Assembly: GCF_000744655.1 (NCBI RefSeq)
Contig: NZ_JQMJ01000004.1
Coordinates: 1,798,001-1,862,000 of the forward strand
Source: Streptacidiphilus rugosus AM-16
Lineage (GTDB): Bacteria; Actinomycetota; Actinomycetes; Streptomycetales; Streptomycetaceae
Length of the DNA: 64,000 nucleotides
Direction: 5' to 3'
A model generated the notes under the pieces. It did no database searches and was not told where the DNA came from. It saw nothing but the letters and a program-made list of their open reading frames with translations. Position numbers and translations under genes: made by a program. This document shows, piece by piece, positions 1-64,000 of this stretch. How positions within the stretch are numbered: position 1 is the first letter of the stretch; every line of letters begins with the position of its first letter.

Positions 1-78
1 GTCGACCCGGCCCAAGCCCACTACCACGTACCCCTGCTGCTCAACCCGTTCGGGTACTCCGTCTACCGAGGGAGCTAA
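1..78 (+). CDS. pucM: 5-hydroxyisourate hydrolase, C-terminal end (partial)
   Basis: Only the last 25 codons and the stop lie in the window; the 5' end is cut off. The visible tail includes YHVPLLLNPFGYSVYRGS. A terminal YRGS after a PLLLxPFxYS stretch is the signature of the transthyretin-like hydrolases that convert 5-hydroxyisourate, the product of uricase, to OHCU. The stop is 4 bp before the uricase start, so the two genes are almost certainly one transcript and act in consecutive steps of urate breakdown. The identification rests on the C-terminal motif and the neighbour. Confidence 0.88.
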   Translation, partial: VDPAQAHYHVPLLLNPFGYSVYRGS

Positions 79-82
79 GACC

Positions 83-997
83 ATGGCCCACGTGCTCGGC
101 CAGAACCAGTACGGCAAGGCGGAGAACCGCGTCGTACGGATCACCCGCAACGGCAACCGCCACGAGATCCGGGACCTGAACGTCTCCGTCGCCCTCTCCG
201 GCGACCTCAGCGACGTGCACCTCACCGGCTCGAACGCGAACTGCCTGCCCACGGACACGACCAAGAACACCGTGTTCGCCTTCGCCAAGAAGTTCGGCAT
301 CCAGTCGCCGGAGAACTTCGGCATACTCCTGGCCCGCCACTTCGTGGACGACACCCCGCCGATCCACCGGGCGCGGATCCGGGTCGAGGAGTACGTCTGG
401 GACCGCATCGCGACACCCGACAACAACGCGCGCTTCATCGGCAGCGAGCAGGTCGGCCACTCCTTCGTGCGCCGCGGCACCGAGGTGCGCACCTCCGAGA
501 TCGTCTACGACGGCACCGGCTTCCAGATCATCTCCGGTCTCAAGGACCTGACCGTGATGAACTCCACCAACTCGGAGTTCTGGGGCTACATCAAGGACGA
601 GTACACCACCCTCAAGGAGGCGTACGACCGGATCCTGGCCACCCAGGTCACCGCGCGCTGGAAGTTCGGCTTCACCGGCGTCGACAACGAGGCGGAGCCC
701 AACTGGGACCGCTCGTACCAGCAGGTCCGCAAGCACCTGCTGGAGGCCTTCGCCGAGACCTACTCCTACTCGCTCCAGCAGACCCTGTACTCCATGGGCA
801 CCCGCGTGCTGAACAACCGCGCCGAGGTGGACGAGGTCCGCATGGAGATGCCGAACAAGCACCACTTCCTGGTGGATCTGGAGCCGTTCGGTATGGAGAA
901 CGACAACGAGGTCTACTACGCTGCGGACAGGATGTACGGCCTCATCGAGGGCACCGTGCACCGCGAGGGCGTCACCCCGGTCATCCCGGTCGCCTGA
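83..997 (+). CDS. pucL: Uricase (urate oxidase)
   Basis: Factor-independent cytoplasmic urate oxidase: urate + O2 + H2O gives 5-hydroxyisourate + H2O2. The 304-residue length is normal for the family, which has two tandem T-fold domains. The IRDLNVSVAL strand lies near residues 29-38, followed by the catalytic PTDTTKNT segment at 56-63, which carries the Thr/Lys pair of the active site. The C-terminal half ends in HHFLVDLEPFGMENDNEVYY. The ATG lies 4 bp after the preceding stop, with GGGAGC as ribosome-binding site overlapping that stop. Upstream is hydroxyisourate hydrolase and downstream 8-oxoguanine deaminase, which makes this a purine-to-allantoin nitrogen salvage operon. Confidence 0.97.
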   Translation: MAHVLGQNQYGKAENRVVRITRNGNRHEIRDLNVSVALSGDLSDVHLTGSNANCLPTDTTKNTVFAFAKKFGIQSPENFGILLARHFVDDTPPIHRARIRVEEYVWDRIATPDNNARFIGSEQVGHSFVRRGTEVRTSEIVYDGTGFQIISGLKDLTVMNSTNSEFWGYIKDEYTTLKEAYDRILATQVTARWKFGFTGVDNEAEPNWDRSYQQVRKHLLEAFAETYSYSLQQTLYSMGTRVLNNRAEVDEVRMEMPNKHHFLVDLEPFGMENDNEVYYAADRMYGLIEGTVHREGVTPVIPVA

Positions 998-1172
998 CGC
1001 ACGGCCTCCCGGCCACGTAGCCTCGTAGCAGAGCACGAGCTGTACCCCAGGGATTCTCCCGTCGTCCCGCCCTGGGCAGCAGTACCCGACGGCGGTACCC
1101 CTACTTCTAGGGCGAGAGCGCAGCGGCATCGCCACCGCTGCGCCTCCCGAGCCGCCATCGAGGAGCACGAAG

Positions 1173-2546
1173 ATGACTGACCTCCCGGTCGAGCGCATCG
1201 TCATCGAGAACGCCGCCATCGCCACCGTCGACGCGCTGGACACCGAGCACACGCGCGGCCACGTCGTGATCGCCGGCAACATCATCGAGTCCGTCGGCGA
1301 GGGCCCCGCCCCCGCCTGGCTCGACAACGTGGTGCGCCGGATCAACGCCGAGGGCCATCTGGTCACCCCCGGCCTGGTCAACACCCACCACCACTTCTAC
1401 CAGTGGATCACCCGCGGCCTGGCCCAGGACAACATCCTGTTCGACTGGCTGGTCGCGCTCTACCCGACCTGGGCCCGGATCGACGACAAGCTCGTCCACG
1501 CCGCCTCCCAGGGCAGCGCCGCCGCGCTGCTCAAGTCGGGCTGCACCACCGCCTCTGACCACCACTACGTCTTCCCGCAGGGCGGCGGCGACATCCTGGG
1601 CGCCTCCATCGAGGCCGTCTCCGAGCTCGGCATGCGCTTCACCGCGCTGCGCGGCTCGATGTCCCGCGGCAAGAGCGACGGCGGCCTGCCGCCGGACCAC
1701 GCGGTGGAGAAGACCGAGGACATCCTGATCGCCTCCGAGGCGGCCGTGGACAAGTGGCACGACGCCTCCTTCGGCTCGATGCTGCACGTCGCCATCGCCC
1801 CCTGCTCGCCGTTCTCGGTGACCACGGAGCTGATGAAGGAGGCCGCCGAGCTCGCCCGCCGCAAGGGCGTCCGGCTGCACACCCACGGCTCGGAGACGGC
1901 CGAGGAGGAGCAGTTCTGCAAGGAGCTGTTCGGCATGGGCCCGACGGACTACTTCGAGTCGGTCGGCTGGCTCGGCGAGGACGTGTGGATGGCGCACTGC
2001 GTCCACATGAACGACTCGGACATCAAGAAGTTCGCGGAGACCGGCACCGGCGTCGCCCACTGCCCCTCCTCCAACGCGCGCCTCGCGGCCGGCATCGCCC
2101 GCGTGCCCGACATGATGGCCGCCGGCGTCCCGGTCGGCCTCGGCGTGGACGGCACCGCCTCCAACGAGTCCGGCGAGCTGGGCACCGAGCTGCGCAACGC
2201 GCTGCTGATCAACCGACTGCACGGCCGCCCCGACGCCCTGACGGGCCGCCAGGCGCTGCGCCTGGGCACCATGGGCGGCGCCCGAGTGCTGGGCCGCCAG
2301 GCCGAGATCGGCTCGATCGAGGTCGGCAAGCTGGCCGACCTGGCACTGTGGAAGATCGACGGCATCATGCACTCCTCGATCGCCGACCCGGTCGCCGCCC
2401 TCACCATGGGCGCGCTCCCGCCGCTGTCGCTGCTGCTGGTCAACGGCAAGCCGGTCGTCGAGAACGGCACTCTCACCCGGGTGAACGAGGACCGCATCGC
2501 CAAGGCGTGCGCGGACGCGGCCAAGGAGCTCGCCTCGCGCGGCTGA
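1173..2546 (+). CDS. 8-oxoguanine deaminase (amidohydrolase family)
   Basis: A 457-residue metal-dependent amidohydrolase of the AtzC/TrzA/SsnA group, best matched by 8-oxoguanine deaminase (8-oxoguanine to urate + NH3). Metal-site residues are visible: NTHHHF (His72/His74), RLHTHGSE (His236/His238), MAHCVH (His275/His278) and GVDGTASN (Asp326). The C-terminal GSIEVGKLADLALW returns the chain to the composite beta domain typical of the superfamily. The product urate feeds the adjacent uricase, which supports this substrate over triazine, cytosine or guanine, although the substrate is inferred from family and context. AGGAGCACGAAG ends 1 bp before the ATG. The 175 bp gap after uricase holds no clear terminator. 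Confidence 0.87.
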   Translation: MTDLPVERIVIENAAIATVDALDTEHTRGHVVIAGNIIESVGEGPAPAWLDNVVRRINAEGHLVTPGLVNTHHHFYQWITRGLAQDNILFDWLVALYPTWARIDDKLVHAASQGSAAALLKSGCTTASDHHYVFPQGGGDILGASIEAVSELGMRFTALRGSMSRGKSDGGLPPDHAVEKTEDILIASEAAVDKWHDASFGSMLHVAIAPCSPFSVTTELMKEAAELARRKGVRLHTHGSETAEEEQFCKELFGMGPTDYFESVGWLGEDVWMAHCVHMNDSDIKKFAETGTGVAHCPSSNARLAAGIARVPDMMAAGVPVGLGVDGTASNESGELGTELRNALLINRLHGRPDALTGRQALRLGTMGGARVLGRQAEIGSIEVGKLADLALWKIDGIMHSSIADPVAALTMGALPPLSLLLVNGKPVVENGTLTRVNEDRIAKACADAAKELASRG

Positions 2547-2646
2547 CCCGCCGTTTCCCTTCCGCACTGAACGCTCAAGACTCCGGGCACGCACTGGGAC
2601 GGTGTGCTGCCCGGACTCCTCGGCGCGCTCGCGCGCGGGGGAGCCG

Positions 2647-2677
2647 AGCCCCGGACCCACGGCGAGGGTCCGGGGCT
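2647..2677. terminator. Intrinsic terminator after the urate operon
   Basis: A perfect 12 bp stem (2647-2658 pairs with 2666-2677, arms AGCCCCGGACCC/GGGTCCGGGGCT) with a 7 nt loop lies 100 bp after the deaminase stop. No T-run follows, as is common in high-GC actinobacteria. Confidence 0.75.
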
Positions 2678-2694
2678 TCGGCGTTCCCTTTGGG

Positions 2695-2734
2695 CATACC
2701 AGCGGGTATGTTGTGCGCAACGTACTGGCGAGTA
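2695..2734. promoter_or_regulatory. Two short palindromes upstream of the oxidoreductase
   Basis: CATACC-AGCG-GGTATG (2695-2710) and TACT-GGCG-AGTA (2723-2734) share the pattern TACYNGCGRGTA and are centred 26 bp apart, directly in front of the 2757 start. They look like tandem dimer sites for a TetR-type regulator. The TetR encoded at 3871 is the obvious candidate, since its own start codon carries a related TACT...AGTA palindrome. The assignment is inference. Confidence 0.5.
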
Positions 2735-2756
2735 GGCAAGGCAAGGAGCGGCGCCG

Positions 2757-3710
2757 ATGAGGGCTGTCCAGATCACCGAGTTCGGCGGACCCGAGGTCCT
2801 GCGCCTGGCGGACGTACCGGAACCGGCCCCCCAGCCGGGCCAGCTGCTGATCGACGTCACCGGCGCGGGCGTCAACTACGCGGACACCCACGCGGTCGAG
2901 GACTCCTACCTCTCCCGCAGCACGCTGCCGATGATCCCCGGCGGCGAGGTCGTCGGCACCGCGCAGGACGGCCGCCGCGTCGTCGCCCTGACCGCGACCG
3001 GCGGCTACGCCGAACGCGCCTGCGCCTGGGAGGCCATGGCGACGGAGGTCCCCGAGGAGGTCTCGGACGCGGCCGCGCTGGCGCTGGTGGTCCAGGGCCT
3101 CACGGCCTGGAACCTGCTGCGCACCTCGGCGCGGATCGCGCCGGGCGAGTCCGTCGTCGTCCACGCCGCCGCCGGCGGCACGGGCTCGCTGGCCGTCCAG
3201 CTCGCCCGCCGCTTCGGCGCGGGCCGGGTCCTCGCCACGGCCTCGACGAAGGAGAAGCGCGACCTCGCCCTGTCCCTGGGCGCGGACGAGGCCGTCGACG
3301 GCGACCCCGAGGGCCTCAAGGAGCGGCTGATCGAGGCGAACGGCGGCAAGAAGGTCGACATCGTCCTGGAGATGACCGGCGGCCCCGTCTTCGACGCCTC
3401 CCTCGCGGCCCTCGCCCCGTTCGGCCGCCTGGTCACCTACGGCCTGGCCTCCCGCCAGGACCCGACCCCGATCCAGGCCACCGCCCTGATGGGCCGCTCC
3501 CAGGCCGTCATCGGCTTCTGGCTGATGCACGCCCTCGGCCGCCCCGAGCTGCACGCACAGCCCATGGCCGAGCTGCTCGACCTGGTCGCCAAGGGCGAGC
3601 TCGTGCCGCAGGTCGGGGGCACATATCCCCTGGCGGACGCGCGAGTTGTGCACGAGGCGCTGCGCTCGCGGGCGACGACTGGGAAGCTGGTGCTCGACCC
3701 CCGGAGGTGA
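2757..3710 (+). CDS. Zinc-free MDR family (quinone oxidoreductase-like) dehydrogenase
   Basis: A 317-residue medium-chain dehydrogenase/reductase of the quinone oxidoreductase branch, predicted to use NAD(P)H in the cytoplasm. The GroES-like domain (about 1-110) starts MRAVQITEFGGPEVL and has GVNYADTH where zinc enzymes carry the catalytic Cys/His. The Rossmann domain carries AAAGGTG at residues 137-143, the NADPH-binding AAxGGVG variant. No structural-zinc cysteine cluster is present. GCAAGGAG precedes the ATG. Two palindromes lie just upstream. The bL37 gene follows after 3 bp, with its ribosome-binding site inside this gene's 3' end. The physiological substrate cannot be read from sequence. 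Confidence 0.9.
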   Translation: MRAVQITEFGGPEVLRLADVPEPAPQPGQLLIDVTGAGVNYADTHAVEDSYLSRSTLPMIPGGEVVGTAQDGRRVVALTATGGYAERACAWEAMATEVPEEVSDAAALALVVQGLTAWNLLRTSARIAPGESVVVHAAAGGTGSLAVQLARRFGAGRVLATASTKEKRDLALSLGADEAVDGDPEGLKERLIEANGGKKVDIVLEMTGGPVFDASLAALAPFGRLVTYGLASRQDPTPIQATALMGRSQAVIGFWLMHALGRPELHAQPMAELLDLVAKGELVPQVGGTYPLADARVVHEALRSRATTGKLVLDPRR

Positions 3711-3713
3711 ACC

Positions 3714-3788
3714 GTGTCCAAACGCACCCGTAAGCGGGCGTGGCGCAGACGCAAGGCGAACCACGGCAAGCGACCCAACTGCAGATAG
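3714..3788 (+). CDS. 50S ribosomal protein bL37 (24 residues)
   Basis: A GTG-initiated 24-codon frame with a strong GGAGG (3703-3707) that overlaps the preceding stop. The product is almost entirely Lys/Arg (MSKRTRKRAWRRRK) followed by ANHGKRPN. The basic stretch plus ANHGKRPN ending is the signature of bL37, the very small actinobacterial protein seen bound to 23S rRNA in mycobacterial ribosome structures. It is too short for usual gene-length cutoffs and easily missed. It would be translated from the oxidoreductase transcript and is closed by a strong terminator 8 bp later. The match to bL37 is from memory of the family. Confidence 0.82.
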   Translation: MSKRTRKRAWRRRKANHGKRPNCR

Positions 3789-3796
3789 GCGCGACG

Positions 3797-3820
3797 AGGG
3801 AGGCCCGGCAGGGCCTCCCT
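3797..3820. terminator. Intrinsic terminator after bL37
   Basis: A perfect 10 bp stem, AGGGAGGCCC/GGGCCTCCCT, with a GGCA tetraloop, followed by TTCTGCTT. It ends the oxidoreductase-bL37 transcript 8 bp after the bL37 stop and isolates it from the TetR gene. Confidence 0.88.
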
Positions 3821-3862
3821 TTCTGCTTGCCGCCCTTGCGCTTGTTACTCAACCGACGTACT

Positions 3863-3882
3863 TTTTACTCATGCCAGTAAAA
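3863..3882. promoter_or_regulatory. Palindromic operator over the TetR start codon
   Basis: TTTTACT-N6-AGTAAAA is a perfect 7+7 bp inverted repeat whose spacer contains the ATG at 3871. A related TTACTC half-site occurs at 3845-3850. A repressor bound here would block both promoter clearance and the start of its own message, so autoregulation is likely. Confidence 0.6.
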
Positions 3883-4485
3883 GGCGAATCCCGATCCGTC
3901 ACGGCGAACGCCCGCCGCGCGCAGATCCTGACCGCGACGATCGAGACGATCGCCGAGCTCGGCTACGGCCAGGCCTCCTTCGCGCGGATCGCGGAGCGGG
4001 CGGGGCTCAGCAGCACGCGGCTGATCTCGTACCACTTCGCCGGCAAGGACGAGCTGATCTCCGCCCTGATCGCCGACGTCTACGCGGACATGGGCCGCTT
4101 CATGGCCGAACGAATGGCGGACTGCGCCGACGCACGGGACGCACTTGCCACCTACATCCGCTCGGTCGTCGCCTACATCGCCGCGCACCGCGCCCAGATG
4201 CAGGCCCTGATGTCGGTCTTCCTCGGCTACCGCAGCGAGTCCGGCGCGAGCAGCTACGACGCGGACTCGGAGCGCGAGGTGCTGGGCCACCTCCAGGGGA
4301 TCCTGCGCGCGGGACAGGAGAGCGGCGCGTTCCGGCCGTTCGACACCTTCGTGATGGCGGCCACGGTCCAGCGCTCGATCGACGGCCTGCCGTTCCTGCT
4401 GCGCACCGCACCCGACCTCGATCTCGAGGCCTACGCCGAGGAGTTGGCCGAACTCTTCGACCGCGCGACCAGGAGCGCGCCATGA
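3871..4485 (+). CDS. TetR family transcriptional regulator
   Basis: A 204-residue TetR repressor. The N-terminal HTH spans about residues 10-57 (RRAQILTATIETIAELGYG through LISYHFAGKDELISAL); the helical ligand and dimer domain follows. I start at ATG 3871 because the HTH then sits at the usual distance from the N-terminus and a palindrome straddles this codon. No Shine-Dalgarno sequence is visible before it, so the message may be leaderless. The stop overlaps the next gene (ATGA), so it is translationally coupled to the membrane protein at 4482, which may be part of the regulated response. The ligand is unknown. Confidence 0.93.
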   Translation: MPVKGESRSVTANARRAQILTATIETIAELGYGQASFARIAERAGLSSTRLISYHFAGKDELISALIADVYADMGRFMAERMADCADARDALATYIRSVVAYIAAHRAQMQALMSVFLGYRSESGASSYDADSEREVLGHLQGILRAGQESGAFRPFDTFVMAATVQRSIDGLPFLLRTAPDLDLEAYAEELAELFDRATRSAP

Positions 4486-5144
4486 CCACGGCCCGAAGCC
4501 TGCGGGTCCTGCGTGCGGTGGCCGGGTTCGCCGTCCCGACCGCGCTCTTCTACGGCCTGCGCGCGATGGGCGTCGGCATCTACCTCACCCTGGTCATCGC
4601 CTCCGTCCTGCCGGCCCTGCTCGGCCTGTGGACCCTGCTGCGCTCGCGCAAGGTCGACGGACTGGCCCTCTACATGCTGGTCCTGATGCTGCTCAGCACC
4701 GGCGTCTCGCTGATCGGCGGCAGCCCACGCTTCCTGCTGAGCCGCGAGGCCTGGCTGACGGGGGTGACCGGCGCCTGGTTCATCGGCTCCGTCTGGACCG
4801 CCCGGCCCCTCGCCTTCCACTACACCCGCCCGATGCTGGAACACCGCAAGGGCCGCGCCGCGATCCCCGGCGACTGGGACGACCTGTGGGAACGCCTGCC
4901 CGGCTTCCGCCGCGTCTGGCGCGTCGGCAGCGTGCTCTGGGGCGTCGCCCTGCTGGCGGACTCGGCCGTCCGCGTGGTGATGGCCTACACCCTCCCGGTC
5001 GACGAGGTCCCGGCGCTCGGCACGGCGCTGTACCTGGCGACGTCAGTGGTGCTGATCGTGATCACCAACGTCTACTACTTCGCCTCCGGCCTCTACGACC
5101 GGCGCTCGTCGCTGTACGCCCCACCGGCCGCGGAGAATTCCTGA
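4482..5144 (+). CDS. VC0807-like integral membrane protein
   Basis: A 220-residue membrane protein resembling the VC0807 family of unknown function. About six hydrophobic segments are visible, at roughly 8-28, 30-50, 60-78, 88-108, 145-165 and 180-205. The order VPTALFYGLRAMGVGIYLTL (14-33), then a cytoplasmic RSRKVDG turn, is typical of the family. The ATG overlaps the stop of the TetR gene (ATGA), so the two are coupled, and the regulator may respond to a compound this protein handles. No transporter signature or catalytic motif was recognised. The next gene begins 216 bp downstream in a region without a clear terminator. Confidence 0.8.
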   Translation: MTTARSLRVLRAVAGFAVPTALFYGLRAMGVGIYLTLVIASVLPALLGLWTLLRSRKVDGLALYMLVLMLLSTGVSLIGGSPRFLLSREAWLTGVTGAWFIGSVWTARPLAFHYTRPMLEHRKGRAAIPGDWDDLWERLPGFRRVWRVGSVLWGVALLADSAVRVVMAYTLPVDEVPALGTALYLATSVVLIVITNVYYFASGLYDRRSSLYAPPAAENS

Positions 5145-5360
5145 AATCCGTGCCCTCGCGGCTTCCTGAAACCGGGTCACCACGGGTCCTGGCCGACCCG
5201 CCCACGGCTTCCCTGGCGGAACGTGGCGCCCGGGGTCGACCACCGCGCGGCGGCCGCTCACCGGCCCGCTCACCAGCTCGACATACCCGCTCTGACCTGG
5301 TGCTTCTCTGATTCTCCCCTAGGCTGACGGTTTCTGCCGGACGCTGTCGGAGGGGACATC

Positions 5361-6467
5361 ATGAGCGACGAGACCGTCAGGTTCGACGCCAGTCAGATCA
5401 AGGTGCTGGAGTGGCCGGAGGCCGTCCGCAGGCGGCCCGGGATGTATATCGGCTCGACCGGGGAGCGGGGACTGCACCAGCTGGTCTTCGAGGTCGCCGA
5501 CCAAGCGGTGCACGAGGCCCTGACCGGTCGGGCCGGCCGTGTCGACATCCGCCTCACGGCCGACGGCGGCGTTCGTGTCGCTGACAACGGCCCGGGCATC
5601 CCGATCGAGGACGACGATCGCCCCGGCCTCACATCGCTGCTGACCCGCCTGTGCCTCCGAGCCACCCACAGGGGCCGTCACGAGGTCCATCTCTCCCGCT
5701 TCGGCCTCGGCCCGTCCGTCGCCAACGCTCTTTCCTCCCGTCTCACGGCCGAGGTGCACCTCGACGGGACCCGTTGGACCGGGGAGTACGCGCGTGGGGT
5801 CGCCGTCAGCCCGCTCACCGCGGTCGGGCCGACGGCCGACAGCGGGACGGTCATCACGTTCCGGCCGGATCCGGAGATCTTCCACACGGTGGAGTTCTCG
5901 TTCGACACGCTCGCCGACCGCTTCAGGGAACTGGCTTTCCTCAATCGACCCCTGGATGTTTCCCTGACCGGCGAGCGGCGGTCGTTGCGGCTCCGGTTCC
6001 CGGGCGGGGCAAGGGACTTCGTGGCCTTTCTCGACGAGCCCGCCCGGACAGCGGTCCACCACTCGGACGTCATCGGCTTCGAACGCGACGACCCGCAGAT
6101 GGAGGGGACGATGGAGATCGCCTTCCGCTGGTCCCACTCCCCCGAGGAGCGGATCCGAGGCTTCGCCAACAGCCTGGCGACTCGCGGCGGGACCCACCTG
6201 GAGGGATTCCGCGACGGGGTCGTCGCCGCAGTGACCTCCCACGCACGCGCGCACGGGCGGTTCGCGGCCGCCGAGCGGGTCACCGCGGGTCTGACCGCCG
6301 TGGTGTCGGTGAAGCTGGACCAGATCGAGCTCGAGGGCGCCTGCCGGGACGTCCTGGGCAACGGGGCCGTACGGACCTCCGTGCGGCGAGCCGTGGAGGA
6401 GGAGCTCAGCCGGTGGCTGGCGGACCATCCGGAGCAGGCCAGGGCTCTCGTCGAGCGGGCGCAATAA
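5361..6467 (+). CDS. Orphan GyrB-like protein, ATPase-transducer part only
   Basis: The 368 residues align with the first ~390 residues of GyrB (GHKL ATPase plus transducer) and then stop. The TOPRIM and C-terminal regions are absent and there is no gyrA nearby. GyrB landmarks remain: RRRPGMYIGS (23-32), GLHQLVFEVAD, DNGPGIP (75-81) and TRGGTHLEGF. Several ATPase residues differ: the Mg-binding Asn of EVVDNAIDE is Gln48, the G2 lid GGLHGVG is reduced to SRFGLG (112-117), and the QTK-loop lysine has no counterpart (EGACRD, 325-330). The catalytic Glu44 and Asp75 are kept. It is likely a non-topoisomerase paralogue with weak or no ATP hydrolysis; function unknown. Its third-position T content is higher than in neighbours. 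Confidence 0.82.
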   Translation: MSDETVRFDASQIKVLEWPEAVRRRPGMYIGSTGERGLHQLVFEVADQAVHEALTGRAGRVDIRLTADGGVRVADNGPGIPIEDDDRPGLTSLLTRLCLRATHRGRHEVHLSRFGLGPSVANALSSRLTAEVHLDGTRWTGEYARGVAVSPLTAVGPTADSGTVITFRPDPEIFHTVEFSFDTLADRFRELAFLNRPLDVSLTGERRSLRLRFPGGARDFVAFLDEPARTAVHHSDVIGFERDDPQMEGTMEIAFRWSHSPEERIRGFANSLATRGGTHLEGFRDGVVAAVTSHARAHGRFAAAERVTAGLTAVVSVKLDQIELEGACRDVLGNGAVRTSVRRAVEEELSRWLADHPEQARALVERAQ

Positions 6468-6512
6468 GCGGCGCCTCGCGAAGGACCTCCCCAGGTTTCG
6501 CGAGACGCCGCT
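6467..6512. terminator. Bidirectional terminator between convergent genes
   Basis: Two 16 bp arms (6467-6482 and 6497-6512) pair with a single mismatch around a 14 nt loop. The hairpin starts at the last base of the GyrB-like stop and ends 13 bp before the malate synthase stop, so it can serve both transcripts. Confidence 0.8.
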
Positions 6513-6525
6513 GATCAGGACCGGG

Positions 6526-8169
6526 TTACAGAAGGGCGTAACCCGGAAGCGTGAGGAAGTCGGCGAAGTCCTCCGCCAGCGCGACCTGTTCGAAGAGGCG
6601 CGCCGCGTCGTTCCAGCGGCCCGCGTCGAACGTGGCGTCGCCCAGTTCGGCGCGGAGCTCCGCCAGTTCGGCGGAGACCAGCTCGCGGACGAGTTCGGCG
6701 ATGACCTTCTCGCCGGAGTCGGCCAGCACCACACCGTTGTTGATCCACTGCCAGACCTGCGAGCGCGAGATCTCGGCGGTGGCGGCGTCCTCCATCATGT
6801 TGAAGATGGCCACCGCGCCGAGGCCGCGCAGCCACGCCTCGATGTAGCGGACGCCGACCTGGACGGCGTTGTGCAGCCCGACGTGGGTGCAGCTGCCGCC
6901 GGCCGCGGCGATGTCCAGCAGCTGGTCGGGGGTGACCTCGCCCGCCGGGACGACCTGCTTCTGGTTCGGCGCGTCGGCCAGGACCGCGTCGAAGGCCGCG
7001 CGGCAGACCGGGACCAGGTCGGGGTGGGCGACCCAGGAGCCGTCGAAGCCGTTGGCGGCCTCGCGGTCCTTGTCGGTCTGGACCTTCTCCAGCGCGGCGG
7101 CGTTGACCTCGGCGTCGCGGCGGGAGGGGATGAACGCGGCCATGCCGCCGATCGCGTGCGCACCGCGCCGGTGGCACGTCTGCACCAGGAGCTGGGTGTA
7201 CGCGCGCATGAACGGCGAGGTCATGCCCACGCTGTTGCGGTCAGGAAGGATGTAGTGGTCACCGGCGTCACGGAAGTTCTTGACGATGGAGAAGAGGTAG
7301 TCCCAGCGGCCCGCGTTCAGGCCGGCCGCGTGCTCGCGCAGCTCGTAGAGGATCTCCTCCATCTCGAACGCGGCGGTGATCGTCTCGATCAGCACCGTGG
7401 CGCGGATCGTGCCGCGCGGGATGCCGAGGGCCTCCTGCGCGTACACGAAGACCTCGTTCCAGAGGCGGGCCTCCAGGTGGCTCTCGGTCTTCGGCAGGTA
7501 GAAGTACGGGCCGGAGTTCGGGTCCTGCTCGCCGCGGGCCAGCAGCCGGGCCGCGTTACGGAAGAAGTACAGGCCGAAGTCGAAGAACGCGCCGGCGACC
7601 GGCTCGCCGTCGACGAGGAGGTGCGCCTCGTCCAGGTGCCAGCCGCGCGGGCGGACCACGATGGTGGCGAGCTCCGCGTCGGGCCTCAGCGCGTAGGACT
7701 TGCCCTCGGGGGTGGTGAAGTCGATCCGGCGCTCCAGGGCGTCGGTCAGGTTCAGCTGGCCGTCGACCGCGTTGTGCCAGGTCGGCGAGGTGGCGTCCTC
7801 GAAGTCGGCGAGCCAGACCTTGGCGCCGGAGTTGAGGGCGTTGATCGCCATCTTGCGGTCGGTCGGGCCGGTGATCTCGACCCGGCGGTCGTCCAGCGCG
7901 CGCGGGGCGGGGGCGACCTGCCACTCGGCGGCGCGGACGTCGGCGGTCTCGGGAAGGAAGTTCAGCGTCCCGGTCTTGGCGATCCGGGCGCGGCGCTCCT
8001 TCCGCAGTGCGAGCAACTCACGGCGCCGCGCGCCGAAACGGCGGTGCAGGTCGGCCACGAAGGCCAGCGCGGCGGGGGTCAGCACCTCGTCGCCGCGTTC
8101 CACCGCCGGACCGACGACCTCGACCCCGGTGAGGGGAGGTTCGCTCACGGTTTCCTGTGCTGCACCCAT
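6526..8169 (-). CDS. aceB: Malate synthase A
   Basis: Glyoxylate + acetyl-CoA + H2O gives malate + CoA. The 547-residue length fits isoform A. Visible signatures include [13 protein letters not shown], the family block [20 protein letters not shown] containing the glyoxylate-binding Arg and metal-binding Glu, [12 protein letters not shown], and [14 protein letters not shown] with the catalytic Asp. The gene is divergent from an IclR regulator and near uricase and 8-oxoguanine deaminase. That setting suggests it consumes glyoxylate released from allantoin breakdown rather than serving only the acetate bypass; isocitrate lyase is not in the window. ATG 8169 starts [12 protein letters not shown]. 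Confidence 0.97.
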
Positions 8170-8257
8170 GTGCGCGGGCTCCTCGTCAGACTCAGAAGTT
8201 ACGGATGATCGAAAGCGCCCTGTGCGGTGCGCTTCGCTTCTGTAAGGTGGAGGCTAG

Positions 8258-8290
8258 TTTCCGCGATACAGAAATTCAACACTTTGTTGA
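8258..8290. promoter_or_regulatory. Candidate IclR operators in the aceB-iclR intergenic region
   Basis: Two adjacent dyads lie in the 157 bp divergent region: TTTC-N9-GAAA (8258-8274) and the 15 bp TCAACA-CTT-TGTTGA (8276-8290). They are A/T-rich against a GC-rich background and ideally placed to repress aceB and autoregulate the regulator. Binding by the adjacent IclR protein is inference. Confidence 0.55.
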
Positions 8291-8326
8291 GTTTGCTTGC
8301 CGCCCCCTGCCAGGAAGGCCGTTGTG

Positions 8327-9130
8327 GTGACCTCTTCCATCCCGCTGGACGCTGCGTCCGCGGGCGCCGACCGCACCGGTGGCGTCCAGTCGGTCGAGCG
8401 CGCCTTCCAGCTGCTCGAGGTCCTCGCCGAGGCGGGCGGGGTCAGCACCCTGAGCGATCTGGCGACGGTGTCCGGCCTGCCGATGCCGACCATCCACCGC
8501 CTGGTCCGCACGCTGGTCCAGCAGGGATATGTCCGTCAGGACACGGCTCGACGCTACACCTTGGGGCCGCGGCTGATCCGTCTCGGCGAGACGGCGGGTC
8601 GACTGCTGGGCAGTTGGGCCCGGCCGTTCCTCGGCGAGCTGATGGAGACCACGGGCGAGACGGCGAACCTCGCCGTCCTGGAGGCCGGCGAGGTCGTCTA
8701 CGTCGGCCAGGTGCCCTCGCGGCACTCGATGCGGATGTTCACCGAGGTCGGCCGCAGGGTGCAGCCGCACTGCACGGCCGTGGGCAAGGTCCTCCTCGCC
8801 CAGCTGCCGCGCACGGAGGCCCTGTCCGTCCTGGGCAACGGCCCGCTCCCGGCCCACACGGTGCACACGGTGACCTCCCCCGACGCGCTGCTCACGCAGT
8901 TCGAGGAGGCGCGGACCAGCGGCTACGCGGTGGACGACCAGGAGCAGGAGATCGGCGTCCGCTGCATCGCCGTCGTCGTCCCCGGCGCGCCCACTCCGAC
9001 CGCCCTCTCCATCTCCGGCCCCGAGGCCCGCGTCCGCGCCCTGGAATCCCGCGCCGGCGCCCGCGCGCTCATCCCGGAGATGCAGGAGATCGCCACCCGC
9101 CTCGGCACTGCGCTGGCCTCGAGCGGCTGA
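8327..9130 (+). CDS. IclR family regulator, AllR-like
   Basis: A 267-residue IclR regulator. The winged HTH (about 18-75, GGVQSVERAFQLLEVLAEAG through MPTIHRLVRTLVQQGYV) is followed by the effector domain (GETANLAVLEAGEVVYVGQV ... CTAVGKVLLA). I chose GTG 8327 because AGGAAGG (8312-8318) lies 8 bp ahead; GTG 8324 and TTG 8297 are also in frame. Divergent orientation from malate synthase and closeness to the urate genes match the Streptomyces AllR setting, in which an IclR repressor controls allantoin and glyoxylate genes and is released by a pathway intermediate. The AllR assignment is by context. Confidence 0.87.
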   Translation: MTSSIPLDAASAGADRTGGVQSVERAFQLLEVLAEAGGVSTLSDLATVSGLPMPTIHRLVRTLVQQGYVRQDTARRYTLGPRLIRLGETAGRLLGSWARPFLGELMETTGETANLAVLEAGEVVYVGQVPSRHSMRMFTEVGRRVQPHCTAVGKVLLAQLPRTEALSVLGNGPLPAHTVHTVTSPDALLTQFEEARTSGYAVDDQEQEIGVRCIAVVVPGAPTPTALSISGPEARVRALESRAGARALIPEMQEIATRLGTALASSG

Positions 9131-9186
9131 CCCGATCTGCGCCTCCGGCGCGCGAGCGGGTTCACGCGCTTCGCGACGGCGAGCCA

Positions 9187-9311
9187 GTTGCACCGTCCAG
9201 GGGCGCGGGGAACTGCGCGGGGAACCACCCGGTGCGGATGGCCCTGCACGCTCGGGGACTCAGGCCGTGGGTGGCTTGTCGCGCAGTTCCCCGCGCCCCT
9301 GATAGTGCAAC
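9187..9311. repeat. Streptomyces-type inverted repeat element, copy 1
   Basis: A 125 bp element with outer arms GTTGCAC/GTGCAAC and 21 bp inner arms (9199-9219 and 9280-9300) built on GGGGCGCGGGGAACTGCGC. The same core recurs at 14046-14163. This motif is very common and intergenic in Streptomyces genomes. Here it lies between the convergent IclR and MobA-like genes and contains the MobA-like stop codon, so it probably works as a bidirectional terminator and supplies the last residues of that protein. Confidence 0.88.
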
Positions 9312-9937
9312 GAACCCTCTGCGGTGACCTGGCGCACCCGCGCGCCGGAAGCGCGCAGTTCCTCGCGCCCCTGGCGAAGCGCGGCGAACTGTTCCGGGGT
9401 GTCGACGTCGTCCGGGGTGGCCACGTCGCCGCATTCGACGAGGTGCAGATCCGCCGCGTGCGCACGCAACAGCGCACGCGCGCCGGCGTCGCCCACCGCG
9501 CCCTCCCGTGCCTCGGCGAGATAGCGCGCGCCGATGTAGACCGGATGCCCCCGCTCCCCCGCGTAGCTCGCCGCGGCCAGCTCCGCGCCGGAGCGCAGCA
9601 CGCGGGAGACCGCCTCCGGCGTGACGCCGGGGGTGTCCACGAGGCCGATCAGCACGCCGGGGGCGTCCACGCCGGTGAGGCCCAGCCGCAGCGAGGAACC
9701 CATGCCCGACGCCCAGTCCACGTTGACCAGGACCTCCGCGTCCCCCAGCTCCGCCGTCCGCAGGACCTCCGCCGACGCGGCGCCCAGCACCAACCGGATC
9801 CGCTCGCAGCCGCCGGCCCGCAGCACGCCCAGCGCGTGCTCCACCATCGGCCGCCCGCGGTAGGGCAGCAGGGCCTTGGGGCGATTGCCCAGGCGGCGAC
9901 CGCCCCCCGCCGCCAGCAGGAGTCCCAGAGCGTCCAT
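9260..9937 (-). CDS. MobA/MocA-like nucleotidyltransferase
   Basis: A 225-residue NTP transferase of the molybdopterin guanylyl/cytidylyltransferase type. The N-terminal nucleotide-binding loop LLLAAGGGRRLGNRPKALLP and later VNVDWASGMGSSL and GLVDTPGVTPEAV match the MobA fold. Such proteins attach GMP or CMP to the molybdenum cofactor, and divergent moaA (MoCo step 1) supports that. The distantly related coenzyme F420 guanylyltransferase is less likely. The stop codon and about the last 17 codons (after SLHYQ) fall inside the inverted repeat at 9187-9311, so the C-terminus is repeat-derived and the original 3' end may have been replaced. Confidence 0.83.
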   Translation of the reverse strand: MDALGLLLAAGGGRRLGNRPKALLPYRGRPMVEHALGVLRAGGCERIRLVLGAASAEVLRTAELGDAEVLVNVDWASGMGSSLRLGLTGVDAPGVLIGLVDTPGVTPEAVSRVLRSGAELAAASYAGERGHPVYIGARYLAEAREGAVGDAGARALLRAHAADLHLVECGDVATPDDVDTPEQFAALRQGREELRASGARVRQVTAEGSLHYQGRGELRDKPPTA

Positions 9938-10035
9938 GACTCAAGCATGGCGAAGAAACCGGGGCCCTGGCCTTGGATGAATGCACAAGGCGCCTGCCCG
10001 GCGCCCTCGCGTTCACCGGGCCTTCACCCGCTGGA

Positions 10036-10049
10036 CCGGAGCGCTCCGG
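10036..10049. promoter_or_regulatory. Perfect 14 bp palindrome upstream of moaA
   Basis: CCGGAGCGCTCCGG is a perfect palindrome ending 18 bp before the moaA ATG. It could be an operator or a short 5' hairpin; nothing links it to a known regulator. Confidence 0.3.
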
Positions 10050-10067
10050 CCCGGTTCTACTGGCACG

Positions 10068-11090
10068 ATGCCGCGCACTACCCACCCCGCCCCGCTGCTG
10101 GACCGGTTCGGCCGCGTCCACACCGACCTGCGGGTCTCCCTCACCGACCGCTGCAACCTGCGCTGCACGTACTGCATGCCGGCCGAGGGACTGGACTGGC
10201 TGCCCAAGCCCGACCTGCTCACCGACGAGGAGCTGATGCGTCTGGTCCGGATCGCGACCACCGGGCTCGGCATCCGCTCGCTCCGGCTGACCGGCGGCGA
10301 GCCGCTGCTGCGGCGCGGACTGCCGGACCTGATCGCCGGCTTCGCCTCGCTGCCTGACGCGCCGGAGCTGTCACTGACCACCAACGGCATCGGCCTCGCC
10401 CGCCAGGCGGACGCCCTGCGCGCGGCGGGCCTGCACCGGGTCAACGTCAGCCTGGACACGCTGCGGCCCGAGCGCTTCCGCGCCCTCACCCGCCGCGACC
10501 GGCTCGCGGACGTGCTCGACGGGCTCGCCGCGGCCAAGCGCGCCGGCCTCGACCCGGTGAAGGTCAACGCCGTGCCGGTGCGCGGCGTCAACGACGACGA
10601 GCTGACCGAGCTCACGGCGTGGGCGGTCGAGCACGGTTACCGGCTGCGCTTCATCGAGTCGATGCCGCTGGACGCCCAGGGCGCCTGGGACCGCGAGCGG
10701 ATGGTGACGGCCGACGAGATCCTGGCCGCGCTCGGCCGCGTCTTCACGCTGGAACCGGTGGCCCGCGCCGACGCGGGGCGCGACGCGAACGCCCCCGCCG
10801 AGCAGTGGCGGATCGCCGGCACGGACGCGGTGGTCGGCGTGATCGCCAGCGTGACGCGACCCTTCTGCGGCGGCTGCGACCGGGTCAGGCTCACCGCGGA
10901 CGGACAACTGCGCAACTGCCTCTTCGCCACCGAGGAGTCGGACCTGCGCGCCCTGCTGCGCGGCGGCGCGGACGACGAGGCGATCGAGTCCGCCTGGCGC
11001 TCCTGCATCGCCGGCAAGGGCCCCGGCCATGCCATCAACAGCGCCGACTTCCGCCGCCCCGAGCGCCCCATGTCCGCCATCGGCGGGTGA
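10068..11090 (+). CDS. moaA: GTP 3',8-cyclase MoaA
   Basis: Radical SAM enzyme that converts GTP to 3',8-cyclo-GTP, the first step of molybdenum cofactor synthesis. It has 340 residues from ATG 10068. The radical-SAM cluster CNLRCTYC is at residues 29-36, with the SAM motif TGGEPLL downstream. The C-terminal second cluster has FCGGCDRVR ... RNCLF, and the protein ends in Gly-Gly, which MoaA needs for activation. No clear Shine-Dalgarno sequence precedes the ATG, so a leaderless message is likely. The frame stays open upstream to 9981, but that extension is Arg/Pro-rich and unlike MoaA. The MobA-like gene is divergent. Confidence 0.96.
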   Translation: MPRTTHPAPLLDRFGRVHTDLRVSLTDRCNLRCTYCMPAEGLDWLPKPDLLTDEELMRLVRIATTGLGIRSLRLTGGEPLLRRGLPDLIAGFASLPDAPELSLTTNGIGLARQADALRAAGLHRVNVSLDTLRPERFRALTRRDRLADVLDGLAAAKRAGLDPVKVNAVPVRGVNDDELTELTAWAVEHGYRLRFIESMPLDAQGAWDRERMVTADEILAALGRVFTLEPVARADAGRDANAPAEQWRIAGTDAVVGVIASVTRPFCGGCDRVRLTADGQLRNCLFATEESDLRALLRGGADDEAIESAWRSCIAGKGPGHAINSADFRRPERPMSAIGG

Positions 11091-11285
11091 GAGCGGTCCG
11101 GCGCGGCCCCCGGTGATCGGGTCCCGGCCGGAAACAGACACCGATTCGCATTCCGCTTGCCGGAAGGATCGGGGAGCATGGAACCCTGGGCGCACGGCGT
11201 GCGTAGTCTCAGGAGACGGCACTCCGGGAGCCGGTCGCCATGCTGCCGGTCGACCGGAGCCCCCGAAAGAAGTGGACGGTCCCTC

Positions 11286-12065
11286 ATGTCAGGTTCACCC
11301 AAGCCCGTCCGCTGTCCCTCCTGCCGCAGGGAGCACGCGTATGAACCGCCGGTGTTCCCCTGCCCGTGCGGCGCCGCGCTGAAGATCCCGCTGCTGCAGG
11401 GCGGAGTGCCGGTGCAGGTGCGCTTCCGGTCGTGGGAGGACTCCTGGCTCAGCATGCGCTGCCCGTCCTGCGGGCGCTCCGAGCAGTGGCCGCAGCCCGA
11501 GTTCACCTGCGGCTGCGGGGCGACGGTGCGACTGCCCGTGGACACCGCGCGGCGGCCTCAGCCGGTCGGCGGGCAGCTCCCGCCGGTCGCACCGGTCCAG
11601 CCGGTGCGGCCCGCGGCGCAGGGGATCGCGCCGGTGCAGGCCGCCCAGCCCGGCCAGCCGCCACGGGCGCTCGCCCGCAAGCCGTTCCTGCCGCATCCGG
11701 TGCGGACCTCGGACGACGCCGTGCTGGCCGCCGCCCGCTATCTGGAATGGCTGGGCTTCGGCGAGCTGGAGGTCTCCGACTCGCAGGACCGCGAGGGCGT
11801 CTGCCTGCTCGGCCCGACGATCGTGGCCCAGGTGGACACCTGGACCGAACCGGCCGATCTGCGGGCGGTGGAGTGCCTCTGGCTGAACACCCTGCACGGT
11901 GACGAACTGCTTCCGGCGATGTTCACTCTCGCGGGTTATTCGCTCGAAGCCCGCAACAGGGCGGACCAGTTGCTCGTTGCGCTCTTCGAGCTCGATCTCA
12001 CCGGCATGCCGCAGGCGGTGAACACCGCCGCCAGGGAGCTGGTCCGCAACTCCTCGCGTCCATGA
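11286..12065 (+). CDS. Zinc-ribbon protein with degenerate Mrr-like endonuclease domain
   Basis: A 259-residue protein not assigned to a named family. The N-terminus has two CxxC/CxC ribbons (Cys10, 13, 26, 28 and Cys59, 62, 75, 77), then a Pro/Gln-rich linker (about 85-135). The C-terminal domain (about 140-245) follows the order of Mrr-type PD-(D/E)xK nucleases: AARYLEWLGF, a short beta-strand pair, IVAQVD, AMFTLAGYSLEARNRADQ, VALFELDLTG. In active Mrr domains the central strand reads QVK or EAK; here the lysine is Asp184, so cleavage is doubtful. It could bind nucleic acid without cutting. Start ATG 11286 follows GAAAGAAG. Function unknown. Confidence 0.72.
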   Translation: MSGSPKPVRCPSCRREHAYEPPVFPCPCGAALKIPLLQGGVPVQVRFRSWEDSWLSMRCPSCGRSEQWPQPEFTCGCGATVRLPVDTARRPQPVGGQLPPVAPVQPVRPAAQGIAPVQAAQPGQPPRALARKPFLPHPVRTSDDAVLAAARYLEWLGFGELEVSDSQDREGVCLLGPTIVAQVDTWTEPADLRAVECLWLNTLHGDELLPAMFTLAGYSLEARNRADQLLVALFELDLTGMPQAVNTAARELVRNSSRP

Positions 12066-12154
12066 TCTGGCGCGCCCCGCCGCCCGCGTGTTGAATGACC
12101 GTCACCGAGGGCGACCAATGGCGGCCGACGACGGTTGCAGTGAGGGGCGGTGGC

Positions 12155-12922
12155 GTGTCCTTGTCCGAGCGGACAGCGGAGCAGCCGGCGACAGGGGGTA
12201 GGACGGGCTCCGGTTGGGGCCCGGGAACGGACGAGCAGGTCTGGCTGCTGCGCTCACGCGGCTGCTGGCAGCCGGCCGCGGCGCTCCTCGGCGAGGGACC
12301 GGACGCCGCCGTCGAACGGGCGGAGCTGCTGATCGAGGCGGCCTTCTTCACCGGCCGCGGCTGGGACGACGCGGAGGCCGCGCTGCGCGCCGCCGAGGCC
12401 CTGGTCACCAACAACAGCCAGCGCGCGGCCACGTCCTGTGCCCGCGGCTTCCTCGCCTACGGCGCGACGGTGATGAAGGTCCACGACCGGCTGGACGAGG
12501 CCCAGGCCGCGCTCGGCCGCGCCTCGGCGCTGCTGCCGCCGGACGACCCGGCCCGCCCGCTGCTGGACTTCCGCCGCGGTCTGATCGCCCACGCGCTGCT
12601 GGGCGACGCGACCGCGGGCCGCGCGGCCTACCGCCGCGCCCACGCGGGGGCCGAGCAGCAGCAGGACGCGCACCTGCTCTCCTACACCTGGCGGCACCTG
12701 GCCTCGATCGCCCAGGAGGACGGCAACGTGGCCGGTGCGCGGCACGGCTACGCCGAGTCCCTGCGCCTGCGCGAGCAGACCGGCTTCGCGATCGGCATCG
12801 CCCCGGCACTGGCCACGCTGGCGGAGGTCTCCCCGGCGCCGGAGGCCGCGCAGCTGCGGGCGGAGGCGCGTCGCCTGGTCACGGCGTTCGCGGGCACGCC
12901 GTTCTGGCTCGTGCTGGACTGA
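12155..12922 (+). CDS. TPR-like repeat protein of unknown function
   Basis: A 255-residue soluble protein from GTG 12155, chosen because GAGGGGCGG precedes it; an in-frame ATG at 12095 has no ribosome-binding site. Alanine-rich helical pairs repeat through residues 50-240, with TPR-like spacing: WDDAEAALRAAEALV, LDEAQAALGRASALLPPDD, AGRAAYRRAHAGAEQQ, and GARHGYAESLRLREQTG. This pattern suggests a protein-protein interaction scaffold. There is no DNA-binding or catalytic domain. It follows the zinc-ribbon gene by 89 bp and precedes the DUF2637 gene on the same strand; no pathway can be assigned. Confidence 0.72.
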   Translation: MSLSERTAEQPATGGRTGSGWGPGTDEQVWLLRSRGCWQPAAALLGEGPDAAVERAELLIEAAFFTGRGWDDAEAALRAAEALVTNNSQRAATSCARGFLAYGATVMKVHDRLDEAQAALGRASALLPPDDPARPLLDFRRGLIAHALLGDATAGRAAYRRAHAGAEQQQDAHLLSYTWRHLASIAQEDGNVAGARHGYAESLRLREQTGFAIGIAPALATLAEVSPAPEAAQLRAEARRLVTAFAGTPFWLVLD

Positions 12923-12935
12923 GGCCGGTCACTCA

Positions 12936-12950
12936 ATCAGATGATCTGAT
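12936..12950. promoter_or_regulatory. A/T-rich palindrome upstream of the DUF2637 gene
   Basis: ATCAGAT-G-ATCTGAT is a perfect 7+7 bp inverted repeat 130 bp before the DUF2637 start, in an unusually A/T-rich patch. It looks like a binding site for a small HTH dimer such as GntR or MarR type. No regulator is assigned. Confidence 0.4.
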
Positions 12951-13079
12951 ACGGCAGTTGCCAATCATCACCCGTCCTGGTGTATCCGTCCCAAAACCAC
13001 ACGATCGTCTCTCCCGCTCCGTAAGGATGGATCCGCCTCGGGCGCCTGCCGGGGCGAGAGCGGGAGGAGACGGGCGACG

Positions 13080-14018
13080 ATGAGATTGAGCGACAGCACA
13101 CTGGGGTGGTTCCTCGCCCTCACGGCGATGCTGCTGGTGGTGGCCGTCCTGCTGGTCGTGCTGCGCGCCCGGCTGGGCCGCGCCCGGGTCGGCGACAGCT
13201 GGGAGCGCAGTGAGGAGCGCCGCCGGCGCAAGGAGACGGTCTACGGCTCCGCCTCGTACCTGCTGCTCTTCTGCTGCGCGGCGGTGGCCGGCGCGCTGTC
13301 CTTCCACGGCCTGGTCGGCTTCGGCCTGCAGAACCTCGGGCTCTCAGGGGGCTGGGAGTACCTGGTGCCCTTCGGGCTGGACGGCGCGGCGATGTTCTGC
13401 TCGGTCCTGGCCGTGCGCGAGGCCAGCCACGGCGACGCGGCGCTCGGCTCCCGCAGCCTGGTCTGGCTCTTCGCGGCGGCCTCGGCCTGGTTCAACTGGG
13501 TCCACGCCCCGCGCGGCATCGACCACCACGGCGCTCCGCAGTTCTTCGCTGGCATGTCGCTCTCGGCGGCGATCCTCTTCGACCGCGCGCTCAAGCAGAC
13601 CCGCAAGGCGGCGCTGCGCGAGCAGGGCCTGGTGCCGCGGCCGCTGCCGCAGATCCGGGTCGTCCGCTGGCTCCGCGCACCGCGCGAGACGTACGCGGCC
13701 TGGTCGCTGATGCTGCTGGAGAACGTCCGCAGTCTGGACGAGGCGGTGGACGAGGTCCGCGAGGACAAGCGCGCCCGCCTGCGGGAGCGCGGCCACCCCC
13801 AGCCCCTCCGCGCGCTGGGCGGCTCCCGCCGCGTGCCCCAGCTCCCCCGCCCTTCGCCTGCGGCGCGCGACGCCGGCCCCGGGGAGCCTGCGATAGGGGC
13901 CGCCCCGGACCGCGTCTTCGACCTGACGGCCGAGGACGACACCGTCACCCTCCCCCGCGCCAGCGCCTGGGACTCCCTGGAACAGAAGCTCAAGGACCTC
14001 GAGAAGCTCTACGGCTGA
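13080..14018 (+). CDS. DUF2637 membrane protein
   Basis: A 312-residue protein with an N-terminal signal-anchor (about 8-28) followed by a DUF2637 block of hydrophobic segments (about 58-80, 93-112, 125-142, 155-170). The family signature is visible: LSFHGLVGFG, LVPFGLDGAAMFCSVLAVRE and SAWFNWVHAPRG. A charged cytoplasmic tail (about 175-312) contains VRWLRAPRETYAAWSLML and ends in an acidic stretch and amphipathic helix. DUF2637 proteins are widespread in actinomycetes and also occur on conjugative elements as Spd-like proteins, but no transfer genes are nearby. GGGAGGAG at 13061-13068 supports the ATG. It converges on the phosphatase at 14164 across an inverted repeat. Confidence 0.85.
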   Translation: MRLSDSTLGWFLALTAMLLVVAVLLVVLRARLGRARVGDSWERSEERRRRKETVYGSASYLLLFCCAAVAGALSFHGLVGFGLQNLGLSGGWEYLVPFGLDGAAMFCSVLAVREASHGDAALGSRSLVWLFAAASAWFNWVHAPRGIDHHGAPQFFAGMSLSAAILFDRALKQTRKAALREQGLVPRPLPQIRVVRWLRAPRETYAAWSLMLLENVRSLDEAVDEVREDKRARLRERGHPQPLRALGGSRRVPQLPRPSPAARDAGPGEPAIGAAPDRVFDLTAEDDTVTLPRASAWDSLEQKLKDLEKLYG

Positions 14019-14045
14019 CGGTTGCCTGCACAGCGACAGGTAGTT

Positions 14046-14163
14046 GCCCCGTCAGGGGCGCGGGGAACTGCGCGCCAAGCCACTGACATGCAGATGGTCT
14101 CAACGCGCAGGGCCATCCGCACAGGGTGGTCGCTCGCGCAGTTCCCCGCGCCCCTGACGGGGC
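14046..14163. repeat. Streptomyces-type inverted repeat element, copy 2
   Basis: A 118 bp element with perfect 29 bp terminal inverted repeats (14046-14074 and 14135-14163) containing the GGGGCGCGGGGAACTGCGC core shared with 9187-9311. The inner 60 bp also resembles copy 1. It begins 27 bp after the DUF2637 stop and ends at the base before the phosphatase stop codon, filling the gap between convergent genes. A terminator role is likely. Confidence 0.92.
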
Positions 14164-16311
14164 TCAGGCGGCGTCGGAGAGCAGTTCGAACCACATGCGC
14201 TTGCCGCTGCCGTTCGGGTCCACGCCCCACGCGTCGCTGAGGGCTTCGACCAGCATCAGGCCGCGGCCCGAGGACGCCTGCTCGCCAGGCGTCCGGCGCT
14301 TGGGCCACTGGTCGGACTCGTCCTCGACCTCGATCCGGAGGCGGGCCTGGCCGGAGTCCGCGTCGCGGAACAGGCGGGCGGTGAGCATCGCGTCGCGGTC
14401 GGTGTGGACGAGGGCGTTGGTGACCAGCTCGGAGGCCAGCAATTCCACTGTGTCGGTGAGGTCGCCCACGCCCCAGCGGCGCACCGCGTCCCGCAGCTCG
14501 GCGCGGACCTCCGCGATCCGCGCGAGGTCGGCCTGGCCGATCCTGCGGCGCAACTGCTCCCGCGGGCGGGTGTCCGCCGGGCCCTCCCAGCGCAGCAGCA
14601 GCAGGGCGATGTCGTCGTCGCGCTCGTGGCTGTCCGCCGCCGCGCGGGCGACGCGGTCGGCCAGTGCGCCGAGGTCCCGGTCCTCGCCGGCCACGAAGAC
14701 CCGGCGCAGCCGTTCCATTCCCTCGTCCAGGTCCACCCGGCGCGTCTCGACCAGTCCGTCCGTGCAGAGCAACAGGATCTCGCCGGGGTCGAGCGTGAAG
14801 CGGCTGACCGGGTACTCCTGCTCGGGATCGACGCCCAGCGGCAGGCCGCCGTCGATGTGCTGGACGGCCGCGCTGCCGTCCGCCCGGCGGACCAGCGGGT
14901 TGAGGTGGCCCGCCCGGACCGCGTAGACGACGCCGTAGTCGACGTTCACCTCCGCGTACAGGCAGGTGGCGAAGTGCCCGGTGTCCAGGTCCGCGAGGAA
15001 GCGCGAGGCGCGGGTCATCACCGCGGCCGGCGGGTGGCCCTCCGCCGCGTAGGCGCGCAGCGCGATCCGCAGCTGGCCCATGACTCCGGCCGCGTGCACG
15101 TCGTGGCCCTGGACGTCGCCGATGACGACGCCGACGTGGCCGCTGGGGAGGGGGACGACGTCGTACCAGTCGCCGCCGATCTGCAGACCGGTGCCGGCCG
15201 GCAGGTAGCGGGCGACGGTGTCGAAGCCCGCCACGGGCGGGACCCGGCGCGGCAGCAGCACCCGCTGCAGGCCCGCGGCCAGCTCGTGTTCGGCGTCGTG
15301 CAGCCGGGCCCGCGCCAGCGACTGGCCGACCATGCCGCCCAGCGTGCTCAGCAGCGTCCGCTCCTCGTAGTCGAGGGCACGGTTCTCGTCGAAGCTGACC
15401 AGGCAGACGCCGATCGGTCTGCCGCTGGCGACCAGCGGCAGGAAGGCCCAGGCATGCCGCGGGTGGCCCATCACGGGGGGCCAGGCCACGGGGAACCGCT
15501 GCCGGTACTCGTCCTGGCTGGCGAGGAACACCGGTGTGCGGGTCCGCAGCGCGAGCGCCGCTGGGTGGTCGGCGTCGAGCGGCACGTGGTCGTGCGGGGG
15601 GCGGGACTCGCCGTCGTAGCCCGAGGCGGCCAGGATCTGGATCCGGCCGTTCTCCAGAACCGCCAGCACCAGCCCGTCCGGCGGGATGCCGGGCAGCGGG
15701 AGTTCGGTGAAGACGCGGGCGACGTCGGCCGTGGTGACGGCCTCGGACAGGGCCTTGGCGGCCTCACGGATGAACAGCGTACGGTCCTCGCGGACCGTCG
15801 CCGCCTGGTCGGCACGGCGGCGCTTGTGCAGTTCGACGGTCGCGTCCCAGACGAAGCCGACCATACGGGCCGGCCGGCCCCGCTCGTCGGCGAGCACCCG
15901 GCCGCGGAAGCGGACGGCGTGCATCTCTCCGCTGGGGAAGACGGTGCGGTAGTAGGCGCCGCACTGGCCGAGCTCGGCGACGGCGCGCTCGACCCTGCGC
16001 CGCACGACGGGTGCGTCCTCCGGGTGCAGCAGTGCCAGGAACTGCTCGGAGGTGATCGACGGCTCCCCGTCGGGCCCGGCCGCGGCTCTGGCGGCGGCGC
16101 CGACCGGGGTACGGCTCGCGGCGAGCTCCTCCAGCCCGAGGATCACCAGCGCGCGGTCGTCGCAGACCAGCCGGTCGGATCGGATGTCCCAGTCCCAGGA
16201 GCCGATGCCGTTGGCCGCCATCGCCGGCTCCAGCCAGTCAGGCGCCTGGCTCTGCTGCGGCGGGCGGTGCGCGGGTTGCGGGAGCCGCGGCGGCTGCGGC
16301 CTTGGCGCCAT
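14164..16311 (-). CDS. SpoIIE-type serine phosphatase with PAS, GAF and anti-sigma kinase domains
   Basis: A 715-residue signalling protein. After a Pro/Gln-rich start comes a PAS-like domain (about 40-175, WDWDIRSDRLVCDDRALVIL), a GAF domain (about 190-345) and a SpoIIE/PP2C phosphatase (about 355-570). The phosphatase has QIGGDWYDVVPLPSG, VIGDVQGHD and LLLCTDGLVETR, keeping the metal-binding aspartates. The chain ends with an RsbW-like HATPase (about 590-715, ELVTNALVHT, GRGLMLVEALSDAWGV). It would dephosphorylate an anti-anti-sigma factor and bind or phosphorylate partners in response to a GAF/PAS signal. AGGAGAACG immediately precedes ATG 16311, which decides this start over an open upstream extension. 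Partner genes are not adjacent. Confidence 0.9.
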   Translation of the reverse strand: MAPRPQPPRLPQPAHRPPQQSQAPDWLEPAMAANGIGSWDWDIRSDRLVCDDRALVILGLEELAASRTPVGAAARAAAGPDGEPSITSEQFLALLHPEDAPVVRRRVERAVAELGQCGAYYRTVFPSGEMHAVRFRGRVLADERGRPARMVGFVWDATVELHKRRRADQAATVREDRTLFIREAAKALSEAVTTADVARVFTELPLPGIPPDGLVLAVLENGRIQILAASGYDGESRPPHDHVPLDADHPAALALRTRTPVFLASQDEYRQRFPVAWPPVMGHPRHAWAFLPLVASGRPIGVCLVSFDENRALDYEERTLLSTLGGMVGQSLARARLHDAEHELAAGLQRVLLPRRVPPVAGFDTVARYLPAGTGLQIGGDWYDVVPLPSGHVGVVIGDVQGHDVHAAGVMGQLRIALRAYAAEGHPPAAVMTRASRFLADLDTGHFATCLYAEVNVDYGVVYAVRAGHLNPLVRRADGSAAVQHIDGGLPLGVDPEQEYPVSRFTLDPGEILLLCTDGLVETRRVDLDEGMERLRRVFVAGEDRDLGALADRVARAAADSHERDDDIALLLLRWEGPADTRPREQLRRRIGQADLARIAEVRAELRDAVRRWGVGDLTDTVELLASELVTNALVHTDRDAMLTARLFRDADSGQARLRIEVEDESDQWPKRRTPGEQASSGRGLMLVEALSDAWGVDPNGSGKRMWFELLSDAA

Positions 16312-16509
16312 CGTTCTCCTGCCCTGCGTGGTGCGCAGTCGTGCGGTGCCCGCTCTCTCCCTGATGGGAGCGGTGCGCGGGCGATCTGGGGTGTATTTCC
16401 GGACTTCATCCTGTCCGATGAAATGCCTGGCGGCAATGGAGGCTCGCCCTCCCGTTCCACTCCGGAGGGTCACCGAAGGATTGCCGAGCGATCACGGAAC
16501 CATCACGAA

Positions 16510-16535
16510 GCCCCGAACGTCGGGACCTTCGGGGC
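16510..16535 (+). promoter_or_regulatory. 5' hairpin in the galE leader
   Basis: GCCCCGAA (16510-16517) pairs perfectly with TTCGGGGC (16528-16535) across a 10 nt loop, 43 bp before the galE start. It could be a leader hairpin or an operator; no match to a known riboswitch was seen. Confidence 0.3.
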
Positions 16536-16578
16536 GTCGACGCGACGTCCTCAGGTCGGCGGAGGGGAAGAAAATCCC

Positions 16579-17580
16579 GTGAAGGTTCTGATCACCGGCG
16601 GGGCGGGTTTCATCGGCAGCACGGTCGCATCCGCCTGCGTCGACGCAGGGATCGTCCCGGTCGTGCTGGACAGCCTGGTCACCGGCCGGCGCGAGTTCGC
16701 CGAGGGGCGGCCCTTCTACGAGGGCGACATCGCCGACGGCGCGCTCATCGACCGGATCTTCGAAGAACATCCCGATATCAGCGCGGCGATCCACTGCGCC
16801 GCGCTGATCGTCGTGCCCGACTCGGTCGCCCGGCCGCTGCACTACTACCGGGAGAACGTCGCCAAGACCGTCGCCCTGGTCGAGCACCTGCAGCGCAAGG
16901 GCTGCCCACGGCTGCTCTTCAGCTCCTCGGCGTCCATCTACGCCCCCGGCGCGGACTTCTCCGTCGACGAGGAGTCCAGGCTCGACCCGCTCTCGCCCTA
17001 CGCGCGCACCAAGCTGGTCACCGAACTGGTCTTCAAGGACACCGCCGAGGCCACCTCGCTGCGGGTGCTCTCACTGCGCTACTTCAACCCCATCGGCGCG
17101 GACCCGAGCCTGCGCACCGGCCTGCAGACGCCGGAGCCCACGCACGCGCTGGGCAAGCTGATCCAGGCGCGGGCCCAGGGCATCCCGTTCCGGATCACCG
17201 GGGTCGACTGGCCGACCAGGGACGGCAGCGGCATCCGCGACTACATCCACGTCTGGGACCTCGCCCGTGCCCACGTCGCCGCCCTGCTGCGCTTCGACGA
17301 GGTGGTCCCACTGGACGGCCCGCGCTCGTACGAGGTGATCAATCTCGGCACGGGCGAGGGCACGACGGTCCGCGAGCTGGTCGCCGCCTTCGAGTCGGTC
17401 ACCGGCAGTCCGCTGCCGGTGGAGGCCGCTCCCCCTCGTCCGGGTGACAACGCGGGCGCGTTCAGCCGTACGGGGAAGGCCGAGCGGCTGCTCGGCTGGC
17501 GGCCGGAGCTCTCCCTGGAGCAGGGCATCGCCGACACGCTGACCTGGTTCGACCGCCGCGCGTCGGTCCTGGGGGCGTAG
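16579..17580 (+). CDS. galE: UDP-glucose 4-epimerase
   Basis: A 333-residue extended SDR enzyme interconverting UDP-glucose and UDP-galactose, for galactose use and cell-surface sugars. NAD-binding GGAGFIG is at residues 7-13. The catalytic Ser cluster is SSSASIY (about 115-121) and the Tyr-x3-Lys pair is Tyr141/Lys145 (YARTK). FNPIGAD and RDYIHVWDLARAH are characteristic of GalE. Start GTG 16579 follows GGAGGGGAAG at 11 bp. It is divergent from the SpoIIE phosphatase and has its own terminator. Other nucleotide-sugar epimerases share the fold, but the motif set favours GalE. Confidence 0.92.
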   Translation: MKVLITGGAGFIGSTVASACVDAGIVPVVLDSLVTGRREFAEGRPFYEGDIADGALIDRIFEEHPDISAAIHCAALIVVPDSVARPLHYYRENVAKTVALVEHLQRKGCPRLLFSSSASIYAPGADFSVDEESRLDPLSPYARTKLVTELVFKDTAEATSLRVLSLRYFNPIGADPSLRTGLQTPEPTHALGKLIQARAQGIPFRITGVDWPTRDGSGIRDYIHVWDLARAHVAALLRFDEVVPLDGPRSYEVINLGTGEGTTVRELVAAFESVTGSPLPVEAAPPRPGDNAGAFSRTGKAERLLGWRPELSLEQGIADTLTWFDRRASVLGA

Positions 17581-17611
17581 CACGGGCAGCCGCACAGGTC
17601 AGCACCGCATC

Positions 17612-17646
17612 CGAGCACCCTTCCGGCTGGTCCGGGCGGGTGCTCG
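17612..17646. terminator. Terminator after galE
   Basis: CGAGCACCC pairs with GGGTGCTCG (9 bp) and an inner CCGG/CCGG stem continues the hairpin. It lies 32 bp after the galE stop. Confidence 0.75.
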
Positions 17647-17708
17647 CGTGCGTTGCGGGGCGGCCGGGGCTGGACAGGCGGGCCCCGGCGGGGTTCAATG
17701 CGAGAGAA

Positions 17709-17728
17709 GTTTGAACGGCGTTCTAAAC
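17709..17728. promoter_or_regulatory. TetR-type operator upstream of ureAB
   Basis: GTTTGAACGGCGTTCTAAAC has a perfect GAACG-G-CGTTC core extended by near-symmetric GTTT/AAAC ends, 37 bp before the ureAB start. This length and symmetry are typical of TetR-family operators. The TetR gene closing this cluster at 21510 is the natural candidate; that link is inference. Confidence 0.6.
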
Positions 17729-17764
17729 CTTCGAACCAACGATCCGAACCACTGGTGAGGCACC

Positions 17765-18472
17765 GTGCGACTGACACCCACCGAACGGGACCGGCTGCTG
17801 ATCTTCACGGCCGCCGAGTTGGCGCGCGCCCGGCGCGCCCGCGGCGTCCGGCTGAACGTGCCGGAGGCGACCGCGCTGATCGCCGACACGGTCTGCGAGG
17901 CGGCCCGTGACGGCCGCAGGCTGGCCGAGGCGATCGAGGCCGGGCGGACCGTCCTGACGGCGGACGACATCCTGCCGGGGGTCGCGGACGTGGTGACCAC
18001 CTTGCAGGTGGAGGCGGTGTTCGAGGACGGCACCCGGCTGTGCGTCATCGACGACCCGTTCCGCGGCGCGGGCTCGCTCGGCCCGGAGGCGCCGGGTGCG
18101 GCGCTGCCGGGCGACGGCGCGGGCTACGAGCCCGCCGAGCCCACGGTCCGGCTCCAGGTGCGCAACACGGCCCCGGTCCCGGTGACGGTGACCTCGCACT
18201 TCCACTTCTTCGAGGCGAATCCGCGGCTCGCGTTCGACCGTGCGGCGGCCTTCGGGATGCGGCTGGCGGTCCCGGCCGGCTCCTCGGTCCGCTTCGACGC
18301 GGGCGCGGTCGTCGAGGTCGGCCTGCTGCCCATCGGCGGCGACCGCATCGTGATCGGCTTCGCCGGACTGGTCGACGGCCCCCTCGACGCCCCCGGCGCC
18401 CGCGACGCCGCCCTGGCCAAGGCCACAGCCTGCGGCTACCTGACCAACTTCGAGCAGGAGGAGTCCCGATGA
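17765..18472 (+). CDS. ureAB: Urease gamma-beta fusion subunit
   Basis: A 235-residue fusion of urease gamma and beta chains. Residues 1-100 match UreA (MRLTPTERDRLLIFTAAELARARRARG, NVPEATALIAD, LTADDILPGV). Residues from about 120 match UreB (VRNTAPVPVTVTSHFHFFEANP, RLAFDRAAAFGMRL, GFAGLVDG). About 20 extra residues rich in Gly/Ala join them. Such fusions occur in Helicobacter and in some actinobacterial second urease loci. Start GTG 17765 follows GGTGAGG. The stop overlaps the ureC ATG (ATGA), so the subunits are coupled. A palindrome upstream suggests repression. Confidence 0.93.
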   Translation: MRLTPTERDRLLIFTAAELARARRARGVRLNVPEATALIADTVCEAARDGRRLAEAIEAGRTVLTADDILPGVADVVTTLQVEAVFEDGTRLCVIDDPFRGAGSLGPEAPGAALPGDGAGYEPAEPTVRLQVRNTAPVPVTVTSHFHFFEANPRLAFDRAAAFGMRLAVPAGSSVRFDAGAVVEVGLLPIGGDRIVIGFAGLVDGPLDAPGARDAALAKATACGYLTNFEQEESR

Positions 18473-20235
18473 GCGCCAGCGCTTTCGACGCCCAGGGCTG
18501 CCACGGGCGTTCCGGTCCGGTCGCACCCTGGGGCGCCATCGACCCGCACGACTACATGGCGGTGCACGGGCCGCGGGCCGGGGACCGGATCCGGCTGGGC
18601 GACTCCGGACTGATCATCCGCATCGAAACAGACTCCCAACACCCCGGCGACGAGTTCCTGGCCGGCTTCGGCAAAACCGCCCGCGACGGCCTCCACCTCA
18701 AAGCCACCACCGTGAGGGAGACCTGCGACCTCGTCATCTCCAACGTCACCCTCATCGACGCCGTCCAAGGCATCCACAAAACCAGCATCGGCATCCGCGA
18801 AGGCCGCATCCACGCCATCGGCCGCGCCGGCAACCCCGACACCCTCGACCACATCGACATCATCGTCGGCACCGGCACCACCATCATCTCCGGCGAAGGC
18901 CTCATCGCCACCGCCGGCGCCATCGACACCCACGTCCACCTCCTCTCCCCCCGCATCATGGAAGCCTCCCTCGCCTCCGGCGTCACCACCATCATCGGCC
19001 AGGAATTCGGCCCCGTCTGGGGCGTCGGCGTCAACTCCCCCTGGGCCCTACGCCACGCCTTCAACGCCTTCGACGCCTGGCCCGTCAACATCGGCTTCCT
19101 CGCCCGCGGCTCCTCCTCCGACCCCGGCCCCCTCATCGAAGCCCTCGCCGAAGGCGGCGCCTCCGGCTTCAAAGTCCACGAAGACATGGGCGCCCACACC
19201 CGCGCCCTCGACACCGCCCTGCGCGTCGCCGAAGACCACGACGTCCAAGTCGCCCTCCACACCGACGGCCTCAACGAATGCCTCTCCGTCCAGGACACCC
19301 TCGCCGTCCTGGAAGGCCGCACCATCCACGCCTTCCACATCGAAGGCTGCGGCGGCGGACACGTCCCCAACGTCCTCAAAATGGCCGGCGTCCCCAACGT
19401 CATCGGCTCCTCCACCAACCCCACCCTCCCCTACGGCCGCGACGCCCTCGGCGAACACTTCGGCATGATCGTCTCCGCCCACGACCTCAAAACCGACCTC
19501 CCCGGCGACGCCGCCATGGCCCGCGACCGCATCCGCGCCGGCACCATGGGCGCCGAAGACGTCCTCCACGACCTCGGCGTCATCGGCATCACCAGCAGCG
19601 ACGCCCAAGGCATGGGCCGCGCCGGCGAAACCGTCCGCCGCACCTTCGCCATGGCCGGAAAAATGAAACACGAACTCGGCCCCCTCGACGGCCACGACAG
19701 CTACGGCGACACCCAAGCAGGCGACGACAACGAACGCGTCCTGCGCTACCTCGCCAAACTCACCATCAACCCCGCCATCGCCCACGGCCTCGCCCACGAA
19801 ATCGGCTCCATCGAAACCGGGAAACTCGCCGACATCGTCCTGTGGCGCCCCGACCACTTCGGCGCCAAACCCCAACTCGTCCTCAAATCCGGCTTCCCCG
19901 CCTACGGCGTCACCGGCGACCCCAACGCCTCCACCGACCGCTGCGAACCCCTCGTCCTCGGCCCCCAATTCGGCGCCCACGGCACCACCCCCGCCGACAT
20001 CTCCGTCGCCTTCGTCGCCACCGCCGCCCTCCACAACGGCGACCACCTCCCCACCCGCCGCCGCCGCGTCCCCGTCCAACACACCCGCGGCATCGGCCCC
20101 AAGGACATGCACCGCAACCACCGCCTCGGCACCGTCGACGTCAACCCCACCACCGGCCTCGTCACCCTCGACGGAGACCCCCTCCACTCCCACCCCGCCG
20201 ACACCGTCACCCTCAGCCGCCTCTACTTCCTCTAG
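18469..20235 (+). CDS. ureC: Urease alpha subunit paralogue with altered active-site flap
   Basis: A 588-residue amidohydrolase. All nickel-site residues are present: His155/His157 (DTHVH), carbamylatable Lys235 and His237 (FKVHED), His264, His290 and Asp378 (SSDAQGMGR). The mobile-flap Cys319 of Klebsiella urease is Ala337, although the catalytic His is kept as His338. The pocket segment after GVTTIIG differs (QEFGPVWGVG) and is about four residues shorter, and the Ala of SQAMGR is Gly. It is therefore urease-fold, but urea specificity is uncertain. From about codon 50 the gene uses C-ending codons plus GAA/AAA/CAA and CTC, unlike its own first 50 codons and all neighbours. No ureDEFG genes follow; agmatine deiminase does, 13 bp later. 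Confidence 0.9.
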   Translation: MSASAFDAQGCHGRSGPVAPWGAIDPHDYMAVHGPRAGDRIRLGDSGLIIRIETDSQHPGDEFLAGFGKTARDGLHLKATTVRETCDLVISNVTLIDAVQGIHKTSIGIREGRIHAIGRAGNPDTLDHIDIIVGTGTTIISGEGLIATAGAIDTHVHLLSPRIMEASLASGVTTIIGQEFGPVWGVGVNSPWALRHAFNAFDAWPVNIGFLARGSSSDPGPLIEALAEGGASGFKVHEDMGAHTRALDTALRVAEDHDVQVALHTDGLNECLSVQDTLAVLEGRTIHAFHIEGCGGGHVPNVLKMAGVPNVIGSSTNPTLPYGRDALGEHFGMIVSAHDLKTDLPGDAAMARDRIRAGTMGAEDVLHDLGVIGITSSDAQGMGRAGETVRRTFAMAGKMKHELGPLDGHDSYGDTQAGDDNERVLRYLAKLTINPAIAHGLAHEIGSIETGKLADIVLWRPDHFGAKPQLVLKSGFPAYGVTGDPNASTDRCEPLVLGPQFGAHGTTPADISVAFVATAALHNGDHLPTRRRRVPVQHTRGIGPKDMHRNHRLGTVDVNPTTGLVTLDGDPLHSHPADTVTLSRLYFL

Positions 20236-20248
20236 GAGTACGACCCCC

Positions 20249-21325
20249 ATGACGTTCATGTCCGACTCGTCCTCGCAGCCGGCCAAGCCCGTGCAGACGC
20301 CGGCCGCCGCCGGTTACGCCATGCCCGCCGAGTGGGCTCCGCACGACCGCACCTGGATGGCGTTCCCGACCTCCAACGAGACCTTCGCCGGCGAGGAGCT
20401 GCACCTGGCCCGTCAGGCCTGGGCCAACGTCGCCAACACGATCGTCCGGTACGAGCCGGTCACCCTGATCGTCAACATCGGCGAGGCCGAGGCGGCGCGC
20501 GGCTACCTGGCCGAGGAGGTGGAGATCGTCGAGCGCCCGCTGGACGACGCGTGGATGCGCGACATCGGCCCGACCTTCCTCACCGACGGCAAGGGCGGCC
20601 TTGCCGCCGCCGACTGGATCTTCAACGGCTGGGGCGCGCAGGAGTGGGCCAGCTGGGAGAACGACCAGCACATCGCCGAGCGCGTCATCGAGCTGACGGG
20701 CGTGCAGCGCTTCGCCTCGCGCCTGATCAACGAGGGCGGCGGCATCCACGTCGACGGTGAGGGCACCGTGCTGCTCACGGACACCGTCCAGCTGGGCGAG
20801 GGCCGCAACAGCGACTGGACCCGCGAGCAGGTCGAGGCCGAGATCCACGCGTTCCTCGGCACCACCAAGGCGATCTGGGTCCCGCGCGGGCTGACCCGCG
20901 ACTACCAGCGTTTCGGCACCCGGGGCCACATCGATATCGTGGCGGCCTTCCTCAAGCCCGGCACCGTGGTCGTCCACAGCCAGCCGGACCCGGCCCACCC
21001 CGACCACGAGGTGACCAAGGAGATCGCCGCCCTGCTGCGGGCCTCCACGGACGCCAGGGGCCGTGCCCTGGAGGTCATCGAACTCCAGGCCCCGACCGTC
21101 CTGTTCGAGGAGGACGGCGAGCCGGTCGACTACTCCTACATCAACCACTACCTCTGCAACGGCGCTGTCGTCCTCTGCGCCTTCGACGACCCGCGCGACC
21201 AGCAGGCCGCCGAGGTCTTCGCCCGCGTCTTCCCCGACCGCAAGGTCGAGCTCGTCGACGCCCGCGAGATCTTCGCGAACGGCGGCGGCATCCACTGCAT
21301 CACCCAGCAGCAGCCGCGGGTGTGA
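20249..21325 (+). CDS. Agmatine deiminase (PAD_porph family)
   Basis: A 358-residue guanidine-modifying enzyme: agmatine + H2O gives N-carbamoylputrescine + NH3. Family catalytic segments are all visible: WMRDIGP (near residue 100), NEGGGIHVDG (near 160), RGHIDIVAAF (near 227) and the C-terminal NGGGIHCITQQQP with nucleophile Cys350. AGGAG overlaps the ureC stop 13 bp upstream, so it is cotranscribed with ureABC. No carbamoylputrescine amidase is adjacent, which raises the question whether the urease-like enzyme acts on this pathway's products. A second ATG three codons in is also possible. A strong hairpin follows. Confidence 0.93.
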   Translation: MTFMSDSSSQPAKPVQTPAAAGYAMPAEWAPHDRTWMAFPTSNETFAGEELHLARQAWANVANTIVRYEPVTLIVNIGEAEAARGYLAEEVEIVERPLDDAWMRDIGPTFLTDGKGGLAAADWIFNGWGAQEWASWENDQHIAERVIELTGVQRFASRLINEGGGIHVDGEGTVLLTDTVQLGEGRNSDWTREQVEAEIHAFLGTTKAIWVPRGLTRDYQRFGTRGHIDIVAAFLKPGTVVVHSQPDPAHPDHEVTKEIAALLRASTDARGRALEVIELQAPTVLFEEDGEPVDYSYINHYLCNGAVVLCAFDDPRDQQAAEVFARVFPDRKVELVDAREIFANGGGIHCITQQQPRV

Positions 21326-21417
21326 CGACGACGCCGTGACGGTGCCTGGCGCCGCTGGTGTCCCCCGGTGTTCTCGGTCTCGGTGCGCCTGTCAACCTTG
21401 TGGATCAGGTTCTGCCG

Positions 21418-21453
21418 TCGCCGTCGGACCGGTTCCGTCCGGTCCGACGGCGA
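21418..21453. terminator. 15 bp hairpin between agmatine deiminase and TetR genes
   Basis: A perfect 15 bp stem (21418-21432 with 21439-21453, arms TCGCCGTCGGACCGG/CCGGTCCGACGGCGA) with a 6 nt loop lies 92 bp after the deiminase stop and 56 bp before the TetR start. It probably terminates the urease-like operon; partial read-through could set regulator levels. Confidence 0.75.
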
Positions 21454-21509
21454 TCCACTGATCGAAACCGTGTTGCACGACGTTCCAGGACGAGAGGGGC
21501 TGAGCGCGC

Positions 21510-22109
21510 GTGGCCAGAGTGTCCGCCCGCAGGCCGGCCAGGCCGCGCGAGGAGGTCTTCGCGACGGCGATGGCGGCCATCGCCGCGCAGGGGCTGGCCG
21601 GGCTGACCATGGCCGGGCTGGGCAAGGAGCTCGGCATGAGCGGTGGCCATCTCCTGTACTACTTCGGGAGCAAGGACCAGCTGCTGCTGGAGACGCTGCG
21701 CTGGAGCGAGGCCCAGCTGGGCGAGCGCCGGCGCGAGGTGCTCGGCGGCGGCGCCTCGGCCACCGAGCGGCTGCGCGCGTTCGCGGCGCTCTACCTGCCG
21801 ACCGGAGCCGGCGATCCGCGCTGGACGCTCTGGGTCGAGGTGTGGGGTCGCTCACAGGCGAGCGAGGAGATCCGGGCGGGCCAGGTCGAGATCGAGGCCG
21901 TATGGCGGGCCGATCTGGTCGAGCTGCTGCGCGAGGGGATCGCCGCCGGGGAGTTCCGGGCGGTCGAGCCCGAACGCTTCGCGGTTCTGCTGGGCGCGTT
22001 GCTGGACGGATTCGGCACGCCCGTCGTGGTGGGGCTGCCCGGAGCGGATCGGGATACCGCACTGGGGCATGTGGAGGGGTTTCTCCGGGAATCACTCCTT
22101 GTGCTGTGA
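21510..22109 (+). CDS. TetR family regulator of the urease-agmatine cluster
   Basis: A 199-residue TetR regulator. The HTH lies at about residues 12-60 (REEVFATAMAAIAAQGLAGLTMAGL, GMSGGHLLYYFGSKDQLL). The C-terminal domain resembles the BetI/TetR_C_6 type often found with polyamine and amine catabolism (WTLWVEVWGRSQASEEIR). GTG 21510 is preceded by GAGAGGGGC. Its position at the end of the ureABC-agmatine deiminase series and the TetR-like palindrome at 17709 suggest it represses that operon and is released by a polyamine or guanidine compound. Both points are inference. Confidence 0.88.
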   Translation: MARVSARRPARPREEVFATAMAAIAAQGLAGLTMAGLGKELGMSGGHLLYYFGSKDQLLLETLRWSEAQLGERRREVLGGGASATERLRAFAALYLPTGAGDPRWTLWVEVWGRSQASEEIRAGQVEIEAVWRADLVELLREGIAAGEFRAVEPERFAVLLGALLDGFGTPVVVGLPGADRDTALGHVEGFLRESLLVL

Positions 22110-22148
22110 CCCGCACCATTGACGGACCGCCCGCGGATCGTCCGTGCC

Positions 22149-22182
22149 CGAACCTGATGTCCGCACACATGGACGAGGTTCG
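22149..22182. promoter_or_regulatory. Dyad upstream of the DUF4328 gene
   Basis: CGAACCT (22149-22155) and AGGTTCG (22176-22182) form outer arms, with GTCC/GGAC inside. The element lies 68 bp before the GTG at 22250 and could be an operator or a terminator for the upstream TetR gene. Confidence 0.4.
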
Positions 22183-22249
22183 GCCACGTCGCATAGCATC
22201 AGCCGCCAGCCGCGTCACCAGAAACGCGGACCAGTCAAGGGGATCTCCG

Positions 22250-23503
22250 GTGCTCTGCCCGTCCTGTTCCGCCGCCGCCATCGACGCGTACGGCCGCTGT
22301 CCGAACTGCGGCTTCCAGGCCGGTCCGCCCGCCCAGCCCTACGCCGCCGCACAGCCCTACGCCGCCTACATGCCGCCGCCGGTGCTGGTCACGCCGACCG
22401 CCCCGGCCGGGATCGGGGTCGCGGCACAGATCCTGATCGCGATCAGCGGAGTCTTCTCGCTCATCTCCTTCGGGCTCGACATCTGGAGCTTCTCCGTCGC
22501 GAAGTCCGCCTTCGACGCGGGCTTCAACAGCGACGCGGTCGACCAGGCGGCCGCCGCGGCCGGCGTCGTGATCTTCCTGGCCGGTGTGCTGAACATCGCG
22601 ACCGGGGTCGTCTTCATCATCTGGTTCTACAAGTCCGCCACGCTGGCCGCGATCCTCGCCCCCGGACGTCAGCCGCTCACGGCCGGCTGGGCGATCGGCG
22701 GCTGGTTCATCCCGCTCGGCTTCCTGGTCCTGCCGCGGATCGTCGCCGGCGGCATCTGGCGCGCGGCACGGCCGCTCGGCGCCGACCCGGTCGGACGGCG
22801 TCCGCGCACCTACCTGGTGACCTGGTGGTGGCTGGCCTTCGCCGTCGGCCAGTTCTTCTTCTCCTCGCGGACGATCACCGAGCGGAACCCCGCCGGTGCC
22901 CCCTCCGTCTCCTACCTGGCGGGCACCTACGCCCTGTCCATGCTGGTCGACCTGAGCTGGGTCGCCGCCTCGGTGCTGGGCATCCTGATGATCCGCAAGA
23001 TCACCGCCATGCAGCAGGTCCGCATCCTCCAGGGCCCCGGCGTCGGCCACCCCTACGCGGCGCAGACCCCGGCGCAGGTCCCCTACGCCGCCTACGTGGA
23101 CCCGGCCGCGCCGTACGCGGGCGCCCCCGTCGGCCCGTACAACGCGATGCCGCAGGCGATGCCCGCCCCGATGGCCGGCCAGCCCTACGCGCCCACGACC
23201 GCATGGCCGGCAGCGCAGCAGCAGCCCGTCCAGGCGCCCCAGGCTCCCACCGTCCCGCTGCAGGCCGCCGCCCCGGCCGCGGACGCGGCTCCGGCCACTC
23301 CCCCCGCGGACCCGGCGACCGTGGCGCTCACCAAGGCAGCGGAGGCGGAGCTTCCCACGCTGCCGCACCAGGCGGCCGCGCCGTCGGCGGAGTCGGAGGC
23401 CGGTGCGCAGGCCGAGGTCAGGACCGACCCGGTGACACTCGTGGAGCCGCAGGACGCCGTGCCGGGCGACGCGACGGTGATCTTCGAGAAGCGCGAGGGC
23501 TGA
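22250..23503 (+). CDS. DUF4328 membrane protein with zinc ribbon and disordered tail
   Basis: A 417-residue protein. The N-terminus has a zinc ribbon (CPSC ... CPNC, residues 3-22), then a Pro/Tyr/Ala-rich spacer with AQPYAA repeats. The DUF4328 membrane domain (about 55-270) has four hydrophobic segments and family motifs FIIWFYKSATLAAILAPGRQ, GWAIGGWFIPLGFLVLPRIV and TYLVTWWWLAF. The C-terminal 150 residues are low-complexity Pro/Ala/Gln with an acidic end. GTG 22250 follows AAGGGGA. The function of DUF4328 is unknown; the ribbon and tail suggest a membrane scaffold. It converges on the PP2C-like gene at 23540. Confidence 0.85.
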   Translation: MLCPSCSAAAIDAYGRCPNCGFQAGPPAQPYAAAQPYAAYMPPPVLVTPTAPAGIGVAAQILIAISGVFSLISFGLDIWSFSVAKSAFDAGFNSDAVDQAAAAAGVVIFLAGVLNIATGVVFIIWFYKSATLAAILAPGRQPLTAGWAIGGWFIPLGFLVLPRIVAGGIWRAARPLGADPVGRRPRTYLVTWWWLAFAVGQFFFSSRTITERNPAGAPSVSYLAGTYALSMLVDLSWVAASVLGILMIRKITAMQQVRILQGPGVGHPYAAQTPAQVPYAAYVDPAAPYAGAPVGPYNAMPQAMPAPMAGQPYAPTTAWPAAQQQPVQAPQAPTVPLQAAAPAADAAPATPPADPATVALTKAAEAELPTLPHQAAAPSAESEAGAQAEVRTDPVTLVEPQDAVPGDATVIFEKREG

Positions 23504-23539
23504 GAGGCCGGCTCCGCCGGTCACCCCGCCCCTTCCCGG

Positions 23540-25171
23540 CTACTCCTCCCAGATCGCGGCCGCCGTGCGGTCCGCCGAGTGTCCCTGCGCCCGGGCCTGG
23601 ACCTGGCGCAGGAAGTCGACGCCGCTCGGCGCGTGCGGCAGCGACCAGTGTTCGGCCAGCAGCGCCGCCACCGCGGGCTCGGCACGCAGCGGCGCGGCCA
23701 GACCCTCTGAGCAGAGCAGCAGTACGTCGCCCGGCTCCGGCACGACGGCACGGAACCTGAACCGGTCCGGCTCGGCCGGCGTCGCCTCGGGGTCGCTGGT
23801 CAGACGGCGGCCCGCGTAGGCGTCGTACCAGGCGTCGTCCCCCAGAAGGAGCAGAGCGCCCGGTCCGGTGCCGAACCCGGCGCGGAGTCGGTTGGTCGGG
23901 TCCAGCGGTGCGATGAGCGCGTGCAGCGCGCCGCCCGCCCCGAGCTCGCGCGTCGCGCGGGCGGTGAGGCGCTGCAGGCCGTAGCGCAGCCGTTCCTGCG
24001 CGCCCTCGCGCAGGTCCGCGAGCAGTCCCGCGCGGCTGCGCCCGACGGCGGCGGCCAGCATGCGGGCGGCCGGCGCGACCTCGACGCCGGCCGGTCCTGC
24101 GGCGATGACGACGACGAGCAGTCCGTCCCCTCCTTCGCCGAAGCGCGCCACGAGCAGCCGGTCGGTGCGTGGCAGGCCGAGCGCACGCGCCTCCTCGCCG
24201 CGTGCGGTGGCGGCACGCAGGGTCATGCTGCCGTGGTGCGCGAGGTCGAGCGCGGTGTCCGGCACCAGCGCGGCGAGTGCGTCCGGATCGGCCTCCGGCA
24301 GCGCGTCGGGATCCGGCAGCCGTGCGCCGACCGGCGGGCGGTTCCGCCCCCAGCGCGCCGAGGCCCCGTCGGGGAGCGTGGGCGTGGGAACGTGCGGCGG
24401 TGGCGCGAGGGGTTCGCCGACCAGGGTCGGCGCCGGTGCGTCCGGGTCGTCGTCGTCCTGGCGGGGCGGGGCCGGCGGCGCGAGCAGTTCGTCCCCGAGC
24501 GCCGGGGGCGGCGCGGCGGGACGGTCGTCATCGCCGGGCCCGGGCGGACGCCCTGCTCGGTCCACGGCGTGCGCATCCCCGGCCTCGGGGTCCGCGGCAC
24601 GATCCAGGCCCATCCCCGCGTCAAGGCCTGTCACCCGGTCCGGACCGGCGGACGCCGGAGCGGCCGGGACGGCGGGCCCGGGCTCCGGCACCGCGGCCGG
24701 GCGGCCCGGCGCACTCGGCTCGGCGACCTTCTCCTCCGACTGTCGGTCGGGGCGGGCGGCCTCCGTGCGGAGCTCCGGGCGGGGGGCGACCACGCGCGGG
24801 TCCGCGGAGACGCGGGGCGGCCGGGAGGGCCGGGGCGGGATGAGCGGAATCGGCGGGATCTGCGGCGGTGCCGGTGTCCGCGGGACCGGCGGGGTGTCCG
24901 GAGGCGGCGGGAGCGTGGGGTCGTCGGGCTGCGCGGGGATGACGGCGGCGTCCGCGGGGGCGGTGTCCTGGACGGCGTCGGGGGCGGGTGCGGGCGGGGG
25001 CACGGTCGCGCCCATCGCGCCCAGTGCGGAGGCGAACCAGTCGTCGATCGTCCCTGCCCGCGCGGCCGACGCGGAGTCGACGCCTCCCGGTCCGTAGACG
25101 GCATCCCACCACGCGTCCTCCGGCTGCCGTGTGCCGGGGCTCGGCACACTCTGGTCGCGTCGGTCGCTCAT
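23540..25171 (-). CDS. PP2C-like protein, probably without phosphatase activity
   Basis: A 543-residue protein. Residues 1-320 are low-complexity Pro/Ala/Asp-rich, with an N-terminal Trp-containing segment (DAWWDAVYGPGG). The C-terminal domain (about 325-540) follows PP2C order: GSMTLRAATARG, DRLLVARFGEGG, a central helix pair, GALLLLGDDAWYDAYAG and PGDVLLLCSEGLA. Two metal-site aspartates of active PP2C are absent: the VADG-type loop reads VIAAGPAG and the TDG near the end reads SEG. This suggests a binding or regulatory pseudophosphatase. Start ATG 25171 is preceded on the minus strand by GGAGGCGGC. Partners are unknown. Confidence 0.78.
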   Translation of the reverse strand: MSDRRDQSVPSPGTRQPEDAWWDAVYGPGGVDSASAARAGTIDDWFASALGAMGATVPPPAPAPDAVQDTAPADAAVIPAQPDDPTLPPPPDTPPVPRTPAPPQIPPIPLIPPRPSRPPRVSADPRVVAPRPELRTEAARPDRQSEEKVAEPSAPGRPAAVPEPGPAVPAAPASAGPDRVTGLDAGMGLDRAADPEAGDAHAVDRAGRPPGPGDDDRPAAPPPALGDELLAPPAPPRQDDDDPDAPAPTLVGEPLAPPPHVPTPTLPDGASARWGRNRPPVGARLPDPDALPEADPDALAALVPDTALDLAHHGSMTLRAATARGEEARALGLPRTDRLLVARFGEGGDGLLVVVIAAGPAGVEVAPAARMLAAAVGRSRAGLLADLREGAQERLRYGLQRLTARATRELGAGGALHALIAPLDPTNRLRAGFGTGPGALLLLGDDAWYDAYAGRRLTSDPEATPAEPDRFRFRAVVPEPGDVLLLCSEGLAAPLRAEPAVAALLAEHWSLPHAPSGVDFLRQVQARAQGHSADRTAAAIWEE

Positions 25172-25421
25172 GATGCTGCCGCCTCCGTCCGGTGCCTCCG
25201 GGATGGACGCCATTGTCCACGGGCGGGGCCGGTTCCCGGCGCGGAACCGGCGAATGAGAACACGACCGGGCCAACCGAACGAAGGTATCCGGACAATCCC
25301 GCCGAGGGATCGGGCTGCCGTTCGACTACCCCCGACCGCCGCAAGCAGGCATGATGATCACGTCGTTGCCCGGACCGTCAGGAACCGGCCGGATCGCAGC
25401 AGGGAGGAGGGTGTCCGGAGC

Positions 25422-26414
25422 ATGCTGGAGTTCGTCGGACTGAACGAGCGCGCCGAGCTCGTCTACCGGAACCTGCTCTCACTCGGCGCCGCCACCCCCG
25501 CCGACCTCGGCGAGCGGCTCTCGCTCCCGACCCCGCTGATCCGTCACGCGCTGGCCGACCTGGAGGCCGCCGGTCTGGCCGCCGCCTCGGCGTCGGTCGC
25601 GGACCACTACGTCGCCGCCCCGCCCGGTGTCGCGCTCGCCCCGGCGCTGTCCCAGCGCCGTCACGAGCTGCACGAGGCGGAGCGCATGGTCGAACTGCTC
25701 GCCGAGGAGTACCGCCGCAACGGCGCCGCCGCGTCCGGCGTCGCGGATCTGGTCGAGGTCGTCACCGGCATCTCGGCGGTGCGGCACCGATTCGAGCAGA
25801 TCCAGCTCGGGACCGAGGAGGAGCTGCTCGCGCTGGTGACCGACGCGCCCGTCGCCGTCCGGCCCGAGGAGAACGCCGCGGAGGACATCGTCGTCGCGCG
25901 CGGCGTCATCCACCGCACGGTGCTCTCGCGGGCCAGCCTGGCGGAGAGCCAGGTGATGGCCCAGATGGCGCTCGCACTCGGACGCGGTCAGCAGGTCAGG
26001 GTCGCGGACTCGGTGCCCACCAAGCTGATCATCGCCGACCGCAGGATGGCGATGCTGCCGCTGCGCCGACTGGAGTCGCCGGGAGAGCCCGCTGCGCTGC
26101 TGGTGCGTGCGCCCGGCCTGCTGGAGGCCCTGATCGGGCTGTTCGAGCAGAGCTGGCGGCTGGCCTTCCCGGTCCGCTTCTCCTCGGACGCGGGCCTGCC
26201 GGTCGAGGACGTCGCCGACCAGCCGGACCACGTCGACCTGCAGATCGTCTCCTTGCTGCTGGCCGGCCTGACCGACGCCAGTGTGGCCAAGCAGCTGGAC
26301 CTCGGGTTGCGCACGGTGCAGCGACGGGTGCAGCGGCTGATGATGCTGACCGGCGTCACGACCAGGATGCAGCTGGGCTGGCACGCCTACGAGAAGGGCT
26401 GGGTCGCCCGTTAG
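25422..26414 (+). CDS. TrmB/LuxR-like HTH regulator
   Basis: A 330-residue regulator with two DNA-binding regions. The N-terminal TrmB-like winged helix spans about 1-65 (MLEFVGLNERAELVYRNLL, ATPADLGERLSLPTPLIRHAL). The C-terminal HTH (about 265-330) includes IVSLLLAGLTDASVAKQLDL and RTVQRRVQRLMMLTGVTTR, like the LuxR-type HTH common in Streptomyces. The middle has a PLD-like sensor region (SAVRHRFEQIQLGTEEELLAL, HRTVLSRA). GGGAGGAG and a nearer GGAG precede ATG 25422. The MarR gene begins 10 bp after its stop, so the two are probably one transcript. Target genes are not evident. Confidence 0.82.
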   Translation: MLEFVGLNERAELVYRNLLSLGAATPADLGERLSLPTPLIRHALADLEAAGLAAASASVADHYVAAPPGVALAPALSQRRHELHEAERMVELLAEEYRRNGAAASGVADLVEVVTGISAVRHRFEQIQLGTEEELLALVTDAPVAVRPEENAAEDIVVARGVIHRTVLSRASLAESQVMAQMALALGRGQQVRVADSVPTKLIIADRRMAMLPLRRLESPGEPAALLVRAPGLLEALIGLFEQSWRLAFPVRFSSDAGLPVEDVADQPDHVDLQIVSLLLAGLTDASVAKQLDLGLRTVQRRVQRLMMLTGVTTRMQLGWHAYEKGWVAR

Positions 26415-26424
26415 GCTTCTCGCC

Positions 26425-26922
26425 ATGCCAGAACCTGTCGATCATGCCGCTGCCGCCGGCGACCACCTCGTCTCCGTGGACCCGGTGCAGGTGCAGCGAC
26501 TCACCGACGCCGTCACCCGGCTGCGCCGCGCCCTGCGCAGCAGCATCCGCACCGACTATCCGTGGGAGTCGCTGCCGATGGCGCAGGTCGAACTGCTCCA
26601 GACGCTGGCCTCCGGCCCTTTGCGGGTGGGCGAGTTGGCGGCGCGTCAGCGGCTCGCGCCGAACACCGTCAGCGGCCTGGTGAGCCGGATGCTGGACGCC
26701 GGCTTCGTCGACCGGCAGGCCGACCCCGGCGACCGCAGGACCGCGCGCATCGCGCTGACCGAAGCGGGCCACCGTCAACTGGCGGACTGGCAGCGGGCGC
26801 ACGAACGGCGCATCGCCTCCGCCCTCGACGCGCTCACGCCGGAGGACAGCGCGGCGGTCCTGGGCGCGCTCGGCGCGCTGGAACGCCTGGCGACGGCGCT
26901 CGGCGAGGACGAGTCCCGCTGA
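26425..26922 (+). CDS. MarR family transcriptional regulator
   Basis: A 165-residue winged-helix regulator. The DNA-binding region at about residues 50-110 has VELLQTLASGPLRVGELAAR, LAPNTVSGLVSRMLDAGFVDRQ and the wing DPGDRRTARIALTEAG, which is the MarR DxRxxxxxLT signature. Dimerisation helices flank it. The ATG is 10 bp after the HTH regulator stop without an obvious ribosome-binding site, so translation is probably coupled. It converges on the alkyltransferase gene at 26977. MarR proteins usually respond to small phenolic or oxidant ligands; none can be assigned here. Confidence 0.92.
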   Translation: MPEPVDHAAAAGDHLVSVDPVQVQRLTDAVTRLRRALRSSIRTDYPWESLPMAQVELLQTLASGPLRVGELAARQRLAPNTVSGLVSRMLDAGFVDRQADPGDRRTARIALTEAGHRQLADWQRAHERRIASALDALTPEDSAAVLGALGALERLATALGEDESR

Positions 26923-26976
26923 TCCCCCGCCCCCGAGGCGCGTGCCGCTCCCCCGTCCGGCCGGGTCGCCAGGGGC

Positions 26977-27453
26977 TCAGCCTTCGAGGTCCAGCAGGAT
27001 CTGCTTGGCCTCAAGACCCGCGGCGAAACCGGTGAGTGAGCCGTTGCTGCCGACGACCCGATGACAGGGGCGGATGATCAGCAGCGGATTGGCCCCGACG
27101 GCCCCCGCCACCGCCCGCACCGAGGTCGGCGGCAGGCCGGCCGCCTGGGTGAGCTCCTTGTAGGTGACGGTCGCGCCGAACGGGATGTCGTCCAGCGCGC
27201 GCCACACCCGCTGCCGGAACTCGCTGCCGGGCGGGGCCAGCGCCAGGTCGAACTCCTTGCGCTCGCCGGCGAAGTACTCGCGCAGCTGCGCGACCGCCGC
27301 GGCCAGTCCGTCCGGATCGGGGGTCCAGTCGGGATCGGGCGCGACCGCCGCGCCCTTCTGGACGGGCCCGTACAGGGAGGTCACCCGTCCCTCCTCGTCG
27401 GCGGTGAGCTGGAGCAGGCCCAGCGGGGAGTCCATCGTCGTGTAACGGGTCAT
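26977..27453 (-). CDS. ogt: Methylated-DNA-protein cysteine methyltransferase
   Basis: A 158-residue suicide O6-alkylguanine repair protein. The active-site motif reads IRPCHRVVGSNGSLTGFAAG, with acceptor Cys130; most relatives have IPCHR, so the Arg before Pro is a small variation. EFRQRVWRALDDIPFGATVTY is the conserved helix before the HTH (GLPPTSVRAVAGAVGANP). The ATG overlaps the stop of the Ada-AlkA gene by 1 nt (ATGA), so both enzymes are made from one message and handle different alkylation damage: O6-alkylguanine here, N3/N7-alkylpurines upstream. Confidence 0.95.
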   Translation of the reverse strand: MTRYTTMDSPLGLLQLTADEEGRVTSLYGPVQKGAAVAPDPDWTPDPDGLAAAVAQLREYFAGERKEFDLALAPPGSEFRQRVWRALDDIPFGATVTYKELTQAAGLPPTSVRAVAGAVGANPLLIIRPCHRVVGSNGSLTGFAAGLEAKQILLDLEG

Positions 27454-28961
27454 CACACACCTGCCTTCGTCGTCGTCATCTGCTTCGCCTGCCGCTTCTC
27501 CGCCTCGAACGCACCTGCCGCAGACCAGAGTTGGTGGACCGCGTACGAGCGCCACGGGCGCCAGGCGTCGCTGTCGGCGTTCTCCGCCGCACCGGCCGCG
27601 CGCAGGCCGTGGCGGACCCCGATGTCGCTCGGGAGGTAGGCGTCGGGGTCGGCGAGGGCCCGCATCCGGATGTAGCCGACCGTCCACGGACCGATGCCCG
27701 GCAGCGCGAGCAGTTGCGCACCCGCCGCATCGCGGTCGACGCCCGGATCCAGTCGCACGCTGCCGTCCGCCAGCGCCGCGCAGAGGCCGCGGACCGCCCG
27801 CCGCCTCGACGCGGGCATGGCCAGGTCGGCGTCGTCCGCGTCGGCCAGCGCGGCCGCGCTCGGGAACAGGTGCGTGAGGCCGCCGCTCGGCGCGGCGAGC
27901 GGCGTGCCGTAGCGGGCGGCCAGCCGGCCCGCGAGGGTGCGCGCGGCGGCGACCGTCACCTGCTGGCCGAGCACCGCGCGGACCGCGAGTTCGTGCGGGT
28001 CGACGTGACCGGGCGAGCGCAGGCCCGGCCGTGCGGCCACGAGCGGGCCGAGGGCCGGATCCGCTCCCAGCACCTCGGCGACGGCCTCGGGGTCGGCGTC
28101 CAGGTCGAAGAGCGCGCGCAGCCGCTGGACGCCCGTGGTCAGGTCGCGCAGCTCGCCGAGGCGCAGCCGGGCGTCCAACCAACCCTGCGGGGCGGTGGGT
28201 TCGTCGACCTCCGCGACGGCGGGGCCGTGGGGCAGCGCGAGGGTCCGGCGGTAGGTGCGGGTGCCCGTCCGCGGGTCGACCGTGGTCTCCTCGACACCGG
28301 GGACCGCGCGGACCGCGAGGAAGTCGAAGATCGCTGCCGTGTCGAAGGGCTGACGGTGGGCCAGCCGGAGCGGGATGCTGCCCTCCACGACGGGTCGGCG
28401 GCCGGTGCGCACCCGCAGCTCCATCGGGGTCATCGCGTAGACCTCGCGGATCGTGTCGTTGAACTGGCGGATGCTGGAGAATCCCGCGGCGAAGGCGACC
28501 TCCGTGACGCTGAGATCCGTCGTCTGCAGCAGCAGGCGCGCGGTCTGGGCGCGCTGCGAACGGGCGATCGCCAGCGGACCGGCGCCGAGCTCGGCGTGCA
28601 GCTCGCGGCTGAGGTGGCGTTCGCTGTAGCCCAGTCTGGCGGCCAGACCGGCGACGCCCTCGCGGTCGACGACTCCGTCGCCGATCAGCCGCATGGCGCG
28701 GCCCACCAGGTCGGCCCTGATGTTCCACTCGGGCGAGCCGGGGGCGACGTCCGGACGGCAGCGGCGGCAGGCCCGGAATCCGGCGCCCTGGGCGGCGGCC
28801 GCGGTGGGGTAGAAGGTGATGTTCTCGCGTTTCGGTGTACGGGCCGGGCAGCTGGGTCGGCAGTAGATGCCGGTCGTCCGCACGGCGGTGTAGAACACGC
28901 CGTCGTGGCGAGCGTCCTTGCTGCTCACGGCCCGGTAGCAGGCGTCCTCTTGCATCATCAC
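27453..28961 (-). CDS. Ada-AlkA fusion: alkylation sensor and 3-methyladenine glycosylase
   Basis: A 502-residue bifunctional protein. The N-terminal Ada zinc domain has Cys34/Cys38 (YCRPSCPAR) and Cys65/Cys68 (ACRRC), where the first cysteine accepts methyl groups from phosphotriesters. An AraC-type HTH region follows (about 80-185, RLGYSERHLSRELHAELG, VTEVAFAAGFSSIRQFNDTI). The C-terminal AlkA part (about 195-490) has the HhH-GPD motif LPGIGPWTVGYIRMRAL and the catalytic Asp in LPSDIGVRHG. Methylation of the Ada part should activate transcription of its own operon, which also encodes the alkyltransferase. The start has three Met codons; the first is used here. Confidence 0.94.
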   Translation of the reverse strand: MMMQEDACYRAVSSKDARHDGVFYTAVRTTGIYCRPSCPARTPKRENITFYPTAAAAQGAGFRACRRCRPDVAPGSPEWNIRADLVGRAMRLIGDGVVDREGVAGLAARLGYSERHLSRELHAELGAGPLAIARSQRAQTARLLLQTTDLSVTEVAFAAGFSSIRQFNDTIREVYAMTPMELRVRTGRRPVVEGSIPLRLAHRQPFDTAAIFDFLAVRAVPGVEETTVDPRTGTRTYRRTLALPHGPAVAEVDEPTAPQGWLDARLRLGELRDLTTGVQRLRALFDLDADPEAVAEVLGADPALGPLVAARPGLRSPGHVDPHELAVRAVLGQQVTVAAARTLAGRLAARYGTPLAAPSGGLTHLFPSAAALADADDADLAMPASRRRAVRGLCAALADGSVRLDPGVDRDAAGAQLLALPGIGPWTVGYIRMRALADPDAYLPSDIGVRHGLRAAGAAENADSDAWRPWRSYAVHQLWSAAGAFEAEKRQAKQMTTTKAGV

Positions 28962-29180
28962 GCCTTCCAGTGTGCGGCATCCCGCGACCGGTCACTGGCG
29001 GGAATCGGACACGGCAGTACCCGGCCAGAGGATGGCGGGATCTTCACGACAGCGGGCGTTCTCGCCACTCGTTGCGGGTGCGCGCCGGTCGCAAGAATGA
29101 GGTCATCGCCCCGGAGCACGGGCCGCGACACCGGGCCCGACCGGGCCCCACCAGGACCTCGACCGAAAGACGTGACGACG

Positions 29181-29648
29181 ATGACCAGCGCCAGCGCCGT
29201 TCTCAGCGTTCCCGCCGCCGACCCGGCCACCGCCGCCGCCCACTACGCCGCCCGCCTCTCCTTCGAGGCCGACGTCTCCGACGTCCACTCCGACCTCGCC
29301 TCCGGCGTCACCGGCGTCGTGGTCGTCGACTCCCGCAGCGACGCCGCCTGGGCCCAGGGCCACATCCCCGGCGCGATCCACATTCCCACCGCCCGCATCG
29401 CCGAGCTGGCCCCCACCCTGATCGACCCCGCCACCACCGTGGTCACCTACTGCTGGGGCCCCGGCTGCAACGGCGCCACCCGCGCCGCGCTCGCCTTCGC
29501 CCGGCTCGGCTACCCGGTCAAGGAGATGATCGGCGGCTTCGAGTACTGGGTCCGCGAGGGCTTCGCCTTCGAGTCGTCCCGCGGTGAGGAGCAGCGCCCG
29601 ATCGACGACCTCACCGCGCCGCGCTCCGGCATCGCCTGCGCCTGCTGA
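29181..29648 (+). CDS. Rhodanese-like domain protein
   Basis: A 155-residue single-domain rhodanese. The fold motifs VVVVDSRSDAAWAQGHIPGA and VVTYCWGPGCNGATRAALAF are clear; the loop cysteine in YCWGPGCNG is the probable persulfide carrier. The C-terminus ends in CAC, giving extra thiols. Possible roles include sulfur transfer or a thiol-redox switch. GTG 29172 is an alternative start three codons upstream; I prefer ATG 29181 because GAAAG lies 11 bp before it. It is monocistronic, divergent from Ada-AlkA, and ends in a strong hairpin shared with the convergent VOC gene. Confidence 0.9.
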   Translation: MTSASAVLSVPAADPATAAAHYAARLSFEADVSDVHSDLASGVTGVVVVDSRSDAAWAQGHIPGAIHIPTARIAELAPTLIDPATTVVTYCWGPGCNGATRAALAFARLGYPVKEMIGGFEYWVREGFAFESSRGEEQRPIDDLTAPRSGIACAC

Positions 29649-29666
29649 GGCGAACGTCCGCAGATG

Positions 29667-29720
29667 GGCGAACCGGCCGCGGGTACAGGGCGGCAGCCCC
29701 GCACCCGCGGCCGGTTCGCC
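29667..29720. terminator. Bidirectional terminator, rhodanese and VOC genes
   Basis: A perfect 18 bp stem (29667-29684 with 29703-29720, arms beginning GGCGAACCGGCCGCGGGT) with an 18 nt loop sits between the convergent genes. It is one of the strongest hairpins in the window. Confidence 0.85.
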
Positions 29721-29726
29721 GTCGCG

Positions 29727-30488
29727 TCACGCGTCGGGCGGGGTGGCGAGCTTGAACTCGTAGCCGATCGGGTCGATCAGCCCGGCCATCCGCCCGAAGG
29801 GCGTGTCCGCGGCCGGCTCCGTCACCCGCGCGCCGGTCGAGAGGGCCGCGGCCACGGTGGCGTCGACGTCGCGCACCTGGAAGTAGGGCCGCCAGTGCGG
29901 GATGTCCACCTGCTCCACCTCCAGGATTCCGGCACGCGGCTGCCCGCCCACCTTCAGCGTCCAGTACCGCATGCCGGGCGCGTCCATCTGCTCGACCTCC
30001 GCGCCCAGCAGCGCGCCGTAGAAGTCCGCCGAGGTCTTCCCCTCGGTCGTGACCAGTTCGAGCCAGTACAGGGACCCGGGAACTCCGTGAACCTCGAAGC
30101 CGGGGAACGGACCGGCCTGCCACAGTCCGAACGCCGCACCGGCCGGGTCGGCGCCGTGGCCGAAGCGCCCGACCCCGGGAGCGTCCATCCCCGCGACGAC
30201 GACCTGTCCGCCCAACGACCCGATCCGCGAGACTGTCGCGTCGACGTCGTCCACGGCGAAGTATCCGGTCCACGGCATCACCGGCGCGTCCGGCGGCATC
30301 AGCCCCACCCCTGCCACGGCCTTCCCGCCGACCTGCTGCACGGCGTACCTGTTCTGATCCTCCGGCAGCGGATCACCGGACCAGCCCAGCAGCGGCTGGT
30401 AGAACCGCAGCAAGTCGTCCTGCCTGCTCAGGAGTGTGTCCAACCAGCACACCGCACCCTGAGGGTGCGGCAGCGACGTCTCGGGCAT
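29727..30488 (-). CDS. Two-domain VOC (glyoxalase/dioxygenase superfamily) protein
   Basis: A 253-residue protein with two vicinal-oxygen-chelate modules, about 10-118 and 125-250. Module ends are marked by VCWLDTLLSRQDDLLRFYQPLL, DPAGAAFGLWQAGPF, LYWLELVTTEGKTSADFYGA and DPIGYEFKLATPP. Metal-ligand His/Glu positions are poorly kept, so it may bind rather than transform its ligand, as in antibiotic-binding or CFP32-like proteins. GGAGGTAGGGACC before ATG 30488 is a strong ribosome-binding site. The substrate is unknown. Confidence 0.9.
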   Translation of the reverse strand: MPETSLPHPQGAVCWLDTLLSRQDDLLRFYQPLLGWSGDPLPEDQNRYAVQQVGGKAVAGVGLMPPDAPVMPWTGYFAVDDVDATVSRIGSLGGQVVVAGMDAPGVGRFGHGADPAGAAFGLWQAGPFPGFEVHGVPGSLYWLELVTTEGKTSADFYGALLGAEVEQMDAPGMRYWTLKVGGQPRAGILEVEQVDIPHWRPYFQVRDVDATVAAALSTGARVTEPAADTPFGRMAGLIDPIGYEFKLATPPDA

Positions 30489-30593
30489 GGTCCCTACCTC
30501 CGGTTTCCCGACCGTTCGTCACCTACGGTGAGCAGACTGCCACGCACGCGGACCCCATGCCAGCAGGACGAGGGTGCGGCGCGGGCCGCGGGC

Positions 30594-31034
30594 TCAGCCC
30601 TGCCGGTAGTAGGCCTCGATCGGGACGCGGGCCTCGTCGAAGAGAGCCGGTCCCTCCTGCGGGACGACGGGCCAGGCGGAGGAGGGGTTGAGGGCGACGA
30701 GCTGGTCGGTCGCCAGGGCGTAGACGACGCGGCCGAGGCCGGAGCGGACGATGGCGCCGGTGCACATGCCGCAGGGCTGGCAGCTCGTGTACATGGTGGT
30801 GCCGGCGGCCGCGGCGGGGTCGAGTTCGCGGGCGGCCCAGCGGGCGAGCTTCAGTTCCGGGTGGGCGGTGATGTCGTCGTCGCGGCGGACGGTGTTGTGC
30901 GCCTCGACGAGGATCCGGCCGTCCGCGTCGGCGAGCAGGGAGCCGTAGGGGGCGTCGCCCAGGGTGACCGCGTGGGCGGCGATGGCGACGGCGCGGCGCA
31001 GCAGGGTCTCGTCAGCGGTGGTGATCACGGTCAT
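30594..31034 (-). CDS. Nucleoside/nucleobase deaminase (CDA fold)
   Basis: A 146-residue zinc deaminase. The catalytic HPE (His58, Glu60) and PCGMC (Cys88, Cys91) motifs are intact, and LGDAPYGSLLADADGRIL is the family N-terminal segment. Relatives act on guanine, cytosine or adenosine-type bases; the TSCQPCGMC context is typical of guanine-deaminase-like and tRNA-adenosine-deaminase-like enzymes, so the substrate is uncertain. I start at ATG 31034; upstream in-frame codons translate to an Arg/Pro-rich extension outside the domain. The gene is monocistronic. Confidence 0.9.
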   Translation of the reverse strand: MTVITTADETLLRRAVAIAAHAVTLGDAPYGSLLADADGRILVEAHNTVRRDDDITAHPELKLARWAARELDPAAAAGTTMYTSCQPCGMCTGAIVRSGLGRVVYALATDQLVALNPSSAWPVVPQEGPALFDEARVPIEAYYRQG

Positions 31035-31085
31035 GGCCTCAAGTGTGCGGCACGGGTGCTGACTGTGCGCCAGGGACCACACGGA

Positions 31086-31140
31086 GACGCTCGTGGGCCG
31101 GGCCGGGCCGGCTCGTCTCGGCGGCCCGGCCACGAGCGTC
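31086..31140. terminator. Terminator after the DUF4230 gene
   Basis: Arms 31086-31104 and 31123-31140 pair over 18 bp with a single bulged G. The hairpin begins 10 bp after the minus-strand stop at 31151. Confidence 0.78.
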
Positions 31141-31150
31141 GTCCCCGAGG

Positions 31151-31798
31151 TCAGTGGTAGGCGACCGAGACCGTGGCGAAGCCCAGCGAACGCAGCAGGC
31201 CCTGGAGCATCAGGGTGGTGTTCTGCTGGGCCCTGGTGGTGAGTCCGCTGGCCGAGGCAGCCGACTGGATCCGGTTGACCGCGACCACGTTCAGCATGCG
31301 CTGGTCGTTCGGGTTGCCGGTGAAGAACTGGCCGATGCGGTCGAGCAGGCCGCGCTCCTGGGCGACGATGTAGGAGTGGTTCGCGTCCAGTGCGGCCGAG
31401 GCCAGTTGGGCGTGCGGGAGGGTGATGGTGGCCGTGCGGCGGTCCGGGGAGACCGTGACGGCGGCCTTGGAGAGGTCGACGTAGGAGTCGACCGTTCCCG
31501 CCGCGACGTAGAGGGTGCGGCTGCCGAGGACCGCGGAGGGCATGAAGGTCGCCTCCTTGTCGATGTCGACGACCACTTGGAAGTTGCCCGCAGCCGCGTC
31601 GTAGCGGCTCATGTCCTGGACGGACTGGAGCACCGCGGGGCCGCTGCGATCGGTCGTCTTCTCGCCGAAGGGATTGGGCAGTCCGGGAAGCCAGTTGAAG
31701 TGCCCGGCGGCGACGAAGAGCGCGGTGATCAGCGCGAAGGTGATCGGGACGCTCACGTACCAGGGCACTCTGCGGCGGCCGTTCGCGTTCGCGTTCAC
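31151..31798 (-). CDS. DUF4230 membrane-anchored protein
   Basis: A 215-residue protein with a single N-terminal membrane anchor (about 12-32, VPWYVSVPITFALITALFVA) and an extracytoplasmic DUF4230 domain (about 55-215). Family-like features are VLQSVQDMSRYDAAAGNFQVV, DKEATFMPSAVLGSRTLYVAAG and TITLPHAQLASAALD. DUF4230 has no established function. GTG 31798 is preceded by GGAGGAGACA on the minus strand. A terminator follows. It is separated from rsgA by 117 bp and may have its own promoter. Confidence 0.85.
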   Translation of the reverse strand: MNANANGRRRVPWYVSVPITFALITALFVAAGHFNWLPGLPNPFGEKTTDRSGPAVLQSVQDMSRYDAAAGNFQVVVDIDKEATFMPSAVLGSRTLYVAAGTVDSYVDLSKAAVTVSPDRRTATITLPHAQLASAALDANHSYIVAQERGLLDRIGQFFTGNPNDQRMLNVVAVNRIQSAASASGLTTRAQQNTTLMLQGLLRSLGFATVSVAYH

Positions 31799-31915
31799 TG
31801 TCTCCTCCTGTGGAGTCCGGGGTCGCGGGACCGCGCCCCCGGACTGCTTCTACCCCCGCCGGACCGGCTCAGCAGGAGCGGAGTCGACAGAACGGCAACA
31901 ACCGCAACAGCCTTG

Positions 31916-33004
31916 TCACGACAGCCTTCTGGCCGCCCTCGCAGTGCCGCCGCGCGCCTTCCACACGCGCCGCAGCTCGGCGCGGACGCGGGCGTCCGCG
32001 CGGGCCGCCATGCGCTGGTTCTCGCGCTGGAGCTTGCGGTAGCTGTCGAGCCGACGGAAGGTCAGCGTGCCCTCGTCCAGGGCCTGCCGGACCGCGCAGC
32101 CGGGCTCGCTCTCGTGGCTGCAGTCGGCGAAGCGGCACTCCCCCGCCAACTCCTCGATCTCGGCGAAGACCTCTTCCAGGCCGTCGTCCGCCGCCATCAC
32201 GCCCACGCCGCGCAGGCCGGGCGTGTCGATCAGGACGCCGCGTCCGCCGGGCAGCGGCAGCAGTTCGCGGGTCGTGGTGGTGTGCCGGCCCTTGCCGTCC
32301 ACGCCGATCGACCGGACGCTCATCGCCTCCTCGCCGACGAGCGCGTTGAAAAGCGTGGACTTGCCGACGCCGGACTGCCCGAGCAGCACCGTGCTGCCGC
32401 CGAGGGCGGCGGCCAGCGCGTCCACGCCCCGGCCGGTGGCGGCGCTGACGGCGTGGACCGGGACGCCCGGCGCCACGGCTTCGACGTCCTCGCGGATCTG
32501 TTCGGCGTCGGGTGCGAGGTCGGCCTTGGTGAGCACGACCAGCGGCGCCGCCCCGCTCTCCCACGCCAGTGCGAGGAAGCGCTCGATCCGGCCGAGGTCG
32601 GGCTCGACCGCGAGCGAGGCGGCGATCAGGACGGTGTCGACGTTGGCCGCGAGCACCTGTCCCTCCGAGCGCCGTGAGGCGCCGGAGCGGACGACGGCCG
32701 TCCGGCGTGGGAGCAGCGCCCGCACATGGGCGCCGGTGGCGCCGGCGCCGTGGGCGACGACCGCCCAGTCGCCGGTGCAGATGATGCGCACCGGATCGCG
32801 CGGCGTGACGAGCGCGGTGTCGGCGCGGACGACGCCGTCCGCGGTGACCACGTCGCACAGCCCGCGGTCGACGCGGGCAACCCGGCCGGGCACCAGGCCC
32901 TCCTCGGCGTACGACGCGAAGCGGAGCTGCCAGGCGTCGTCCCAGCCGTAGGACGCGAGCGGGTCAGGAAAGGGGTGAGCGGAAGTGTGGAGCAGGGAAG
33001 ACAA
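31916..33004 (-). CDS. rsgA: Ribosome small subunit-dependent GTPase RsgA
   Basis: A 362-residue 30S assembly GTPase. It has the circularly permuted G-domain order: G4 TKAD (159-162) precedes G1 GQSGVGKS (209-216) and G3 DTPGLRG (260-266). An N-terminal OB-fold (about 35-105) binds rRNA, and the C-terminal zinc knuckle reads CRFADCSHESEPGC. GTP hydrolysis checks the decoding centre late in 30S maturation. The first usable start is TTG 33004, preceded by GAAGGG; an earlier start is not supported. The C-terminal tail is Arg/Ala-rich. Confidence 0.96.
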   Translation of the reverse strand: MSSLLHTSAHPFPDPLASYGWDDAWQLRFASYAEEGLVPGRVARVDRGLCDVVTADGVVRADTALVTPRDPVRIICTGDWAVVAHGAGATGAHVRALLPRRTAVVRSGASRRSEGQVLAANVDTVLIAASLAVEPDLGRIERFLALAWESGAAPLVVLTKADLAPDAEQIREDVEAVAPGVPVHAVSAATGRGVDALAAALGGSTVLLGQSGVGKSTLFNALVGEEAMSVRSIGVDGKGRHTTTTRELLPLPGGRGVLIDTPGLRGVGVMAADDGLEEVFAEIEELAGECRFADCSHESEPGCAVRQALDEGTLTFRRLDSYRKLQRENQRMAARADARVRAELRRVWKARGGTARAARRLS

Positions 33005-33224
33005 GAGAGGCCCTTCGAGGGGTGGGAGAGACGGTCCGCTGCGTGTCGTAGACGGTCATCGGCTTCCTCACCTCCTGGGCTTCCCGTGTCGGCTCACGGC
33101 TGACAGCGACGTTAGTGGGCGGCGCCGCCCTGGGCCACCGAATTTTCCGACGCGCCCTGCACCCTGAGCTCGGTGCTCCACGCCCCGGTGCGCCTGTGCT
33201 CCGGGCCGCGGCCGGCAATCCGCG

Positions 33225-34448
33225 TCAGCGGGGCCGACTCTCGCCCTCTCCCACGTCGCCCGTCTCGTCGCCGGCACCGGGCCCCTCGAACGGCGAGGGG
33301 TAGCGGCCGCGCCGTCGGCCCTTGGACTGGATCCGGCCGCGCACGTCCTCAGGGGGCAGGAAGTCCGCCCAGCGCTCGGGGTACTCGGCGGGCGCCTCGG
33401 GCTCGCCCTCGTCCTCGGGCCGCGGCGGGTACGCGGCGCGGTTGCGGTTGGCGGTGCGGCGGGCCTCGGCGCGCCGTATCACTTCGAGCGCCGCCTCCTC
33501 GCGGGCCTTCTCGTTCGCCGCGCGGGCCTGCGCGGTCTCGCGGGTCGGCCACATCCGGTCGATCGCCGCGTTCATCGCCGCGCCGATCAGCACGGCCAGT
33601 GCGGTCACACCGAGCCACAGCAACACCGCGACCGGCGCGGCCAGCGAGCTGTAGACGGTCGGTCCCTCGACCGAGTGGACCAGGTAGAGGCGGAGGAAGA
33701 TGCTGCACACGAAGAAGACGACCAGCGCGACTATCGCGCCGGGCACGTCCTCCTTCCATGCCGTCCGCACCGGCACGGCCACGTGGTAGAGCGTCGTCAT
33801 GAAGCAGACGGAGAGCAGGATCGCGCCCGGCCAGTAGAGGGCGTGCACCAGGTCGGTCACTGCGGGGAACCAGCGCACCAGGGTGTCCGGGCCCGCGATC
33901 ACCAGGGGCCCGATCACCGTCCCTGCCACCAGCGCGACGATGTAGAGGCCGAGCGAGAGCAGCCGGGTGTGCACGATGCCGCGCTGGTCCTCCAGGCCGT
34001 ACATGATCGTGACGCTGTCCACGAAGACGTACAGCGCCCGCGAACCCGACCAGAGGGCCAGCACGAAGCCGATCGAGATCAGGTCGGGCCGACCGCCGCT
34101 GAAGACGCTGTTGAGCAGCGGGGTCACGGTCTGGTGCACGGAGGCGGGGGTCAGGAAGGTCCCCGCGGCGCGGAGGATGTCCGCCTCCAGCTTGTCGATC
34201 ACGCCCTGGCTCAGGTAGCCGAGCGTGCCGGCGACGCAGAGCAGCAGCGGGGGGACGGACATGAGCGTGAAGAAGGCCACCTCGGCGGCGAGGCCGGTGA
34301 CCCGGTACTCGATGCAGGTGTTGGTGGTGTCCTTGATCAGCTTCCAGGCGATGGCACGATAGGAACGGCCGCCGCGTCGTCGCGTCGCGCGCCGACCGAC
34401 CCTGGCCCGATGCCGGGCTTTGGCTGAGGATTCGCCTGCTGGTTGCAC
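33225..34448 (-). CDS. YihY/BrkB family membrane protein
   Basis: A 407-residue inner-membrane protein. After a basic N-terminus, about six hydrophobic segments cover residues 50-300. Family landmarks are TGLAAEVAFFTLMSVPPLLL, ILRAAGTFLTP, LALWSGSRALYVFVDSVTIM, GPLVIAGPDTLVRWF and YSSLAAPVAVLLWLGVTALAV. The C-terminal 110 residues are charged and disordered (Arg/Glu/Pro), longer than in E. coli YihY. The family is often annotated as ribonuclease BN in error; a transport or envelope role is more likely. The start is GTG 34448. It is divergent from the sulfur cluster. Confidence 0.9.
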   Translation of the reverse strand: MQPAGESSAKARHRARVGRRATRRRGGRSYRAIAWKLIKDTTNTCIEYRVTGLAAEVAFFTLMSVPPLLLCVAGTLGYLSQGVIDKLEADILRAAGTFLTPASVHQTVTPLLNSVFSGGRPDLISIGFVLALWSGSRALYVFVDSVTIMYGLEDQRGIVHTRLLSLGLYIVALVAGTVIGPLVIAGPDTLVRWFPAVTDLVHALYWPGAILLSVCFMTTLYHVAVPVRTAWKEDVPGAIVALVVFFVCSIFLRLYLVHSVEGPTVYSSLAAPVAVLLWLGVTALAVLIGAAMNAAIDRMWPTRETAQARAANEKAREEAALEVIRRAEARRTANRNRAAYPPRPEDEGEPEAPAEYPERWADFLPPEDVRGRIQSKGRRRGRYPSPFEGPGAGDETGDVGEGESRPR

Positions 34449-34784
34449 AGGGCCAACCTATCGGCCCCGGAGACTCCGACCGGATTCGGTGGAGTCCGAG
34501 TCGACTCCTGGTGGAGAGTGGTCCTCGCCACACGCCCGGGAGGCCGTTTCGGGGCCCGATCGGGGGCCGGCGGCGGGGCGGCGGTGACGGCGACGGGGCC
34601 CGAAATCCCCGAAGTCCATATTGTGGATGGTCTCGTCTCGCAGATCGAGAGGATCCCGTCGCCTGCGGCGGGAGGCGGGCTGGAGCGGGAATGGAGCCCG
34701 GCAGAATCCCATCCTGCGGGACAGTTTTGTCCGGATGGCGGATGGTGGTGGACGGCCGAAAGTTCGGCATGCGACTCTTCTGCC
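34449..34784. other. Divergent non-coding region before the sulfur cluster
   Basis: The 336 bp between the YihY-family gene and the leader peptide must hold both promoters. It is locally A/T-richer near 34615-34630 (TCCATATTGTGGATGG) and contains the dyad at 34709-34738. I see no convincing -35/-10 pair and no gene. Confidence 0.5.
34709..34738. promoter_or_regulatory. Imperfect dyad upstream of the cysteine leader peptide
   Basis: CCATCC (34709-34714) and GGATGG (34733-34738) flank an inner GGACA-GTTT-TGTCC (34719-34732). The element lies about 50 bp before the leader-peptide ATG, a position suited to a sulfur-responsive regulator or a transcription-start-proximal hairpin. Confidence 0.4.
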
Positions 34785-34868
34785 ATGTCTGGTGCCGGAA
34801 CTGCCTTGGTCGGTCGACTTCACGTCGACCTCGGCCGCATGTCCAGCGCCATCTGTCCGGTGACCTGA
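34785..34868 (+). CDS. Cysteine-containing leader peptide of the sulfur operon
   Basis: A 27-codon frame whose product includes RLHVDLGRMSSAICP, the pattern of the short 'putative leader peptides' (HVDLxRxxSAxC) found in actinobacteria upstream of sulfur assimilation genes. It has one Cys, at residue 24, near the end. The sulfite reductase gene starts 181 bp later. Ribosome stalling at the cysteine codon when Cys-tRNA is scarce is the likely signal for downstream expression, as shown for Cys-responsive upstream ORFs in mycobacteria. No strong Shine-Dalgarno sequence is seen. Its role is by family and context. Confidence 0.8.
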   Translation: MSGAGTALVGRLHVDLGRMSSAICPVT

Positions 34869-34951
34869 TACCCCTCTGCCGCTCCACCGACAGCACCCAC
34901 GACGTTCCGCCCGACGCCGCGCGGATCCACGTCGGCCCCGGCCAGGTCGCC

Positions 34952-34989
34952 GCAGCGCCTCGCACGCACCCCGTGCGGATCGGCGCCGC
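34952..34989 (+). promoter_or_regulatory. Imperfect stem-loop between leader peptide and sulfite reductase gene
   Basis: GCAGCGCC (34952-34959) and GGCGCCGC (34982-34989) pair with one mismatch around an inner CGCAC/GTGCG stem. It is 84 bp after the leader-peptide stop and 60 bp before the sulfite reductase ATG, so it could be the structure controlled by leader translation. There is no T-run. Confidence 0.4.
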
Positions 34990-35049
34990 AGTGCCGAATC
35001 CGGGGAAATCCCAGCTCAGGCCCCCGTTCCACTGCCCGAAGGACGCACC

Positions 35050-36738
35050 ATGACCGCCACCCCCGCAACGCCGGCGCCGAAGCGCAAGGTGACTCGCCAC
35101 CGCGGCGAGGGCCAGTGGGCCGTCGGGCACTTCACGCCGCTGAACGCCAACGAGCAGTTCAAGAAGGACGACGACGGTCTCAACGTGCGGGCGCGGATCG
35201 AGACGATCTACGCACACCGCGGTTTCGACTCGATCGACCCCTCCGACCTGCGCGGGCGGATGCGCTGGTGGGGCCTCTACACCCAGCGCCGGCAGGGCAT
35301 CGACGGCGGCAAGACCGCCATCCTCGAGCCGCACGAGCTGGACGACGAGTACTTCATGCTGCGCGTCCGCATCGACGGCGGCCGGCTGACCGTCGCGCAG
35401 CTGCGCGCCATCGCCGAGGTCTCCCAGACCTACGCCCGCGGCACCGCCGACCTGACCGACCGGCAGAACATCCAGTACCACTGGATCCGGATCGAGGACA
35501 TGCCCGCGATCTGGCAGAAGCTGGAGGCCGTCGGCCTGTCCACGACCGAGGCCTGCGGCGACACCCCGCGCACCATCCTGGGCTCGCCGGTGGCCGGCAT
35601 CGCCGCCGACGAGATCGTCGACGGCACGCCCGCGCTGGACGAGATCCACCGCCGGGTGGTCGGCAACCCCGAATTCTCCAACCTGCCGCGCAAGTTCAAG
35701 ACGGCGATCTCCGGCTCGCCGCTGCTGGACGTGGCACACGAGATCAACGACGTGGCCTTCGTCGGCGTGGACCACCCCGTCCACGGCCCCGGCTTCGACG
35801 TGTGGGTCGGCGGCGGGCTCTCCACCAACCCGCGTCTGGGCGAGCGCCTGGGCGCCTGGGTGCCGGTCGAGGAGGTCGCGGACGTCCACATCGGCATCCT
35901 GTCGATCTTCCGTGACTACGGCTACCGCCGCCTGCGCAACCGGGCCCGGCTCAAGTTCCTGATGGCCGACTGGGGCGCCGAGAAGTTCCGTCAGGTGCTG
36001 GAGGACGAGTACCTGCTGCGCAAGCTGATCGACGGTCCGGCCCCGGCCGAGCCGATCGGCCGCTGGCGCGACCACGTCGGCGTGCACCGGCAGAAGGACG
36101 GCAACTTCTACGTCGGCTTCGCCCCGCGCGTCGGCCGGGTGGACGGCTCGCTGCTGGCGAAGGTCGCCGAGCTGGCCGCCGAGCACGGCTCGGACCGGCT
36201 GCGGACCACCGCCGAGCAGAAGATGATCGTGCTGGACGTGCGCGAGGACCAGGTCGACTCGCTGGTCGCCGGGCTCGAGGCGCTGGACCTCCGGGTCACC
36301 CCGTCCCCGTTCCGCCGCGGCACGATGGCCTGCACCGGCATCGAGTTCTGCAAGCTAGCCATCGTCGAGACCAAGGAGCGCGGCCGCACCCTGATCGAGG
36401 AGATGGAGGCGCGGCTGCCCGAGTTCGACGAGCCGCTGACCATCAACATCAACGGCTGCCCCAACGCCTGCGCCCGGATCCAGGTCGCCGACATCGGCCT
36501 CAAGGGCCAGCTCGTCACCGACGAGAACGGCGAGCAGGTCGAGGGCTTCCAGGTGCACCTGGGCGGCGCGCTGGGCCTGGAGGCCGGTTTCGGCCGCAAG
36601 GTCCGCGGCCTGAAGGTCACCAAGGACGGGCTGCCCGACTACGTCGAGCGGGTGCTGCGCCGCTACCTGGCGGACCGTCAGGAGGGCGAGCGCTTCGCCC
36701 AGTGGACCGCGCGGGCCGACGAGGAGGCGCTGGCATGA
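35050..36738 (+). CDS. sirA: Ferredoxin-dependent sulfite (nitrite/sulfite) reductase
   Basis: A 562-residue siroheme/4Fe-4S enzyme reducing sulfite to sulfide. Two homologous halves with ferredoxin-like domains are present. The siroheme-binding segment DLTDRQNIQYHWI is clear. The cluster cysteines are in MACTGIEFCK (about residues 425-435) and NGCPNACAR (about 467-475). Nitrite reductases of this family look similar, but the neighbouring cysHCDN genes make sulfite the substrate. GAAGGA precedes ATG 35050 at 7 bp. The stop overlaps the small zinc-ribbon gene (ATGA). Confidence 0.95.
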   Translation: MTATPATPAPKRKVTRHRGEGQWAVGHFTPLNANEQFKKDDDGLNVRARIETIYAHRGFDSIDPSDLRGRMRWWGLYTQRRQGIDGGKTAILEPHELDDEYFMLRVRIDGGRLTVAQLRAIAEVSQTYARGTADLTDRQNIQYHWIRIEDMPAIWQKLEAVGLSTTEACGDTPRTILGSPVAGIAADEIVDGTPALDEIHRRVVGNPEFSNLPRKFKTAISGSPLLDVAHEINDVAFVGVDHPVHGPGFDVWVGGGLSTNPRLGERLGAWVPVEEVADVHIGILSIFRDYGYRRLRNRARLKFLMADWGAEKFRQVLEDEYLLRKLIDGPAPAEPIGRWRDHVGVHRQKDGNFYVGFAPRVGRVDGSLLAKVAELAAEHGSDRLRTTAEQKMIVLDVREDQVDSLVAGLEALDLRVTPSPFRRGTMACTGIEFCKLAIVETKERGRTLIEEMEARLPEFDEPLTININGCPNACARIQVADIGLKGQLVTDENGEQVEGFQVHLGGALGLEAGFGRKVRGLKVTKDGLPDYVERVLRRYLADRQEGERFAQWTARADEEALA

Positions 36739-36923
36739 GCGAGCGCGCCGCACCGTTCTACTGCCCCTACTGCGGGGACGAGGACCTGCGCCCGAGCGAG
36801 ACGGGCGGGCACGGGGCCTGGGAATGCGCCTCCTGCCGACGCGCGTTCGCTGTGAAGTTCCTCGGCCTGCTTTCGGCCCCGTCGACACCACGTGGGGGTA
36901 GCTCAGATGACCACCGAGACTGA
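36735..36923 (+). CDS. Small zinc-ribbon protein of the sulfur operon
   Basis: A 62-residue protein coupled to sirA (ATGA overlap) and overlapping the start of cysH by 17 bp. Two CxxC knuckles (Cys10/Cys13 in YCPYCGDEDL and Cys31/Cys34 in ECASCRRAF) predict one bound zinc; the 28-residue tail is Ser/Gly-rich and unstructured. Comparable tiny genes occur between sirA and cysH in streptomycetes, but no function is established that I know. Tight coupling suggests a role with sulfite or APS reductase, such as assembly factor, electron or sulfide carrier, or metal chaperone. Confidence 0.85.
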   Translation: MSERAAPFYCPYCGDEDLRPSETGGHGAWECASCRRAFAVKFLGLLSAPSTPRGGSSDDHRD

Positions 36924-37638
36924 CGCGGAGACCCTCTCCCGCCACACGCCCGAGCAGTTGGAGGCCCTGGCCACCACCGCCGGCCGTGAGCTGGAGGACG
37001 CCACCGCCCAGGAGATCATGCGCTGGGCCGCCGAGACCTTCGGCCGCCGCTTCGCGGTGACCTCCTCGATGGAGGACGCCGTGGTGGCCCATCTGGCCTC
37101 GACCGCGCTGCCCGGCGTGGACGTGATCTTCCTGGACACCGGCTACCACTTCGTCGAGACGATCGGCACCCGCGACGCCGTGGCGGCGACCATGCCCGTC
37201 AACGTGATCACGCTGACGCCACGTCAGAGCGTGGCGGAGCAGGACGCCCAGTACGGGCCGCGGCTCCACGACCGGGACCCGGACCTGTGCTGCTCGCTGC
37301 GCAAGGTCGAGCCGCTGAACCGCGGCCTGGCCGGCTACGACGCCTGGGCGACGGGCCTTCGCCGCGACGAGTCCCCCACCAGGGCGAACACCCCGGTGGT
37401 CTCCTGGGACCCGAAGCGGCAGAAGGTCAAGATCGCTCCGATCGCCCGCTGGACCCAGGAGGACGTGGACGCCTACGTCGCCCAGCACGGGATCCTGCTG
37501 AACCCGCTGCTCTGGGACGGCTACGCGTCCATCGGCTGCTCGCCCGAGTCCTGCACCCGCCGGGTGCTGGAGGGTGAGGACGCGCGCTCCGGCCGCTGGG
37601 CCGGCGCCGGCAAGACCGAGTGCGGCATCCACCTCTGA
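36907..37638 (+). CDS. cysH: Adenylyl-sulfate (APS) reductase, 4Fe-4S type
   Basis: A 243-residue thiol-dependent reductase giving sulfite + AMP. Cluster cysteines are Cys128/Cys129 (DLCCSLRKVEPL) and Cys211/Cys216 (GCSPESC), the pattern of bacterial APS reductases rather than E. coli-type PAPS reductases. The nucleophilic Cys239 is in the C-terminal ECGIHL. TSSMEDAVVAHLA is the PP-loop. Using APS directly means the CysC kinase product is needed elsewhere. The ATG at 36907 overlaps the end of the small zinc-ribbon gene; GGGGG lies just upstream. Confidence 0.95.
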   Translation: MTTETDAETLSRHTPEQLEALATTAGRELEDATAQEIMRWAAETFGRRFAVTSSMEDAVVAHLASTALPGVDVIFLDTGYHFVETIGTRDAVAATMPVNVITLTPRQSVAEQDAQYGPRLHDRDPDLCCSLRKVEPLNRGLAGYDAWATGLRRDESPTRANTPVVSWDPKRQKVKIAPIARWTQEDVDAYVAQHGILLNPLLWDGYASIGCSPESCTRRVLEGEDARSGRWAGAGKTECGIHL

Positions 37639-37681
37639 TCCCCGACCCCACCCCCACTTCTCCCCTCTGGAGCAGACCTTC

Positions 37682-38266
37682 ATGACCACCACTGTTGACG
37701 CACCGGCCGCCGGCACGGCAGCCGCCGTGCAGGGCTGCGGCGCCACCGTGTGGCTGACCGGCCTGCCCAGCGCTGGCAAGACCACGATCGCGACGGCGCT
37801 GGCCGAGCGGCTGCGGGCCGAGGGCCACCGGGTCGAGATCCTCGACGGCGACGAGATCCGCGAGTTCCTCTCGCGCGGCCTCGGCTTCACCCGCGAGGAC
37901 CGCGACACCAACATCCAGCGGATCGGCTTCGTCGCCGAACTGCTGGCCTCCAACGGAGTCAAGGTGCTGGCCCCGGTGATCGCGCCGTACGCGGACTCCC
38001 GCGCCGCCGTCGCCGCCCGCCACGGGCAGCAGGGCACCGCGTACCTGGAGGTGCACGTGGCCACGCCGGTGGAGGTCTGCTCCGAGCGGGACGTCAAGGG
38101 CCTGTACGCGAAGCAGGCGGCCGGTGAGATCTCCGGGCTGACCGGCGTGGACGACCCCTACGAGGCTCCGGCCTCTCCCGATCTGCGCATCGAGGCGCAC
38201 ACCCAGACGGTGGAGCAGTCCGCCGCCGCCCTGCACGCTCTGCTGACCGAGAGGGGACTGGCGTGA
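37682..38266 (+). CDS. cysC: Adenylyl-sulfate kinase
   Basis: A 194-residue kinase: APS + ATP gives PAPS + ADP. The P-loop GLPSAGKT is at residues 27-34; EILDGDEIREFLSRGLGF and NIQRIGFVAELL are the APS-binding segments, and RDVKGLYAKQAAGEI closes the lid. Since the adjacent CysH looks APS-specific, PAPS may supply sulfotransferases or be a branch. It follows cysH by 43 bp, and its stop overlaps the cysD GTG (GTGA). Confidence 0.96.
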   Translation: MTTTVDAPAAGTAAAVQGCGATVWLTGLPSAGKTTIATALAERLRAEGHRVEILDGDEIREFLSRGLGFTREDRDTNIQRIGFVAELLASNGVKVLAPVIAPYADSRAAVAARHGQQGTAYLEVHVATPVEVCSERDVKGLYAKQAAGEISGLTGVDDPYEAPASPDLRIEAHTQTVEQSAAALHALLTERGLA

Positions 38267-39204
38267 CCACCGCAATCTCTCTTCCGGACGCCGCCGCGTT
38301 CGAGAACCCCTATGCGCTCTCGCACCTGGACGCGCTGGAGGCCGAGTCCGTCCACATCTTCCGGGAGGTGGCCGGCGAGTTCGAGAACCCGGTGATCCTC
38401 TTCTCGGGCGGCAAGGACTCCATCGTCATGCTGCACCTGGCGCTGAAGGCGTTCGCTCCGGCGTCGGTGCCGTTCGCGCTGCTGCACGTGGACACCGGTC
38501 ACAACTTCCCCGAGGTGCTGGAGTACCGCGACCGCACGGTGGCCGAGCACGGGCTGCGCCTGCACGTGGCCTCGGTGCAGGAGTTCATCGACAACGGACG
38601 GCTGCGCGAGCGCCCGGACGGCACCCGCAACCCGCTGCAGACCGTGCCGCTGCTGGACGCGATCGAGTCCCACCGCTTCGACGCCGTCTTCGGCGGCGGT
38701 CGCCGGGACGAGGAGAAGGCCCGCGCCAAGGAGCGCGTCTTCTCGCTGCGCGACGAGTTCGGCGCCTGGGACCCGCGTCGCCAGCGCCCCGAGCTGTGGT
38801 CCCTCTACAACGGCCGGCACGCGCCGGGCGAGCACGTGCGCGTCTTCCCGCTCTCCAACTGGACCGAGCTGGACGTGTGGCAGTACATCGAGCGGGAGAA
38901 GATCGAGCTCCCCGAGATCTACTACGCCCACGAGCGCGACGTGTTCCAGCGCAACGGCATGTGGCTGACGGCGGGCGAGTGGGGCGGCCCGAAGGAGGGC
39001 GAGACCGTCGAGCGCCGCCTGGTGCGCTACCGGACGGTGGGCGACATGTCCTGCACCGGTGCCGTCGACTCCGACGCGGTGACCATCGAGCACGTCATCG
39101 CCGAGATCGCCGCCAGCCGCCTGACCGAGCGTGGCGCCACCCGCGCGGACGACAAGATGTCCGAGGCCGCCATGGAAGACCGCAAGCGCGAGGGGTACTT
39201 CTAA
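38263..39204 (+). CDS. cysD: Sulfate adenylyltransferase subunit 2
   Basis: A 313-residue catalytic subunit of ATP sulfurylase. The PP-loop SGGKDS is at residues 48-53, followed by LLHVDTGHNFPEVLEYRD and the C-terminal RYRTVGDMSCTGAVDS. The subunit makes APS from sulfate and ATP, driven by GTP hydrolysis in CysN. GTG start overlaps the cysC stop; cysN begins at the base after its TAA. The 313-residue length and motif spacing are normal. Confidence 0.97.
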   Translation: MTTAISLPDAAAFENPYALSHLDALEAESVHIFREVAGEFENPVILFSGGKDSIVMLHLALKAFAPASVPFALLHVDTGHNFPEVLEYRDRTVAEHGLRLHVASVQEFIDNGRLRERPDGTRNPLQTVPLLDAIESHRFDAVFGGGRRDEEKARAKERVFSLRDEFGAWDPRRQRPELWSLYNGRHAPGEHVRVFPLSNWTELDVWQYIEREKIELPEIYYAHERDVFQRNGMWLTAGEWGGPKEGETVERRLVRYRTVGDMSCTGAVDSDAVTIEHVIAEIAASRLTERGATRADDKMSEAAMEDRKREGYF

Positions 39205-40485
39205 ATGTCCAGCACCATCACCGAGCAGGGCGCGGCAACCTCGCTGCTGCGCTTCGCGACCGCGGGCTCCGTCGACGACGGGAAGTCGACCCTGGTGGGC
39301 CGGCTGCTGCACGACTCCAAGTCCGTGCTGGCCGACCAGTTGGAGGCCGTCGAGCACGCCTCGCGCAAGCGCGGCCAGGAGGCCCCCGACCTGGCGCTGC
39401 TGACCGATGGCCTGCGCGCCGAGCGCGAGCAGGGCATCACCATCGACGTGGCCTACCGCTACTTCGCCACCCCGCGCCGCCGCTTCATCCTGGCCGACAC
39501 CCCCGGGCACGTGCAGTACACCAGGAACATGGTGACCGGCGCCTCCACCGCCGAGCTGGCCGTGGTGCTGGTCGACGCCCGCAACGGCGTGGTCGAGCAG
39601 ACGCGCCGCCACGCGGCCGTGGCCGCGCTGCTGCGGGTGCCGCACCTGGTGCTGGCGGTCAACAAGATGGACCTGGTCGACTACGCGGAGCCCGTCTTCG
39701 CGGCGATCGCCGAGCAGTTCGGCGCCTACGCCGCCTCGCTGGGCGTGAGCGACGTGACCGCGGTGCCGATCTCGGCGCTGGCCGGGGACAACGTCGTCGA
39801 GCCGTCGGCGAACATGGACTGGTACGGCGGCCCGACGCTGCTGGAGCACCTGGAGACGGTGCCGGTCGGCACCGACCCCAGCGACGAGCCGGCCCGCTTC
39901 CCGGTCCAGTACGTGATCCGCCCGCAGTCGGCGGAGCACCCGGACTACCGCGGCTACGCGGGTCAGCTGGCCTCGGGCGTGCTGCGCACCGGCGACCAGG
40001 TCACCGTGCTGCCCGCGGGCATCACCACGACCGTGGCCGGCATCGACGTGCTGGGCGAGGAGAGCGACATCGCCTGGGCGCCGCAGTCGGTGACGGTGCG
40101 TCTGGCCGAGGACATCGACATCTCGCGCGGTGACCTGATCGCGGCCGGGCCCGCCCCGCAGGCGACGCAGGACGTCGTGGCCACCGTGGCGCACCTGAAC
40201 GAGCGCCCGCTGCGCGTCGGCGACAAGGTGCTGCTCAAGCACACGACCCGGACGGTGCGGGCGATCGTGAAGGACATCCCCTACGCGATCGCCGTGGACA
40301 CCCTGGAGCAGGTCGAGCACCCGGGCAGCCTGAACGTCAACGACCTGGGCCGGGTGGTGCTCCGCACCGCCGAGCCCATCGCCCTGGACGACTACCGCAG
40401 CAACCGCCGCACCGGCTCGTTCCTGCTGATCGACCAGGCGGACGGCACCACCCTCACGGCCGGCATGGCCGGAGAGGCGTTCTGA
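39205..40485 (+). CDS. cysN: Sulfate adenylyltransferase subunit 1 (GTPase)
   Basis: A 426-residue EF-Tu-like GTPase that couples GTP hydrolysis to APS synthesis by CysD. G1 GSVDDGKST is at residues 21-29, then GITIDVAYRYF, G3 DTPGHVQYTRNM and G4 NKMD. The beta-barrel domains end in DDYRSNRRTGSFLLID. There is no C-terminal APS kinase domain, consistent with the separate cysC. The ATG directly follows the cysD stop; a structured 210 bp gap then leads to the transporter genes. Confidence 0.97.
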   Translation: MSSTITEQGAATSLLRFATAGSVDDGKSTLVGRLLHDSKSVLADQLEAVEHASRKRGQEAPDLALLTDGLRAEREQGITIDVAYRYFATPRRRFILADTPGHVQYTRNMVTGASTAELAVVLVDARNGVVEQTRRHAAVAALLRVPHLVLAVNKMDLVDYAEPVFAAIAEQFGAYAASLGVSDVTAVPISALAGDNVVEPSANMDWYGGPTLLEHLETVPVGTDPSDEPARFPVQYVIRPQSAEHPDYRGYAGQLASGVLRTGDQVTVLPAGITTTVAGIDVLGEESDIAWAPQSVTVRLAEDIDISRGDLIAAGPAPQATQDVVATVAHLNERPLRVGDKVLLKHTTRTVRAIVKDIPYAIAVDTLEQVEHPGSLNVNDLGRVVLRTAEPIALDDYRSNRRTGSFLLIDQADGTTLTAGMAGEAF

Positions 40486-40586
40486 TCCGATGAAGGGGTC
40501 CACCACGATGGGCGGCGAGGCTTTCTCGCTCATGGCGAAGGAAGGCGGGCGCGTCGGCAGCGGCGCGCTCGGGGCGGGACGCGGAG

Positions 40587-40641
40587 CCATCGGCCCGTGT
40601 CGCCCGATGGGTCGCTGACACGGGGCCCGCGCCCCGTGTCG
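40587..40641 (+). promoter_or_regulatory. Terminator with an overlapping alternative pairing (possible attenuator)
   Basis: GACACGGGGC (40617-40626) pairs perfectly with GCCCCGTGTC (40631-40640) around CCGC, a 10 bp terminator-like hairpin. The same left arm can instead pair with CCCGTGTC at 40594-40601, which also lies inside a CCATCGG/CCGATGG stem (40587-40610). Mutually exclusive hairpins are the layout of an attenuator, between cysN and the transporter genes. A plain terminator is the simpler reading. Confidence 0.55.
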
Positions 40642-40695
40642 TCCGCAGCTCAGCCCGACCGATCTCCGCCACCCATCACTGTGAGGACACCTCTC

Positions 40696-41844
40696 ATGTC
40701 GCAGCCTTCCGTTTCGCACCGTTCGCGCCGCTTCGTTCCGACCAGACGTGCGGCGCTCGCCGCCGTCGCCGCCGTGACCGCCGCCGGGCTGCTGAGCGCC
40801 TGCGGCTACGGCTCGAAGGCGGCCACGACCTCTTCTGACAACGGCTCCGCCTCCACTGCGGCCTCGGGCGCCGCGGCGCTCTCGACCGGCACCGTGCACA
40901 TCGGCTACTTCGCCAACCTGACCCACGCGACGCCGCTGATCGGCATCTACGACGGCAAGTTCGCGGCGGCGCTGGGCGGCACGAAGATAGCCACGCAGAT
41001 CTTCAACGCCGGCCCTAGCGAGATCGAGGCGCTGAACTCCGGCGCGATCGACATCGCCTGGATCGGCCCCTCCCCCGCGATCAACGGCTACGTGAAGTCG
41101 AAGGGCGCGGCGCTCAAGATCATCTCCGGTGCCACCTCCGGCGGCGCCGAGCTGGTCGTCAACCCGGCCACGATCAAGAGCGAGGCCGACCTCAAGGGCA
41201 AGAAGATCGCCACCCCGCAGGCCGGCAACACCCAGGACGTGGCGCTGCTCAACTACCTGGCCGGCAAGGGCCTCAAGGTCGACCCGAAGACCGGCGGCGG
41301 CGACGTCTCGGTCATCCGGACCGACAACAGCGTCACCCCGTCCGCCTACGCCTCCGGCCAGATCGACGGCGCGTGGGTGCCCGAGCCGACCGCGTCGAAG
41401 CTGGTCGCCGAGGGCGCGAAGGTGCTCATCGACGAGAAGTCGCTGTGGCCGAACGGCAAGTTCGTCTCCACCAACGTCGTCGTCTCGCAGTCCTTCCTCA
41501 AGGCCCACCCGGACGTGGTCAAGGCCGTGCTGAAGGCGTCCGTCGACACCAACGCCTGGATCACCGCCAACCCGGCCCAGGCCCAGCAGGACGCCAACGC
41601 CGCGCTCAAGGCGCTCAGCGGCAAGGCCCTCAGCGCCAAGGTGCTCGCCGCCGCCTGGAGCGAGCTCTCCGTCACCGACGACCCGCTGGCCGCGACCCTG
41701 CAGAGCGAGGCGCAGCACGCCGTGACCGCGGGCTTCATCAAGCAGCCCGACCTCAGCGGCATCTACGACCTCACTCTGCTCAACCAGGTCCTGACCGCCG
41801 AGGGCAAGCCGGCCGTCTCCGCCGCCGGACTCGGCGCGCAGTAG
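40696..41844 (+). CDS. Sulfonate/taurine-type ABC transporter substrate-binding lipoprotein
   Basis: A 382-residue lipoprotein. The signal has twin arginines (SRRFVPTRR) and a lipobox LLSAC with Cys36, so it may be Tat-exported and lipid-anchored. The mature NMT1/SsuA-like domain has HIGYFANLTHATPLIGIYDG, FNAGPSEIEALNSGAIDIAW, KKIATPQAGNTQD and GQIDGAWVPEP. Homologues bind aliphatic sulfonates, taurine or related anions. Location behind cysN supports sulfur import, but no sulfonate monooxygenase is in the window. GAGGA lies 8 bp before ATG 40696. Confidence 0.9.
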   Translation: MSQPSVSHRSRRFVPTRRAALAAVAAVTAAGLLSACGYGSKAATTSSDNGSASTAASGAAALSTGTVHIGYFANLTHATPLIGIYDGKFAAALGGTKIATQIFNAGPSEIEALNSGAIDIAWIGPSPAINGYVKSKGAALKIISGATSGGAELVVNPATIKSEADLKGKKIATPQAGNTQDVALLNYLAGKGLKVDPKTGGGDVSVIRTDNSVTPSAYASGQIDGAWVPEPTASKLVAEGAKVLIDEKSLWPNGKFVSTNVVVSQSFLKAHPDVVKAVLKASVDTNAWITANPAQAQQDANAALKALSGKALSAKVLAAAWSELSVTDDPLAATLQSEAQHAVTAGFIKQPDLSGIYDLTLLNQVLTAEGKPAVSAAGLGAQ

Positions 41845-41976
41845 CCGGCGCGGGACCCGCATGACTCCGGGAGCCGCTCCGTTCCGCGTCGATGCCCGAT
41901 CCACTCGGGCCGGAGCGGCCTCCGGCCACAATTCGACACCACCCCACGACCGCAGCCCGAACCAGGAGGTGACCGC

Positions 41977-42759
41977 ATGACCGCCCTGCTGACCGAAGCC
42001 GGCCTCATGACCGAGACCGCTGTCCGGCTGGACCACGTCACCAAGTCCTTCGGCCGCAGCGCAGCGGCCCACGTCGTCCTGGACGACATCAGCCTGAACG
42101 TCGCCCCCGGCGAGTTCGTCTGCCTGCTCGGCGCCTCCGGCTGCGGCAAGTCGACCCTGCTCAACCTGGTGGCCGGACTGGACCGTCCGACCAGCGGCGC
42201 GATCGAGGTGCCCGGCGGGCGCGCCGCGCTGATGTTCCAGGAGCACGCGCTCTTCCCGTGGCTGACCGCCGGCCAGAACATCGAGCTGGCGCTGCGGCTG
42301 CGCGGCGTGCCGCGCGGCGAGCGCCGCGCGGAGGCCCAGCGGCTGCTGGAGCTGGTCCGCCTCGGCGGCGCGCACGGCAAGCGCGTGCACGAGCTGTCCG
42401 GCGGCATGCGCCAGCGCGTCGCGATGGCCCGCGCGCTCGCCCAGGACGCCAAGGTGCTGCTGATGGACGAGCCCTTCGCCGCGCTCGACGCGATCACCCG
42501 CGACGTGCTGCACGAGGAGCTCATCCAGATCTGGACCGAGACCGGCGTCTCCGTCCTGTTCGTCACGCACAACGTGCGCGAGGCCGTCCGGCTCGCCGAG
42601 CGTGTCGTGCTGCTCTCCTCCCGCCCCGGGCGCATCGCCCAGGAGTGGACCATCGACCTGCCCCAGCCGCGCCGGATCGAATCGGCGGGCGTGGCCGACC
42701 TCGCGGTGGAGATCACCGACCAGCTCCGAGGGGAGATCCGCCGCCATGTCCAGCACTGA
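41977..42759 (+). CDS. Sulfonate/nitrate-type ABC transporter ATPase
   Basis: A 260-residue ABC ATPase of the SsuB/TauB/NrtD group. Walker A GASGCGKST is at residues 52-60, the Q-loop reads MFQEHALFPW, the signature LSGGMRQR, and Walker B LLMDEPFAALD with LFVTHNVREAV after it. AGGAGGTGA before ATG 41977 is an excellent ribosome-binding site. The 3' end overlaps the permease start by 14 bp, so the two are coupled. It powers the permease at 42746 with the lipoprotein at 40696. Confidence 0.95.
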   Translation: MTALLTEAGLMTETAVRLDHVTKSFGRSAAAHVVLDDISLNVAPGEFVCLLGASGCGKSTLLNLVAGLDRPTSGAIEVPGGRAALMFQEHALFPWLTAGQNIELALRLRGVPRGERRAEAQRLLELVRLGGAHGKRVHELSGGMRQRVAMARALAQDAKVLLMDEPFAALDAITRDVLHEELIQIWTETGVSVLFVTHNVREAVRLAERVVLLSSRPGRIAQEWTIDLPQPRRIESAGVADLAVEITDQLRGEIRRHVQH

Positions 42760-43657
42760 TCTGATCAAGACCGCGCCGGCCCCTCCCGGCGCCTCCGCCT
42801 CCGACGCCGCGTCCGTCGGCGCGGGCCTGGACGCGCTGGAGACCGAGACCGTCGAGCGCACTCCCTTCCGGCAGGTGCTCACCGGCAAGGTGCTGCCGCC
42901 GCTGATCGCGATCGCGCTGGTGCTGGTGGTCTGGCAGCTCGCGTACGCCGCCCACATCAAGCGTCCCGACCTGCTGCCCAGCCCGCTCGACGTCTGGAAC
43001 AGCCTGCACGACCAGTGGCTGCAGGGGACCATCCTCTCGACCATCTGGACCTCCCTCTCACGGGGTGTGCTGGGGTTCGTGATCTCGGTCGTGATCGGCA
43101 CGCCGATCGGCCTGCTGGTGGCCAAGGTGAAGCCGGTCCGCGCCGCGATCGGGCCGATCCTGTCCGGCCTGCAGTCGATCCCGTCCGTCGCCTGGGTGCC
43201 CGCCTCGGTGATCTGGTTCGGGCTCAGCAACGCGACCATCTACGCCGTCGTCCTGCTCGGCGCGGTGCCCTCGATCGCCAACGGCCTGGTCGCCGGCGTG
43301 GACCAGGTGCAGCCGATCTACCTGCGGGCCGGGCGGACCCTGGGCGCCACCGGCCTGCGCGGGATCTGGCACGTGCTGCTGCCGGCCGCGCTGCCCGGCT
43401 ACATCGCCGGGCTCAAGCAGGGCTGGGCCTTCTCCTGGCGCTCGCTGATGGCCGCCGAGCTCATCGCCAGCTCGCCCGCGCTCGGCCTGGGGCTGGGAGC
43501 GCAGCTCGAGTTCTCCCGCGAGAACCTCGACATGAGCGGTGTGCTCGCCACCATCATTCTCATCCTCGTCGTCGGCATCGGCATCGAGCTGCTCGTCTTC
43601 AACCCGATCGAGCGACGCGTGCTGCGGTCCCGCGGCCTGCTGACGGCTCGCCGGTGA
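42746..43657 (+). CDS. Sulfonate/nitrate-type ABC transporter permease
   Basis: A 303-residue BPD-type permease. After a soluble 55-residue N-terminus, about six membrane segments span residues 50-290. TLGATGLRGIWHVLLPAALP is the EAA coupling helix (about 195-225), typical of SsuC/TauC. IWTSLSRGVLGFVISVVIGT and ASVIWFGLSNATIYAVVLLG mark the conserved helices. ATG 42746 lies inside the 3' end of the ATPase gene. The chelatase gene begins 12 bp after its stop. Confidence 0.95.
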   Translation: MSSTDLIKTAPAPPGASASDAASVGAGLDALETETVERTPFRQVLTGKVLPPLIAIALVLVVWQLAYAAHIKRPDLLPSPLDVWNSLHDQWLQGTILSTIWTSLSRGVLGFVISVVIGTPIGLLVAKVKPVRAAIGPILSGLQSIPSVAWVPASVIWFGLSNATIYAVVLLGAVPSIANGLVAGVDQVQPIYLRAGRTLGATGLRGIWHVLLPAALPGYIAGLKQGWAFSWRSLMAAELIASSPALGLGLGAQLEFSRENLDMSGVLATIILILVVGIGIELLVFNPIERRVLRSRGLLTARR

Positions 43658-43669
43658 CGGGCGGACGCG

Positions 43670-44418
43670 ATGACCAGGCTCCTCCTCCTCGCCCACGGCA
43701 GCCGTGACCCGCGGCACGCCGCGACCATGACCGAGCTCGCCGCGCTGACCCGCGCGGCGCGCGCGGGCGTGGACGTGCGCGTCGGCTACCTCGACCACTG
43801 CGCGCCCCGGATCCCGCGCGCGCTGGAGCAGTTGGCCGAGGAGGGTGAGGGCCCGGTCGTCGCGGTGCCGCTGCTGCTCGCACGGGCCTACCACGCCAAG
43901 ACCGACATCCCCGGCGTGCTGCGCGAGGCGGCGGCCAGGCTGCCGCGCCTGAACGTCCGTCAGGCGGAGGTGCTGGGGCCCTCACCGCTGCTGCTGCGCG
44001 CGCTGGAGCGCCGACTGGCCGAGGCGGGCGTCCGCCCCTCCGCCGACACCGGCGTCGTGCTCGCGGCGGCCGGCTCCTCCGACCCGGCCGCGAACGCGGC
44101 GGTCCGCGCGACGGCCGCCGCCTGGGCCCGCACGGCCGGCTGGGGCGGCGTGGCCGTGGCCCACGCCTCCGCCGCGCCCCCGTCCGTGGCCGACGCCGCG
44201 GCCGCCCTCCGCGCCCAGGGCCTGCGCCGCCTCGCCGTCGCCCCTACCTGCTCGCCCCCGGCCTGCTCCCCGACCGCATCACGGCCCAGGCCGCGACGGC
44301 GGGCATCCCCACCGTCGCGGCCCCGCTCGGCGCGTCCCCCGACCTCGCCGAGCTGCTGTGGCAACGCTACGACGAGGCACTGACAACCGCGCACCTGCCG
44401 CTGGCCGTCGGGGCCTGA
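43670..44418 (+). pseudogene. Sirohydrochlorin chelatase (CbiX/SirB-like), frameshifted
   Basis: The first ~190 codons encode a CbiX-type chelatase (LLLLAHGSRDPRH, GYLDHCAPRIPRAL, VVAVPLLLARAYHAKTDIPG), which inserts Fe or Co into sirohydrochlorin; iron would give siroheme for SirA. At about 44241 the frame shifts in a run of C. The original frame then gives an Arg/Ser/Pro-rich tail to a stop at 44383. The shifted frame continues the family sequence (YLLAPGLLPDRITAQAATAG ... ELLWQRYDEAL) to a stop at 44418. One missing C, giving CCCC instead of CCCCC, explains this. It is either a real truncation of the second domain or a sequencing error. Confidence 0.85.
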
Positions 44419-44425
44419 ACCCGGG

Positions 44426-44956
44426 TCAGAGGGCGATCCAGTAGCGGCGCTTCGCGCCGTGTTCCGTGCGCCGGACGTCTTCCAGGACGCCGCCGTTGCG
44501 TTCGATGGTGACGGCGGAGGCGGTGTTGTCCTCGTCGCAGGTGACCAGGACGCGGTCCAGGCCGAGCGCACGGGCCTCGGGCAGCGCCGCGCCCAGCGCC
44601 CAACTCGCCAGCCCGCGGCGCCGTGCGGAGGGCCGGACGCTGTAGCCGATGTGGCCGCCGACGGCGAAGAGGAAGTCGTTGACGTAGTGGCGCAGGTCGA
44701 TCGCACCGAGGTACGCGCCGTCGGCGGCGATCCACCAGTGCGTGGCGTGCACCCGGCCCTCGCCCACCGGGCGGGACCGGTCGGCCTGGAGCAGCAGGCG
44801 GTCGACCCACTCGGCGAAGCCCTCGGGAGCATCGAGGTCGAGATCGCCCGCGAGCCGCAGACCGGTGCCGTCCTGGTGCGCGCCCGCAGGCCACTCGTCG
44901 CGGGCCTCCCGCCAGGAGGCGTGCAGGGCGGCGGTGGGCGGGATCAGCTCGGGCAT
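44426..44956 (-). CDS. GNAT family N-acetyltransferase
   Basis: A 176-residue acetyltransferase. The acetyl-CoA binding segment has IGYSVRPSARRRGLASWALG (Q/RxxGxA-type loop), followed by LVTCDEDNTASAVTIERNGGV. The N-terminal half (ELIPPTAALHASWREARDEW) resembles GNATs close to the RimJ and puromycin-acetyltransferase-like groups, but the acceptor substrate is unknown. It converges on the chelatase gene, ending 7 bp after that gene's repaired stop. The upstream MMPL terminator separates it from that gene. Confidence 0.9.
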   Translation of the reverse strand: MPELIPPTAALHASWREARDEWPAGAHQDGTGLRLAGDLDLDAPEGFAEWVDRLLLQADRSRPVGEGRVHATHWWIAADGAYLGAIDLRHYVNDFLFAVGGHIGYSVRPSARRRGLASWALGAALPEARALGLDRVLVTCDEDNTASAVTIERNGGVLEDVRRTEHGAKRRYWIAL

Positions 44957-44984
44957 GGCTGGACCCTAGCACCGGCGAAAACGC

Positions 44985-45026
44985 GCAGGAGGGGCCGCAG
45001 CCCTGCCCGGCTGCGGCCCCTCCTGC
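44985..45026 (-). terminator. Terminator of the MMPL transporter gene
   Basis: A perfect 18 bp stem (44985-45002 with 45009-45026, core GGAGGGGCCGCAGCC) with a 6 nt loop sits 22 bp after the minus-strand stop. On that strand it is soon followed by GCGTTTTCGC, giving a short T-tract. Confidence 0.9.
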
Positions 45027-45048
45027 TGCTCGGCGACTCAGCGTCGGA

Positions 45049-47238
45049 TCAACGCCGGCCGGAGTCCACCTGCTCGCCGACGGCGTCGCCGTCGTCCTTC
45101 CGCAGGCCGACCGAACCGGCGACGACCCGGCTGGTGGTCGCCTTCCTGCGGTCGGCGTGTCCGGGCCACCAGGCGGCGTGGCCGATGAGCGCGGTCAGCG
45201 AGGGCGTGAAGAACATCGCCATGACGAAGGCGGCGAGGAAGATGCCGAAGCTGAGCGCGAAGCTCATCTCGGTCAGGAAGGAGTTCCCGCCGAAAGCCAG
45301 CATCGCGAACGTCGCCGCGAGGATGAAGCCCGCCGCGGCCACCGTCGGACCCGCGTGGCGGACCGCCATCGACGCCGCGTCACGCGGCTCGCGGCCCTCC
45401 TGCGCCTCCTCGCGGAGACGGGCGATCATCAGGATGTTGTAGTCGGTCCCGATCGCCACCACGAAGAGGTACATGATGACCGGCAGCATGAACATCAACC
45501 CGGCATCGCCCTTGAGGTTCTGGAAGATGAGAACCGTAGAGCCGAGCGTCGCACCGAATCCGAGGGCCACCGACGCCATCAGGTACCACGGTGCCACCAC
45601 GCTGCGCAGCAGGAGGCCGAGGATGACCATGATCAGGAGGGCCGCGACCGGGAAAACCGTCCCGTAGTCGTGGTTGATGGCGGCGTTGAAGTCCTTGTAG
45701 ACCGACGTCATGCCGCCCACCAGAGCCTTGCTCCCGGTCGGCGCGGCCGTGTGCGCGGCATCGCGCACGTCCACGATGGCACTGAGGGCCTTGTCCGTAT
45801 TGGCCCCGTACTTCAGCTCGAGGGTGAAGTCGGCCGTCGAGCCGTCAGCACTGACCTTCGGCGGCAACACAGTGGCGACTCCGTCGGCCGCGGCGAGCTT
45901 TTGACCAAAGGCCGGGAACTGAGAGGGGTCAAGCTTCTGACCGTCAGTGCTGACCAGGAACACCGTCGTGGGCTCGGAGGCACCGGCCGAGTAGGCAGCG
46001 GCGATCTCGTTCTGGACGATCGTGGACTCGGCCGTCTTCGGCACCGCACCCGCGGAAAGGTCGAAGGTCGGCTTGAAGCCCGCGGCACCGAGCGTCAGCG
46101 CGAGCATCAGCAGGCCCGTGATCGCGGCAATCAGAGCGGGGCGACGGCCGACCGTGCGACCGACGGCCTCGAATCGGGAACCGGTCGGCTCGACCCCCCA
46201 GGACTTGGACGCCCAGAAGAGCGCCCGCGGGGGAATGAGCGAGCAGATCGCCGGGAAGAGCGTCAGGCCCGCGAGCAGCGTGACCGCCACGGCGATCGCG
46301 AGGGCCGGCCCCATCTGCTTGAGAAAACCGACGCTGGAGAGCAGAAGCGCGAGGAAAGCGATGATGACCGTACCCGCAGCGGAGGCAATGGCCTCGCCGA
46401 CGCGGCCCACCGCGTTGATCATCGCTTCCTTGGGCTCCTCCCCCATCCGCAGTCGTTCGCGGTAGCGGAACATCAGGAAGAGGAAGTAGTCGGTGCCGAC
46501 ACCCAACAACACGATCAGCAGGATCTGCGAGATCGAGCTGTTGGACTGGAGCCCGAAGAGCTTGGTGGCGTCCGCGATGAGACCGTTCGCGGTCGTGTCG
46601 ACCAGGAGGAAGAGCGTGACCACCGGAAGGAAGGTCAAGATGACCGAGCGGAAGATCAGCGCCATCGACAGGATGATCACGAGGACCGCCCCCAGGCCGG
46701 ACAGGGCCGTGCCCTTCTCCGATGCCTTCTGCTGGTCCAGCGCGGTGGCCGCCTGACCACCCACCTTGGCGTCGAGTCCAGTGCCCTTGACCATGGACGG
46801 GAGGTCGTCACGGATCTTCTGGACCGCGTCGTTCTGTGCCGGCTGCCCGGTGGTCTTGCTGTCCATCTGGACCAGGACCATGTCGTACTTGCCGTCCTTC
46901 GACGGCGCCCCGGGCACGACCTTCTGGACCTGGTCGATCTTCTTGTTCTGCAGAGCGAGAGCCAACTGCTTGGCCTGGGCAAGGTCAGCCGGGCTCAACG
47001 CCGACCCGTCGGTGCGCTGCAACAGCACCACCGCAGCCGGGGTGAACGCGCTCGGGAACGCCTTCGTCTGGACCTCGGCCGCCTGGATGGACTCGTAGCT
47101 CTTCGGAAGGAAGGAGCTCTGGTCACTGCTCGAGGGCAGCGACGGCGCAGTGAGCAGGATGGCGGCCGCGGCGACCACCCAGGCCACGATCGTCCAGACG
47201 GGGTGTCGGACGACTGTGCGCCCGATCCGGTGAAACAT
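45049..47238 (-). CDS. MMPL/RND family transporter, upstream-operator type
   Basis: A 729-residue MMPL transporter. The N-terminal segment is MFHRIGRTVVRHPVWTIVAW and a first extracytoplasmic domain lies at about 45-180. Two sets of five to six helices follow, with the second extracytoplasmic domain at about 400-520. The proton-relay motif GTDYFLFLMFRYRERL and its repeat IGTDYNILMIARLREEAQEG are clear. Such pumps export lipids, glycolipids or drugs. ATG 47238 is preceded by GGAGGGG, which decides the start over an open upstream extension. G+C dips below the local average, and twin operators lie upstream. Confidence 0.93.
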   Translation of the reverse strand: MFHRIGRTVVRHPVWTIVAWVVAAAAILLTAPSLPSSSDQSSFLPKSYESIQAAEVQTKAFPSAFTPAAVVLLQRTDGSALSPADLAQAKQLALALQNKKIDQVQKVVPGAPSKDGKYDMVLVQMDSKTTGQPAQNDAVQKIRDDLPSMVKGTGLDAKVGGQAATALDQQKASEKGTALSGLGAVLVIILSMALIFRSVILTFLPVVTLFLLVDTTANGLIADATKLFGLQSNSSISQILLIVLLGVGTDYFLFLMFRYRERLRMGEEPKEAMINAVGRVGEAIASAAGTVIIAFLALLLSSVGFLKQMGPALAIAVAVTLLAGLTLFPAICSLIPPRALFWASKSWGVEPTGSRFEAVGRTVGRRPALIAAITGLLMLALTLGAAGFKPTFDLSAGAVPKTAESTIVQNEIAAAYSAGASEPTTVFLVSTDGQKLDPSQFPAFGQKLAAADGVATVLPPKVSADGSTADFTLELKYGANTDKALSAIVDVRDAAHTAAPTGSKALVGGMTSVYKDFNAAINHDYGTVFPVAALLIMVILGLLLRSVVAPWYLMASVALGFGATLGSTVLIFQNLKGDAGLMFMLPVIMYLFVVAIGTDYNILMIARLREEAQEGREPRDAASMAVRHAGPTVAAAGFILAATFAMLAFGGNSFLTEMSFALSFGIFLAAFVMAMFFTPSLTALIGHAAWWPGHADRRKATTSRVVAGSVGLRKDDGDAVGEQVDSGRR

Positions 47239-47561
47239 GTCGATTGCCCCTCCACGGCATGGATCACCGCCACCCCGGGTGAGGACGTGGGCAGGGCGAT
47301 CTGGCCACCCGACTAGCCGGGCGGCAGGTAAGTATCCTGTGAGGCATCCTAAGAAAGTCACTAGCCGCGCGGCAAGTCGGTTCCGAAGCCCCGGGGCCAC
47401 TCACGGCGTCCTTAGGTCTGCCGGACATTATTTTGCCTGGCCCAGCCGCTGGTGACCTCGTCCCCCGGGTGGATCCGCCTCCTGCTCAGGGTGGAGATCC
47501 GTCCCCGAAGCATCCCCCAGCGGCCGGTCCCCCGCCGGCCCCGCACCCGAGCCGCCTTCGA
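47239..47561. other. Regulatory intergenic region of the MMPL gene
   Basis: The 323 bp between the MMPL start and the next minus-strand gene holds the two related dyads at 47312-47377 and an A/T-rich patch around 47345-47360 likely to contain the promoter. No gene is supported here. Confidence 0.55.
47312..47377. promoter_or_regulatory. Twin palindromic operators upstream of the MMPL gene
   Basis: ACTAGCCGGGCGGCAGGT (47312-47329) and ACTAGCCGCGCGGCAAGT (47360-47377) match at 15 of 18 positions, are spaced 48 bp apart, and are near-perfect dyads (ACTNGCC-N4-GGCNAGT). The site pair 75-140 bp upstream of the start is typical of TetR or MarR repression of an exporter. The regulator gene is not in this window. 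Confidence 0.65.
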
Positions 47562-48047
47562 TCAATCCTCGACAGACCGCCCGCGCCAGGAATCGGGCGC
47601 CTCGGCGATGCCGCGCTCCAGCAACCAGGCTGCCGCCTCCGCCAGGCCTCGCGCCGCATGCAGCTCGGCGTCGAAGGACGCGGTCTTCCGCTCGATGGTG
47701 TGCGTGCCGCAGTCCGCCACGTGGTCGCAGCGAACCGAGACCGTCGCGTCCAACTCCCAGCGCCGGGCCACTCCAGGGCCCGGCTCGCTGCCACGCCCTC
47801 GGTCCAGAGCGACGACGAAGGAGACGTCGACCACTTCCGCGCAACCGAAGAGGGAAGCCTCCGCTTCGACGTGTCCGTGATGGAACTCCAGGCCACTGCC
47901 CGTCCAACCGGGACGGACGCCCAGACGCTCCGCCAGCTTCTCGATCCGGGTGCTCGCCTGCCCCAGGAGAGCCAGGAGCTCGCCCGGGCTCTCGGCGTCC
48001 GGAAACACCCAACGCACATCTCCGGCGGCCAACGCCGTCGTCTCCAC
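47562..48047 (-). CDS. Unrecognised protein, 161 residues
   Basis: A minus-strand frame with normal streptomycete codon use, directly behind the exonuclease gene (17 bp after its stop). The predicted product starts at GTG 48047 and reads DVRWVFPDAESPGELLALLG, then FHHGHVEAEASLFGCAEVVD and ELDATVSVRCDHVADCGTHT. Alternating beta-like strands are followed by a C-terminal helical segment (ELHAARGLAEAAAWLLERGI). Three cysteines are present; no signal peptide or membrane segment. I do not recognise the family. The start is uncertain because no ribosome-binding site is visible. It is probably cotranscribed with the exonuclease. Confidence 0.6.
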   Translation of the reverse strand: METTALAAGDVRWVFPDAESPGELLALLGQASTRIEKLAERLGVRPGWTGSGLEFHHGHVEAEASLFGCAEVVDVSFVVALDRGRGSEPGPGVARRWELDATVSVRCDHVADCGTHTIERKTASFDAELHAARGLAEAAAWLLERGIAEAPDSWRGRSVED

Positions 48048-48064
48048 GGCCGTTGGTCCCGTGC

Positions 48065-48766
48065 TCAGCGCAGCGGCCAGGCGCCGTCGATCACGGCGGT
48101 CGGGTCCTTCGCGCGACGCAGCCAGCTCTCCAGGTCGGCGGCCCAGGCCGCGTGCCAGCCGGCCTGGCGGGTGTGGAGGGTCTGCGGGGCCGCCCCGCCG
48201 ACCTCGGGGTAGCGCTGGCCGAGCGCGAGGGCGACGCGGACCGCGGCCAGCGCGTCCGCGCCGGCCTCGTGGGCGTCGGCCAGCTCGACGCCGTACAGCG
48301 CGCAGGCGTTCTCCAGCGAACGCGAGCCCTTGCGGTACTTGTCCACGGCGCGGTCCACCACCAGCGGATCCACCACCGGGCCGACCGGCCCGCCGCCGAG
48401 CTGGCGCTCCAGCGAGGGCAGGTCGTGCCGGCGCAGCTCCGCCGCGAGCAGGCTGAGGTCGAACGGCGCGTTGTAGACGACGACGGGCACGCCCTCGCGC
48501 CAGTAGGAGACGAGCGCCGCAGCGACCTCCGCGACGACCTCGACGGCCGGGCGGCCCTCGACGACGGCGCGCCGGGTGGTGATGCCGTGCACGGCCGTGG
48601 CGTCCGCGGGGATCTCCACGCCCGGGTCCGCCAGCCACTCCCTGAGCCGGACCGGCTCGCCGCCCTTCGCCTCCACCAGCGCCGCGGAGACGATCCGCGA
48701 CTCGGCCGGCTCGGTACCGGTGGTCTCCAAGTCGAAGCCGACCAAGGTGTCGTGCAACCAGCTCAT
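48065..48766 (-). CDS. DEDDh 3'-5' exonuclease (DnaQ-like)
   Basis: A 233-residue exonuclease resembling the epsilon proofreading fold. Exo I reads LVGFDLETTGTEP, Exo II VVYNAPFDLSLL, and Exo III HEAGADALAAVRVAL, giving the DEDDh acidic residues and catalytic His. The last 45 residues (PQTLHTRQAGWHAAWAADL) are a family-specific extension. It likely trims DNA or RNA in repair; it is not the replicative polymerase subunit, since polymerase III genes are absent. ATG 48766 begins MSWLHDTL. Confidence 0.93.
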   Translation of the reverse strand: MSWLHDTLVGFDLETTGTEPAESRIVSAALVEAKGGEPVRLREWLADPGVEIPADATAVHGITTRRAVVEGRPAVEVVAEVAAALVSYWREGVPVVVYNAPFDLSLLAAELRRHDLPSLERQLGGGPVGPVVDPLVVDRAVDKYRKGSRSLENACALYGVELADAHEAGADALAAVRVALALGQRYPEVGGAAPQTLHTRQAGWHAAWAADLESWLRRAKDPTAVIDGAWPLR

Positions 48767-48846
48767 CAGGCGCGTCCTCTCGTCCCGTTGACCACCATCA
48801 TCCCGTCCGGCACTGACACGCCCCGCAGGGGGTCGGCACAGCGGGG

Positions 48847-50109
48847 TCAGGACACCGGCCGGGAGTCGGCCCAGACGCCCTCGAACTCCTCCTGGTAGAC
48901 CTGGAAGAGGCCCGGCTCCGGCGGCCGCGCCGGGCTGATCGGCGCGCCCGAGCCGCCGCGCAGCACCAGCACAGGGGACTCCATCCCGCGCGAGCGGCGC
49001 AGGTAGGGCTGGACGACGGCCAGCCCGTCAGGGCCGTCGCCGTCGACCAGATAGGCGGAGACGCGCGGCAGTTCGTCGTAGACGCGGATCTCGAAGGCAC
49101 CCGCGTCGCGCAGCCGGGAGCGGACCCGGCGCACGTGCATGATGTTCGTCTCGACCGACTTGCCCAGTTCGCCCCGGCCCAGGCCGAGTTCACGCTCCCG
49201 GCGGCGCAGCGAACTGCTGGCGGGGTTGAGGAAGAGCAGCCGCACCCGGCAGCCTGAGTCCGCCAGCGCGATCAGGCGCCGTCCGGTGAAGTTCTGGCAG
49301 AGCAGGCTGAGGCCGATGCCCACGGCGTCGAGCCGGCGCGCGCCCGCCAGCAGATCCTCCACCGGCAGGTCGCGCTGGAGTCTGACCCGGTCCGGGTGGA
49401 CGCCGATGACGTCGGCGTAGCGGTCGCCGATCAGCTCCTCGACGGCGTCGACGGGGGCGCGCAGCCCCGCCACTCCCCCGGTGCCGCCCGGGTGGCCGCC
49501 GTCGAGCAGCAGCAGCAGACGGGCCGCCGCGCGCTCCGCCTGGGCCAGCACGTTCTCGGAGAGGGTCCGGTTGCGGGAGACGACGTGGCGGGCCACCTCC
49601 AGCTCGTCGAGGGCGACCTCTATCTCCCTGCGGTCCGCCAGGAAGGGCTCGAAGCAGGGCCAGTGCTGCACCATCAGTTCGCGCAGCTGCGGCAGGGTGA
49701 GGAAGACCACCAGGGCGTCGTCGTCCGGGTCGAGCAGGTAGCCCTTGCGGCGGCTGACCTCGCGGACGGCTCCGGCCCGCTGCACCCACTCCTCGCCGGC
49801 GGGGCCGGCCGCGGCGATGACCCAGTCGTCGCCGTGGGCGGGCTCGTAGACCGGCCGCAGCACCTCGGCGACCACGGACCGCAGCCGCTGCTCGACCAGG
49901 TTGAGCCAGACGTACGCGCGCCCGGCGCGGCCGACCCGGAGTCTGGCCTCCTCCCAGGCGGCGGCGGGCCAGGCCAGCGAGGGCTCCAGCGGCCCGGGCT
50001 GGTGCGGGACGGTCCGGCCCAGGCCGGTGCGGGCCACCACCGTCGGGGCGTCGCCCCGCGCCGCGCTCCCCGGGGAACCCCCGTCGGGGACCACCATTCC
50101 GGAGCTCAC
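48847..50109 (-). CDS. SAV2148-type HEPN and PLD-like domain protein
   Basis: A 420-residue protein matching the streptomycete SAV2148 family. After a disordered N-terminus, the helical HEPN-like region (about 55-205) has YVWLNLVEQRLRSVVAEVLR, RKGYLLDPDDDALVVFLTLP and EVARHVVSRNRTLSENV; the usual RxxxxH RNase motif is not evident. The C-terminal domain (about 245-400) reads GIGLSLLCQNFTGRRLIALA, CRVRLLFLNPASSSLRRRE and NIMHVRRVRSRLRDAGAFEI, like PLD-fold nucleotide-responsive domains. Function is unknown; the pairing suggests RNA- or stress-related signalling. GTG 50109 follows AGGGACG. Confidence 0.82.
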   Translation of the reverse strand: MSSGMVVPDGGSPGSAARGDAPTVVARTGLGRTVPHQPGPLEPSLAWPAAAWEEARLRVGRAGRAYVWLNLVEQRLRSVVAEVLRPVYEPAHGDDWVIAAAGPAGEEWVQRAGAVREVSRRKGYLLDPDDDALVVFLTLPQLRELMVQHWPCFEPFLADRREIEVALDELEVARHVVSRNRTLSENVLAQAERAAARLLLLLDGGHPGGTGGVAGLRAPVDAVEELIGDRYADVIGVHPDRVRLQRDLPVEDLLAGARRLDAVGIGLSLLCQNFTGRRLIALADSGCRVRLLFLNPASSSLRRRERELGLGRGELGKSVETNIMHVRRVRSRLRDAGAFEIRVYDELPRVSAYLVDGDGPDGLAVVQPYLRRSRGMESPVLVLRGGSGAPISPARPPEPGLFQVYQEEFEGVWADSRPVS

Positions 50110-50583
50110 CGTCCCTATCCCGCGTCATCACGCCCGGCCTGCCCGGCCGTTGGGGGCGTGCGCCGGAACGACGCGCCCTGTCGGCCGCGCCCACACGGTA
50201 CCGCGCCGGGCGGCCTGATGCGGGCCGTCCGGGCCAGCCCGGACGATCAAGAGTACTTCGGTTCCGGATCCCCGCGCAGCAGTTCGAGCCGCCCGGTCGG
50301 TCCGGCGCGGCGCGCGGTCGGGCGGGCGCCCGCGCGGTCCGGCCCAGCGGACGGAGAGCGCCGCCATCCGAACACGGTCCGGACACGAACAGGCCAAGCG
50401 TGGGACACAGACACTCGTTCGGGCGAAGAACCGGCAAGTCGGTCATGGGAACCGATGTGCTACGCCACGATGCAGAACGGACATGACGACGAGTCGGGCC
50501 GGGCATCAGCCTCTGGGAGCTCCCTCCGGGGGCGCTCCGGGCGTGGCCGCCGCCCGCCCGCTCTCAAGGATTGGTTGAGGACC
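50110..50583. other. Long leader region before glgX
   Basis: The 474 bp between the divergent HEPN gene and glgX holds both promoters. The glgX frame is open back to an ATG at 50455, but that 43-residue extension is Ser/Gly/Arg-rich and unlike GlgX. No strong hairpin or recognisable riboswitch is seen. Confidence 0.5.
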
Positions 50584-52707
<2,124 letters not shown>

Positions 52708-52720
52708 CAGGAGGATCGTC

Positions 52721-52831
52721 GTGGAGCGCGACGTCGCGCAGGAGGCCGCGCGGAGCGTCGTGCACAGGTTCGACCGATTGCCCTGCCCGGGTCGTGGGCG
52801 GCCCCCGGGTGGGGTAGGCGTGGAGGTATGA
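52721..52831 (+). CDS. Possible small coupling ORF before treY
   Basis: A 36-codon frame from GTG 52721 with a strong AGGAGG (52709-52714) 6 bp ahead. Its stop overlaps the treY ATG as ATGA, so ribosomes finishing it could reinitiate on treY. The product (MERDVAQEAARSVVHRF then a Gly/Pro/Arg-rich end) matches nothing I know. The evidence is the ribosome-binding site and overlap only; a non-coding spacer remains possible. Confidence 0.35.
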   Translation: MERDVAQEAARSVVHRFDRLPCPGRGRPPGGVGVEV

Positions 52832-55173
52832 CACCTGCCGAGCACCGGGCACCGACGGCCAGCTACCGGCTCCAGCTCCAGCCAGGATTCGGCTTCGCGG
52901 AAGCGACACGGGCCGTGCCGTACCTGGCCGGGCTCGGGGTGTCGCACCTGCACCTCTCGCCGGTCCTCCAGGCGACGCCGGGCTCGCGGCACGGCTACGA
53001 CGTGGTCGACCACGGCCGGATCAGCACCGAGCTCGGCGGCGAGGCCGGGCTGCGGGAGCTGGCGGCCCGGGCCCGGGCGCACGGCCTCGGCCTGCTCGCG
53101 GACATCGTGCCGAACCACATGGCGGTGCCCACGCCGCTGCACCTGAACCGGGCACTGTGGCGGACGCTGCGCGAGGGACCGCAGTCGCCGTGGGCCGCCT
53201 GGTTCGACATCGACTGGGCGGCGCAGGACGGCCGGGTGCTGCTGCCGATACTCGGCGACCGACTCGGCGCGGTGCTGGAGTCGGGCGGCTTCGGCGTCGA
53301 ACGCGTCCTCGGCCCCGACGGAGAGGAGCCGGTGCTCCGGCACGGCCCGCAGCTGCTGCCACTGCGTCCCGGCACCGAGACCCTGCCGCTGCCCGAACTG
53401 CTGCGCCGGCAGTGGTACCGCCCCGCCTGGTGGCGGCTGGCCGGCACCGAGCTCAACTACCGCCGGTTCTTCACCGTCAACGACCTGATAGCCGTCCGCG
53501 TCGAGCTCCCCGAGGTGTTCGACGCGACCCACGCGTTGCTGATACGCCTGCAGCGCGAGGGCGTCCTGGACGGCTTCCGGGTGGACCACCCGGACGGGCT
53601 CGCCGATCCGCGCGGCTACCTGCGCCGGCTGCGCGAGGCCACCGGCGGCGCGCACGTCGTCGTGGAGAAGATCCTCACCGGCGCCGAGACGCTCCCCGGC
53701 GACTGGCCCTGCGCAGGGACGACGGGCTATGACGCCCTGCGCCGCATCGACGGCGTGCTGACCGACGGCGCGGGCGTGCTGCGGGCCCTGCGCCCGCCCG
53801 CCGAGGTCGCCCTCGGCGCGGCCGAACGCGGGCGGACCGAGCTGGTGCGCCCGCAGGGCGAGCTCGACGCCGAGGTCGCCCGGCTGGTCCGCGAGGTCAG
53901 GACCGCCTGCGGGGACGACGTCGCGCTCGGCGACCATCCGGACTGGGCGATCCGCGCGGCACTCGCCGGAATGCTGGCCGGCTTCCCCCGCTACCGCCCC
54001 TACCCGGTGCCGGGCGAGCCGCTGCCCGACGCCGACGTCGAGGCGCTCGCCGCGCGGCCGGACGAGGCGCTGCTGCCGGGGCCCTTCACCGGGACGGCCG
54101 CCCTGGTCCGGGCGCTGCTGCTCGCGCCCGACTCCCCCGCCTCGCTGCGCGCCCGCTTCGCGCAGACGGCGGCGGCGGTCGCCGCCAAGGGCGTCGAGGA
54201 CACCGCCTACTACCGGCACCATCCGCTGCTCTCGCTCAACGAGGTCGGCGGCGAACCGTCGCGCCCAGGGGTGAGCCTGGAGGCCTTCCACGCGTACTGC
54301 GCCGACCTGGCGCGGGACTGGCCCGCGACCATGACCGCGCTGTCCACCCATGACACCAAGCGCAGCGCCGACGCCCGGGCCCGCCTCGCGGTCCTGGCCG
54401 AGCTGCCGGAGGAGTGGCTCGCCGAGCGCGCCGCCTGGTCGGCGCTCGCGCCGGGCGGCGGGCTGCCGCAGGACCGGGACGCGGAGGACCTGGTCTGGCA
54501 GACGGCGTTCGCGGCCTGGCCGATCGACGCCGAGCGGCTGACCGCCGCGGCGCTCAAGTCCGTCCGCGAGGCGAAACTGCACACCGACTGGACCGACCCC
54601 GACGCCTCCTACGAACGCGCCGTCACCGCCCTGGCCCGCGCCGTGCCGGAGACCCCGGCGCTGGCCGCCAGGATCACGGCGTTCGTCGCACGGGTCGCCC
54701 CGTACGAGCGGGTCAACACGCTGAGCGCGGCCCTGCTGCACCTGACCATGCCCGGCGTGCCCGATCTCTACCAGGGCAGCGAGTTCCCGTTGCACACGCT
54801 GGTCGACCCGGACAACCGCGGCATCGTCGCCTTCCCCGCGCACGCCGACCCGCACGGCCTCGCCGCCGAGAAGGCCTCGCTCACCCGGACGGCCCTGCGG
54901 CTGCGCTCCCTCCAGGAACCCAAGGAGCCCTACACCCCCTGGACCACGCCTTCCCCCCACGCCCTGGCCTTCCTGCGCGGCGACGCGCAGCTGACCGTCG
55001 TCACCCGCCTTCCCCTCGGCCTGGAACGCGCGGGCGGCTGGGGCGAGCAGACGCTGCCGCTGCCCGAAGGCACCTGGTCCGACGCCCTGACCGGCCGCCA
55101 CGGCCTGCGCGGCGCGATCCCGCTCGCCGACCTGCTCAACCCCCTCCCTGTCGCCCTGCTCACCCGCACCTAG
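52828..55173 (+). CDS. treY: Malto-oligosyltrehalose synthase
   Basis: A 781-residue GH13 enzyme that rearranges the reducing-end alpha-1,4 bond of maltodextrin to alpha-1,1, making maltooligosyltrehalose. TASYRLQLQPGFGFAEATRA and HLHLSPVLQATPGSRHGYDV are TreY hallmarks. Barrel motifs include LLADIVPNHMAV, DGFRVDHPDGLADPRGYL (nucleophile Asp), VVVEKIL (acid Glu) and TALSTHDTKRSADARARLAV. ATG 52828 overlaps a small upstream frame. The treZ gene follows after 438 bp, an unusually long gap for partner enzymes. Confidence 0.97.
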   Translation: MTPAEHRAPTASYRLQLQPGFGFAEATRAVPYLAGLGVSHLHLSPVLQATPGSRHGYDVVDHGRISTELGGEAGLRELAARARAHGLGLLADIVPNHMAVPTPLHLNRALWRTLREGPQSPWAAWFDIDWAAQDGRVLLPILGDRLGAVLESGGFGVERVLGPDGEEPVLRHGPQLLPLRPGTETLPLPELLRRQWYRPAWWRLAGTELNYRRFFTVNDLIAVRVELPEVFDATHALLIRLQREGVLDGFRVDHPDGLADPRGYLRRLREATGGAHVVVEKILTGAETLPGDWPCAGTTGYDALRRIDGVLTDGAGVLRALRPPAEVALGAAERGRTELVRPQGELDAEVARLVREVRTACGDDVALGDHPDWAIRAALAGMLAGFPRYRPYPVPGEPLPDADVEALAARPDEALLPGPFTGTAALVRALLLAPDSPASLRARFAQTAAAVAAKGVEDTAYYRHHPLLSLNEVGGEPSRPGVSLEAFHAYCADLARDWPATMTALSTHDTKRSADARARLAVLAELPEEWLAERAAWSALAPGGGLPQDRDAEDLVWQTAFAAWPIDAERLTAAALKSVREAKLHTDWTDPDASYERAVTALARAVPETPALAARITAFVARVAPYERVNTLSAALLHLTMPGVPDLYQGSEFPLHTLVDPDNRGIVAFPAHADPHGLAAEKASLTRTALRLRSLQEPKEPYTPWTTPSPHALAFLRGDAQLTVVTRLPLGLERAGGWGEQTLPLPEGTWSDALTGRHGLRGAIPLADLLNPLPVALLTRT

Positions 55174-55611
55174 GGCCCGTCCGCGGTCTCTGCGGATCGG
55201 TCCGCGGTGTCGGGCGCGGTCAGCCGCACGGCGTTGCATCGGTCTCGGACCGGAGGGACGCGGGCGCTGCGGCAACACGGCAGACGGCCCGTGCCGGGCA
55301 CCCGGAAGGATCCTCCTCCCAGCCTTCGGCCGGGAGGTACCCCTGGGACAGGCTCCGGCGCCGGCCGCGGTGTCGGCCCGGCCGGGCCGGGTCGTGACGG
55401 GCCGGGAAGAACCGTGCCCGCGACGTAGCCTTCGCGTCCACGACCCGAACGGTCGATCAACAAACCTCCGCAGGCGTTCGACCCGGCCCGGGCCCGGCTC
55501 CGCCGCGCGGGCAGCCGGCTCCGCCGACCGACGGTGCGGCAGAAGGCCGCGCGGTGGAAGTCGGCCCGGTTCAGGCATGTCCGGGTCGCCGGGCCGGGTA
55601 GGAAGGACCGT
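55174..55611. other. treY-treZ intergenic region
   Basis: 438 bp of very G+C-rich sequence with several short dyads, for example CCCGGCCGGGCC near 55377 and an imperfect CTCCC/GGGAG hairpin near 55317-55337. No gene is supported. It may hold an independent treZ promoter, but no clear -35/-10 pair is seen. Confidence 0.45.
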
Positions 55612-57384
55612 ATGCCGACGCCGACGCCAGCGCCCGACCGCCGCCCGCATCGCTTCGCGGTCTGGGCCCCGGATGCCGTCACCGTCGAGGTCGAGGTGGA
55701 CGGCGGCGTCCACCCGATGCGGCGCGACCCGAGCCGGGACGGCTGGTGGGAGACCGGTGTGCCCGCCGACCCGGCGGCGAGCCGCTACGGCTTCCGGCTC
55801 GACGGAGGCCCGACCCGGCCCGATCCGCGCTCCCCCCGCCAGCCGGACGGTCCCGACGGGCTCTCCCGGCTCGTGGACCACGCCGCCTTCCCCTGGCGCA
55901 CGCCGGAACGCCCCGGCCACGGCTTCGACGGCGCGGTCCTCTACGAGCTGCACGTCGGGACCTTCAGCCCGGAGGGCACCTTCGACGCCGCACTGGCCCG
56001 GCTGCCGCACCTGGCCGAACTCGGGGTCACCCACGTCGAACTGATGCCGGTCTGCTCGTTCCCCGGCCGTCAGGGCTGGGGCTACGACGGCGTGTCGCCC
56101 TGGTCCGTGCACGAGCCCTACGGCGGGCCCGACGGGCTCAAGCGCTTCGTCGACGCGGCCCACGGCCACGGGCTCGGGGTGGTGCTCGACGTCGTGCACA
56201 ACCACCTGGGCCCGTCCGGCAACCATCTGCCCGCCTTCGGCCCCTACTTCACCGACCGGCACCACACCCCCTGGGGCGCGGCGGTGAACCTGGACGCGCC
56301 CGGCTCGGACGAGGTGCGCGCGTACCTGATCGACAGCGCGCTGGCCTGGCTGCGCGACTACCGCATCGACGGGCTGCGCCTCGACGCGGTGCACGCCCTG
56401 GTGGACACCCGCGCGCTGCCGTTCCTGGAACAGCTCGCCGCCGCGGTCGACGCGCTGGCCCGGCGCAGCGGTCGTCCGCTCTTCCTGGTCGGTGAGTCGG
56501 ACCTGAACGACCCGCGCCTGATCACGCCACGCGAGGCGGGCGGCACCGGACTGGCCGGCCAGTGGAGCGACGACTTCCACCACGCCCTGCACGCCACCCT
56601 GACCGGCGAGAGGCAGGGCTACTACGCCGACTTCGCGGCCCGCCCGCTCGCCGCCCTCGCCAAGACCCTGACCGGCGGCTTCTTCCACGACGGCAGCTGG
56701 TCCAGCTTCCGCGGGCGCTCCCACGGCCGCCCGCTGGACGCCCTCCGCACACCGATGCACCGCCTGCTCGGCTATGCCCAGACGCACGACCAGATCGGCA
56801 ACCGGGCGCTGGGCGACCGGCTCGCCGCCACCCTCACGCCCGAACTGCTCGCCGCGGGCGCGGCCCTGGTGCTGCTCTCGCCCTTCACGCCGATGCTCTT
56901 CATGGGCGAGGAGTGGGGCGCGTCCACGCCGTGGCAGTACTTCACGGACCACCAGGACCCGGCGCTGGCGCAGGCGGTCCGCGAGGGCCGTCGCCGCGAG
57001 TTCGCCGAGCACGGCTGGCGACCGGACCAGATCCCCGATCCGCAGGCCGAGTCCACCTTCGCCGCCTCGCGTCTGGACTGGACGGAGCCCCAACGCGGCC
57101 ACCACGCTGCCCTGTTGGAGTGGTACCGGCTGCTGCTCCGGTTGCGCGGGCTGGCCACCGGAGCGGCCGAGGTCCGATTCGACGAAGCCGCACGCTGGCT
57201 GACGGTGCGTCGGGGCGCGCTGACGCTGGGCGTCAATCTCGCCGACGGCCCGCGCGAACTGCCGCTGCCCGAGGGCCGTCGCGTCGCGGCCTTCCCGGCC
57301 GGGCAGGCGACCGGACCGGTGCTCGCCCCACAGGCGACCGTGATCGTCCACGGAGCGGGCGAAGCCGACCCTCGGGATCGGTGA
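55612..57384 (+). CDS. treZ: Malto-oligosyltrehalose trehalohydrolase
   Basis: A 590-residue GH13 enzyme releasing trehalose from maltooligosyltrehalose, completing the GlgX-TreY-TreZ route. The N-terminal CBM48-like domain (about 1-100) begins HRFAVWAPDAVTVEVEVDGG. Motifs are VVLDVVHNHLGPSGNHLPAF, DGLRLDAVHALVDT (nucleophile Asp), FLVGESDLNDPRLI (acid Glu) and GYAQTHDQIGNRALGDRL. GGAAGGACC precedes ATG 55612. The stop is 3 bp from the convergent coaE stop, with no room for a terminator. Confidence 0.96.
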   Translation: MPTPTPAPDRRPHRFAVWAPDAVTVEVEVDGGVHPMRRDPSRDGWWETGVPADPAASRYGFRLDGGPTRPDPRSPRQPDGPDGLSRLVDHAAFPWRTPERPGHGFDGAVLYELHVGTFSPEGTFDAALARLPHLAELGVTHVELMPVCSFPGRQGWGYDGVSPWSVHEPYGGPDGLKRFVDAAHGHGLGVVLDVVHNHLGPSGNHLPAFGPYFTDRHHTPWGAAVNLDAPGSDEVRAYLIDSALAWLRDYRIDGLRLDAVHALVDTRALPFLEQLAAAVDALARRSGRPLFLVGESDLNDPRLITPREAGGTGLAGQWSDDFHHALHATLTGERQGYYADFAARPLAALAKTLTGGFFHDGSWSSFRGRSHGRPLDALRTPMHRLLGYAQTHDQIGNRALGDRLAATLTPELLAAGAALVLLSPFTPMLFMGEEWGASTPWQYFTDHQDPALAQAVREGRRREFAEHGWRPDQIPDPQAESTFAASRLDWTEPQRGHHAALLEWYRLLLRLRGLATGAAEVRFDEAARWLTVRRGALTLGVNLADGPRELPLPEGRRVAAFPAGQATGPVLAPQATVIVHGAGEADPRDR

Positions 57385-57387
57385 GGA

Positions 57388-57993
57388 TCAGCCCCGGCGG
57401 GGCGCGTAGTCCCGCAGCTTCCGCCACACCTCGCGGACCTGCGCCTCGAGCCCGTCCAGCGGGCCGTCGTTGTCGATCACCAGGTCGGCGACGGCGAGGC
57501 GGTCGGCGCGGCTCGCCTGCGCGGCCATCCGGGCGCGCGCGTCCTCCTCGGTCATGCCCCGCAGGTCCACCAGCCGCCGCAGCCGGGTCTCGTCGGCGGC
57601 GTCCACCACGACCACCAGGTCGTAGAGCGGCGCGAGCTTGTTCTCCGCGAGCAGCGGCACGTCGTTGACGACGACGGCGTCGGGCCCGGCGGCGGCCTCC
57701 AGCGCGGCGGAGCGGTCGCGGACCAGGGGGTGCACGATCGCGTTGAGCGCCGCGAGCCTGTCGGGGTCGGCGAAGACGACGGCGCCGAGGCGCGGCCGGT
57801 CCAGCGAGCCGTCGGCGGCCAGCACGTCCTCGCCGAACTCGGCCACGACGGCGGCGAGCCCCGGCGTCCCCGGGGCGACGACCTCGCGCGCGATCAGGTC
57901 CGCGTCCACGATCACCGCGCCGAGCACGGCGAGCCGCCGCGACACCTCGCTCTTGCCTGCGCCGATACCGCCCGTGAGTCCAACCTTCACCAT
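57388..57993 (-). CDS. coaE: Dephospho-CoA kinase
   Basis: A 201-residue kinase for the last step of coenzyme A synthesis. It starts [15 protein letters not shown] with the P-loop at residues 8-15, has [16 protein letters not shown], and the lid [20 protein letters not shown]. The start could be three codons earlier (ATG 58002). In actinobacteria coaE is normally beside rpsA; here an MMPL gene sits between them. It ends 3 bp from the convergent treZ stop. Confidence 0.96.
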
Positions 57994-58051
57994 GCCCAGC
58001 AACCTATCGGCACCCCCTCACCCGGCACCACTCCGCCCCGGGCGGCAGGGC

Positions 58052-60241
58052 TCAGGCCGCTCGGCGGTCCGCGGCGGGGACGGGCAGGGACTCGGACTCG
58101 GGGGCCTGGGACCGCTGGAGCGGCAGCGCGCCGACGGCCTCCGGGAGCGGCGGGAGGTTGGCGTGCTCCTTCAGGCCGAAGCGGGCGTAGAGGCGGCGCA
58201 GCGGAGCGGGAGCCCACCAGTTGCCCTTGCCGAACAGCGACATCGTGGCCGGCACCAGCAGCATCCGTACCAGCGTGGCGTCCACCAGCACCGCCACCGC
58301 CAGGGCGAGGCCGATCTCCTTGATGTCGAGCATCCGTCCGGTCGAGAAGCCCAGGAAGACGATCACCATCAGCGCCGCCGCCGAGGTGATGATCCGGCCG
58401 CTGCGCTGCACGCCGAGTTCCACCGAGCGCGAGCAGGCGTAGCCCTCGTCGTGGAGTTCCTTGATCCGGGAGAGCAGGAAGACCTCGTAGTCCATGGAGA
58501 GCCCGAAGGAGAAGACGAAGACCAGGACCGGGATCCACGCCTCCAGGCCGCCCGTCGGCGTGAAGCCGAGCAGGCCGCTGAACCAGCCGTCCTGGAAGAC
58601 CAGCGTCATCACGCCGAGCGCCGCACCCAGCGAGAGCAGGTTCATCACCAGCGCCTTGACCGGCACGACGACCGAGCCGGTCATCAGGAACAGCAGGATG
58701 AAGGTCGCCACGACGATCAGCCCGAGCGCCCAGGGGCCGCGGGTGTCGATCTCGTGCCGGAAGTCGACGACGCTCGCCGCGTTGCCGGTGACCCAGGTCT
58801 CCAGGCCGGCCCGGTCGGCCCGCAGCTCGCCCACGACGTGCTGGGCGGTCGCGCCCTGCGCCGTGCCGTCCACCCGCACGCCGACGGCCGACCAGGCCGA
58901 GTCGCCGCTGCCGCCGGTCTCGGTGACCTGGGCCGATCGCACGTCCGCCAGGGTGGCGATCTTCTCGGCGTAGGCGGTCGCGACGGCCTTGTCGCTCTTC
59001 ACGTAGACCGTGACGTCCGGCTCGGCCAGCTGGGGGTAGTCCGCCGCGATCACGTCGGCGACCTCGCGGCTGCTGAAGCTGCTCGGCAGCACCTGCGTAC
59101 CCAGGCTCTGGGCGTGCGCCCCGAAGAACGGCCCCGCGCAGGCGACCAGCAGCGCTGCCGCGCCCAGCGCCACCGGGAGGGCCTTGCGCTGCACCTGGCG
59201 GACGACCCACGCGAAGCGGCCGTCGTCCCGCACCCCGCGCTTGGGCGGCTTGATCCGCTTCCCGGCGAAGCCCAGCATCGCCGGGACCAGGGTGAGGCCG
59301 GAGAGCACGGTGATGACGACGACGCTGACCCCGGCCGCCGCCACGGCCCTGAAGATCGGGCTGGTCAGTACGAACAGGCCGGAGAGCGCCACCGCGACGG
59401 TCAGCGCCGAGAACGCGATGGTCCGCCCGGCTGTGGCGCTGGTGCGCTCCACGGCGGCCTCGATGGTGGCGCCCTTGCTGCGTTCCTCGCGGAAGCGGTT
59501 GACCATGAGGAGCGCGTAGTCGATGGAGAGCCCGAGGCCGAGGACGGTCGTGATGGGCAGCACGCTGGTGTCCATCGGCATGATCCGGGTGAAGCCGAAC
59601 AGCGCCAGCAGCGCGCCGGCCACCGAGCCGATCGCCCCGAGCAGCGGCAGGCCGGCCGCCACGAAGCCGCCGAAGATCAGCACCATCACCGCGAGGGTGA
59701 CCGGCAGCGCGATCATCTCGCCGCCCTCGGTGTCCGACTTGGTCTGCTCCTGCACCTGCTGCTGGAGCACCTGGTTGCCGCCGAGCCTCACGGTGGCGCC
59801 GCTGTCCGCGGCGATCCGGTCCAGGCGGGCGGTGGCCCGGTCGAGCGCCTTGGCGTCGCCGAGCTGGACGCTGAGCACCTGCGAGGAGCCGTCGGCGGCC
59901 TTGACGTCGCTCACCGAGGCGACGCCGGGCAGGGCCCTCAGGTCCTTCTCGGCGGAGGCGACGGCGCTGCGCACCTTCGCGTCGTCGGGGGACCTGCCGG
60001 AGACCAGGGCCTGCAGCGCGTCCTTGCTCGTCCCGGCCTGGGACAGCAGCGCACTGCCGACGGCGGACTCGGAGCCGGCCGCCTTGGCGGACGGGGCGGC
60101 GACGTTGAAGACCTTGGTGCCGAAGAGGAGGCCCAGGACCACGAGCACGGTCCAGGCGAGCGCGACCCAGCGCCGATGGCGGAAGCTGAACCTTCCGAGC
60201 GCTGCGAAGGGGCCGCTGCAACGCGTGGACTTCTGGTGCAT
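58052..60241 (-). CDS. MMPL/RND family transporter, between rpsA and coaE
   Basis: A 729-residue MMPL pump. The N-terminal segment FRHRRWVALAWTVLVVLGLL precedes a first periplasmic-type domain (about 40-190). The helices carry GLGLSIDYALLMVNRFREER and the repeat FSFGLSMDYEVFLLSRIKEL, with the D-Y relay residues. Two sets of about six helices are visible, with a second soluble domain at about 350-500. The substrate is unknown; lipid or drug export is usual. ATG 60241 is preceded by AAGGCCTCCAC. The rpsA terminator lies just upstream, so it has its own promoter. Confidence 0.93.
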   Translation of the reverse strand: MHQKSTRCSGPFAALGRFSFRHRRWVALAWTVLVVLGLLFGTKVFNVAAPSAKAAGSESAVGSALLSQAGTSKDALQALVSGRSPDDAKVRSAVASAEKDLRALPGVASVSDVKAADGSSQVLSVQLGDAKALDRATARLDRIAADSGATVRLGGNQVLQQQVQEQTKSDTEGGEMIALPVTLAVMVLIFGGFVAAGLPLLGAIGSVAGALLALFGFTRIMPMDTSVLPITTVLGLGLSIDYALLMVNRFREERSKGATIEAAVERTSATAGRTIAFSALTVAVALSGLFVLTSPIFRAVAAAGVSVVVITVLSGLTLVPAMLGFAGKRIKPPKRGVRDDGRFAWVVRQVQRKALPVALGAAALLVACAGPFFGAHAQSLGTQVLPSSFSSREVADVIAADYPQLAEPDVTVYVKSDKAVATAYAEKIATLADVRSAQVTETGGSGDSAWSAVGVRVDGTAQGATAQHVVGELRADRAGLETWVTGNAASVVDFRHEIDTRGPWALGLIVVATFILLFLMTGSVVVPVKALVMNLLSLGAALGVMTLVFQDGWFSGLLGFTPTGGLEAWIPVLVFVFSFGLSMDYEVFLLSRIKELHDEGYACSRSVELGVQRSGRIITSAAALMVIVFLGFSTGRMLDIKEIGLALAVAVLVDATLVRMLLVPATMSLFGKGNWWAPAPLRRLYARFGLKEHANLPPLPEAVGALPLQRSQAPESESLPVPAADRRAA

Positions 60242-60362
60242 GTGGAGGCCTTGCTTCCGTTCAGGGCAACTGTGTCCACGGTGACCGAGTTGTCCCTTGA
60301 TCGGTAGAGCCATCCGGTATGGGCTACGCCATATTCGTCAAATCCGGTTAAACCCGGACATG

Positions 60363-60400
60363 CAGGAACCCCCGCCCGGTTTCCCGGACGGGGGTTCCTG
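60363..60400 (-). terminator. rpsA terminator
   Basis: CAGGAACCCCCG (60363-60374) pairs with CGGGGGTTCCTG (60389-60400), with an inner CCGG stem separated by one mismatch. It lies 27 bp after the rpsA stop on the minus strand. Confidence 0.85.
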
Positions 60401-60427
60401 AGGTGCTGCTACTCAGCGATCAGAGCC

Positions 60428-61927
60428 TCAGCTCTGGCCGCCCGCGAGCTTCTCGCGCAGGGCGGCGAGGGCCTCGTCGGTCGCCAGGGCGCCCGAGGTC
60501 TCGTCGCTGCTGGAGGAGTACGAGCCACCGGAGACCGAACCGCCGCCGACCTCGACAGCCGCGCCCTCGCCGGCGGCCGCAGCCTCGGCGTCGGCCTCGC
60601 GGCTCTTGATGACCTGCGCCTGGTGCTGCTCGAAGCGCTGCTGCGCCTCGGCGTACTGGCGCTCCCACTCCTCGCGCTGCTTCTCGTAACCGGGCAGCCA
60701 GTCGTTGGCCTCCGGGTCGAAGCCCTCGGGGTAGATGTAGTTGCCCTGGTCGTCGTAGGACGCGGCCATGCCGTAGAGGGTCGGGTCGAACTCGACCGAG
60801 GCCGGGTCGGCGCCGAACGACTCGTTGGCCTGCTTCAGCGAGAGGCTGATGCGACGACGCTCGAGGTCGATGTCGATGACCTTGACGAAGATCTCGTCGC
60901 CGACCTGGACGACCTGCTCCGGGATCTCGACGTGGCGCTCGGCCAGCTCGGAGATGTGGACCAGGCCCTCGATGCCCTCGTCCACGCGGACGAACGCACC
61001 GAACGGAACCAGCTTGGTGACCTTACCCGGGACGACCTGACCGATCTGGTGGGTCCGGGCGAACTGCTGCCACGGGTCCTCCTGGGTCGCCTTCAGCGAC
61101 AGGGAGACGCGCTCGCGGTCCATGTCCACGTCGAGAACCTCGACGGTGACCTCCTGGCCGACCTCGACAACCTCGGACGGGTGGTCGATGTGCTTCCAGG
61201 ACAGCTCGGAGACGTGCACCAGGCCGTCGACGCCACCCAGGTCCACGAAGGCACCGAAGTTGACGATCGAGGAGACGACGCCGGAGCGCACCTGGCCCTT
61301 CTGCAGGGTGGTGAGGAAGGTCTGACGGACCTCGCTCTGGGTCTGCTCCAGCCAGGCACGGCGGGACAGGACCACGTTGTTGCGGTTCTTGTCCAGCTCG
61401 ATGATCTTGGCCTCGAGCTCCTTGCCGACGTACGGCTGGAGGTCGCGGACACGACGCATCTCGACGAGCGAGGCGGGGAGGAAGCCACGGAGGCCGATGT
61501 CGAGGATGAGACCACCCTTGACGACCTCGATGACGGTACCGGTGACGATGCCGTCCTCGTCCTTGATCTTCTCGATCGTGCCCCAGGCGCGCTCGTACTG
61601 GGCGCGCTTCTTGGACAGGATCAGACGACCCTCCTTGTCCTCCTTCTGGAGAACAAGGGCCTCGATGCTGTCACCGACGGCGACGACCTCGTGCGGGTCG
61701 ACGTCGTGCTTGATGGACAGCTCGCGGGACGGGATGACGCCCTCGGTCTTGTAACCGATGTCGAGGAGCACCTCGTCACGGTCAACCTTCACGATGGTGC
61801 CTTCGACGATGTCACCATCGTTGAAGTACTTGATGGTCTCGTCGATCGCGGCGAGGAAGGCCTCGGCGTCGCCGATGTCGTTGACCGCAACCTGGGGAGT
61901 GGTGGGGGCCTCGGTGCTGCTCGTCAT
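60428..61927 (-). CDS. rpsA: 30S ribosomal protein S1
   Basis: A 499-residue RNA-binding ribosomal protein with four S1 domains: GDIVEGTIVKVDRDEVLLDI, DGIVTGTVIEVVKGGLILDI, GQVRSGVVSSIVNFGAFVDL and GQVVPGKVTKLVPFGAFVRV. Only the last two carry the full FGAFV/GLVHVSE RNA-binding face. Six domains occur in E. coli; four is the actinobacterial form. The C-terminal tail (about 400-499) is acidic and Ser/Gly-rich. The start ATG 61927 has only a weak distant GGAG, as is common for S1 messages. Codon use is highly biased, fitting high expression. Confidence 0.98.
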   Translation of the reverse strand: MTSSTEAPTTPQVAVNDIGDAEAFLAAIDETIKYFNDGDIVEGTIVKVDRDEVLLDIGYKTEGVIPSRELSIKHDVDPHEVVAVGDSIEALVLQKEDKEGRLILSKKRAQYERAWGTIEKIKDEDGIVTGTVIEVVKGGLILDIGLRGFLPASLVEMRRVRDLQPYVGKELEAKIIELDKNRNNVVLSRRAWLEQTQSEVRQTFLTTLQKGQVRSGVVSSIVNFGAFVDLGGVDGLVHVSELSWKHIDHPSEVVEVGQEVTVEVLDVDMDRERVSLSLKATQEDPWQQFARTHQIGQVVPGKVTKLVPFGAFVRVDEGIEGLVHISELAERHVEIPEQVVQVGDEIFVKVIDIDLERRRISLSLKQANESFGADPASVEFDPTLYGMAASYDDQGNYIYPEGFDPEANDWLPGYEKQREEWERQYAEAQQRFEQHQAQVIKSREADAEAAAAGEGAAVEVGGGSVSGGSYSSSSDETSGALATDEALAALREKLAGGQS

Positions 61928-62250
61928 TAGGAAAGGGGCTCCGGTACGGACATGAAGTCGTAGGTACTACCACGCCGGGGACCCGTGATCGCTCCACCAA
62001 GGACACCCAGGAGCCCCGAACACGGGACTGGTGGGGTCTTCAACAGATGCGAGCGCGACCTGCTCCGTCCGAGGCGCGCAGGCCCGCAGCGCAACTTGTA
62101 GCATACGGGGACAGCCGTGCACGGTCAATGCGGACGCCGCACTGCCGGAAAGGGCCCGGACGGAGTGATGTCTATCGCTCGTACGGGACAATCCGCAAGA
62201 CCCTGCGGCCACCTCGTTTGCTACGGCGCCAAGGCTACGCTATCGACGAC
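61928..62250. other. rpsA promoter and leader, divergent from the methyltransferase gene
   Basis: 323 bp containing the rpsA promoter (62100-62128), a ~165 nt 5' leader, and the start region of the methyltransferase gene. The leader has interleaved complementary segments: CCCGTG 61982-61987 with CACGGG 62021-62026, and CCACCA 61994-61999 with TGGTGG 62029-62034. This is the order of an H-type pseudoknot, a plausible site of S1 autoregulation. No further gene is seen. Confidence 0.5.
62100..62128 (-). promoter_or_regulatory. Vegetative (HrdB-type) promoter of rpsA
   Basis: On the minus strand, TTGACC (62123-62128) and TATGCT (62100-62105) are separated by exactly 17 bp, close to the sigma-70 consensus. 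Transcription would start near 62093, giving a leader of about 165 nt before the ATG at 61927. Confidence 0.85.
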
Positions 62251-63111
62251 ATGATCGATGACACTCCCCCCGAGCCCCTGCCGCAGGCGACCGGCGACGA
62301 CGACGCGGACGCCGTCCGCAGGGATTCCGGCGCCGCCGAGAGCAGCCGCGCCAACCGCGGCTGGTGGGACCGGAACGCCGACGAGTACCAGGACGAGCAC
62401 GGCTCCTTCCTCGGTGACGCCCGCTTCACCTGGTGCCCCGAGGGCCTGGACGAGGCCGACGCCCGGCTGCTCGGCGACCCGGCCTCGCTGCGCGGTCGCC
62501 GGGTGCTGGAGATCGGCGCCGGCGCGGCCCAGTGCTCGCGCTGGCTCGCCGCGCAGGGCGCCCTGCCGGTGGCACTGGACCTCTCGCACCGTCAGTTGCA
62601 GCATTCGCTGCGGATCGACCAGCAGCTCGACCGCGAACCGGTCCCCCTGGTCCAGGCGGACGCGACGGAGCTGCCCTTCGCCGACGGCAGCTTCGACCTG
62701 GCCTGCTCCGCCTACGGCGCCGTCCCCTTCGCCGCCGACACCGCGCGGCTGATGACCGAGGTGCACCGGGTGGTGCGTCCGGGCGGACACTGGGTCTTCT
62801 CGGTGACCCACCCGATCCGCTGGGCCTTCCCCGACGAGCCCGGCCCCGAGGGACTGACGGCGCTCGCCTCCTACTTCGACCGCACGCCCTACGTCGAGGA
62901 GGACGACGCCGGCGCGGCGGTCTACGTCGAGCACCACCGCACGATGGGCGACCGGGTGCGCGAGCTGACCCTGGCCGGCTTCCGGCTGGTCGACCTGGTC
63001 GAGCCCGAGTGGCCCGAGGGACTGACCTCAGAGTGGGGCGGCTGGAGTCCCCTGCGCGGCCGTCACATCCCCGGCACGGCGATCTTCGTCTGCGTCAGGG
63101 ACGGGAGTTGA
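62251..63111 (+). CDS. Class I SAM-dependent methyltransferase
   Basis: A 286-residue methyltransferase (Methyltransf_11 type). SAM motif I is VLEIGAGAAQCSRWLA (about residues 89-104), motif II LPVALDLSHRQL, and the later LPFADGSFDLACSAYGAVPF and RVVRPGGHWVFSVTHP segments are typical. The N-terminus (RGWWDRNADEYQDEHG) is shared with small-molecule methyltransferases of actinomycetes. The acceptor is unknown. ATG 62251 has no visible Shine-Dalgarno sequence, so it may be leaderless. Its last 84 bp overlap the convergent DUF3068 gene. Confidence 0.9.
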   Translation: MIDDTPPEPLPQATGDDDADAVRRDSGAAESSRANRGWWDRNADEYQDEHGSFLGDARFTWCPEGLDEADARLLGDPASLRGRRVLEIGAGAAQCSRWLAAQGALPVALDLSHRQLQHSLRIDQQLDREPVPLVQADATELPFADGSFDLACSAYGAVPFAADTARLMTEVHRVVRPGGHWVFSVTHPIRWAFPDEPGPEGLTALASYFDRTPYVEEDDAGAAVYVEHHRTMGDRVRELTLAGFRLVDLVEPEWPEGLTSEWGGWSPLRGRHIPGTAIFVCVRDGS

Positions 63112-64000
63112 GCCGAGCGGCCGGGCCCGCCGCCGGGCCCGGCCCTCGGCCACGAAGGCGAGGCCGAGCAGGACGACACCCAGGGTCGGCAGACCCCAGG
63201 GGAGATAGGTGCTGAGCATCAGCACCAGCGTGCGCTGGCTCTTGACCAGGGCGAGCGCGCTCGCCCTGAAGTCGGGACGGATCTTCACGTCGCCGGAGAA
63301 GATCGTGACCGGGGCCATCCCCGAGGAGGCGGGGAAGCGCAGCTGCTCGTTGTGCAGCTCCTCGCCGTCGACCGGGGCGCCGGTCACCGGGTCGACCCAG
63401 AACTTGCGCACGGTGGTGTACCAGCGCTGGTAGCCCAGGGCGTCGATCTGGGCGGGGGTGATCGCCACGTTCTCCGGCATGGCCTTGGGAAAGGGGACGC
63501 GGGTCCACGGGATGGTCTGCTCGAAGTAGTAGACGGTCAGCCCGTCGAGCTTCTGCCTCCCCTTGTAGTGGATCGGTGCGGAGGCCCGCGTCTGCGGGTC
63601 GAAGTACTGGTAGTCGTGCGGCTGGGTGTCGAAGGGGAACTTGTACTCGACGCCGATCCGGCTGAGCGCGTCGCCGTCCACGCTCTCCCCGCAGCAGTGC
63701 ACCGGCTCCTGGGTACGGGCGTCGAAGACGTAGACCTCGGGGATCGCGGAGAGCCGCTTGCCGTCGTTGCCGAGGACGTAGGAGAGGCCGTCCCAGACGA
63801 CGACGCTGCGGCCGGTGCGACGCTTCTCCGCCTGCGCGGCCGCGGCATCGCCCTTCAGAGTCTGGACGATCGTCACGTGCTGGTGCGGGACGCCGACCAT
63901 CCGGCTGTAGTCGATCAGCGTCGCGTCCTTGGCCTCCAGCACCACGGCCTGGTACTGGTTGTCCGGCACGGCGACCACGCGCGGGTAGACCCAGACGCGC
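63028..64000 (-). CDS. DUF3068 (PorA-like) protein, 5' end outside window
   Basis: At least 323 residues; the frame is open through the window edge, so the start and signal/anchor are missing. The extracytoplasmic part has WDGLSYVLGNDGKRLS, GVEYKFPFDTQPHDYQYFDP, LDGLTVYYFEQTIPWTRVPF and VRKFWVDPVTGAPVDGEELH, which are DUF3068 features. One C-terminal membrane helix (TLVLMLSTYLPWGLPTLGVV) is followed by a charged tail. The family includes porin PorA-like proteins of mycolata; its role in streptomycetes is unknown. The C-terminal tail codons overlap the 3' end of the methyltransferase gene by 84 bp in antisense. Confidence 0.85.
   Translation of the reverse strand, partial: RVWVYPRVVAVPDNQYQAVVLEAKDATLIDYSRMVGVPHQHVTIVQTLKGDAAAAQAEKRRTGRSVVVWDGLSYVLGNDGKRLSAIPEVYVFDARTQEPVHCCGESVDGDALSRIGVEYKFPFDTQPHDYQYFDPQTRASAPIHYKGRQKLDGLTVYYFEQTIPWTRVPFPKAMPENVAITPAQIDALGYQRWYTTVRKFWVDPVTGAPVDGEELHNEQLRFPASSGMAPVTIFSGDVKIRPDFRASALALVKSQRTLVLMLSTYLPWGLPTLGVVLLGLAFVAEGRARRRARPLGSTPVPDADEDRRAGDVTAAQGTPAAPL

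Follow-up and report, generated by a model that had tools for sequence, protein, structure and literature searches.

A short GyrB paralogue of Streptomycetaceae without TOPRIM, with a degenerate ATP site and a conserved leader of its own

The nearest described parallels to the short GyrB-like protein reported here are a truncated GyrB deposited as PDB 3cwv and the plant paralogue AtGYRB3. Degenerate ATP sites and a partner role have also been reported for the TopoVIB-like meiotic proteins, which are topoisomerase GHKL subunits as well but, unlike short GyrB, are eukaryotic, SPO11-associated and of the type IIB lineage. Entry 3cwv ('DNA gyrase, B subunit, truncated') is likewise a stand-alone GyrB ATPase-transducer protein, of 369 residues, but it is remote from ours, scoring 97 bits against 236 for mycobacterial GyrB in a comparison by score and architecture alone, and no paper describing it was found in the open-licence literature searched. 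Arabidopsis AtGYRB3 is also a GyrB paralogue; it reportedly has no ATPase motifs and does not bind GyrA (PMC8084294), but it is a plant protein carrying a SANT domain and probably arose separately. In gyrase itself, closure of the N-gate is driven by ATP-dependent dimerisation of the GyrB ATPase domains (PMC7897471, PMC8084294). The side chains of Asn46, Lys103, Gln335 and Lys337 bind the ATP triphosphate in E. coli GyrB (PMC4388272), and Tyr5 and Ile10 have been implicated in GyrB dimerisation (PMC4585971). In the same open-licence literature we found neither a described bacterial GyrB paralogue devoid of ATPase motifs nor a paper on a family of short pseudo-GyrB proteins.

The window analysed here is a stretch of 64,000 nucleotides from Streptacidiphilus rugosus AM-16. 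An earlier note on this DNA had described one of its genes as encoding a GyrB-like protein that ends before TOPRIM, and domain matches and searches with the genome's own GyrB uphold that description:

5361..6467, + strand: short GyrB-like gene encoding a putative pseudo-ATPase (GHKL and transducer, without TOPRIM), product P0001, 368 aa (ORF, domain matches, fold prediction)
5349..5355, + strand: GGAGGGG, Shine-Dalgarno sequence of the short gyrB (leader sequence comparison)

The ORF starts with ATG behind this Shine-Dalgarno sequence. Pfam places HATPase_c at residues 35-171 and the DNA_gyraseB transducer at 216-367, and the NCBIfam gyrB models cover P0001 just to about model position 380 of 640. 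P0001 is colinear with the 43-kDa N-terminal ATPase/transducer region of GyrB over residues 8-367, with 45% identity to the genome's own GyrB; it differs from GyrB in lacking TOPRIM and the GyrA-binding half. A split gene, with its TOPRIM half frameshifted or displaced, had been named in advance as the finding that would speak against this architecture. We reject it, since tblastn with the N-trimmed own GyrB matched the window only at query residues 12-395 and the next gene is a convergent malate synthase. No TOPRIM or C-terminal GyrA-interacting region is present in P0001, whose ORF stops after the transducer as do those of the intact family members described below. The locus is thus almost certainly a GyrB ATPase/transducer paralogue without TOPRIM.

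The note had also called the protein partnerless. That holds for the window, in which no gyrA or parC gene adjoins the short gyrB, but the host carries a complete gyrase that could serve as partner. Intact gyrB and adjoining gyrA are on contig 3, and contig 4 carries parE and parC. P0001 has a gyrase-B-like fold, yet it is no gyrase B subunit: TOPRIM, the catalytic ligands and an adjacent GyrA gene are all absent. An AlphaFold2 model, computed from an alignment of P0001 and related loci rather than the larger family alignment, reached pLDDT 87.4 and pTM 0.85, with lid residues 101-111 below 50. The closest solved folds are mycobacterial GyrB ATPase regions, with a TM score of 0.87-0.90 to that of M. 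tuberculosis (3zm7).

Alignment of P0001 to its own GyrB, given here in E. coli numbering, locates the altered and the retained parts of the ATP site:

5502..5504, + strand: Gln48 codon at the position of the Mg-binding Asn46 (in the family, Arg in 50 of 71 and Asn in 0; alignment)
5655..5711, + strand: degenerate, shortened ATP lid, residues 99-117 (alignment and pLDDT)
6339..6347, + strand: remnant QTK loop A327-C328-R329, Gln335 and Lys337 replaced (alignment)
5382..5480, + strand: residues 8-40, comprising the N-terminal dimerisation strap and the RPGMYIG segment, strongly kept across the family (alignment)

The exchange of the Mg-coordinating Asn for Gln48 and the shortening of the glycine-rich lid, both claimed in the earlier note, are seen directly: Gly101, Lys103 and Gly114 have become Arg, Thr and Ser, and the final G-x-G is present. 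The QTK-loop Lys, said to be absent, is indeed lost, but by replacement with Arg (R329) and not by deletion. DNGPGIP and GGTH, named as fold-defining motifs that remain, are intact, as are the catalytic Glu (Glu42) and the adenine-contacting Asp (Asp73). In the strap, Ile10 is kept as Ile13, Tyr5 has become Phe8, and Gly15 has become Trp. Realignment, the other route by which the pseudo-ATPase reading had been expected to fail, did not restore the motifs.

The same losses recur throughout a family of about 70 members, which bears out the designation pseudo-ATPase as far as sequence can. No member has Gln at the Gln335 position (Ala or Ser in 63) or Lys at the Lys337 position (Arg in 59), and Lys103 is kept by a single member, L123. 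New identities are frequent at other positions as well, Asn74 being Asp in 62 members and Asp49 being Asn in 47. The adenine-side and catalytic residues are largely kept (Glu42 in 59 members, Asp73 in 65/71, Gly77 in 64/71, Arg136 in 58/71), the position of Arg76 is mostly Pro, and the strap retains Tyr5 in 67/70 and Ile10 in 65/70. When retention was scored at columns universal in the GyrB/ParE set compared here, ATP motifs were kept at 42% and other columns at 81% (p 3e-6), with the N-terminal strap at 83%; these values indicate that the ATP machinery has been specifically lost while fold and strap were kept. The family is therefore predicted to lack ATPase activity. Close pairs have a dN/dS of about 0.3-0.6, an NG86 estimate that the GC content makes rough, and the family is under purifying selection.

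A profile built from P0001 and two genus relatives and run on 395 Streptomycetaceae genomes found short GyrB-like genes at at least 71 places in 66 of them, all scoring above every full-length GyrB; four candidates were scored per genome, which makes the count a minimum. Intact members range from 368 to 404 aa (median 387), with a mean pairwise identity of 58%, and share one end point just after the transducer. Their public-record labels are 'DNA gyrase subunit B' or 'ATP-binding protein', which hide a coherent pseudoenzyme family. Further members lie on linear Streptomyces and Kitasatospora plasmids. Above the cut-off, a class-wide search outside Streptomycetaceae returned only full-length ORFs (648 aa or more), and phage matches to short GyrB had less than 40% identity among the matches listed. 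Of the 25 members on large contigs, 15 are no more than 1 Mb from a contig end, where 5.7 would be expected (p 1e-4), a count that includes the window itself (from an assembly of four contigs) and treats contigs as chromosomes.

In the tree, 41 short sequences including P0001 form one clade with support of 100/100, and this main clade groups, again at 100/100, with L124 and with a pair formed by L123 and the plasmid member H12, all of them short. The whole short group attaches to the Streptomycetaceae GyrB with moderate support (83/92). L123 and H12 retain parts of the lid and are already without Asn46 and Gln335. The tree is consistent with a single duplication in which a gyrB copy in a Streptomycetaceae ancestor would have lost TOPRIM and then the residues that bind triphosphate and Mg. 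L123 (8110-9261) and L158 (7956-9146), one chromosomal and one on a plasmid, represent a separate, early-branching short GyrB subgroup with more of the ATP lid kept and without the leader described next. Broken or decayed copies (L005, L118, L122 and a remnant in genome G101, at about 2150 of L248 on the reverse strand, with its leader intact) show turnover.

Upstream of the gene lies a second conserved element:

5235..5360, + strand: conserved promoter/leader, 126 bp, found before nearly all members at a fixed distance (upstream alignment, model search)
5293..5300, + strand: TGACCTGG, leader core, at -68, with 6/8 bases invariant in 44 aligned members (alignment)
5320..5325, + strand: TAGGCT, putative -10-like box of the leader (alignment)

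A TGACCTG-like sequence near -68, a TAGGCT-like sequence near -41 and a GGAGGGG-like sequence before the start occur together in 62 of 69 upstream regions. Across the 44 aligned sequences the mean column identity is 71%, and TGA-CTG and TA...T do not vary. TGACC lies farther from the -10-like box than a -35 element usually does, so an activator site is possible. We rejected a structured RNA leader, as Rfam gave no match and RNAalifold predicted no pair, and treat the element as acting at the DNA level. In its own genome the leader model finds the window site at E 8e-23, a value to be read knowing that this site is one of the model's own rows, and the next best site at E 0.002. Strong sites in 20 other genomes all stand before short gyrB genes, one of these a decayed short gyrB start, and the idea of a wider regulon was dropped accordingly, the extra strong site being that remnant. 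The leader is essentially unique to short gyrB genes. It was present in 5/5 plasmid members of the main clade examined and is missing from the early-branching H12. Judged from these sequences, gene and promoter move as a single unit on chromosome arms and linear plasmids, and the promoter offers a direct handle on when the short gyrB is used. In genome G154, a weaker leader copy (36 bits, E 3e-8; L249, position 1549, + strand) precedes a gene for a class I SAM methyltransferase.

Across the family, a median of 320 bp separates the short gyrB from the gene before it, which suggests that it is usually transcribed alone. No neighbouring gene family is conserved in the ~16-kb contexts of the roughly 70 members, which makes a general host protein the probable partner. 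PADLOC anti-phage defence models gave no match, and an operon or defence-island partner was rejected on both grounds.

What such a protein might do was left wide by the earlier note, which listed decoy, regulator, resistance factor and sensor. The retained strap and the lost triphosphate ligands fit a trans-acting pseudo-partner best, and we tentatively favour a reading in which this conserved and mobile GyrB paralogue, catalytically dead by sequence, forms dimers independently of ATP and modulates gyrase in trans. Without TOPRIM it cannot join GyrA as a topoisomerase; the N-gate closes by dimerisation of GyrB ATPase domains, and a dead copy of the same domain has an obvious place to act there. 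With the GyrB43 fold and the strap, which crosses between subunits at the N-gate, both kept, the short protein may dimerise without ATP hydrolysis, pairing with the ATPase domains of host GyrB or with itself. It could cap the N-gate, or its Tyr5/Ile10 strap could complete the ATP site of GyrB. The more specific proposal, that dead paralogues present in about one-sixth of Streptomycetaceae pair with host GyrB at the N-gate in ATP-independent or mixed dimers, tune or protect gyrase, and spread by plasmids and chromosome-arm exchange, is one we regard as possible with considerable doubt. If true, it would describe a bacterial topoisomerase pseudoenzyme spread by these routes, and action on gyrase would add a new layer of supercoiling control or of self-protection in makers of gyrase-targeting antibiotics. 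Several observations count against action in trans. Retention of the strap does not exceed that of the remaining universal columns outside the ATP motifs (p 0.95), so folding alone could account for it; P0001 carries Phe and Trp at the Tyr5 and Gly15 positions, respectively; a core partner would be expected to show a lower dN/dS; and several of the copies are broken.

A GHKL-transducer fold put to new use, as a homodimer that binds a ligand or DNA and makes no contact with gyrase, is a reading that we consider unlikely but deserving of weight. The family's fast divergence, its dedicated promoter and the exchanges particular to it throughout the fold (N74D and D49N beside N46R, for example) speak for such a scaffold, whereas the retained strap does not, and a gain of DNA binding finds no support in charge, the transducer carrying -6.5 in the family against -6.6 in GyrB. 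Retention of Asp73, Gly77 and Arg136 with the triphosphate ligands gone would also suit a sponge that takes up natural inhibitors of the GyrB ATP site (aminocoumarins, kibdelomycin-like or cyclothialidine-like compounds) on its adenine side and so shields gyrase, and an accessory, mobile distribution among antibiotic-rich hosts agrees with it. Asn46 of GyrB contacts the novobiocin sugar, however, and no member keeps this residue, while most have Pro in place of Arg76, which weakens an inhibitor decoy; the absence of a conserved neighbour likewise means no shared biosynthetic cluster, and we judge the sponge improbable. Least probable in our estimation is that the gene is a non-functional or weakly selected gyrB duplicate hitchhiking on plasmids and chromosome ends. 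Patchy presence and the decayed copies are what a relic would leave, but against it stand the constant length, a dN/dS far under 1, positions fixed for new residues and near-exact promoter spacing across members with ~58% protein identity.

At the S. rugosus locus, synteny with relatives delimits the inserted segment:

3711..6525, no strand assigned: lineage-specific stretch (TetR, membrane protein, short GyrB) between ADH and malate synthase (synteny with relatives)

The genus order of uricase, amidohydrolase, ADH, malate synthase and IclR, a purine-degradation region, is kept in 10/10 relatives examined, and the TetR, membrane protein and short gyrB genes are missing from the syntenic site in all ten, which identifies the stretch as a lineage-specific addition. 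The two genes that share it with the short gyrB encode a TetR regulator and a membrane protein that matches no Pfam model, and occupy 3646-5144 of the window. In the closest relative, ADH and malate synthase are separated by a gap of 127 bp.
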